A DNA stretch of 28,965 bases from assembly GCF_000497445.1 (NCBI RefSeq), contig NZ_CM002285.1:4648254-4677218 (forward strand). Direction: 5' to 3'. The stretch is from Streptomyces roseochromogenus subsp. oscitans DS 12.976 (GTDB taxonomy: Bacteria; Actinomycetota; Actinomycetes; Streptomycetales; Streptomycetaceae). The translations under genes and the position numbers were made by a program. Below the pieces are notes generated by a model. That model saw nothing but the letters and a program-made list of their open reading frames with translations. It made no database searches and was not told the DNA's origin. Shown piece after piece: positions 1-28,965 of this stretch (positions are counted from its first letter, which is position 1; each line of letters opens with the position of its first letter).

Positions 1-314
1 AGCGGCCCCCGGCCGCGCCCACGAGCGGCGGGCAGACCCGCTACTGGATCGAGATCAACGGCACCCGCCACCAGATCTCCCGCGCGACGCTGGTACTGGG
101 CCGCAGCACCGACGCCGACGTGCGGATCGACGACCCCGGCGTCTCCCGCCGGCACTGCGAGATCCGGACCGGAACGCCCTCGACGATCCAGGATCTCGGC
201 TCCACCAACGGCATCGTGGTGGACGGGCAGCACACCACCCGCGCTACGCTCCGCGACGGCTCGCGGATCGTCGTGGGCAGCACCACCGTTATCTATAGGC
301 AAGCCGAAGGGTGA
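1..314 (+). CDS. fhaA: FHA domain protein FhaA, C-terminal part (5' end outside window)
   Basis: Only the last ~104 codons are present, read in the frame starting at base 3 and ending with TGA at 312-314. They form one forkhead-associated domain, a phosphothreonine-binding module. The visible hallmarks are the strand ending LVLGRS, the SRRHCEI segment and DLGSTNGI; the Arg of GRS and the Ser/Arg of SRRH are the usual phosphopeptide contacts. In actinobacteria the full protein has an N-terminal DUF3662 domain and a long linker, and it binds phosphorylated cell-wall proteins such as MviN under PknB control. That part lies upstream and cannot be seen. The gene ends 10 nt before fhaB, so the two are probably co-transcribed. 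The FHA assignment is firm; the name fhaA rests on its position first in the fha-pstP-rodA-pbpA-pknB order. Confidence 0.9.
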   Translation, partial: RPPAAPTSGGQTRYWIEINGTRHQISRATLVLGRSTDADVRIDDPGVSRRHCEIRTGTPSTIQDLGSTNGIVVDGQHTTRATLRDGSRIVVGSTTVIYRQAEG

Positions 315-324
315 AGCGGGGGCA

Positions 325-855
325 ATGTCAGAGCTGACCCTCACGGTCATGCGGCTGGGTTTCCTGGCCGTACTGTGGCTGTTCGTGATCGTGGCCGTGC
401 AGGTCATCCGGAGCGACCTGTTCGGTACGCGCGTCACCCAGCGCGGATCCCGTAGGGAGGCCGGTCGCCAGCAGCAGGCGCCCCGGCAGCAGGCCGCCGC
501 GCCCCCGCAGCCGCGCAGCCAGCAGCGGGGCCAGCAGAGCGGCGGCCGGCGCGGACGCAACGCCCCCACCAAGCTGGTCGTGACCGAAGGCACACTGACC
601 GGCACCACGGTCGCGCTGCAGGGCCAGACGATCACTCTGGGCCGGGCACACGACTCCACGATCGTGCTGGACGACGACTACGCCTCCAGCCGTCATGCCA
701 GGATCTACCCGGACCGCGACGGTCAGTGGATCGTCGAGGACCTCGGCTCCACCAACGGCACCTACCTGGACCGGTCCCGGCTGACGACCCCCACACCGAT
801 CCCGCTGGGCGCGCCGATCCGCATCGGCAAGACCGTCATCGAGCTGCGGAAGTAG
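325..855 (+). CDS. fhaB: Membrane-anchored FHA domain protein FhaB (FipA-like)
   Basis: This 176-aa protein has one N-terminal transmembrane helix (about residues 7-28), a low-complexity Gln/Arg/Pro/Gly linker (about 45-80), and a C-terminal FHA domain (about 85-176). The domain shows the signature elements TLGRAHDS, SSRHARI and DLGSTNGTY. The ATG start follows a GCGGGGG stretch and sits 10 nt after the fhaA stop. In mycobacteria the orthologue (FipA) reads PknA/PknB phosphorylation and helps place FtsZ and FtsQ at the septum. Here the same operon encodes the kinase and the PP2C phosphatase, which supports a role as a phosphothreonine reader in cell growth or division. The Gln-rich linker is likely unstructured. 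The family assignment is secure; the division role is inferred from orthologues. Confidence 0.93.
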   Translation: MSELTLTVMRLGFLAVLWLFVIVAVQVIRSDLFGTRVTQRGSRREAGRQQQAPRQQAAAPPQPRSQQRGQQSGGRRGRNAPTKLVVTEGTLTGTTVALQGQTITLGRAHDSTIVLDDDYASSRHARIYPDRDGQWIVEDLGSTNGTYLDRSRLTTPTPIPLGAPIRIGKTVIELRK

Positions 856-947
856 TGCTACATCATGAGTGAGCGCGAGCGGAGCGAGCACGCAGCGGCA
901 GGCCGCCCCCCGGCCGCCGACGCGCTCCCGACCGGAGGGTGGGCAGT

Positions 948-2540
948 GTGGCTCGACACGAGCGGCTGTACCCGGAGCCGACTGGCGAGGTGGGCATGAG
1001 TCTGTCACTGCGCTTTGCCGCCGGATCGCACAAAGGCATGATCCGGGAGGGCAACGAGGACTCCGGTTACGCCGGTCCCCGGCTGCTCGCGATCGCCGAC
1101 GGCATGGGCGGCCAGGCGGCCGGCGAGGTCGCCTCCTCCGAGGTGATCTCCACCCTGGTCACACTCGACGACGACGTGCCCGGCTCCGACATCCTCACCT
1201 CCCTCGGCCAGGCCGTGCAGCGGGCCAACGACCAGCTGCGAGCCATGGTCGAGGAGGACCCGCAGCTGGAGGGCATGGGGACGACCCTCACCGCCCTGCT
1301 GTGGACCGGGCAGCGGCTCGGTCTCGTGCACGTCGGCGACTCCCGCGCCTATCTGCTGCGTGACGGAGTTCTCACCCAGATCACCCAGGACCACACCTGG
1401 GTGCAGCGGCTCGTCGACGAGGGCCGGATCACCGAAGAGGAAGCGACCACGCATCCGCAGCGGTCGCTGCTCATGCGCGCGCTCGGCAGCGGGGACCACG
1501 TCGAGCCCGACCTGTCCATCCGCGAGGTGCGGGCCGGTGATCGGTATCTCATCTGCTCCGACGGGCTGTCCGCGGTCGTCTCCCACCAGACCATCGAGGA
1601 GACCCTCGCCAGCTACCAGGGCCCGCACGAGACCGTGCAGGAGCTGATCCAGCTCGCGCTGCGCGGCGGCGGCCCCGACAACATCACCGTCATCGTCGCG
1701 GACGTGCTCGACCTGGACACCGGCGACACCATGGCCGGCCAGCTCTCCGACCAGCCGGTGGTGGTCGGCGCCGTCGCCGAGAACCAGCACCACCTGCACG
1801 ACAACGGCATCATGCAGACCCCGGCCGGCCGCGCCTCCCACCTGGGCCGCCAGGCGCACGGGCACGGCGGCGGCGAGTTCGGCCCGCCCGGCTCCGGCGA
1901 CACCACCGGGTACGTCCCGGCGGGCAGCTTCGGCGACTACGCCGACGGCGACTTCACCAAGCCGCGCGGCCGGGGCAAGTGGCTGAAGAGATCCCTCTAC
2001 AGCGTCCTCGCCCTCGCCGTCATCGGCGGCGGCCTCTACGGCGGCTACCAGTGGACGCAGACGCAGTACTACGTCGGCGCCAAGGACGAGCACGTGGCGC
2101 TGTACCGCGGGATCAGCCAGGACCTGGCCTGGGTGTCGCTGTCGAAGGTGGAGAAGGACCACCCCGAGATCGAACTCAAGTACCTGCCGCCGTACCAGCA
2201 GAAGCAGGTGAAAGCCACGATCGCCGCGGGCGGTCTGCAGCAGGCCCAGGCGAAGATCGAGGCACTGTCCGTGCAGGCCTCCGCGTGCCGGAAGCAGGCG
2301 GAGCGCCAGTCCGCCGAGGCCGAGCGGAACGCGAAGACGGGGCAGGGCGAGGCCGGAGGCACCACGGGAACCAGCCGTACCGCCTTCACGTCCAAGGCGA
2401 CACCGACCCCGCACCCATCCGGTTCGGCGCCCGCTACGAAGACCCCTTCGAAGCCGCCGTCCGCGTCCGCCACTCCGAACCCCGGCCCGAGCCTCTCCGA
2501 GGATGAGCAGAAGGTCGTCGATCAGTGCGGCAAGCAGTAG
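948..2540 (+). CDS. pstP: PP2C-family serine/threonine protein phosphatase PstP
   Basis: This 530-aa membrane phosphatase would dephosphorylate PknB and its substrates at Mn/Mg-dependent sites. The cytoplasmic PP2C domain (about residues 18-255) shows GNEDS (metal-binding Asp38), IADGMGGQ (Asp51), GMGTTLTA, VGDSRAY, LICSDGLS and GPDNIT. A His/Gly-rich linker follows, then one transmembrane helix near residues 345-365. The extracellular tail is about 165 residues and rich in Thr, Ser and Pro toward its end. The GTG at 948 is chosen because GGAGG lies at 934-938 with 9-nt spacing. An ATG at 996 (GAGG at 987-990) also gives a complete domain and cannot be excluded. The 92-nt gap after fhaB contains GAGCG-type short repeats near 870-892. 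Co-location with the kinase and PBP genes matches the actinobacterial growth operon. Confidence 0.95.
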   Translation: MARHERLYPEPTGEVGMSLSLRFAAGSHKGMIREGNEDSGYAGPRLLAIADGMGGQAAGEVASSEVISTLVTLDDDVPGSDILTSLGQAVQRANDQLRAMVEEDPQLEGMGTTLTALLWTGQRLGLVHVGDSRAYLLRDGVLTQITQDHTWVQRLVDEGRITEEEATTHPQRSLLMRALGSGDHVEPDLSIREVRAGDRYLICSDGLSAVVSHQTIEETLASYQGPHETVQELIQLALRGGGPDNITVIVADVLDLDTGDTMAGQLSDQPVVVGAVAENQHHLHDNGIMQTPAGRASHLGRQAHGHGGGEFGPPGSGDTTGYVPAGSFGDYADGDFTKPRGRGKWLKRSLYSVLALAVIGGGLYGGYQWTQTQYYVGAKDEHVALYRGISQDLAWVSLSKVEKDHPEIELKYLPPYQQKQVKATIAAGGLQQAQAKIEALSVQASACRKQAERQSAEAERNAKTGQGEAGGTTGTSRTAFTSKATPTPHPSGSAPATKTPSKPPSASATPNPGPSLSEDEQKVVDQCGKQ

Positions 2541-2567
2541 CCACGCCGCGAGAGGCCCTGTCACACG

Positions 2568-4019
2568 ATGAGCAGTACGACTAACTCGCCGACGCATCAC
2601 ACCTCCACGATCGGCGCGATCGGCGCACCGAGCCGCCGCAACACCGAGCTGGCCCTGCTGGTCTTCGCCGTGGCCATCCCGGTGTTCGCCTACGCCAACG
2701 TGGGCCTGGCCATCAACAACCAGGTGCCCGCCGGGCTGCTGGCGTACGGCCTGGGCCTCGGTCTGCTGGCCGGCGTCGCCCATCTCGCCGTGCGGAAGTT
2801 CGCCCCCTATGCCGACCCGCTGCTGCTGCCGCTGGCGACGCTGCTCAACGGGCTCGGGCTCGTCGTCATCTGGCGGCTGGACCAGTCCAAGCTGCTGCAG
2901 TCGCTCAAGGGCTTCTCCCCGGCCGCGCCCCGCCAGCTGCTGTACACCGCGCTGGGCATCGCCCTGTTCGCCGTCGTGCTGATCTTCCTGAAGGACCACC
3001 GGGTCCTGCAGCGCTACACCTACATCTCCATGGCCGGCGCCCTGGTGCTGTTGCTCCTGCCGCTGGTGCCCGGCCTCGGGGCCGACATCTACGGCGCCAA
3101 GATCTGGATCAGGATCCCCGGCCTGGGCTCCCTCCAGCCCGGCGAGTTCGCGAAGATCATCCTCGCGGTCTTCTTCGCCGGTTACCTGATGGTGAAGCGC
3201 GACGCCCTGGCCCTCGCCAGCCGCCGCTTCATGGGCCTGTACCTGCCGCGCGGCCGCGACCTCGGTCCGATCCTGGTCGTCTGGGCGATGTCGATCCTCA
3301 TCCTCGTCTTCGAGACCGACCTGGGCACGTCACTGCTGTTCTTCGGCATGTTCGTGGTCATGCTGTACGTCGCCACCGAGCGGACCAGCTGGATCGTCTT
3401 CGGTCTGCTGATGTCCGCGGTCGGCGCCGTCGGCGTGGCGAGCTTCGAGTCGCACATCCAGACGCGAGTCCAGGCCTGGCTCAACCCGATGCGCGAGTAC
3501 GAGCTCAGCCGCCAGGTCACTCACGACGGCATCCTCCACTCCGACCAGCTGCAGCAGTCTCTGTGGGCGTTCGGCTCCGGCGGCACCCTGGGCACCGGCC
3601 TCGGCCAGGGCCACTCGGACCTGATCCGGTTCGCGGCCAACTCCGACTTCATCTTCGCCACCTTCGGCGAGGAGCTGGGGCTCGCCGGCATCATGGCGAT
3701 CCTGCTGATCTACGGCCTGATCGTGGAGCGCGGCGTGCGCACCGCCCTCGCCGCCCGCGACCCGTTCGGCAAGCTGCTCGCCGTCGGCCTGTCCGGCGCC
3801 TTCGCACTGCAGGTCTTCGTCGTGGCCGGCGGTGTGATGGGCCTGATCCCGCTGACCGGTATGACCATGCCGTTCCTGGCCTCCGGCGGTTCATCCGTGC
3901 TGGCCAACTGGGCGCTGATCGGCATCCTGATCCGCATCAGCGACACCGCCCGCCGCCCGGCGCCCGCCCCCGCGACCAACCCCGACGCCGAGATGACCCA
4001 GGTGGTCCGCCCGTCATGA
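2568..4019 (+). CDS. rodA: SEDS-family peptidoglycan glycosyltransferase (RodA/FtsW type)
   Basis: This 483-aa polytopic membrane protein has about ten hydrophobic segments. SEDS signatures are visible: IWIRIPGLGSLQPGEFAK in the first half, SDFIFATFGEELG, and the C-terminal GLIPLTGMTMPFLASGGSS. SEDS proteins polymerise lipid II into glycan strands and work with a cognate class B PBP. Here that partner is pbpA, whose ATG overlaps the rodA stop (ATGA at 4016-4019), which implies coupled translation. The start at 2568 lies 27 nt after pstP with a GAGAGG-like sequence further upstream than usual, so it is less certain than the reading frame. Sequence motifs alone do not separate RodA from FtsW. 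The RodA name follows the mycobacterial operon order. Confidence 0.93.
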   Translation: MSSTTNSPTHHTSTIGAIGAPSRRNTELALLVFAVAIPVFAYANVGLAINNQVPAGLLAYGLGLGLLAGVAHLAVRKFAPYADPLLLPLATLLNGLGLVVIWRLDQSKLLQSLKGFSPAAPRQLLYTALGIALFAVVLIFLKDHRVLQRYTYISMAGALVLLLLPLVPGLGADIYGAKIWIRIPGLGSLQPGEFAKIILAVFFAGYLMVKRDALALASRRFMGLYLPRGRDLGPILVVWAMSILILVFETDLGTSLLFFGMFVVMLYVATERTSWIVFGLLMSAVGAVGVASFESHIQTRVQAWLNPMREYELSRQVTHDGILHSDQLQQSLWAFGSGGTLGTGLGQGHSDLIRFAANSDFIFATFGEELGLAGIMAILLIYGLIVERGVRTALAARDPFGKLLAVGLSGAFALQVFVVAGGVMGLIPLTGMTMPFLASGGSSVLANWALIGILIRISDTARRPAPAPATNPDAEMTQVVRPS

Positions 4020-5485
4020 ACAAGCCCCTGCGCCGGATCGCGATCTTCTGCGGCCTCCTCGTGCTGGCCCTGCTGATCCGCGACAACTACCTCCAGTACG
4101 TCAAGGCCGACCAGCTGGCGAGCCAGAAGGACAACCGCCGGGTCGCCATCCAGCGTTACGCGCACCCGCGCGGCGACATCATCGTCGACGGCAACCCGAT
4201 AACCGGCTCCGCCGTGTCCAAGAGCGGTGACTTCAAGTACAAGCGCACCTACAAGGACGGCCCCCTGTGGGCCCCGGTGACCGGCTACTCCTCGCAGGCT
4301 TTCGACGGCAGCCAGCTGGAGAAGATCGACGACGGCATCCTCACCGGCACCGATGACCGGCTCTTCTTCCGCAACACCCTCGACATGATCACGGGCAAGC
4401 CGAAGCAGGGCGGCAATGTCGTCACCACGCTGAACGCGGCCGCGCAGAAGGCGGCGTACGACGGGCTGGCCAAGCAGGGCGGCAAGGGCGCGGTCGTCGC
4501 CCTGGAGCCTTCCACCGGCAAGATCCTGGCGATGGCCTCCTACCCGTCGTACGACCCCTCGTCCTTCTCGGGCTACTCCGACAGCGACGCCAAGGCCTGG
4601 AACAGCCTGAGGGACGACAAGGCCGACCCGATGCAGAACCGGGCGCTGCGCGAGACCTACCCGCCGGGCTCCACGTTCAAGGTGGTCACCGCGGCGGCCG
4701 CGCTGGAGAACGGGCTGTACAAGTCGGCCGACGAGAAGACGAACTCGCCGCTGCCCTGGACCATGCCGGGCACCACGACGCAGCTGAAGAACGAGGGCAA
4801 CATCCCCTGCGAGAACGCCACCCTGCGGACCGCGCTGCAGTACTCCTGCAACACCGTCTTCGGCAAGATCGGCGCCGACCTCGGCAACGACAAGATGCTG
4901 GCCGAGGCCAAGAAGTTCGGCTTCGACTCCGAGCAGTTCACGCCGGTCCGCTCCAACGCCTCGGTGTTCTCGGACAACATGAACCAGTCGCAGACCGCGC
5001 TGTCCTCCATCGGCCAGTACAACACCGCCGCGACCCCGCTGCAGATGGCCATGGTCGCCTCGGCGGTCGCCAACGACGGCAAGCTGATGAAGCCGTACAT
5101 GGTGGACAAGCTCCAGTCGTCCAACCTCGACACCGTCGAGCAGACCGAGCCGCAGGAGATGAGCCGGCCGCTGTCGTCGGAGAACGCGCAGATCCTGCAG
5201 TCGATGATGCAGACGGTGGTCGAGAAGGGCACCGGTACGAACGCCAAGATCGACGGCGTCACCGTCGGCGGCAAGACGGGTACCGCGCAGCACGGTGTGG
5301 CGAACAGCGCCAACCCTTACGCGTGGTTCCTCTCCTACGCCAAGCTGTCCGACGGCAGCTCGCCGGTCGCCGTGGCCGTGGTCATCGAGGACGAGAGCGC
5401 CAACCGCGACGACATCTCGGGTGGCGGCCTGGCGGCGCCCATCGCGAAGAACGTCATGCAGGCGGTCATCCAATCGAAGAAGTGA
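4016..5485 (+). CDS. pbpA: Class B penicillin-binding protein (transpeptidase) PbpA
   Basis: This 489-aa D,D-transpeptidase crosslinks peptidoglycan outside the membrane. A short N-terminal helix (about residues 9-23) anchors it. A small dimerisation region follows, then the transpeptidase domain from about residue 155. The three active-site motifs are present: STFK within PPGSTFKVV (catalytic Ser), SCN within YSCNTVFGK, and KTGTAQ near the C-terminus. The frame stays open far upstream (to 3563), but the ATG at 4016 is chosen because it overlaps the rodA stop by 4 nt and gives the normal MNKPLRR N-terminus. It should form a polymerase-crosslinker pair with RodA in apical or septal wall growth. 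The length is typical of actinobacterial PbpA. Confidence 0.95.
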   Translation: MNKPLRRIAIFCGLLVLALLIRDNYLQYVKADQLASQKDNRRVAIQRYAHPRGDIIVDGNPITGSAVSKSGDFKYKRTYKDGPLWAPVTGYSSQAFDGSQLEKIDDGILTGTDDRLFFRNTLDMITGKPKQGGNVVTTLNAAAQKAAYDGLAKQGGKGAVVALEPSTGKILAMASYPSYDPSSFSGYSDSDAKAWNSLRDDKADPMQNRALRETYPPGSTFKVVTAAAALENGLYKSADEKTNSPLPWTMPGTTTQLKNEGNIPCENATLRTALQYSCNTVFGKIGADLGNDKMLAEAKKFGFDSEQFTPVRSNASVFSDNMNQSQTALSSIGQYNTAATPLQMAMVASAVANDGKLMKPYMVDKLQSSNLDTVEQTEPQEMSRPLSSENAQILQSMMQTVVEKGTGTNAKIDGVTVGGKTGTAQHGVANSANPYAWFLSYAKLSDGSSPVAVAVVIEDESANRDDISGGGLAAPIAKNVMQAVIQSKK

Positions 5486-5520
5486 CCCCCGTCACGTCTC
5501 CTTCACATCGTTGCACGTTG

Positions 5521-5539
5521 CGATACCGGTCCTGTATCG
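5521..5539. promoter_or_regulatory. Inverted repeat in the pbpA-pknB gap
   Basis: CGATAC (5521-5526) and GTATCG (5534-5539) form a perfect 6-bp dyad with a 7-nt centre. It lies in the 172-nt gap before pknB. A TTGCAC hexamer (5511-5516) lies just upstream and TGTATC (5533-5538) overlaps the dyad with 16-nt spacing, so a weak promoter with an overlapping operator is possible. The gap suggests pknB can be expressed apart from the upstream operon. The function is inferred. Confidence 0.35.
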
Positions 5540-5657
5540 GGTTGCGGGCTTGGCCAGGTCACACAAAGCGAGCCGGGTACGGTAGGCCCGGACGGCAGCC
5601 TCCGGCGGCGCACGACGGTGCGCGGCCGGGACCGACGGAGAGGGCTGGTAGGTAGCT

Positions 5658-7652
5658 ATGGAAGAGCCGCGTCGCCTCGGCGGCCGGTACGAACTGGGCC
5701 AGGTGCTCGGTCGTGGTGGCATGGCGGAGGTCTACCTCGCGCATGACACCCGGCTCGGCCGCACCGTGGCAGTGAAGACCCTGCGCGCCGACCTGGCACG
5801 CGACCCTTCCTTCCAGGCCCGGTTCCGCCGGGAGGCCCAGTCGGCCGCCTCGCTCAACCATCCCGCGATCGTCGCGGTCTACGACACGGGCGAGGACTAC
5901 ATCGACGGGGTCTCCATCCCGTACATCGTGATGGAGTACGTCGACGGCTCCACGCTCCGTGAGCTTCTTCACAGTGGCCGCAAGCTGCTGCCCGAGCGGG
6001 CCATGGAGATGACGATCGGCATCCTCCAGGGTCTGGAGTACGCCCACCGCAACGGCATCGTCCACCGTGACATCAAGCCGGCCAACGTCATGCTGACCCG
6101 CAACGGCCAGGTCAAGGTGATGGACTTCGGCATCGCCCGTGCCATGGGCGACGCCGGCATGACCATGACGCAGACGGCGGCAGTCATCGGCACGGCCCAG
6201 TACCTCTCGCCGGAGCAGGCGAAGGGCGAGCAGGTCGACGCCCGCTCGGACCTGTACTCGACGGGTTGTCTCCTCTACGAGCTGCTGACGGTCCGCCCGC
6301 CCTTCGTCGGCGACTCCCCCGTGGCCGTGGCCTACCAGCACGTCCGCGAGGAGCCCCAGGCACCGTCGGTCTTCGACCCCGAGATCACCCCCGAGATGGA
6401 CGCGATCGTCCTGAAGGCGCTGGTCAAGGACCCGAACTATCGCTATCAGTCGGCCGACGAGATGCGCGCCGACATCGAGGCCTGCCTGGACGGCCAGCCG
6501 GTCGCGGCAACGGCCGCGATGGGCGCGGTGGGCTACGGCGGCTACCCCGACGACCAGCCGACGACGGCCCTGCGCCCGGACGCCGGCGGCGGAGCGACCA
6601 CGATGCTCCCGCCGATGAACCCGGACGACGGCGGCTACGGCTACGACGAGAGCCCGGGCCGCCGCGGCCGGCAGCAGAAGAAGTCCCACACCTCCACGAT
6701 CCTGCTGGTGGTCGCGGGCATCCTGGTCCTGATCGGCGCGATCCTGATCGGCAAGTGGGTGGCGAGCGGCACCAACACCGCGGACAAGCCGTTCGGGGCC
6801 CCCAACTTCGTCGACCAGACCTACGCCGACGCCCAGAAGATGGCCACCAACTCGGACCTGAAACTGGCGCCCCCGACCCGGCAGCCCTGTGACAACGAGC
6901 CCAAGGGCAGAGTCTGCTCGCAGGACCCCAAGGCCGGGACAGACGTGAAGAAGGGCGACACGATCAACCTGGTGGTGTCGACGGGGGCGCCGAAGGTGGA
7001 CGTGCCGGACGTCCGCGGACTCCAGTTCGACCAGGCCCAGTCCCAGCTGGAGGGCAAGGGCTTCAAGGTCGAGAAGCAGACCCAGGTCTCGACTCAGCCA
7101 CCGGGCGTGGTCATCACCCAGGATCCGCAGGGCGGCACGAGCCAGCAGAAGGGCACCACGATCACCCTCACGGTCGCCAAGGCCGAGGACAAGGTGACCA
7201 TCCCCGGTGACCTCGTCGGCAAGTCCTGCGACGACGCGAAGTCCGAGCTGCAGCAGCTGGGCCTGGTGCCGGGCGACTGCACGGAGACCCCCACCGCCGA
7301 CCAGGCTCAGGACGGCAAGGTCCTGTCGACCAACCCGGGGGCGGGCCAGCAGGTGGGGAAGAACACGCCGGTCACGATCAACGTCGGCAAGTTCCAGGGT
7401 GGCCAGCCGCAGGGCCAGGTACCGAACGTCGTGGGCAAGACCCTGAAGCAGGCCGAGCAGATCTTGCAGCAGAGCGGCTACACGCAGATCACGGTCACCG
7501 GACCGGGCGACGACAAGGCACGGGTCATCCAGCAGACCCCGACAGCGGGAACCCAGGCCGACCCGAGCACCACCCAGATCGCCCTGACCACCCTCGACAT
7601 CGGCGGCGGCGGCAACGGCGGCGGCGGCTTCCTCGGCGGTAACAACGGCTGA
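5658..7652 (+). CDS. pknB: PASTA-domain serine/threonine protein kinase PknB
   Basis: This 664-aa membrane receptor kinase has a Hanks-type domain (about residues 10-275). It shows GRGGMAEVY, catalytic Lys40 in AVKTL, HRDIKPAN with Asp138, DFG with Asp156, an activation loop TMTQTAAVIGTAQYLSPEQ, and the usual C-lobe motifs. A Gly/Asp-rich juxtamembrane segment leads to one transmembrane helix near 348-370. Four PASTA repeats follow outside, for example VPDVRGLQFDQAQ and VPNVVGKTLKQAE, and the protein ends in a Gly-rich tail. PASTA repeats bind muropeptides or lipid II, linking wall state to phosphorylation. The ATG at 5658 has GGTAGGTAG upstream. The kinase domain numbering matches mycobacterial PknB closely. 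Likely substrates include proteins read by FhaA and FhaB, with PstP as antagonist. Confidence 0.96.
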   Translation: MEEPRRLGGRYELGQVLGRGGMAEVYLAHDTRLGRTVAVKTLRADLARDPSFQARFRREAQSAASLNHPAIVAVYDTGEDYIDGVSIPYIVMEYVDGSTLRELLHSGRKLLPERAMEMTIGILQGLEYAHRNGIVHRDIKPANVMLTRNGQVKVMDFGIARAMGDAGMTMTQTAAVIGTAQYLSPEQAKGEQVDARSDLYSTGCLLYELLTVRPPFVGDSPVAVAYQHVREEPQAPSVFDPEITPEMDAIVLKALVKDPNYRYQSADEMRADIEACLDGQPVAATAAMGAVGYGGYPDDQPTTALRPDAGGGATTMLPPMNPDDGGYGYDESPGRRGRQQKKSHTSTILLVVAGILVLIGAILIGKWVASGTNTADKPFGAPNFVDQTYADAQKMATNSDLKLAPPTRQPCDNEPKGRVCSQDPKAGTDVKKGDTINLVVSTGAPKVDVPDVRGLQFDQAQSQLEGKGFKVEKQTQVSTQPPGVVITQDPQGGTSQQKGTTITLTVAKAEDKVTIPGDLVGKSCDDAKSELQQLGLVPGDCTETPTADQAQDGKVLSTNPGAGQQVGKNTPVTINVGKFQGGQPQGQVPNVVGKTLKQAEQILQQSGYTQITVTGPGDDKARVIQQTPTAGTQADPSTTQIALTTLDIGGGGNGGGGFLGGNNG

Positions 7653-7672
7653 CGCCCCGCACAGAACAAGAC

Positions 7673-7712
7673 GAGTGGGCCCCTGCCGGGACTGCCTGGC
7701 AGGGGCCCACTC
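7673..7712 (+). terminator. Strong hairpin terminator after pknB
   Basis: A perfect 15-bp inverted repeat (7673-7687 with 7698-7712, beginning GAGTGGGCCCC) has a 10-nt loop. It begins 20 nt after the pknB stop. There is no long T tract, which is common in Streptomyces terminators. It closes the growth operon. Confidence 0.85.
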
Positions 7713-7733
7713 ATGAGTTCAGCCGGATTGATC

Positions 7734-7773
7734 GCACTGCAGTGCCCCTACCGATCGTGTCTTCATATGACAC
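7734..7773. promoter_or_regulatory. Control region of the Mrr-like gene: two dyads
   Basis: GCACTGCAGTGC (7734-7745) is a perfect 12-bp palindrome. GTGTC (7757-7761) and GACAC (7769-7773) form a second dyad around TTCATAT. TTGATC at 7728-7733 could be a -35 element, but no convincing -10 was found. The dyads lie 80-119 nt before the chosen start at 7853. They may be operators for the HTH-like N-terminus of the encoded protein or another regulator; this is inference. Confidence 0.4.
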
Positions 7774-7852
7774 GGCTCGTTGATCGGGTGGGGTGGGGGA
7801 TACGGGTCTCTGCCCCGGCCAGGTGGCCACGACCGAGCCGAAGGGGCAGAAC

Positions 7853-8884
7853 GTGATCAACGAATCGGTGCTGCTGGAGTCGAAGACACTGCGCGGCAGC
7901 GTGCTGGACCGCACGGAAGTGCTGGATCGAGTGAAGACGCTGTCGCTGTTACCGGACGAGATGCATGTGACGACGGCGATGGTGGCGGCGTACTTCGGCG
8001 TCACGGTCGAAGCCATCCGCGCCCTCGTGCACGACCACCGTGCAGAGCTGGAAGGGAACGGATACCGAGTTCTGACAGGTACAGAACTGAGTGACTTCAA
8101 GCAACTCAGTGGGATCCAGTCCCGCACCGGGTCCCTCGCGCTCTTCCCCCGCCGTGCTGTCCTCAACGTCGCCATGCTCCTCCGCGACAGCGAAGTCGCA
8201 CGTCAGGTGCGTGTGTACCTCCTAGACATGGAATACCTGGCTCGTACCCAGCCTGTGGAAAACCCGGTTCCCACAGCCCCGATCTCCCTCGACGACCGCA
8301 TCGATCAACGCATCACCCACATCCTCGGCAAGACAGTCGTACCGATGTTCAACGCCCTGATCGAAACGTCGGGCGAGCACCGCAAGGAGCTGATCGCTCT
8401 CCGGGCCGGAGTCCAGCGCATCGAGCGACGGCTCCACCAGCACCACGCCCGGCTGCAGAGGCTCGAAGGGGTACGGGAGGACCGGCCCGCCGTCGGAGTC
8501 ATGGCCGCCATGGACGCCATGAACGGCCGCACGTTCGAGCATCACATCGCCGAGTTGCTGCGCCGTGACGGATGCACCGATGTCGTCGTGCAGGGCGGTC
8601 ACGGAGACCGGGGCGTCGACATCATCGGGCTCACAGCCGACGGGCGACGCCTTGTCGTCCAGTGCAAGAGGTTCGCGCCCTACCTCAACATCACCAGCCC
8701 TGACGTGCAGAAGTTCGTCGGGGCTGCCAAGGTTCTGTACAGCGCAGAGGTGGCACTCTTCGTGGCAACCTGCCCCTTCACACGCGACGCCCTGAACATC
8801 GCCGCCGAGGCGGGGATCACCGCCGTACACCGTGGGGTGCTGGAGGAGTGGAGCGCCGGAGAACCGCTGAAGGTCCTGGAGTAG
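7853..8884 (+). CDS. HTH-like domain fused to Mrr-type restriction endonuclease
   Basis: This 343-aa protein has three visible parts. Residues 1 to about 125 resemble phage-type regulator or antirepressor N-termini, with a helix-turn-helix-like stretch HVTTAMVAAYFGVTVEAI and then LALFPRRAVLNVAMLLRDS. A charged, heptad-like segment (about 173-215) may be a coiled coil. The C-terminal domain (about 222-340) is Mrr-like, with Glu229 in FEHHIAELL, Asp256 in GVDIIG, and Gln270-Cys-Lys272 in VVQCKR, matching the D...QxK nuclease core. Mrr enzymes cut modified DNA. The GTG at 7853 is preferred (GAAGGGG at 7840-7846, 6-nt spacing) over a GTG at 7793. Residue 33 is encoded by TTA. Codon use is looser than in its neighbours, and terminators flank it on both sides, suggesting an acquired cassette. 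I recognise the architecture from other Streptomyces but know of no demonstrated activity. Confidence 0.8.
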   Translation: MINESVLLESKTLRGSVLDRTEVLDRVKTLSLLPDEMHVTTAMVAAYFGVTVEAIRALVHDHRAELEGNGYRVLTGTELSDFKQLSGIQSRTGSLALFPRRAVLNVAMLLRDSEVARQVRVYLLDMEYLARTQPVENPVPTAPISLDDRIDQRITHILGKTVVPMFNALIETSGEHRKELIALRAGVQRIERRLHQHHARLQRLEGVREDRPAVGVMAAMDAMNGRTFEHHIAELLRRDGCTDVVVQGGHGDRGVDIIGLTADGRRLVVQCKRFAPYLNITSPDVQKFVGAAKVLYSAEVALFVATCPFTRDALNIAAEAGITAVHRGVLEEWSAGEPLKVLE

Positions 8885-8902
8885 GTACGGCCCCACACAA
8901 AT

Positions 8903-8943
8903 GAGGCCCGAAGTCGCAAGAGAAAGTTGCGGCTTCGGGCCTC
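8903..8943. terminator. Bidirectional hairpin terminator between convergent genes
   Basis: GAGGCCCGAAG (8903-8913) pairs with CTTCGGGCCTC (8933-8943). The inner GCAA/TTGC extends the stem, leaving a 7-nt loop. It sits between the + strand nuclease gene, which ends at 8884, and the - strand sortase gene, which ends at 8951. It should stop transcription from both sides. Confidence 0.85.
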
Positions 8944-8950
8944 CGTCATC

Positions 8951-9706
8951 CTAGCGCTGCAGCTCCTCCGGCGGAGTCCGCTCGCTGTCCACCTTCTCCA
9001 CCCGCACCAGTTCCCCCCACACCACATACCGGTACTCCGACGTGTACACAGGCGTGCACGTCGTCAGGGTGATGTAGTGGCCCGGCTTCCGCTTGCCGGA
9101 TTCCTTCGGGACGGACGAGAGGACGTTGACGTCGTACTTCGAGGTCTGCGGAAGGATCGAGAAGACCTTGTAGACGTACCAGTCGTCCCGTGTCTCGAAG
9201 ACGATCGGGTCACCCTTCCTCACCTTGTCGATGTTGTGGAACTTGGCGCCGTGACCGTCGCGGTGGGCGGCCAGGGCGAAGTTTCCGGTCTTGCCGGTGG
9301 TGGGGAGCGTGGCCTTGACCGGGTCCAGGTAGTAGCCGGCCACACCGTCGTTGAGGACGTCCGTGCCCGTGCCCTTCTCGACCAGGACCACGCCGTTCTT
9401 CATCGACGGCACATGCAGGAAGCCGATGCCGTCCTTGGTGTCCAGCGCGCCCGGACCGGAGTCCGTCGTCCGCGCCCAGTGCTGGCGGATCTTGTCGGCC
9501 CGATGGTCCGCCTTACGGTCCGCTATCACATTCGTCCACCAGAGGGAGTAGACGACGAAGAGGGCGAGCAACAGGCCCGCCGTGATGAGGAGTTCACCGA
9601 AGACACTGACCGTCCTCGCGATCCGGCCCAGGCGCCGGCCGGGCGGGGCGGGACTCGGGTCGGACGCGTCCGTGTGTTCTGCGGTGTCGTCGGTGGTCGC
9701 TGCCAC
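8951..9706 (-). CDS. Class E sortase (SrtE2-like)
   Basis: This 251-aa membrane-anchored cysteine transpeptidase has an acidic cytoplasmic N-terminus, a transmembrane helix (about residues 37-58) and the extracellular sortase barrel. The catalytic residues are His148 (LAAHRDGHG), Cys217 (TLTTC) and Arg226 (YRYVVWG). Class E sortases recognise LAXTG-type sorting signals and in Streptomyces attach long chaplins to the cell wall for aerial hyphae. The GTG start has a GAGGAA ribosome site about 5 nt upstream. It lies 28 nt after the upstream sortase gene and is last in the operon before the shared terminator. By position it resembles SrtE2 of S. coelicolor as I remember that locus. The substrate is not encoded in this window. 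Confidence 0.93.
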   Translation of the reverse strand: MAATTDDTAEHTDASDPSPAPPGRRLGRIARTVSVFGELLITAGLLLALFVVYSLWWTNVIADRKADHRADKIRQHWARTTDSGPGALDTKDGIGFLHVPSMKNGVVLVEKGTGTDVLNDGVAGYYLDPVKATLPTTGKTGNFALAAHRDGHGAKFHNIDKVRKGDPIVFETRDDWYVYKVFSILPQTSKYDVNVLSSVPKESGKRKPGHYITLTTCTPVYTSEYRYVVWGELVRVEKVDSERTPPEELQR

Positions 9707-9734
9707 AGTTTCCTCTGCCCCTACTCGCTGAGCC

Positions 9735-10895
9735 CTACTCGATGAGCGCGTCCGGCTTGCCCTTGCTGCGCGGGCGTTCCTCGACCATCTTGCCCCAGAC
9801 CACCAACCGGTACTTGCTGGTGAACTCCGGCGTGCACGTGGTCAGGGTGATGTAACGGCCGGGTTGGGTGAATCCCGAGCCCGGCGGAACCGGGTCCAGC
9901 ACACTCGTGTTGGTCGGCGAGGTCACCGGCAGCGTCCTGGTCACCTTGTACACGAAGTACTCGTCCTGCGTCTCGACCACGACCGCGTCACCGGGCTTGA
10001 GCTTGTTGATGTACCGGAACGGTTCACCATGCGTGTTGCGGTGCGCGGCCAGACCGAAGTTACCGGTCTTCGCGTCGGGCATCGCCGTCTTCAGCGGAGC
10101 CTCGCCGTAGTGCCCGACCATGCCCTTGTTGAGCACCTTCTCGGTGCTGACGCCCTCCGCGATCGGCGCGACCACGTCCAGCTTGGGGATGTGCAGTATG
10201 GCGAAGCCCTGCCCCGGCGCGAAGACACCCGGGTTGCGCTTCCCGCTCGCCCAGTCGTCCTGCAACTGGTGCGCCTCGCTGCCCGCCTGCGCCTGGGCAC
10301 GGACATTGGTCCACCACAGCTGATAGGTGACGAACAGCAGCATCAGCACACCGGTGGTGATGAACACCTCGCCGATCACCCGGCTCGCGATGACGGACGG
10401 GCTCGCTTTGCGCAGCCGCGCCTGCCGCCGCGCCTCCACCCGGGACAGCGGCCGCCCGGACTCCGCGTCCGCCGACGATGTCCCGGCGGGCGCCGCCTCC
10501 CGGCCACCGCCGCCATGGCGCCCGCCGCGCCGCTTGGCGGCCTTTCTGCGGGCGGCACGGCCACCGGTTGCGGGTCCAGTGGCCAAGGAGGCGGAAGAGG
10601 CCGCAGCGGCGCGTATGGGCTCGCTCTCCGGGCCTGGCGCCGCACCGGGCATCCGCAGCGCCATCGTCTCGTCGTCCAGGGGAGTCCGAGGCCGGTACGG
10701 GTCGCCTTCGTATGGGGCGCCTTCGTATGGGGCGCCCTCGTACGGGGCGTCTTCGTACGGATCGTCATACGACGCCTCGTACGACCCCGGGTGCACGGCT
10801 CCCGCCGCGTCCCAGTCCCCAAGCGCACCGGAAGCCTCGTACGACTGATCCCCGTACGAGGCATCGGTCTCGCGCTCCGGGCGCAGCGCGGTCAC
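9735..10895 (-). CDS. Class E sortase with long acidic/tyrosine-rich N-terminus (SrtE1-like)
   Basis: This 386-aa sortase has an unusually long cytoplasmic N-terminus (about 180 residues). It is rich in Asp, Glu and Tyr, with a tandem PYEGA repeat, followed by a Lys/Arg-rich patch. A transmembrane helix (about 190-212) leads to the catalytic barrel. His285 (AAHRNTHG), Cys354 (TLTTC) and Arg363 (YRLVVWG) form the active site, with the same 69- and 9-residue spacing as its neighbours. The frame is open back to 10961, but the GTG at 10895 is chosen because it overlaps the amidotransferase stop as GTGA. No strong ribosome site is seen, which fits translational coupling. It resembles SrtE1 of S. 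coelicolor, which anchors chaplins. The long tail may bind cytoplasmic partners; that is inference. Confidence 0.92.
   Translation of the reverse strand: MTALRPERETDASYGDQSYEASGALGDWDAAGAVHPGSYEASYDDPYEDAPYEGAPYEGAPYEGDPYRPRTPLDDETMALRMPGAAPGPESEPIRAAAASSASLATGPATGGRAARRKAAKRRGGRHGGGGREAAPAGTSSADAESGRPLSRVEARRQARLRKASPSVIASRVIGEVFITTGVLMLLFVTYQLWWTNVRAQAQAGSEAHQLQDDWASGKRNPGVFAPGQGFAILHIPKLDVVAPIAEGVSTEKVLNKGMVGHYGEAPLKTAMPDAKTGNFGLAAHRNTHGEPFRYINKLKPGDAVVVETQDEYFVYKVTRTLPVTSPTNTSVLDPVPPGSGFTQPGRYITLTTCTPEFTSKYRLVVWGKMVEERPRSKGKPDALIE
10696..10755 (-). repeat. Four 15-bp tandem units in the sortase gene
   Basis: Four near-identical 15-bp units (10696-10710, 10711-10725, 10726-10740, 10741-10755), each beginning TA(T/C)GGG on the + strand, encode the repeated PYEGA peptide in the cytoplasmic tail of the sortase. 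The 15-bp period keeps the frame, so copy number may vary between strains. Confidence 0.8.
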
Positions 10896-11530
10896 GCCGT
10901 GGCCCTGCCCACCACCGGGGCGAGCCCCGCCGACCTCGCCACGGCACCCTGGTCTCCGCACTCCACCAGCCAGTTGGCCAGCATCCGGTGACCATGCTCG
11001 GTCAGCACCGACTCGGGGTGGAACTGCACGCCCTCGACCGGGAGTTCCCGGTGGCGCAGGCCCATGATGATGCCGTCGTGGGTGCGGGCGGTCACTTCCA
11101 GCTCGGCCGGGACCGTCGCCGGCTCGGCGGCCAGGGAGTGGTAGCGGGTCGCCGTGAAGGGCGAGGGCAGACCGGCGAAGACGCCCTTGCCCTCATGCTC
11201 CACCAGCGAGGTCTTGCCGTGCAGCAGCTCGGGCGCCCGGTCCACCACACCGCCGTACGCCACCTGCATCGACTGCATACCGAGGCAGACACCGAAGACC
11301 GGCACCCCGGTCGCGGCGCAGTGGCGGACCATGTCCACACACACGCCCGCCTCCTCCGGCGTCCCCGGGCCGGGTGAGAGCAGCACGCCGTCGAAGCCGT
11401 CCTGGGCGTGCGCCGTCGACACCTCGTCATTGCGCAGTACCTCGCACTCGGCGCCCAGCTGGTACAGGTACTGGACGAGGTTGAAGACGAAGCTGTCGTA
11501 GTTGTCGACTACGAGAATCCGCGCACTCAC
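10892..11530 (-). CDS. pabA: Class I glutamine amidotransferase, PabA/TrpG type
   Basis: This 212-aa enzyme subunit releases ammonia from glutamine for chorismate amination to aminodeoxychorismate (folate) or anthranilate (tryptophan). The family motifs are DNYDSFVFN, SPGPGTPEEAG, GVCLGMQ with nucleophile Cys82, and the FHPES partner motif with His171 and Glu173. The GTG at 11530 overlaps the stop of the 53-aa gene as GTGA, and its own stop overlaps the sortase start the same way. The frame stays open to 11737, but that extension overlaps the upstream gene and lacks conservation signs. No PabB/TrpE partner gene is in the window. A folate or tryptophan gene inside a sortase operon is unexpected. 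Sequence alone does not tell PabA from TrpG. Confidence 0.92.
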   Translation of the reverse strand: MSARILVVDNYDSFVFNLVQYLYQLGAECEVLRNDEVSTAHAQDGFDGVLLSPGPGTPEEAGVCVDMVRHCAATGVPVFGVCLGMQSMQVAYGGVVDRAPELLHGKTSLVEHEGKGVFAGLPSPFTATRYHSLAAEPATVPAELEVTARTHDGIIMGLRHRELPVEGVQFHPESVLTEHGHRMLANWLVECGDQGAVARSAGLAPVVGRATA

Positions 11531-11688
11531 TGGTTGTCCACCGTCACATCGTTGAAGGGAAGCAGCGGTTCGGCCCACGGGAAGACGTACTGGAAGAGCA
11601 CGTAGATCACGGCCAGGATCAGTACGAGCGAGAGGAGCGCCTTCAGCCACACGTTCCCCGGCAGATGCCGCCAGATCCAGCCGTACAT
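11527..11688 (-). CDS. 53-residue single-pass membrane protein
   Basis: This small protein (N-terminus MYGWIWRHLPG) has one strong hydrophobic helix (about residues 16-36) followed by FPWAEPLLPFNDV. The ATG at 11688 is well supported by GGAAGG about 6 nt upstream. The frame continues to 11844, but that part overlaps the sortase gene. Its stop overlaps the amidotransferase start by 4 nt. I recognise it as a conserved small protein of this Streptomyces locus, without a known function. Its place between a sortase and a translationally coupled amidotransferase-sortase pair suggests it may act with the sortases in the membrane, but nothing in the sequence proves that. Confidence 0.85.
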   Translation of the reverse strand: MYGWIWRHLPGNVWLKALLSLVLILAVIYVLFQYVFPWAEPLLPFNDVTVDNQ

Positions 11689-11741
11689 GCCGTTCCTTCC
11701 GTATCCCCACGGCACCGGACTCACGCCGTTCGCCCACCAGA

Positions 11742-12443
11742 CTAACGGCGCAGAGCCCTCGGTTCGCCTGCCTCCACAGACTGGGTGGAGTCCAGGTGCG
11801 CCCAGACGATCAGCCGGTGACTGTGCCCCCATTCCGGATCGCACGTGGTCAGCGTCAGATACCGGCCGGGACGCGTATACCCGGACTTACGTGGCACAGG
11901 GTCGATCACCTCAACGTCCGTCGGCACGGTTTTGTAGGGCCCTTTGTCGATCCGATACGTGAACCAGGTCGTCCCGTCCGTGAGGACGACGGCGTCCCCG
12001 GAACGCAGCTCCGGGAAGTCCTTGAACGGATCACCGTAGGTGCGCCGGTGACCGGCCACCGCGAAGTTCCCCTCCTGGCCGAGCTGCGCGGTGCCCGCGT
12101 AGTGGGCGAGGCCCTTCGCCAGCACGTCCCGGCCGGTGCCCTCCAGGACGGGCTTGTTCCACGTGAAACCGAACCGCGGGATGTACATGATCGCGAAAGC
12201 CTTGCCGTAGTGGTACGGCGCCGGACTCGCCGTGGCGGCCGTCTGCCCGCCCGAAGAGCCCCCCGCGGCGGCCGCCGGCTGCATGCTCCCCTTGGACCAC
12301 TGCCGGTGCAGCTGGTCGATCTGGTCGTTCATGGCACCCTCGGCCCGCACACCCGTCCAGAACAGCACATAAGCGACAAAGAGCACGATCAGGGTGCCAA
12401 CGGTGATGCACAGCTCGCTGACGGTCCGGACGATCACGCGCAC
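11742..12443 (-). CDS. Class E sortase (third copy)
   Basis: This 233-aa sortase has a short N-terminus, a transmembrane helix (about residues 10-32), an Ala/Gly/Ser-rich linker (about 54-75) and the catalytic barrel. The active site is His132 (VAGHRRTYG), Cys201 (TLTTC) and Arg210 (HRLIVW), with the same spacing as the other two sortases. Unlike them, its Cys is followed by DPEWGHSH rather than TP(V/E)(Y/F)TS, so substrate choice may differ. The GTG at 12443 has GGAGG about 6 nt upstream. It starts 33 nt after the DUF881 gene and is followed by a 53-nt gap before the small membrane protein gene. Three class E sortases in one cluster suggest duplication and divergence. Confidence 0.9.
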   Translation of the reverse strand: MRVIVRTVSELCITVGTLIVLFVAYVLFWTGVRAEGAMNDQIDQLHRQWSKGSMQPAAAAGGSSGGQTAATASPAPYHYGKAFAIMYIPRFGFTWNKPVLEGTGRDVLAKGLAHYAGTAQLGQEGNFAVAGHRRTYGDPFKDFPELRSGDAVVLTDGTTWFTYRIDKGPYKTVPTDVEVIDPVPRKSGYTRPGRYLTLTTCDPEWGHSHRLIVWAHLDSTQSVEAGEPRALRR

Positions 12444-12476
12444 CGGCGCCTCCGGTTACGGACGGCTGACGGATGG

Positions 12477-13265
12477 CTACTGCACGGGCTTCGCGTAGTG
12501 CAGATCCACTGTGCCCGAGTAGCCGGGAAGAGTCACCGTCCCGTCGTCGGTGACTTTCCAGCCGAGACCGTAGACATTGACGTACACCATGTAGGTCTGG
12601 ATCGCCTTGCTCGCCGCGAGCGACTGCTGCAGCTTGTCCGGGTCCCCGATCGCCGTGATCCTGTACGGCGGTGAGTAGACGCGACCCTGAAGGATCAGCG
12701 TGTTGCCGACGCAGCGCACCGCGCTGGTGGAGATCAGCCGCTGGTCCATGACCTTGATGCCCTGGGCGCCGCCCTGCCACAGGGCGTTCACCACGGCCTG
12801 CAGATCCTGCTGGTGGATGACCAGGTAGTCGGGCTGCGGCTCGGGATAGCCGGGGAGCTTGGCGGTGGCGTTGGGCGGGGCGTCGTTCAGGGTGACGGTG
12901 AGGCCGTGGCCGGTCAGCTTCTGGGTGCCGGCGCTCTGCTCCAGACCGGTGAGTTTGCGGTCCTGCGCCTTGGTGCTGCCGTCGTCGCTCTCGGCGAGGG
13001 ACTCCACGCTCCCGCGCAGGGCCGCGTTGGACTCGTCCAGCTCCTTGTTCTTGCGGCTGCGCTGCTGGATCAGGTCGGACAGCTTCAGCAGGGACCCGTC
13101 CTGGCGGATGTCCGTGCCCTTGGCCGTGTTGAAGCTGGTGATGAAGAGGAGCCCCGCGAGCGCGAAGACGGCCGCCGTGAGCATCCGCACAGGGCGGAAA
13201 CCCGGCCGGCGGCCCGGGCCGGAGCCCGTTGATTGCGTCCCGGGGGAGTCGGCAGAATTGCTCAA
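12477..13265 (-). CDS. DUF881 family membrane-anchored protein
   Basis: This 262-aa protein has a short basic cytoplasmic N-terminus, one transmembrane helix (about residues 28-46), a heptad-rich coiled coil (about 57-105, [17 protein letters not shown]) and a globular extracellular domain. Family features include [29 protein letters not shown] and INDQRL-like MDQRLIS. DUF881 proteins, related to Bacillus YlxW/YlxX, often sit beside division or sortase genes; their function is unknown. The start is TTG at 13265, with AAGGAG about 11 nt upstream. The start is less certain, but it keeps a basic N-terminus ahead of the helix. It is the first gene of the - strand cluster and divergent from crgA. 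The coiled coil plus single helix suggests a structural or scaffold role (inference). Confidence 0.85.
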
Positions 13266-13416
13266 CGGACCCTTATCTCCTTCAGCGCCACGGAAGCACT
13301 ACGCTAACGGACGCCCGGGGGAGCACACAGAGTCGTCATCTTGGGCACTAGTACGCTGCCCCGAGCCCGACCAGTTACCTGCGCGGCCACGCAGCGCATC
13401 GACAGGAGAGACCCTC

Positions 13417-13671
13417 GTGCCGAAGTCACGTATCCGCAAGAAGGCCGACTACACGCCGCCGCCCGCCAAGCAGGCGCAGGCGATCAAGCTGAACAGCCGT
13501 GCCTGGGTCGCGCCCGTCATGCTGGCCATGTTCATCATCGGCCTGGCCTGGATCGTCGTCTTCTATGTGACGGACGGCTCGCTGCCCATCGACGCCCTGG
13601 ACAACTGGAACATCGTGGTCGGCTTCGGCTTCATCGCCGCCGGCTTCGGTGTCTCCACGCAGTGGAAGTAG
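13417..13671 (+). CDS. crgA: Cell division protein CrgA
   Basis: This 84-aa actinobacterial membrane protein has two transmembrane helices (about residues 31-51 and 63-81). The basic N-terminus reads [15 protein letters not shown], which is typical of CrgA. In Streptomyces CrgA inhibits or coordinates FtsZ ring assembly during sporulation septation; in mycobacteria it bridges FtsZ, FtsQ, FtsI and CwsA. The GTG at 13417 is chosen because AGGAGAG lies at 13404-13410 with 6-nt spacing and the product has the standard length. The frame is open to 12859, but that part overlaps the opposite-strand DUF881 gene. The 151-nt divergent gap (13266-13416) must hold both promoters; I see no clear consensus there. 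Confidence 0.95.
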
Positions 13672-13683
13672 CTCTACCCAGAG

Positions 13684-13885
13684 TTATCCACCGAGTTATC
13701 CACAACCTTGGGAAAAGAAAGACGATCTGTGGATAACCCATCGAGGGTTGACGCCGGTGTGACTGACCTACCGGCCCTCATACACCTGTTCGCCCCCTGT
13801 TCGACCTGCGGAAACACATCCGAGCGACAGGGGGCACAGCTGTGCGCGCACGGCATGCACAAGATCCGGCACGGGCTGTGGACAA
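13684..13885. promoter_or_regulatory. Cluster of four DnaA boxes
   Basis: Four 9-mers match the DnaA box: TTATCCACC (13684-13692, +), TTATCCACA (13696-13704, +, perfect), TGTGGATAA (13728-13736, the perfect box on the - strand) and TGTGGACAA (13877-13885, - strand form of TTGTCCACA, the Streptomyces-preferred box). The first two are 12 bp apart, about one helical turn. They occupy the crgA-rhomboid gap (13672-13906), which has no believable gene. Such clusters away from oriC can titrate DnaA and delay initiation. I recall that S. coelicolor has described clusters near oriC, one on a cosmid named H69 that carries this gene region. Confidence 0.85.
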
Positions 13886-13906
13886 CGGTTCGGTATCAGC
13901 TGCGGG

Positions 13907-14803
13907 TCAGGTGAGCTGAGTGGTCCTGACCAGCGTGAGCACCACCACGACGGCGAGTACGAGCGCACAGGTGCCGTACTGGACCAGCGTGCGCCGCTCG
14001 CGCGGGGCGTGGACCATCGCGTAGCCGACGGCGACACCGGCGACGAGTCCGCCGATGTGGGCTTGCCAGGCGATGTTGAAGCCCGGGTAGAAGGTGATGA
14101 TCAGGTTGATCACCAGCAGGCCGATGAGCGGGCGCAGGTCGTAGTTGAGCCGGCGCATCAGTACGCCGGTCGCGCCGAAGAGGCCGAAGATCGCTCCGGA
14201 GGCGCCGAGCGAGGGTGCGTTGGGCTCGGCGAGCAGATAGGTGAGCGCGCTGCCGGCCAGGCCCGAGGCGAAGTACAGCGCGAGATAGCGGGCGCGGCCG
14301 AGGGCCGCTTCCAGGGGGCCGCCGATCCACCACAGGCTGAGCATGTTGAACAGGATGTGGCTGAAGTTGGTCGGCGAGTGCAGGAACATCGAGGTGAGCA
14401 GGCGGTAGTACTGCCCCTCGGCGACGCCCTCGACGGGGCCGAACAGGGAGAACTGGGCCCGGCCGATCAGCTCGTACTGGTTGGTGAGGGTGTCGCCCAC
14501 GGAGAGCTGTGCCAGGAAGACGGCGAGGTTGACGCCGATCAGGATCTTGGTGAGCAGCCGGGGGTCGGCCGTGACCGTGCCGCCGGCGAGGGTGCGTGGC
14601 TGGGATGCGGTCGGGGCGTGTCCGGTGCCGCTGCCGGCGCGCACGCATGCGGGGCATTGGAAGCCGACGGAGGCGCTGACCATGCACTCGGGGCAGATGG
14701 GGCGCTCACAGCGGGTGCAGCGCACACCGGTCTCGCGGTCCGGGTGCCGGTAGCACACGGGCGTGCGGTGGGCGTCGTGTGCGGCGGCTGCGGCCTCGTC
14801 CAT
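13907..14803 (-). CDS. Rhomboid family intramembrane serine protease with N-terminal zinc-binding motif
   Basis: This 298-aa protein begins with a B-box-like zinc ribbon (about residues 15-55; Cys/His spacing around CYRH, RCTRCERPICPEC, FQCPAC). Six to seven transmembrane helices follow. The catalytic dyad is visible as Ser202 in GASGAIFG and His249 in AHIGG. The HILFNMLSLWW region matches the conserved helix 2 His/Asn elements. Rhomboids cleave transmembrane helices of substrate proteins. The ATG at 14803 has AAGGGG about 6 nt upstream. The gene stands alone between the DnaA cluster and the cyclophilin terminator. The zinc finger may recognise substrates or partners, but its ligand is unknown. 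The assignment is secure; the substrate is unknown. Confidence 0.94.
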   Translation of the reverse strand: MDEAAAAAHDAHRTPVCYRHPDRETGVRCTRCERPICPECMVSASVGFQCPACVRAGSGTGHAPTASQPRTLAGGTVTADPRLLTKILIGVNLAVFLAQLSVGDTLTNQYELIGRAQFSLFGPVEGVAEGQYYRLLTSMFLHSPTNFSHILFNMLSLWWIGGPLEAALGRARYLALYFASGLAGSALTYLLAEPNAPSLGASGAIFGLFGATGVLMRRLNYDLRPLIGLLVINLIITFYPGFNIAWQAHIGGLVAGVAVGYAMVHAPRERRTLVQYGTCALVLAVVVVLTLVRTTQLT

Positions 14804-14847
14804 CTGTTCCCCTTGCTCGTCGTGGGCCCTGTCCCTGGTAATGCCCC

Positions 14848-14880
14848 GCCCCGCTCATCCTTGGTACGGACGAGCGGGGC
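14848..14880 (-). terminator. Hairpin terminator after the cyclophilin gene
   Basis: GCCCCGCTC (14848-14856) and GAGCGGGGC (14872-14880) form a perfect 9-bp stem. A 15-nt loop follows, with CC/GG able to pair further inside. It lies 24 nt past the - strand stop at 14904 and upstream of the rhomboid start, so it most likely ends the cyclophilin transcript. Confidence 0.75.
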
Positions 14881-14903
14881 GTTTGGTTCCCGGCGGGGTG
14901 GGC

Positions 14904-15437
14904 TCAGCTCTCGCGCGTCTCGACGACGACCGACTCGATGACGACGTCCTTGACGGGACGGTCGTTGCGGGGGTTGGTCTGTGTGCCGGCGATGGCGTCG
15001 ACGACCTTCTGGCTGGCCGGGTCGGTGACCTCGCCGAAGATGGTGTGCTTGCGGGTCAGCCAGGTCGTCGGGGAGACGGTGATGAAGAACTGGGAGCCGT
15101 TGGTGCCCGGGCCGGCGTTGGCCATGGCCAGCAGGTAGGGCTTGTTGAAGCCGAGGTCCGGGTGGAATTCGTCCTTGAACTGGTAGCCGGGGCCGCCGGT
15201 GCCGTTGCCCAGCGGGTCGCCGCCCTGGATCATGAAGCCGCTGATGACACGGTGGAAGATCGTGCCGTTGTAGAGCGGCGCGTTGGTCTTCGCGCCGGTC
15301 TCGGGGTTCGTCCACTCGCGTTCGCCCTGGGCCAGCTCGACGAAGTTCCTGACCGTTTCCGGCGCGTGGTTCGGGAAAAGCTGGACCACGATGTCGCCGT
15401 GGTTGGTCTTCAGGGTGGCGTACAGCTGCTCGGCCAC
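14904..15437 (-). CDS. Cyclophilin-type peptidyl-prolyl cis-trans isomerase
   Basis: This 177-aa enzyme, without a signal peptide or membrane helix, would speed proline isomerisation during protein folding in the cytoplasm. The cyclophilin core is complete: FHRVISGFMIQGGD with catalytic Arg63 and Gln71, GTGGPGYQFKDEF, LAMANAGPGTNGSQFFIT, and TWLTRKHTIFGEV with the Trp that usually gives cyclosporin sensitivity. The GTG at 15437 has GGAAGG about 7 nt upstream. It is divergent from the DUF5324 gene and has its own terminator. The length and motif order are standard for bacterial PpiA/PpiB-like proteins. Confidence 0.95.
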   Translation of the reverse strand: MAEQLYATLKTNHGDIVVQLFPNHAPETVRNFVELAQGEREWTNPETGAKTNAPLYNGTIFHRVISGFMIQGGDPLGNGTGGPGYQFKDEFHPDLGFNKPYLLAMANAGPGTNGSQFFITVSPTTWLTRKHTIFGEVTDPASQKVVDAIAGTQTNPRNDRPVKDVVIESVVVETRES

Positions 15438-15646
15438 GATCTGCCTTCCGTTGTCTTTCTGTGACTCCCCGATCCTCGCACGGCCGGGGAGGTACGTCGC
15501 CTGGCGGCCATGAGTTGCGCCCGGAAGGCAGCGCTGGGCGGGGTTTCGTGGCAGTGTCGATGGCAGGCTCGGGTTGTCCGTGATTCATCCGGAATCGAGC
15601 TGAAGGGAGCGGTCGGCACCCATATGCCCGCTCTCGCATGCCGCGC

Positions 15647-15670
15647 GGAACGTTGGCAGGCATGATCCGT
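15647..15670 (+). promoter_or_regulatory. Possible ECF sigma-factor promoter for the DUF5324 gene
   Basis: GGAAC (15647-15651) and CGT (15668-15670) are 16 nt apart, followed by AAAA. This fits the GGAAC-N16-CGT layout of cell-envelope-stress (SigE-like) ECF promoters. It lies about 50 nt before the start at 15720. The rest of the 282-nt divergent gap (15438-15719) shows no gene. Confidence 0.4.
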
Positions 15671-15719
15671 AAAAGGGTGGAAAGTCGAAATACCGTACGC
15701 CACCGAGGAGGAGGAACCC

Positions 15720-16421
15720 GTGACCCGCATCGACAGCGTGCGCGCCGCGACCGGCTCGGCGAAGGACAGCGTGCTGCACGCCGCGGAAGTGGTGGCGCCT
15801 TACGCCGACACGGCCAAGGAGCGTGCCGCGCTCTACGCGCAGGAGGCACGCGTACGGCTGGCCCCCGTGATGTCGCAGGCCGCCGAACAGGCCCGCGTGC
15901 AGTACGACGCCCGGCTCGCCCCGCGGCTGGAGCAGGCGCGTGCGCATGTGCCGCCGAAGATGGACCTGGCGGCGCAGGAGGCCGCGGTCCGCGCCCGCAA
16001 GGCCGCCCGGCAGGCCGCCGTGTACTCGCGTCCGAGGATCGAGCAGGCTGTGGCGGCGGCCGGTCCGGTCCGTGACGAGGCCGCCGCGCGGGGCGCCGCC
16101 GCGCTGGCCGCGCTGCGTGGTCAGGTCTCGGCGGAGGAGATCCAGAAGCTGGCCCGCAGGAATGCGCGCCGGTGCCGGGCCGGCCGCGCGGCGAAGGCGC
16201 TGGTGCTGCTGGCCGCGCTGGCCGGTGGTGCCTTCGCGGCCTGGAAGTGGTGGGACAAGCAGGCCAACCCGGACTGGTTGGTCGAGCCGCCCGCCGCGAC
16301 GGAGGTACCCGAGTCGGGCGGCCGGCTCAGCTCGGTGGACGGCAGTGGCACCTCGGCGCTGGACCCGGAGGTTCAGGCGAAGCAGGCCGAGGAGGACGCG
16401 GCGGACCAGGACGACCAGTAG
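15720..16421 (+). CDS. DUF5324 family membrane protein
   Basis: This 233-aa protein is almost all helix. Residues 1-150 are Ala/Arg/Glu-rich amphipathic repeats (DTAKERAALYAQEARVRLAPV) that look like an apolipoprotein-like or coiled helical bundle. One transmembrane helix (about 158-177) follows, then an acidic C-terminus ending DAADQDDQ. The family is restricted to Streptomyces-like actinobacteria and has no known function. The GTG at 15720 follows a strong GAGGAGGAGG ribosome site. The amphipathic helices may lie on the membrane or a cytoskeletal filament; this is inference. It is divergent from the cyclophilin gene, with a possible envelope-stress promoter upstream. Confidence 0.88.
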   Translation: MTRIDSVRAATGSAKDSVLHAAEVVAPYADTAKERAALYAQEARVRLAPVMSQAAEQARVQYDARLAPRLEQARAHVPPKMDLAAQEAAVRARKAARQAAVYSRPRIEQAVAAAGPVRDEAAARGAAALAALRGQVSAEEIQKLARRNARRCRAGRAAKALVLLAALAGGAFAAWKWWDKQANPDWLVEPPAATEVPESGGRLSSVDGSGTSALDPEVQAKQAEEDAADQDDQ

Positions 16422-16425
16422 GGCG

Positions 16426-16446
16426 CAACGCCGCTGGGGGTGCCCC
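16426..16446 (-). repeat. 21-bp inverted copy of a MITE-internal sequence
   Basis: The 21 bases here, containing the core CGCTGGGGGTGCC, are the exact reverse complement of 23957-23977 inside the MITE-like element. The stretch starts 5 nt after the DUF5324 stop, can fold as TGGGG/CCCCA, and may be a dispersed Streptomyces intergenic repeat. Confidence 0.6.
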
Positions 16447-16466
16447 CACGCCGACGGTACCTCTGT

Positions 16467-16511
16467 GTACGGCCTCCGTACGGCCTCCGTGTACACACGC
16501 GGAGGCCGTAC
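16467..16511 (+). terminator. Hairpin with duplicated 5' arm
   Basis: GTACGGCCTCCG (16478-16489) pairs perfectly with CGGAGGCCGTAC (16500-16511) around a 10-nt loop. The first 11 bases of the 5' arm also occur just upstream (16467-16477), so either copy could pair. It is probably the terminator of the DUF5324 gene. Confidence 0.6.
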
Positions 16512-16704
16512 TGGGTGCGCGTATGCGGCTGGTCGGAGTGACGGCGCCCGTGCCGCGGGGGTCGACTGATCCGGGTTGTACAGGAGCGAGGAGCTGGAGG
16601 AGCTGAACTACGGTGTGTCCTCGATCTCCAGCAGGCGGCAGTGGGCGAGGACTTCGGGGTCCGCCTTCCCTCCACCAGCACGTCCTGGAGGCCCGCCTCG
16701 GCCC
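16512..16704. other. Gene-free gap with a possible coding relic on the - strand
   Basis: No complete gene is seen. On the - strand, reading toward a TAG at 16608-16610, the last 19 codons before it spell KADPEVLAHCRLLEIEDTP, which looks like a genuine protein C-terminus. The upstream continuation (AGLQDVLVEG) lies in another frame, so a frameshifted gene remnant is possible. Confidence 0.3.
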
Positions 16705-17400
16705 TCACCCCGCGTTCTGGGCAGGCCTGTTGGTCTGCCACTCGGTGACGCGCCTGATGATGAGGATGACCAGGACACCGGCTGCCAGGGTGAGCACCGT
16801 GAGCAGGGTGGACATGTTCGCGTTGGCCAGTACGTCCTGCTCGGAAGCCTCCTGCGAGGCCATGCGCCATTGGATCGGCTTCACGACGAACAGCGCGACC
16901 GCGTACAGCACCCACCAGGTCTTGATCAGGGCGACGGGGGCGGGCCGCCGGGGGGCGCTGGCCTGCCAGATGTCCGACACCACCTGGTATGGAAACCACA
17001 GGTTGGCCACGGGTGACAGCCAGGCGCCGATCACCCAGCCCCGGGAGCGGCGATGCGCGGCGGCACCGCCGGTCAGCTCGGCGTTGATCCGCGCCCGCCA
17101 CAGCCACACGAGAAACGCCACGCCGGCCGCTCCCCCGACCAGGAACAGCGACCATGTCCCCAGCAGCGTGGTGAAGGTACCGGAATCGGCGGCCTCGACG
17201 TCCGCGAGTGTCGCCCTCCCGGCCAGGAAGTCGTGGACGACGACGTAGTCGCGCCAGTTGTGCACCGCGACCAGTACCTCACGCACGAGTTCCAGTGAGA
17301 TCAGCAGCGTCGCCGCCGTGGCCGCACCGGTCACCGGACGGTACGTCTCCGTGCCGGCCGGGCTCACGCCCGTCGACGTGCCCTGCTGTGGACCTTCCAT
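16705..17400 (-). CDS. DUF4328 domain membrane protein
   Basis: This 231-aa protein has four to five hydrophobic segments. The central region (RSRGWVIGAWLSPVANLWFPYQ, then VSDIWQAS) is the hallmark of DUF4328, a family of actinobacterial membrane proteins with no assigned function. The ATG at 17400 follows a near-perfect AGGAGG. Its start lies only 15 nt after the stop of the larger TIR-like membrane protein gene, so they are surely co-transcribed. The pairing suggests a membrane complex, but no enzyme motif is visible in this partner. Confidence 0.88.
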   Translation of the reverse strand: MEGPQQGTSTGVSPAGTETYRPVTGAATAATLLISLELVREVLVAVHNWRDYVVVHDFLAGRATLADVEAADSGTFTTLLGTWSLFLVGGAAGVAFLVWLWRARINAELTGGAAAHRRSRGWVIGAWLSPVANLWFPYQVVSDIWQASAPRRPAPVALIKTWWVLYAVALFVVKPIQWRMASQEASEQDVLANANMSTLLTVLTLAAGVLVILIIRRVTEWQTNRPAQNAG

Positions 17401-17415
17401 GATTCCTCCTTGGCG

Positions 17416-18936
17416 CTACCCGGGATCGAGCAGCAGCAGAGTGCGGAACATCAGCCAGCCCAGCAGGCCCAGGACGATGACCAGCAGGACGCCTCTCCAC
17501 AGCGATGCCTGCGCCGCGAAGTTGGCCCGCCAGGTCATCGTCCGCTTGCGGAGCCCCACCGCCGCCAGGGCGGCCTTCATGGCGCGGACCTCTCGGTAGA
17601 CGGACGTGTACACGACCATGGACGCCACGCCGAGCCGTTCGGCGAGGGCCGCGAGGCGCGCGCGCACGCCCCGCCGGGTGGTGGCGCCCACCGGGTGGAC
17701 GTGGGGTGTCCACTCGGGGTCGAAGGTGATGACGGCTGAGATCGAGGAGTTCGAGGAAATCGGGGAGCCGCCCGCGACCGTCTTGTCCAGCCGGGCCGGG
17801 GTCGGCAGATGCTCGTCCAGCCGTTCGGCCACGCCCGGCAGCCCGGCCGGCACCATCAGGACGAGCTTCCGCGCGGGCTGGGTGGCGCAGGCCTGCTCGA
17901 CCTCCCACCAGAGCCCGTCGCCCAGGCCCAGGCGCAGCACGATGAGCCGGGACAGTTCCATCAGCCGCAGGACCACGGGCTGCCAGTCGTCGCGCGGCAG
18001 ATAGAACCGCGCCGCCCCCAGCCGCGGCAGCGGCTCCTCGGGCATTCCTACCGCGATCACCGGGCCCACGGCGCCCAGCGCCGCCGCGAGTTGTTCCTCC
18101 CGCGAATGGACGTTGACCGGCATCCCGTCGTCGACCTGCGCGGTGGTGGCGTCATCGGCGAAGCTGCGCAGGTAGAGCACGGGTGTACGGCCGTCGGCCA
18201 GCAGCGCCTGGGCCGCGCTGCGCACCGAGCGCGGACGGGAGCGGCGCAGGATCAGTAGTCCCGCTCCCAGCGTGGCCAGCCCGCACGGCAGGAGGAGGAG
18301 CTGCGCCACCAGCGGCTGCTTGTAGCCCTCCCGCTCCGCCATGCTGACGGCGAAGAAGCCCGTCGCGAACAGCCCGTATCCGACGCCGCTGGCCGCCAGG
18401 AACACCGGCCTGCGCCACCACGGCTGACGCGGGGCGAACCGGCTGACCAGGCCGACGATGTCGGCGGCTCCCGCGCGGCGGTGACGCCGTAGCCAGCATG
18501 TTGGTACGGCGAGCGCCCCGGCGGCCACCGCCCACCACAGCGCGGCTGTGCCCGATGAGCCGAGGTCCCGCTCAAGGACCGCCCGGTCCTTCTCCACCCG
18601 TGCCGCGAGTCCGGCGGCACGCTCGCGGGCGAGGGAGCTCTTGCCCTCGCGGGCTTCACGGGCGGCGGTGAGCACGGCGGACCGGCTCTCCCCCGACGGG
18701 GCGTTGTCCTCGAACCACGCCTCCCCCTCCCGGATCCCGGCGCGCGCGGACGCGTCCCCGGCGGCGTAGCGGTCCAGCGCGGTGACGAAGGCGGCGGCTC
18801 GCGCGGGGGCGTCACGGGAGCGGTCCCGGGCCCGCAGATCCAGGCCGGCGCCGACCGCCAGCTGCAGCGCGACGTAGCCCGTGACGACCGCGCTCACCAT
18901 GACCAGCCGACCGAACATCCGCAACCGGGAGGACAC
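17416..18936 (-). CDS. Multi-pass membrane protein with TIR-like cytoplasmic domain
   Basis: This protein is about 506 aa. A first helix (about residues 9-30) leads to a helical, probably extracellular region (about 35-130). Three more helices follow in the middle, then a soluble alpha/beta domain (about 245-420) and a last C-terminal helix near the end. The soluble domain has PVLYLRSFADD, SREEQLAAAL, GPVIAVGMP and SRLIVLRLGLGDGLWWEVEQA. The last segment resembles the TIR motif where a Trp and a Glu follow a strand ending in a small loop. I therefore call it TIR-like, which is inference without profile support. The GTG at 18936 is preferred over 19026 because the 30 extra codons include an 18-bp tandem duplication and look non-coding. 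The DUF4328 gene lies downstream. The protein could be a membrane-bound signalling or defence component; its true function is unknown. Confidence 0.7.
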   Translation of the reverse strand: MSSRLRMFGRLVMVSAVVTGYVALQLAVGAGLDLRARDRSRDAPARAAAFVTALDRYAAGDASARAGIREGEAWFEDNAPSGESRSAVLTAAREAREGKSSLARERAAGLAARVEKDRAVLERDLGSSGTAALWWAVAAGALAVPTCWLRRHRRAGAADIVGLVSRFAPRQPWWRRPVFLAASGVGYGLFATGFFAVSMAEREGYKQPLVAQLLLLPCGLATLGAGLLILRRSRPRSVRSAAQALLADGRTPVLYLRSFADDATTAQVDDGMPVNVHSREEQLAAALGAVGPVIAVGMPEEPLPRLGAARFYLPRDDWQPVVLRLMELSRLIVLRLGLGDGLWWEVEQACATQPARKLVLMVPAGLPGVAERLDEHLPTPARLDKTVAGGSPISSNSSISAVITFDPEWTPHVHPVGATTRRGVRARLAALAERLGVASMVVYTSVYREVRAMKAALAAVGLRKRTMTWRANFAAQASLWRGVLLVIVLGLLGWLMFRTLLLLDPG

Positions 18937-18961
18937 CCCCGCCCCACCCCCCCTCACCTCA

Positions 18962-18997
18962 TGTGACCACCGCCCCGCGTGTGACCACCGCCCCGCC
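18962..18997. repeat. 18-bp tandem duplication upstream of the TIR-like gene
   Basis: TGTGACCACCGCCCCGC(G/C) occurs twice head-to-tail (18962-18979 and 18980-18997) in the divergent gap between the TIR-like gene and arsR. It could be a regulatory repeat or a recent slippage event. A related sequence in reverse (GGCGGTCACA) lies near 19033-19042. Confidence 0.6.
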
Positions 18998-19067
18998 CCA
19001 CAGGCTGATGCTCCACAGCCACGCACCGCAAGGCGGTCACAGCTCCAAGTAAGGCCCCATCACCCGG

Positions 19068-19233
19068 ATTTCATCGATATTTCATGGCTCACGCGAGGGC
19101 CGGCCAGGACCGGCGGCTGCGGCGGGGAGCCAGGGCACAGCGCCGCGGATCGTCCTGAGCCGAGCCGTTGTGACCCGGACGCCCGGCCTTCCGCCGCCTA
19201 CACTGGGTCGGCACATCGGTGTCGGCTGTGTAG
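19068..19233. promoter_or_regulatory. Divergent control region before arsR
   Basis: The gap 18937-19254 holds no gene apart from the repeat above. ATTTCAT is repeated at 19068-19074 and 19079-19085 with an 11-bp period, forming an AT-rich island. CTACAC (19198-19203) and GTGTAG (19228-19233) form a widely spaced dyad. TACACT at 19199-19204 is a plausible -10 for arsR (start 19255), without a clear -35. Regulator binding is inferred. Confidence 0.35.
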
Positions 19234-19254
19234 AGGGCTGGACGGGAGAGGACA

Positions 19255-19617
19255 GTGACGGGGAACGTCGGTGGTTTCGAGGATCCGTCCGCCGAGGTTC
19301 TCGGCGAGGCGGCCGCCGCGTTCGGTCTGCTGGCCTCCGCCGCCCGGCTGCACCTGATGTGGGCGCTGTCGCAGGGCGAGAGCGACGTCACGCATCTCGC
19401 CGCCCGGGTCGGCGGAGCGTTGCCCGCGGTCAGCCAGCATCTGGCCAAGCTGAAGCTGGCCGGGCTCGTGAACTGCCGCCGCGAGGGCCGACGGCAGGTC
19501 TACTACGTCGGCGACCCGGACGTCGTCACCGTGGTGCGGGTGATGGTCGGGCAGTTGACGGCGCGGTCGCAGCACGCCCTCGCGCCGGTGCGCGAGCTGC
19601 GCGGGACCGGTGGCTGA
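19255..19617 (+). CDS. ArsR/SmtB-family winged-helix regulator
   Basis: This 120-aa transcription factor has the ArsR fold: a dimerisation helix, LHLMWALSQGESDVTHLAARV, the recognition helix ALPAVSQHLAKLKLAGLV, and a wing with RREGRRQVYYV. The classical ELCVCDL metal site is absent; only one Cys (NCRREG) is seen, so any metal site would use Asp/His/Glu residues, perhaps DPDVVTVV in the last helix. The GTG at 19255 has GGGAGAGG just upstream. Its stop lies 8 nt inside the next gene, an Mg-type P-type ATPase, so it most likely represses its own operon and responds to a metal handled by that pump. Which metal is unknown. Confidence 0.9.
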   Translation: MTGNVGGFEDPSAEVLGEAAAAFGLLASAARLHLMWALSQGESDVTHLAARVGGALPAVSQHLAKLKLAGLVNCRREGRRQVYYVGDPDVVTVVRVMVGQLTARSQHALAPVRELRGTGG

Positions 19618-22231
19618 GTCCACCGCGGCCTCGGGACAGGACGCCGGGACGCCCGGCCCGTCGGCCGTACACGCACCCCGGGGGCTGTCCGCTCCGACCG
19701 TGCTGGAGACGTTGCGCCGGCTGGACAGCGGGCCGCGCGGGCTGACCGAGGCGCAGGCCGAGGAGCGGCTGGCCCGGCTGGGGGAGAACATCGGCCCCGC
19801 CTGGCGCGCGGCCTCCTGGCCGCGGCTGCTCCTGCGCAGCCTGCGGGACCCGTTCACCGCGGTGCTGGCGTGTCTCGGGCTCGTCTCGGCGGCCGTCCTG
19901 GCCTGGAGCACTGCCTCGGTGATCCTGCTGCTCGTCGTGGTGAGCTGCGTCCTGCGGGCCTCCGGGGAGCACCGGGCCGACCGGTCCACGGCCGCGCTGC
20001 GCGAGCTGGTCGCCACCACCGCCACCGTGCTCCGGCGGGCCGACGAGGAGGCCGCACCGGCGACTCGCGAGTTGCCCGTGGCCGAGCTGGTCCCCGGCGA
20101 CGTGATCCGGCTGGGGCCGGGCGACCTGGTCCCGGCGGACGTACGGCTGTTGCGGGCGAGCGGCCTGGCTGTGCACCAGGCCGCTCTGACGGGGGAATCC
20201 GCGCCCGTCGCCAAATCGGCCGACGACCTGCCTCGCGCGGCCGGCGGCGGGCTGTTCGATCAGCCGCAGCTCTGTTTCCAGGGCGGCAGCGTGGCCTCCG
20301 GCAGTGCCACCGCGGTCGTCACGGCGACCGGTGCGCACACCCGGTTCGCCGCGGCTCACGAGGGCCGGGCCGGCCGGCCGGAGGCGAGTGCCTTCGACCG
20401 TTCCGTCCACGGCATCTCCTGGATCCTGATCCGGTTCATGCTGCTGACTCCGCCGCTGGTGCTGATGGCGAACGCGACGCTGCGCGACCGAGGCCTGGAA
20501 ACGCTGCCGTTCGCCGTGGCGGTGGCGGTCGGGCTGACCCCGGAGATGCTGCCGGTCCTCGTCACGCTCTGTCTGGCCCGCGGCGCCTCGCTGCTGGCCC
20601 GCTCGCACGGCGTGATCGTCAAGCGCCTGCCCGCCCTGCACGATGTCGGTGCCGTCGACATCCTGTGCCTGGACAAGACCGGCACCCTCACCCAGGACCG
20701 CCCCGTCGCCGACCGCGCCCTGGGCCCGGACGGCCGCGACGACCCCGAGGTCCTGCACTGGGCCGCCGTCAACGCGTGGTGGACCCTGCAGCTCGCCGAC
20801 CTGCCGGAACCCGACGCCCTGGACGAGGCGGTCCTGGACGCGGTCGACGAGGACACGCTCACGGCGTACGACGGGGTCGCGGCCGTGCCGTTCGCCCCGG
20901 ACCGCCGGCTCGCCGTGGCGGTCGTACGCACCCCCGGCCGGCTCGGCACCCACACTCTGGTCGTCAAGGGAGACGTCCAGGCCGTCCTGGAGCGCTGTGC
21001 ACTCGCGGACGACGAGCGGGAACGGCTGCGCGCCCTCGCCGCCCGGCAGGCCGACGGGGGGGTGCGGGTCCTTGCGGTCGCCACCGCGGAGCGTTACTCC
21101 CGCGCGCGCGACTATCAGCCGGCCGACGCCCGGGGTCTGGTCTTCCGGGGCCTGATCACCCTGCGGGACGCGCTCGTGCCCACCGCCGCCGACGCCCTGA
21201 CGGTCCTCACCGACCGGGGTGTCACCGTCAAGGTCCTCACGGGCGACCATCCGGGTACCGCGGTCCGCGCCTGCCTCGACCTGGGCATCCCGGTCGCCGC
21301 GGACGCCCTTCTCACCGGCGACGACATCGACCTCCTCGCGGACGCCGAACTCTCCGAGGCCGCCGGCCGTACGACCGTCTTCGCGCGCTGCACCCCGGAG
21401 CACAAGGCCCGGATCACCGAGGCGCTGCGCACCGGCGGGCACACCGTGGGCTTCCTCGGCGACGGGGTCAACGACCTGCCCGCGCTGCGCGCCGCCGACG
21501 TCGGCATCGCCCCCCGGGACGCCGCCGACGTGGCCCGGGAAGGCGCCGACGTGGTGCTGGCGGAGAAGGACCTCACCGCGATCGCGCACGCCGTCGCCGC
21601 GGGCCGGCACGCGGGCGGCAATATCGTCACCTATCTGCGCATCACGCTGTCGTCCAACCTGGGCAACGTCCTCGCGATGCTCTCCGCCGGTCTGCTGCTG
21701 CCCTTCCTGCCGATGCTTCCGGCCCAGGTCCTGCTGCAGAACCTGTGCTTCGACGCCGCCCAGCTCACCTTCGCCCATGATCGTCCCGCCCCCGCCGCGC
21801 TGCGCCGGCCGACCGTGCTGGACCCACCGGACCTGCTGCGCTTCATCACCGGCTTCGGGGTGCTCAACGCCGTCGCCGACCTCGCCACCTTCGGCGTCCT
21901 CGCGCTCGCGGTGCACGAGCCGGGGAGAGCGGCGGACGAGGCGGTCTTCCACTCCGGGTGGTTCACGGAGAACCTGGTCACCCAGGCCCTGGTGATGGTG
22001 CTGCTGCGCGTCGGCCGCAGTACGGCCGAGTTCCGCAGGCCGGGCCCGGTCGTCTGGGCCGCGCTGGCGCTGGCCGTCATCGGCCTGGCGTTTCCCCTCT
22101 CACCACTGGGTCCGCTGCTCGGCCTGACCGCCCTGCCGGCCGTGTACTACCTGCTGCTCACCGCCGTCCTGGCCTTCTACGCGGCGGCACTCGTGGCGGC
22201 CCGCAACCGGACCGCCTCACACCCGTCTTAA
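19610..22231 (+). CDS. mgtA: P-type ATPase, magnesium-translocating (MgtA) type
   Basis: This 873-aa pump contains the P-type landmarks: TGES (residues 194-197, actuator domain), the phosphorylated Asp355 in DKTGTLT, VKGDVQAV in the nucleotide-binding domain, and GDGVND (617-622) at the hinge. Transmembrane helix 4 reads VGLTPEMLPVLVT, the signature of P3B Mg2+ ATPases, rather than the CPC of copper/zinc pumps. About ten helices are predicted. P3B pumps import Mg2+ in E. coli and Salmonella. The GTG at 19610 overlaps the arsR stop, which implies coupled translation. Metal specificity is inferred from the helix 4 motif. Control by ArsR instead of an Mg2+-sensing leader is unusual, and no such leader is visible. 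Confidence 0.9.
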   Translation: MAESTAASGQDAGTPGPSAVHAPRGLSAPTVLETLRRLDSGPRGLTEAQAEERLARLGENIGPAWRAASWPRLLLRSLRDPFTAVLACLGLVSAAVLAWSTASVILLLVVVSCVLRASGEHRADRSTAALRELVATTATVLRRADEEAAPATRELPVAELVPGDVIRLGPGDLVPADVRLLRASGLAVHQAALTGESAPVAKSADDLPRAAGGGLFDQPQLCFQGGSVASGSATAVVTATGAHTRFAAAHEGRAGRPEASAFDRSVHGISWILIRFMLLTPPLVLMANATLRDRGLETLPFAVAVAVGLTPEMLPVLVTLCLARGASLLARSHGVIVKRLPALHDVGAVDILCLDKTGTLTQDRPVADRALGPDGRDDPEVLHWAAVNAWWTLQLADLPEPDALDEAVLDAVDEDTLTAYDGVAAVPFAPDRRLAVAVVRTPGRLGTHTLVVKGDVQAVLERCALADDERERLRALAARQADGGVRVLAVATAERYSRARDYQPADARGLVFRGLITLRDALVPTAADALTVLTDRGVTVKVLTGDHPGTAVRACLDLGIPVAADALLTGDDIDLLADAELSEAAGRTTVFARCTPEHKARITEALRTGGHTVGFLGDGVNDLPALRAADVGIAPRDAADVAREGADVVLAEKDLTAIAHAVAAGRHAGGNIVTYLRITLSSNLGNVLAMLSAGLLLPFLPMLPAQVLLQNLCFDAAQLTFAHDRPAPAALRRPTVLDPPDLLRFITGFGVLNAVADLATFGVLALAVHEPGRAADEAVFHSGWFTENLVTQALVMVLLRVGRSTAEFRRPGPVVWAALALAVIGLAFPLSPLGPLLGLTALPAVYYLLLTAVLAFYAAALVAARNRTASHPS

Positions 22232-22277
22232 TCCCCACGCGGTACAAGGGTGTCGGCCGACGGGCGAGAGGAGCGAC

Positions 22278-22961
22278 ATGGCGCAGACCCGGGCACCGAA
22301 GCGCCGGCGGTGGCTGGCCGTGCTGGTCTTCGCCCTGGTCGGGTACGTCATCGTGCGCGCGGCCGACACCCCGCAGGGCGATCCGCCACCCCACGGCAAG
22401 GCGTCGGCCTCCCCGCCGGGCCCGTCGGCCGGCTCCGCCACCCCGTCCCCGTCGCCGGCGACCGCTTCCTCGTCGTACGACCCCGCCGGTTACGCCACCC
22501 AGGTCCGCGCCCGGGCTCACCAGGCCGGTGTGAGCGCCCAGTTGCTGATGGCGATCCTCTACAACGAGGCGTACAAACCTCATGACCCGTCCTTCGAGCG
22601 GGCCTGGCAGAAGTACAAGCCGGACGCGGCTTTCGGCATCGCCGATATGCACCGCGCCACCTTCGACGAGGTCAAGCAGGGCCGGGACTTCGCCGGCCGG
22701 CGTTGGGAGGAGCTGCCCGACGACCGTGACCTCGCCGTCGAAGCCGAAGCCTGGTACCTGCACGACCTGGCGGCCCGGCTGCCGGCCCAGTGGCCCGCCC
22801 CGTACCCGAGGAACGACCTGCTGGCCCTCGGGTACAACGCCGGGCCGGGCAACATGCTCGCCTTCGCCCGCGGCGCGACCCCGGGTGCCCAGGCCCGGTC
22901 GTATCTGGACCGGCTGCACGCGAACTGGGCCAAGGCCGGCAAGGCCGTCGACGCGGGCTGA
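22278..22961 (+). CDS. Membrane-anchored lytic transglycosylase (SLT-like domain)
   Basis: This 227-aa protein has a basic N-terminus, one signal-anchor helix (about residues 12-28), a Pro/Ser/Thr-rich extracellular linker (about 33-68) and a goose-lysozyme-like SLT domain. The domain shows the catalytic Glu97 in ILYNEAYK, the AFGIADMH motif and the substrate-cleft ALGYNAGPGNML. Such enzymes cleave the glycan strands of peptidoglycan to give 1,6-anhydro ends. The ATG at 22278 follows GAGAGGAG. It begins 46 nt after the ATPase gene and may be co-transcribed, with no shared function evident. Family assignment is good; the substrate role is inferred. Confidence 0.85.
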   Translation: MAQTRAPKRRRWLAVLVFALVGYVIVRAADTPQGDPPPHGKASASPPGPSAGSATPSPSPATASSSYDPAGYATQVRARAHQAGVSAQLLMAILYNEAYKPHDPSFERAWQKYKPDAAFGIADMHRATFDEVKQGRDFAGRRWEELPDDRDLAVEAEAWYLHDLAARLPAQWPAPYPRNDLLALGYNAGPGNMLAFARGATPGAQARSYLDRLHANWAKAGKAVDAG

Positions 22962-23041
22962 GCATCTGACTTGCCGCTTTGCGCAATAATCGAAGTTCCG
23001 TGGGGGCCGGCCCCCGGTATTCGGGGGAAGGACGGGCGTTC

Positions 23042-23338
23042 ATGCCGGGCGGGGACTTTCGGCGTACGCGTGCTGCGAACCTGCGGCTGGGCGCTGCCGT
23101 GGCCGAGGTCGAGGGGATCTATTCGGCGTTATTGAGGGCCGGTTCACCCGAACGGCGCAGGCGGCTGCAGAGGGAACTGGCGCGTGCCGCCGGCCGTCTC
23201 GCCGATCTGGCGGCCGTGCCGCCCGCACCGCGGTCCTCGTCCGCCGGCGTGCGGCGCTCGCGGTGGGGACGCAGGCGGGCACTGGCCGAGCGCGGCGCCG
23301 CGTGGATCACGGAGCGGTTCGGGCAGAACACACACTGA
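23042..23338 (+). CDS. Small uncharacterised basic protein with a TTA codon
   Basis: This 98-aa protein has no family I can name. It has a helical N-terminal half (NLRLGAAVAEVEGIYSALLRAG) and a very Arg-rich C-terminal half, and no membrane helix. The ATG at 23042 is chosen over one at 22979 because GGGGAAGGA lies about 9 nt upstream and the extension looks non-coding. Residue 30 is encoded by TTA (23129-23131), so translation should need the bldA leucyl-tRNA, expressed late in Streptomyces development. The basic tail could bind nucleic acid, but that is speculation. An AATAAT-like sequence follows TTGCGCAA near 22979-22990, a possible promoter region. Confidence 0.65.
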   Translation: MPGGDFRRTRAANLRLGAAVAEVEGIYSALLRAGSPERRRRLQRELARAAGRLADLAAVPPAPRSSSAGVRRSRWGRRRALAERGAAWITERFGQNTH

Positions 23339-23424
23339 ACCCACCCGCCGCCTCCGCACCGTCCGGGCCCGCTGCGTACCTCCGGAGAATCCGTCCGGCA
23401 TGGCACACTCGACGTATTGCAGCC

Positions 23425-23440
23425 TTTACACCGCCGTAAA
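23425..23440. promoter_or_regulatory. Putative BlaI operator 1 (before blaI)
   Basis: TTTAC (23425-23429), six bases, then GTAAA (23436-23440) form a perfect dyad 43 nt upstream of the blaI ATG. TAAAAG at 23437-23442 could be the -10. Similar dyads precede the PAP2 and uppP genes, which suggests repressor autoregulation. Confidence 0.65.
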
Positions 23441-23483
23441 AGTTGCGCGACGGCGAGAGACGGACGAGGAAGCGACGAACTCC

Positions 23484-23873
23484 ATGGACGGCGACACACA
23501 CGAGCGGGGCTCCAAGTTGCCGAACGGCGCGCGGGAGGCCGAGATCCTCGCCCTGCTGCAGCGGGCCGAGGGTGCGCTGACCCCGGGTGAGGTCACGGAA
23601 CGGCTCGACGGCGAGCTGACCTACAGCAGCGTGGTGACGATCCTCACCCGCATGCACAGCAAGCAGCTGCTCACCCGCACCCGGCGAGGGCGGGCCTACG
23701 CCTACGCCCCCTCCACCGACGAGGCCGGGTTCGCCGCCCGCCGGATGCGCACTGTCCTGGAGGAGCGGTCCGACCGGCAGGCCGTGCTCGCCCGCTTCGC
23801 CGACGGCCTGTCCGACTCCGACGCCGAGCTGCTGCGGCAGCTCCTCGGCCCCGACTCCGAAGCCGGCCGCTGA
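23484..23873 (+). CDS. blaI: BlaI/MecI/CopY-family transcriptional repressor
   Basis: This 129-aa winged-helix repressor has helices around AREAEILALLQRAEGALTPGEVTERL, a recognition helix LTYSSVVTILTRMHSKQLL (about residues 46-63) and a wing TRTRRGRAYAYAP. The C-terminal helix (about 95-122) should dimerise, as in BlaI and MecI. In those systems a membrane M56 metallopeptidase (BlaR1/MecR1) leads to repressor cleavage when the wall is stressed. Here an M56 gene follows, but a MITE-like element sits in between. The ATG at 23484 is preferred; GAGGAA lies about 12 nt upstream, further than ideal. A matching operator dyad lies before the gene. No beta-lactamase gene is in the window, so the target is probably cell-wall housekeeping. 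Confidence 0.88.
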   Translation: MDGDTHERGSKLPNGAREAEILALLQRAEGALTPGEVTERLDGELTYSSVVTILTRMHSKQLLTRTRRGRAYAYAPSTDEAGFAARRMRTVLEERSDRQAVLARFADGLSDSDAELLRQLLGPDSEAGR

Positions 23874-23886
23874 GCCGTCGTCCGCC

Positions 23887-24133
23887 AGGGCCTGTCCGGC
23901 GGATCATGCCGGAATCGCGGAGCACGGCACGCCCTCCCCCGCCGCCTTGAGGGCGCGGGGCACCCCCAGCGGCGTTGTCGTCGGACACCGACTCCCGCAC
24001 GCTCGGCTTCGCCCGCCGGGGGCCGTCGCGTCGCCGCCCTCCTCCGCCTTGCAGCTGGACGCACCATGCCCCGCTCACGTGTACTGACAAAACACCGTTG
24101 CCTGGAGCCGACCTGATCCGCCGGACAGGCCCT
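23887..24133. mobile_element. MITE-like element with 20-bp perfect terminal inverted repeats
   Basis: The left end (23887-23906, beginning AGGGCCTGTCC) and right end (24114-24133, ending GGACAGGCCCT) are exact 20-bp reverse complements. The 247-bp interior has no transposase gene, but includes a hairpin GCCCTC/GAGGGC (23931-23936 and 23949-23954). No target duplication is clear. It lies 13 nt after the blaI stop and 21 nt before the M56 start. The size and structure fit a non-autonomous element moved by a transposase elsewhere. I recall similar ends in other Streptomyces intergenic DNA, but have not verified this. Confidence 0.8.
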
Positions 24134-24154
24134 AGCACCTTCGAAGAGGCCCGG

Positions 24155-25099
24155 ATGCGCATCCTCGTCTACCTCCCGCTGCTGCTGCCGCTGCTGGCCC
24201 CGCTGGGCGCCCGGCAGTTGTCGGAGCGTTGCGAACCGCGCCTGGCGACCTGGCTGCTCACCGTCTCCTCGCTGGTCCTGGCCATGGCCGGCATCATCTC
24301 GCTGGGCCTGCTGGCCACCACCGGCGTGACCCGCGTACCGCAGCTCGCCGGGCTCGGACACTGGTCGGCCGGCACCGCGCGGCGCGAGGACCCCACCGAG
24401 CTCTCCGTCGCCGTCCTCGCGGGGCTGCTGCTCGGCGGCGCCCTGGTCATGGCCGCCCGGATGCTCTGGCGCCGCGCGCGGGCCCTTGCCGCCGCCGCGC
24501 TGGACGCGGCCTGTATGCCGACGCGGGACGGGGTGGTGGTGGTCGAGGATCCGGCGCCGGACGCGTTCGCGCTGCCGGGGGTGCCGGGCCGGGTCGTGGT
24601 CTCCACCGGGATGCTGCACACGCTGGACGAGGGCGAGCACGGCATCCTGCTCGCCCATGAGCGTGCCCATCTGAGCGCGCACCACTACGCGTTCGTCGCC
24701 CTCGCTCAGCTCGGCGCCGCCGCCAATCCGCTGCTGCGTCCGCTGGCCACCGCCGTCGGCTATACGACCGAGCGCTGGGCCGACGAGTACGCGGCCACCG
24801 TCACCGGCGATCGCGTGCGCGTGGCACGGGCGGTCGGCAAGGCCGCCGTCGCCGCCCACGCCACCCCGGTCCGCTCCCGCCTTCCCGGCGCGGCCCTGGG
24901 CATCCTGGGCCGTCGCCGCAATCCGCTCGCCACCGCCGGCCCCGTGCCCCGCCGGGTGGCGGCCCTGCTCGCCCCGCCCCTCGGACGCCGTCCCCTGCTG
25001 ACCGCGGCCACCCTCGCGGTCCTGCTCACCGCCGTCTGGTCCAGCGCCGAGGCCGCCCACGACCTCCACCAGCTGCTGAAGACGATCGGCGTCCGGTGA
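24155..25099 (+). CDS. M56-family membrane zinc metallopeptidase (BlaR1/MecR1-like, no sensor domain)
   Basis: This 314-aa protein has N-terminal helices (about residues 3-20, 32-55 and 84-103). A cytoplasmic zinc-protease domain follows, with HERAH (168-172) in LLAHERAHLSAHH and a possible third ligand near 206-211 (TERWADEYAA). A last helix lies near 281-297. M56 proteases activate by cutting themselves and then lead to loss of a BlaI-type repressor. Unlike BlaR1 there is no C-terminal penicillin-binding sensor, so the input signal is unknown; short forms are common in actinobacteria. The ATG at 24155 has GAAGAGG 6 nt upstream. The frame reads back into the MITE, but that part is not coding. 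The partner is probably the BlaI repressor upstream. Confidence 0.88.
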   Translation: MRILVYLPLLLPLLAPLGARQLSERCEPRLATWLLTVSSLVLAMAGIISLGLLATTGVTRVPQLAGLGHWSAGTARREDPTELSVAVLAGLLLGGALVMAARMLWRRARALAAAALDAACMPTRDGVVVVEDPAPDAFALPGVPGRVVVSTGMLHTLDEGEHGILLAHERAHLSAHHYAFVALAQLGAAANPLLRPLATAVGYTTERWADEYAATVTGDRVRVARAVGKAAVAAHATPVRSRLPGAALGILGRRRNPLATAGPVPRRVAALLAPPLGRRPLLTAATLAVLLTAVWSSAEAAHDLHQLLKTIGVR

Positions 25100-25111
25100 G
25101 CACCGCCGTCT

Positions 25112-25127
25112 GACGGCTGGCGCCGTC
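25112..25127 (+). terminator. Possible short hairpin after the M56 gene
   Basis: GACGGC (25112-25117) and GCCGTC (25122-25127) form a 6-bp stem with a 4-nt loop, 12 nt after the stop. There is no T tract, so it is only a weak terminator candidate. Confidence 0.35.
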
Positions 25128-25215
25128 GTCGCAGGGCTCACGCCGGGCGCACGCCGGCTGACCGGCATATGCCCTGTTCACGGCGTGCATCGAGATCCCG
25201 CACACCTCCCGAGAT

Positions 25216-25231
25216 TTTACGCGCGTGTAGA
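25216..25231. promoter_or_regulatory. Putative BlaI operator 2 (before PAP2 gene)
   Basis: TTTAC (25216-25220), six bases, then GTAGA (25227-25231) form an imperfect copy of the same dyad. TAGATG at 25228-25233 is a -10-like hexamer in the same register as at uppP, but no -35 is visible. It lies 72 nt before the PAP2 start in the 204-nt gap after the M56 gene, which holds no gene. Confidence 0.55.
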
Positions 25232-25303
25232 TGTTAAGGTGTTGTTCACCATTCCGCATCTCGGTGTTATCGCGGTATCCGCCTGCCCGAAAGCCCCCGC
25301 CTG

Positions 25304-25942
25304 ATGACCCCTCACGCCACGGCGTACCTCGCCCTCGACGGCTCCCGCATCGACGGCTCGCTCTTCACGTCGGTCACCGACTTCGCCCGGGACACCCCCT
25401 GGCTCAACGCCCCGATCGCGCTGACGACCAACCTCGGCCTCGGCGTCTTCGCCGTCCTGATGCTGATCGGCTGGTGGCGGGCCCGCCGCCGCGACGACTC
25501 CGCCATGGCCACGGCCCTGGCCGCCCCGGCGGCGGTCGTGGCGGCCTTCGGCTTCACCGAGGTCGTCAAGAAACTGGTCGCGGAGCCCCGCCCCTGTCGC
25601 GCCCTGCCGCACGACTTCTACGTCAACAGCTGCCCGGCGCCCACCGATTACGCGTTCCCCAGCGGCCACACCACCACCGCGGCCGCCACCGCCGCGGCCC
25701 TCTTCCTCCTCGACCGCCGGCTCGCCGCGATCGCCGCGGTCTGCACGCTCCTGGAGGGCTTCACCCGTGTCTACGTCGGCGATCACTACCCGCACGACGT
25801 CCTCGGTGCCATCCTCATCGCCGCACCTGTCGCCCTGGCCGCCGGCCTGATCCTGCGCGGACTGCTCCGCCCTCTGGTCGCCCGCCTGCGCACCGGAGGC
25901 GTACTCCAGCCGTTGCTCACGGCCCACTCCGCCGCCCGGTGA
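25304..25942 (+). CDS. PAP2-family membrane phosphatase
   Basis: This 212-aa integral membrane phosphatase has about five to six helices. The three PAP2 motifs are present: KKLVAEPRP (Lys89/90 to Arg96), PSGH (119-122) and the Arg155...His161...Asp165 triad in TRVYVGDHYPHD. Members of this family dephosphorylate lipid phosphates, and some (PgpB, BcrC) act on undecaprenyl diphosphate. The ATG at 25304 has only a weak GAAAG ribosome site. An operator-like dyad shared with blaI and uppP lies upstream. With uppP next, a role in recycling the cell-wall lipid carrier is likely, but other lipid phosphates remain possible. Confidence 0.88.
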   Translation: MTPHATAYLALDGSRIDGSLFTSVTDFARDTPWLNAPIALTTNLGLGVFAVLMLIGWWRARRRDDSAMATALAAPAAVVAAFGFTEVVKKLVAEPRPCRALPHDFYVNSCPAPTDYAFPSGHTTTAAATAAALFLLDRRLAAIAAVCTLLEGFTRVYVGDHYPHDVLGAILIAAPVALAAGLILRGLLRPLVARLRTGGVLQPLLTAHSAAR

Positions 25943-26023
25943 GCGCCGAAAGCCTTCCGGGCGCCGGCTCCCCGAGGCGTGACATGAACAGTGGGCGTTG
26001 GCAAAGTGAACACATCGCGCCGC

Positions 26024-26052
26024 TTGACCTGACTTTTACACGCGTGTAATAG
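26024..26052 (+). promoter_or_regulatory. uppP promoter with embedded BlaI-like operator
   Basis: TTGACC (26024-26029) and TAATAG (26047-26052) have the ideal 17-bp spacing of a vegetative promoter. A perfect 14-bp palindrome, TTACACGCGTGTAA (26036-26049), fills the spacer and overlaps the -10; TTTAC starts at 26035. A bound repressor would block polymerase. The rest of the gap 25943-26127 shows no gene. Confidence 0.75.
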
Positions 26053-26127
26053 GTTTTGGTTGGCCGGAGCCACTGCAAGTGTTGTCCGGAGCCCGGCCCC
26101 GCGTGCAGTTCGAGTCGAAGGCCAACC

Positions 26128-27048
26128 ATGTCCGTCCTGACCTACCCCGAAGCCGTGGGCGTCGGCCTGCTGCAAGGCGTCACCGAGCTGTTCCCGGTCT
26201 CCAGCCTCGGGCACAGCATCCTGATACCCGCCCTCCTGGGCGGGCACTGGAAACACGACCTCGACGTGTCCGCCGACGGGTCTCTTTACCTCAACGAGCT
26301 GGTGGGCCTCCATCTGGCCACCGCGCTGGCGCTCGTCGTCTTCTTCTGGCGGGACTGGGTGCGGATCATCCGTGGACTGTTCACGTCGGTCACCCAGCGG
26401 CGGATCGAGACCGTGGACCAGCGGCTCGCCTGGCTGATCGTCAGCGCCAGCATCCCGGTCGCCGTGGCCGGCGTGGCGCTCGACAAGGTGTTCCGCACCA
26501 CGCTCGGCAAGCCCGTCCCGACGGCGATCTTCCTGGCCCTCAACGGCATCGTGCTGTTCGTCACCGAGCAGTTGAAGCGCGGCGGATCAGGCCGCAGGCG
26601 CGCCGGCGCCTCCCTCACCGCGGAGGAGGAACGCCTGAGCCCGGACGAGCTGTCGGACCAGCGGATCACCCGGATGACCATGCGGGACGCACTGACGATC
26701 GGCGCGGCCCAGATCCTCGCCCTCTGCCCCGGCATCAGCCGCTCCGGCTCCACCATCAGCGCGGGCATCTTCAAGGGCCTCAACCACGAGGACTCCGCGC
26801 GCTTCGCCTTCCTGCTCGCCACGCCGGTGATCGGCGGCGCCGCCCTGCTCAAGCTGCCGCCGCTGCTCGGCTCCCAGGGCGACGGCCTGCGCGGCCCGCT
26901 GCTGGCCGGCAGCGTGGCCGCGTTCGTGGCGGCCTACCTGGCCACGCGTTTTCTCGTCAAGTACTTCGAGAACCGGACCCTGATCCCGTTCGCCATCTAC
27001 TGCTCCGTCGCGGGACTGGGCAGCTTGGCCTACTTCACCCTCGCGTGA
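26128..27048 (+). CDS. uppP: Undecaprenyl-diphosphatase UppP (BacA)
   Basis: This 306-aa polytopic enzyme recycles undecaprenyl diphosphate to the monophosphate carrier used for peptidoglycan and other wall polymers; overproduction gives bacitracin resistance. Both active-site regions are present: QGVTELFPVSSLGHS (Glu20) and PGISRSGST (residues 201-209, with Arg205). A cytoplasmic loop near 155-180 is longer and more charged than in the E. coli enzyme (273 aa). The ATG at 26128 has GAAGG 6 nt upstream; the open frame to 26056 is not needed. A strong promoter with an embedded operator precedes it. The gene follows a PAP2 phosphatase that may act on the same lipid. Confidence 0.95.
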   Translation: MSVLTYPEAVGVGLLQGVTELFPVSSLGHSILIPALLGGHWKHDLDVSADGSLYLNELVGLHLATALALVVFFWRDWVRIIRGLFTSVTQRRIETVDQRLAWLIVSASIPVAVAGVALDKVFRTTLGKPVPTAIFLALNGIVLFVTEQLKRGGSGRRRAGASLTAEEERLSPDELSDQRITRMTMRDALTIGAAQILALCPGISRSGSTISAGIFKGLNHEDSARFAFLLATPVIGGAALLKLPPLLGSQGDGLRGPLLAGSVAAFVAAYLATRFLVKYFENRTLIPFAIYCSVAGLGSLAYFTLA

Positions 27049-27122
27049 CCAGCCGCCGATTCCATGAGATGCCTCACCTGTGAATCGCGGCATGGCCGGT
27101 GCTGCCAGGGCTGTGGGTTTGC

Positions 27123-27144
27123 TAGATTGCGCAACTACGCAATC
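27123..27144. promoter_or_regulatory. Dyad and -10-like sequence before the LCP gene
   Basis: GATTGCG (27125-27131) and CGCAATC (27138-27144) form a perfect 7-bp dyad with six bases between. TAGATT (27123-27128) is a good -10 candidate overlapping the left arm; no -35 is clear. The gap 27049-27243 has no gene. A weak CGATTC/GAATCG dyad near 27057-27087 could end the uppP transcript. Confidence 0.45.
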
Positions 27145-27243
27145 GAGGCGTCGTACCTGCTTCGCCTGCCCGTACACCGCCGCTGACGCCGGCCGCAGCA
27201 CGACGGCCCGCCCGGCAGGCCCGACCGTTCATGGGAGTGGGAG

Positions 27244-28965
27244 ATGGGCGACCCGTGGGACGGCCCGGGCGGCCAGGCCACACGCAGCCGCACGCGCCAG
27301 GTGTCCGGACAGCGTAAGGCCGGGCTCGACGGAACACGTCCCGCGGGAAGCAGGGCCGCGAGCCGGGCGGCGTCCCGGGCCCGTGGTGGGAGCCGGTCGG
27401 GGCGCCGGGCTCGTCAGGCGGGTCGTGCCCGGAAGGTGCTGAAGGGTCTCGGGATCGGTCTGTCGGTCGTCATCGTGGTCACGGCCGGTGCGGGCTGGTG
27501 GTTCTACGAGCATCTGAACGGCAACATCCACAGTCTCTCCCTGGACGGCAAGGGCGGTACCGAGAAGGCCGACGCGTTCGGCCGTACCCCGATCAACATC
27601 CTGGTCATGGGCTCGGACGGCCGCACCAGCGCGGAGGACTGCAAGCTGGGCGGCGGCTGTTCGAAGACCGGCGTGCAAAGCGGCGAGGGAAACGCGGACG
27701 TCGAGATGGTCGTCCACATATCCGCGGACCGCTCCAACGCGACGGTGATGAGCATCCCGCGGGACACCATGACCCAGGTCCCGGCCTGCAAGGACAGCGA
27801 GTCGGGTCAGTCCACGCCGGGCTACTACGGCCAGATCAACAGCGCTCTGTCCTACGGTCCGGCCTGCCAGGTGGCCACCGTGCACCAGCTCACCGGCATC
27901 CCCATCGACCACTTCGTGAAGCTGGACTTCTCGGGTGTGGTGAAGATGTCCGACGCGGTGGGCGGTGTCCCCGTCTGCGTGAGTGACGACGTCTACGACA
28001 CCTACTCGCATCTGAAGCTGTCGAAGGGCACGCACACCCTCAAGGGCGAGGGGGCGCTGGAGTTCGTCCGCTCCCGGCACGGCTTCGGCGACGGCAGCGA
28101 CCTGGGCCGTACGACGACCCAGCACATCTTCCTCAGCGCGATGATCCGCAAGTTCAAGAGCGCGGGCACGCTCACCGACCCCACCGCCGTCTACGGCCTG
28201 GCGGACGCGGCGACCAAGGCGCTGACCGTGGACGACGGCCTGGACAGCGTGAACAAGCTGATCTCGCTCGCATCGGACATGAACAAGGTGCCGACCAAAC
28301 GGATGACGTTCACGACGATGCAGACGGCCTCGGACCCGAACAACAAGGACCGGGTCGTGGTGGGCCCGGGCGCCAGGACCCTGTTCGCCACCATCGCGGG
28401 CGACCAGTCACTGACCACCGGCTCCGGTCAGAAGGCCGCGGCCGCCTCGGCGACCGCGAAACCCGCCGCCGGCGCCGCCCCGCCGGTACCGGCCGCACAG
28501 ATCGCCGTCACGGTCGAGAACGGCACCGCGGTCACCGGCCGCGCCTCCGACATCGCCGCCGCGCTGACCGGCCAGGGCTTCAGCACGGCCACCACCACGG
28601 CCAACGCGCCCAGCCCCGCGACGAGAACCACCCTCACCTACGGCACCGGCCAAAAGGCCCAGGCACAGACGGCCGCCAAGGCACTGGGCCTGTCCCCCGC
28701 GCACCTGGAACAGGGCACCGGCACCGGCCTGACCCTGGTCATCGGCAGCGACTGGCCCAGCGGCACCAGCTTCCCCGGCGCCACCTCCCAACCCGCGCCC
28801 GCCGACACCAAGACCGCCGTCGGAGGCGCCCACGCCTCCACCGCCGACCAGGCCAAGACCTGCGCCAAGGTCAGCCCCTACAAGACAGTCAACCTCGACG
28901 GCGTCCCCATGACCCCCTCCCAGGCCTACACGGCAGCACGCGGCAAACCCGACTCCGACACCTGA
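27244..28965 (+). CDS. LytR-CpsA-Psr (LCP) family wall polymer ligase with LytR_C domain
   Basis: This 573-aa protein would transfer undecaprenyl-linked glycopolymers, such as teichoic or teichuronic acids, to peptidoglycan outside the membrane. The first ~65 residues are basic and disordered, and a transmembrane helix (about 66-88) follows. The LCP core (about 115-330) shows NILVMGSDGR, SIPRDTM with Arg173, VVKMSDAVGGV and FVRSRHGFGDGSDLGR, the usual lipid-phosphate Arg/Asp residues. A Pro/Ala linker leads to a LytR_C domain (about 415-500, AVTVENGTAVTGRASDIAAAL). A Cys-containing tail ends the protein. The ATG at 27244 follows GGGAGTGGGAG. The stop is the last three bases of the window. It uses a lipid carrier that UppP, encoded just upstream, would regenerate. 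Confidence 0.93.
   Translation: MGDPWDGPGGQATRSRTRQVSGQRKAGLDGTRPAGSRAASRAASRARGGSRSGRRARQAGRARKVLKGLGIGLSVVIVVTAGAGWWFYEHLNGNIHSLSLDGKGGTEKADAFGRTPINILVMGSDGRTSAEDCKLGGGCSKTGVQSGEGNADVEMVVHISADRSNATVMSIPRDTMTQVPACKDSESGQSTPGYYGQINSALSYGPACQVATVHQLTGIPIDHFVKLDFSGVVKMSDAVGGVPVCVSDDVYDTYSHLKLSKGTHTLKGEGALEFVRSRHGFGDGSDLGRTTTQHIFLSAMIRKFKSAGTLTDPTAVYGLADAATKALTVDDGLDSVNKLISLASDMNKVPTKRMTFTTMQTASDPNNKDRVVVGPGARTLFATIAGDQSLTTGSGQKAAAASATAKPAAGAAPPVPAAQIAVTVENGTAVTGRASDIAAALTGQGFSTATTTANAPSPATRTTLTYGTGQKAQAQTAAKALGLSPAHLEQGTGTGLTLVIGSDWPSGTSFPGATSQPAPADTKTAVGGAHASTADQAKTCAKVSPYKTVNLDGVPMTPSQAYTAARGKPDSDT

Follow-up and report, generated by a model that had tools for sequence, protein, structure and literature searches.

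Operator-like dyads suggest that a BlaI-family repressor governs lipid-carrier recycling genes in Streptomyces

Background

The BlaI/BlaR1 and MecI/MecR1 systems of Staphylococcus aureus combine a BlaI-family repressor and an operator built on a TACA/TGTA core, as described in the part of PMC4549145 available to us, with an adjoining gene for a membrane zinc protease carrying HExxH...ExxxD, and the operator in front of the repressor gene implies autoregulation. The Streptomyces locus analysed here resembles them in these respects and differs in that its putative targets are lipid-carrier phosphatases and not a beta-lactamase or PBP2a, in that no penicillin-binding sensor domain was found in its protease and in the spacing of the operator core, which is N4 (N3 in one group of repressors, clade C). 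An earlier note on this DNA had taken known BlaI systems to control beta-lactamases or PBP2a. This proves too narrow as BlaI of Mycobacterium tuberculosis binds the promoters of Rv1303, which is co-transcribed with ATP synthase genes, and of Rv2151c (available part of PMC12565901) and as many Streptomyces BlaI genes adjoin terB/terD. The M. tuberculosis repressor is thus similar in having targets beyond beta-lactamase and different in what those targets are, with uppP, PAP2 and DedA not named alongside Rv1303 and Rv2151c in that part of PMC12565901.

Two further groups of repressors are informative with respect to operator architecture. BlaI_0696 and BlaI_1845 of C. thermocellum have paired GTCTAT or GACTAT inverted repeats upstream of the repressor operon and control few genes each, a putative gene for peptidoglycan synthesis being part of one of the two regulons; they differ from our locus in the 5 nt between the GTCTAT repeats and in their targets (PMC8457756, in part). 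The homologous repressors CopR/CopY use the operator TACANNTGTA, and for CopY the TACA-N2-TGTA core alone is a poor predictor of binding (PMC7253601, in part). DedA flippases of COG0586 share the VTT domain and acidic and arginine residues with putative dedA targets at other loci, and a regulatory specialisation of redundant DedA genes has been suggested (PMC10127716, in part); BlaI control is not mentioned in section 6 of that article. BlaI and DedA as whole words never occur together in the open PubMed Central literature, and for BlaI with undecaprenyl pyrophosphate phosphatase the titles among the matches listed there gave no hint of the regulon considered here.

Results and discussion

The window, meaning the whole stretch of 28,965 nucleotides that was analysed, carries on its + strand a blaI-family repressor gene (23484..23873, 129 aa), a gene for a membrane zinc metalloprotease of M48/M56 type (24155..25099, 314 aa), a PAP2 phosphatase gene (25304..25942, 212 aa) and the undecaprenyl-diphosphate phosphatase gene uppP/bacA (26128..27048, 306 aa). 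Three operator-like dyads had been described here and their coordinates and letters were confirmed, each upstream of the gene in question and annotated without strand: TTTACACCGCCGTAAA at 23425..23440 before blaI, TTTACGCGCGTGTAGA at 25216..25231 before the PAP2 gene and TTTACACGCGTGTAAT at 26035..26050 before uppP, the dyad starts lying 59, 88 and 93 bp from the respective ATG. The uppP dyad contains a perfect 14-bp palindrome (26036-26049, TTACACGCGTGTAA) and is the only one in the window with both TACA and TGTA. The blaI dyad is a TACA/TGTA core inverted repeat with one half-site mismatch and N4 spacing, not the N2 of CopY, and corresponds to one of the two tandem sites of its clade, which lie 19 bp apart in six blaI orthologues; the second is not recognisable in the window. 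Compared with their counterparts in relatives the window dyads are weaker. The gene order blaI-protease-PAP2-uppP was encountered at no examined locus other than the window and its near-copy (L024/L161).

The repressor scores 75.4 bits against PF03965 (Penicillinase_R, cut-off 22.6), and its nearest solved relative by sequence is 2g9w, which we take to be M. tuberculosis BlaI (Rv1846c). Assignment as a CopY copper repressor was rejected (TIGR02698, 22.7 bits vs 121.95); the protein has no cysteine and therefore no CXC metal motif, which sets it apart from CopR/CopY. Of the two genes previously read as likely undecaprenyl-phosphate phosphatases, UppP stands by equivalog (NF001395, 431.4 bits vs 394; PF02673, 242.9 bits) and carries PGISRSGST and QGVTE, matching what we take to be the catalytic patterns PGxSRSxxT and QxxxE. 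The PAP2 protein (PF01569, 71.6 bits) has a BcrC/YbjG-like PAP2 domain and all three presumed catalytic motifs, K-x6-RP, PSGH and (S/T)R-x5-H-x3-D, the third with T for S. It stays below the curated C55-PP phosphatase equivalogs (NF047884 at best, 57 vs 250; NF008813, 42.8 vs 229) and its substrate is therefore unproven, C55-PP being the candidate. No beta-lactamase or PBP2a target gene was found in the window, where the putative targets are PAP2 and UppP.

Within the window only the three dyads match TTTAC-N6-GTARA with 0-1 mismatch, and with up to two mismatches there were 13 matches vs 3.23 expected (sd 1.88), a number reached in 0 of 100 shuffles. Such spellings are rare in the 9.78 Mb genome, where TTAC-N6-GTAA occurs at 16 places (two in the window), YTAC-N6-GTAR at 89 (three in the 2.6 kb of the dyads, among the matches listed, 50 of the 89) and TACA-N4-TGTA at 5 (one in the window, at uppP). 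The Poisson probability of three of 89 within 2626 bp is 2.2e-6, for a region picked after the fact, and there is no clear genome-wide excess of 16, 89 and 5 over the 10, 120 and 8 of backwards controls. A two-mismatch genome search was discarded as useless (2117 matches per strand vs 1906 in the control). The TACA-N4-TGTA places at 5462571 and 6674431 lie within reading frames, at 5462571 within unassigned ones only, and have no obvious link. The -10-like hexamers noted 12 bases into each dyad are spelled as described; they sit in the right half of the dyads and are therefore not independent evidence. We rejected them as a separate line of evidence on this ground and as a sigma-70 scan of 23300-26200 found no promoter-like site.

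In order to look at operators without a preset pattern, an unbiased gapped-palindrome scan was run on the regions upstream of 61 Streptomyces BlaI-family genes. The dyad was the top palindrome, which agrees with the BlaI-type operator reading put forward earlier: TCTAC-N6-GTAGA was present in 36 of the 61 regions and CTACA-N4-TGTAG in 35, with the best palindrome not overlapping the dyad in 9 and any palindrome in at most 5 in 20 letter shuffles (preserving letter counts only) and at most 5 in control regions. Exact TACA-N4-TGTA was found in 38 of the 61 and 11 other half-site permutations in none, and each of six orthologues (L175-L180) has at least one exact inverted-repeat site upstream of blaI. 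With at most one mismatch, between -900 and +60, the dyad was present at 24/30 BlaI matches and 25/30 PAP2 matches; 10 of the latter lie within 250 bp of PAP2 and 15 farther away at about 710-850 bp upstream, an offset that corresponds to a dedA gene preceding PAP2 as in L155 and L169-L171. PAP2 genes elsewhere bear TCTACA-N4-TGTAGA-like dyads, and a dyad lies within 400 bp of 30/30 best matches of one dedA type, whose operons are shared with many of the PAP2 matches. In these 30-match counts (BlaI, PAP2, uppP, dedA) the gene was taken to start at locus position 1501, which does not hold for loci truncated at a contig end. The dyad as a predicted operator class of Streptomyces BlaI-family genes is supported by these patterns. 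That the dyads are products of chance or of AT-rich promoter composition would fit the lack of a clear genome-wide excess over backwards controls; it is already contradicted by the palindrome scan, and across the 150 genomes searched the dyads are concentrated at promoters of BlaI-family, PAP2 and dedA genes, which also makes it hardly credible.

Of 20 BlaI genes outside the Ter clade, 13 have a UppP, PAP2 or DedA gene no more than 5 kb away, against 1 of 41 inside it, figures that come from the 61 ranked matches only, with a clade border drawn after the tree was seen; seventeen loci added to the tree as PAP2 neighbours or source-genome paralogues stand outside both. This linkage with C55-P recycling genes recurs in further genomes, in different gene orders and with other BlaI clades, and also outside the genus Streptomyces. 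A divergent common operator is shared by blaI with uppP (L179, L183, L330), dedA-GT-uppP (L175, L180), dedA-uppP (L331) and PAP2 (L156), and PAP2 genes with a dyad and no BlaI gene in the stretch examined were found at L160, L162, L163, L164 and L174. DedA is a putative C55-P flippase; the VTT domain was present in the three dedA products tested, and DedA products of other loci have, judged by eye, acidic and arginine residues like those in the available part of PMC10127716. For the ordinary second genomic uppP (C1:8635742), a possible further regulon member, an imperfect TCTACA-N4-TGTCGA, one half-site off, lies about 40 bp upstream in 14/30 matches; the other two of the 16/30 dyads seen there are an exact one at -243 (L216) and one common with blaI of L183 (L224).

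Loss of the dyad in relatives that keep the genes was tested and mostly not seen. An N5 or N6 dyad was present in 14/16 uppP orthologue promoters of Streptomycetaceae, a count that leaves out L047 and L048 (truncated S. monashensis fragments) and L051 and L052 (34-37% identity), keeps L049 and L050, which come from separate contigs of the same S. monashensis draft, and counts L067, taken as the same locus as L027, once. All ten window-clade blaI promoters have the N6 dyad, and no site was found at the uppP promoters of L028, L050 and L068 (the last a 17th, from another search). Outside Streptomycetaceae a dyad within 160 nt was found at 0/9 uppP orthologues. In the 30-match counts the N6 form with at most one mismatch was present at only 2/30 uppP matches, the window gene and its near-copy, 26 of the 30 being 32-38% relatives. 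Among PAP2 relatives of at least 65% identity, source genome and near-copy excluded, three of six have the N6 dyad (L097, L099, L160) and L098, L100 and L101 have N5 dyads in its place; at clade D loci a dyad lay within 330 bp of the best PAP2 match in only 1/8. In Kitasatospora and Streptacidiphilus the dyad is retained at uppP, with G at -9 of the left half-site, and no BlaI gene was found in the stretch examined. One could suppose that only the site at 23425 is a real operator, serving autoregulation, and that the PAP2 and uppP dyads just resemble promoter sequence or serve a different regulator, as the overlap with possible -10 spellings and the imperfect match of the PAP2 dyad would allow. 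Given how rare the dyads are in the genome and that they are kept at uppP orthologues and at PAP2 genes with no BlaI gene found nearby, we regard this as very improbable.

The best test of the regulon reading is spacer length, which tracks the repressor clade. In BlaI clade C, N5 dyads occur at 8/8 blaI, 4/4 PAP2 and 1/1 uppP promoters. In the window's BlaI clade N6 dyads occur at 10/10 blaI, 2/2 PAP2, 3/3 dedA and 4/8 uppP promoters, the uppP genes without a site being preceded by further genes in a divergent operon (L175, L178, L180) or by dedA (L331). Between TACA and TGTA this amounts to N4, and to N3 in clade C. N5 in 8/8 of clade C vs 1/60 others gives p 1.2e-9, ignoring relatedness as do our statistical tests in general. 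This comparison counts both the window and its near-copy L161 and leaves out seven BlaI loci (L156, L181-L185, L189), five with an N6 dyad (at most one mismatch) and two without. The uppP of L031 has an N5 dyad and adjoins a clade-C-like BlaI, absent from the tree, with its own N5 dyad. At flank position -9, T is found in 83% for the window's BlaI clade, G in 97% in dedA operons and G in 0/6 window half-sites.

As eight BlaI-family matches, of which one is marginal, exceed the cut-off in the source genome, another paralogue could bind the dyads, and these may be BlaI-family operators occupied mainly by that paralogue or by several, with the local blaI not the master. Operators of different BlaI clades show little core difference, and the Kitasatospora and Streptacidiphilus dyads with their -9 G would suit such an arrangement; however the dyads at PAP2 and uppP have the spacer length that goes with the clade of the BlaI linked to them, and at -9 the window sites agree with those of their own clade and not with those of dedA operons, which argues for control by the local BlaI and makes the paralogue unlikely. 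Taking dyad enrichment, gene linkage and the tracking of spacer by clade together, the proposed BlaI regulon for lipid-carrier recycling is therefore largely supported and reaches beyond the window, with dedA included.

The protease had been read as M56 and is by Pfam cut-off an M48 protein (PF01435, 47.2 bits, above cut-off; PF05569 for M56, 16.6 bits, below the cut-off of 31). Of its aligned relatives 14/16 give a PF05569 match with E of 0.01 or less, and many are named 'M56 family metallopeptidase' in the sources. HExxH (H168ExxH) and ExxxD (E206xxxD) are invariant in the 16 aligned sequences, and a crude scan gave three hydrophobic segments. No C-terminal penicillin-binding sensor domain was found in the 314 aa and no transpeptidase or beta-lactamase family match. 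A profile search of solved structures returned M48/HtpX-type chains, not BlaR1, and a fold search with a weak model (mean pLDDT 62) ranked BepA first and BlaR1 (8exq/8exr) second and third at E 0.4/0.63, none significant. A protease match lies within 5 kb of 52/61 BlaI genes, in most cases immediately after the repressor gene and in the same direction; none was found near BlaI of L181, L182 (where the contig ends 0.7 kb past the gene) and L185. These last three loci and the sensor domain not found in the window protease are what one might expect if a small ligand, for instance a peptidoglycan dipeptide, released BlaI and the protease had another role, for example its own quality control, and in B. 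licheniformis a gamma-D-Glu-meso-A2pm dipeptide frees BlaI from its operator (PMC3305447, in part). The frequency of the pairing and the invariant HExxH and ExxxD, as in BlaR1 (PMC9834060, in part), speak for a proteolytic release and make the ligand rather doubtful.

Conclusions

Our analysis indicates that the three dyads are likely operators of the local BlaI, a putatively protease-released repressor that would govern PAP2 and uppP. This draws on features read directly from the DNA, namely the dyads and the enrichment of such dyads at BlaI-family genes, the gene linkage and the covariation of spacer and clade. A dimer of the 23484-23873 product would bind the three dyads and hold down its own gene, the PAP2 gene and uppP, presumably repressing and not activating them, and the protease gene behind blaI is probably under the same repression. 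Disturbed wall or lipid-carrier synthesis would be the inducing signal, upon which the membrane zinc protease would inactivate BlaI, probably by cleaving it in the manner of BlaR1, and the repressor-protease pair may in this way sense wall damage. Both phosphatases would then rise together and turn undecaprenyl diphosphate faster into usable undecaprenyl phosphate. Other actinomycetes may follow the same logic, the targets there being PAP2, UppP and the putative flippase DedA. It is possible, and we offer it tentatively, that BlaI/protease pairs form a general actinomycete lipid-carrier switch in which separate repressor clades with operator spacings of their own recruited UppP, PAP2 and DedA into a single C55-P recycling regulon and the small sensor-less protease reads the carrier state of the membrane directly and not beta-lactam.

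The BlaI family, known for the control of antibiotic resistance, thus appears, in Streptomyces and a number of soil bacteria related to it, also to govern enzymes that recycle the lipid carrier of cell-wall synthesis. There are several UppP, PAP2 and DedA copies per cell, and the window BlaI is a concrete candidate regulator with mapped sites. If true, the repressor-protease logic of beta-lactam resistance would also serve lipid-carrier homeostasis, in organisms that make many antibiotics against lipid II and its carrier.

The blaI cluster and its three dyads

The window (C1:4648254-4677218 of the 9.78 Mb genome, whose nearest relatives place it in Streptomyces) carries on its plus strand, in this order and by Pfam/NCBIfam assignment, genes for a repressor of the BlaI family (23484-23873), a 314-aa membrane zinc protease (24155-25099), a PAP2 phosphatase (25304-25942) and UppP (26128-27048). 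Among the loci examined, this order was seen only here and in one near-identical relative. The window UppP scores above its NCBIfam equivalog cut-off; the PAP2 protein has the PAP2 catalytic motifs and reaches no C55-PP equivalog cut-off in NCBIfam. The earlier note had called the protease M56, and what stands of this is a membrane zinc protease, scoring above the M48 and below the M56 cut-off. Its HExxH and ExxxD zinc motifs are invariant in 16 aligned sequences, a likeness to BlaR1, for which PMC9834060 gives the same two motifs. No sensor domain was found in the 314 residues, and a structure model of the protein was too weak to settle the type of protease.

A 253-bp element with terminal inverted repeats of 29 nt (90% complementary) lies between blaI and the protease gene (23884-24136); having 57 matches, mostly partial, in the genome, it looks like a MITE-type repeat. 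It is present in shortened form in L161, a near-copy of the window locus, and may influence whether the two genes flanking it are transcribed together. Upstream lies a magnesium-type P-type ATPase gene (19610-22228; TIGR01524 above cut-off); a similar one is also found 5' of uppP in the relatives L026, L028 and L050, in whose fetched stretches there was no blaI match.

The dyads claimed upstream of blaI, PAP2 and uppP are indeed present, at 23425-23440, 25216-25231 and 26035-26050, starting 59, 88 and 93 bp 5' of the respective ATG. They are weaker members of their operator class. TTAC-N6-GTAA occurs at 16 places in the genome (two are window dyads), YTAC-N6-GTAR at 89 (three) and TACA-N4-TGTA at five (one, before uppP), with no clear genome-wide excess over controls (10, 120 and 8). 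Finding three of the 89 within 2626 bp has a Poisson P of 2.2e-6, in a region chosen because of its dyads. Of the five TACA-N4-TGTA places two fall within reading frames, and that at 9003139 has a BlaI gene on one side and terD-like genes on the other. An imperfect dyad, TCTACA-N4-TGTCGA (L349:5703-5716; G000 C1:8635702-8635715), is located 40 bp 5' of the ordinary uppP and recurs in 14/30 matches of the corresponding search.

The operator class of Streptomyces BlaI genes

From 150 Streptomyces genomes we collected the 61 genes matching the window BlaI best, with their surroundings; 52 of the 61 have a protease match within 5 kb. Exact 5-mer palindromes with spacers of 0-12 were scanned in 320 bp around each BlaI start. 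The top palindromes were TCTAC-N6-GTAGA (36/61) and CTACA-N4-TGTAG (35/61), while the best one not overlapping the dyad reached 9, and twenty letter shuffles and control regions gave at most 5. Exact TACA-N4-TGTA was found in 38/61 regions and the eleven other half-site permutations in none; allowing one mismatch, the dyad is present between -450 and +60 at 48/61 starts. These sequence counts identify the dyad as the operator class of the BlaI family in Streptomyces. For CopY, PMC7253601 describes the TACA/TGTA core as insufficient for binding. The genome has eight BlaI-family matches, one marginal, and several other members may compete with the window BlaI.

Conservation of the dyad at uppP held within the family: starts of close orthologues at 16 Streptomycetaceae loci carried YTAC-N6-GTAR in ten cases, a form with a one-base-shorter spacer (N5) in four and neither in two. 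It did not hold at a further orthologue (L068) or in other families, where 0/9 orthologues had a dyad within 160 nt. When the window UppP was searched more widely, 2/30 matches had an N6 dyad, 26 of the 30 being 32-38% relatives.

Spacer length follows repressor type

Spacers of 2-10 were examined at the promoters of the BlaI clades. Clade C (L157, L158, L159, L263, L266, L272, L291 and the genome's own paralogue L002) lacks the N6 dyad at 7/8 BlaI genes and has N5 at 8/8 blaI, 4/4 linked PAP2 and the single linked uppP; its N8 matches accompany N5 sites with TAG repeated in the right half. In the window's clade, to which L330 and L331 of another family also belong, N6 is present at 10/10 blaI, 2/2 PAP2, 3/3 dedA and four of eight uppP; of the four uppP without it, those of L175, L178 and L180 are internal to divergent operons and that of L331 is behind dedA. 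A dedA clade has N6 at 9/9 blaI (one also N5), 7/7 dedA and 1/8 PAP2. S. naganishii (L027/L157) carries N5 at blaI, PAP2 and uppP, and S. malaysiense (L025) at PAP2 and uppP, with a protease remnant only and no BlaI gene found at that locus.

As a check we used a BlaI absent from the tree, at MAG locus L031. This BlaI adjoins an N5-type uppP, has its own N5 dyad and shares 74-80% identity with seven members of clade C; the eighth, L157, fell outside the 14 best matches listed. Target genes thus switch spacer along with repressor type. This joint change across different targets would not be predicted from chance, from the shape of promoters or from a regulator of another kind.

Lipid-carrier genes as putative partners of BlaI

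Dyads lie 5' of 25 of the 30 best PAP2 matches, ten at 250 bp or less and 15 at about 710-850 bp, the distance given by a dedA gene (putative C55-P flippase) preceding PAP2. For one dedA type, dyads were within 400 bp of all 30 best matches, often as a tandem pair 19 bp apart; the two match lists have operons in common. At five PAP2 loci with a dyad (L160, which starts at a contig end, L162, L163, L164 and L174) no BlaI gene was found in the fetched 8.5-10 kb, and the dyad is thus more than a promoter shared with blaI.

Tandem dyads are present in the orthologues closest to the window BlaI (L175-L180, 77-82% identity). The divergent operon contains dedA, a glycosyltransferase gene and uppP in L175 and L180 (families tested in L175) and the latter two in L178; in L179 uppP itself is divergent from blaI. 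No uppP was found in L176 or in L177, which is at a contig end. As the UppP subfamily of these loci shares 27-29% identity with the window's, the BlaI-uppP link is seen with two unlike UppP proteins.

UppP, PAP2 or DedA is encoded within 5 kb of ten of the 15 nearest BlaI relatives (window included), a class A penicillin-binding protein (PBP) near three; the remaining 46 include four with lipid-carrier genes at that distance, most others being near terB/terD. The BlaI tree, to which seventeen loci were added with their neighbours already known, places the window in a set of 38 rows (lipid-carrier 25, PBP 4, none 9); a branch with support 100/99 separates this set from a clade of 42 rows that is mostly Ter-linked. 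Counting only the 61 ranked matches, lipid-carrier genes are within 5 kb in 13/20 outside the Ter clade and in 1/41 of its members (Fisher p 1.4e-7, relatedness ignored).

The Ter-type clade (many loci among L188, L190-L193 and L260-L299) has terB/terD within 5 kb in 33 of its 42 tree rows and would represent BlaI-type control of tellurium-resistance-like genes through mostly the same N6 operator (31/41; N5 0/41). At L181, L182 and L185 blaI is divergent from a class A PBP gene (transglycosylase and transpeptidase domains, tested in L181) with a dyad in between, and no protease match adjoins BlaI. Elsewhere in the window's own genome, dedA-PAP2-PAP2 (stretch L155:4270-6299; G000 C1:824269-826298) are followed by apparent two-component genes, one for a response regulator and one for a sensor kinase. 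The TACA-N4-TGTA place at 824289 lies before this operon, as do two BlaI-type dyads in tandem, separated by 19 bp; with the recurrence of such dyads at the 30 best dedA matches, this suggests a second, larger lipid-carrier operon.

Loci outside the genus

Among 19 listed protease matches outside the genus, nine had a gene for UppP, PAP2 or DedA within the stretch that was fetched. In L330 and L331 (family f17) the genes divergent from blaI-protease are uppP or dedA-uppP, and the tandem N6 dyads recur; only these two of the loci have an N6 dyad in promoter position. The divergent partner is uppP-dedA in L343, PAP2-dedA in L337 and dedA in L348; L335 reads blaI-protease-PAP2, and L336, L344 and L347 have a uppP match at about 2.5-2.7 kb (short pieces only in L336 and L347). 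In L331 dedA, which stands between blaI and uppP, is broken up into two frames (5008-5411), through either gene decay or an assembly error. CTACTA...TAGTAG-type palindromes were present in several of twelve inspected loci. In family f18 (L333, L336, L344, L347) the blaI upstream regions share a conserved TCTACTATTCATCGAGTAGTAGA-like palindrome, which in some, by eye, precedes an ABC-transporter-like gene.

A putative regulon for lipid-carrier recycling

The position of the dyads shortly 5' of start codons and the BlaI family itself suggest that BlaI would act as a repressor at the predicted sites. The protease might read membrane or lipid-carrier state; alternatively, a muropeptide ligand might act on BlaI, such a ligand being described for B. 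licheniformis (PMC3305447). Against the regulon speak the weakness of the window's own dyads, the gene order confined among these loci to the window and its near-identical relative, the other BlaI-family genes of the genome and the finding on CopY. Among the open-access papers searched we found none linking BlaI to UppP, PAP2 or DedA. The repressor family and the protease logic are already known; what would be new, judging from the genomes, is a system in which no antibiotic sensor was found and whose putative targets are genes of lipid-carrier recycling.
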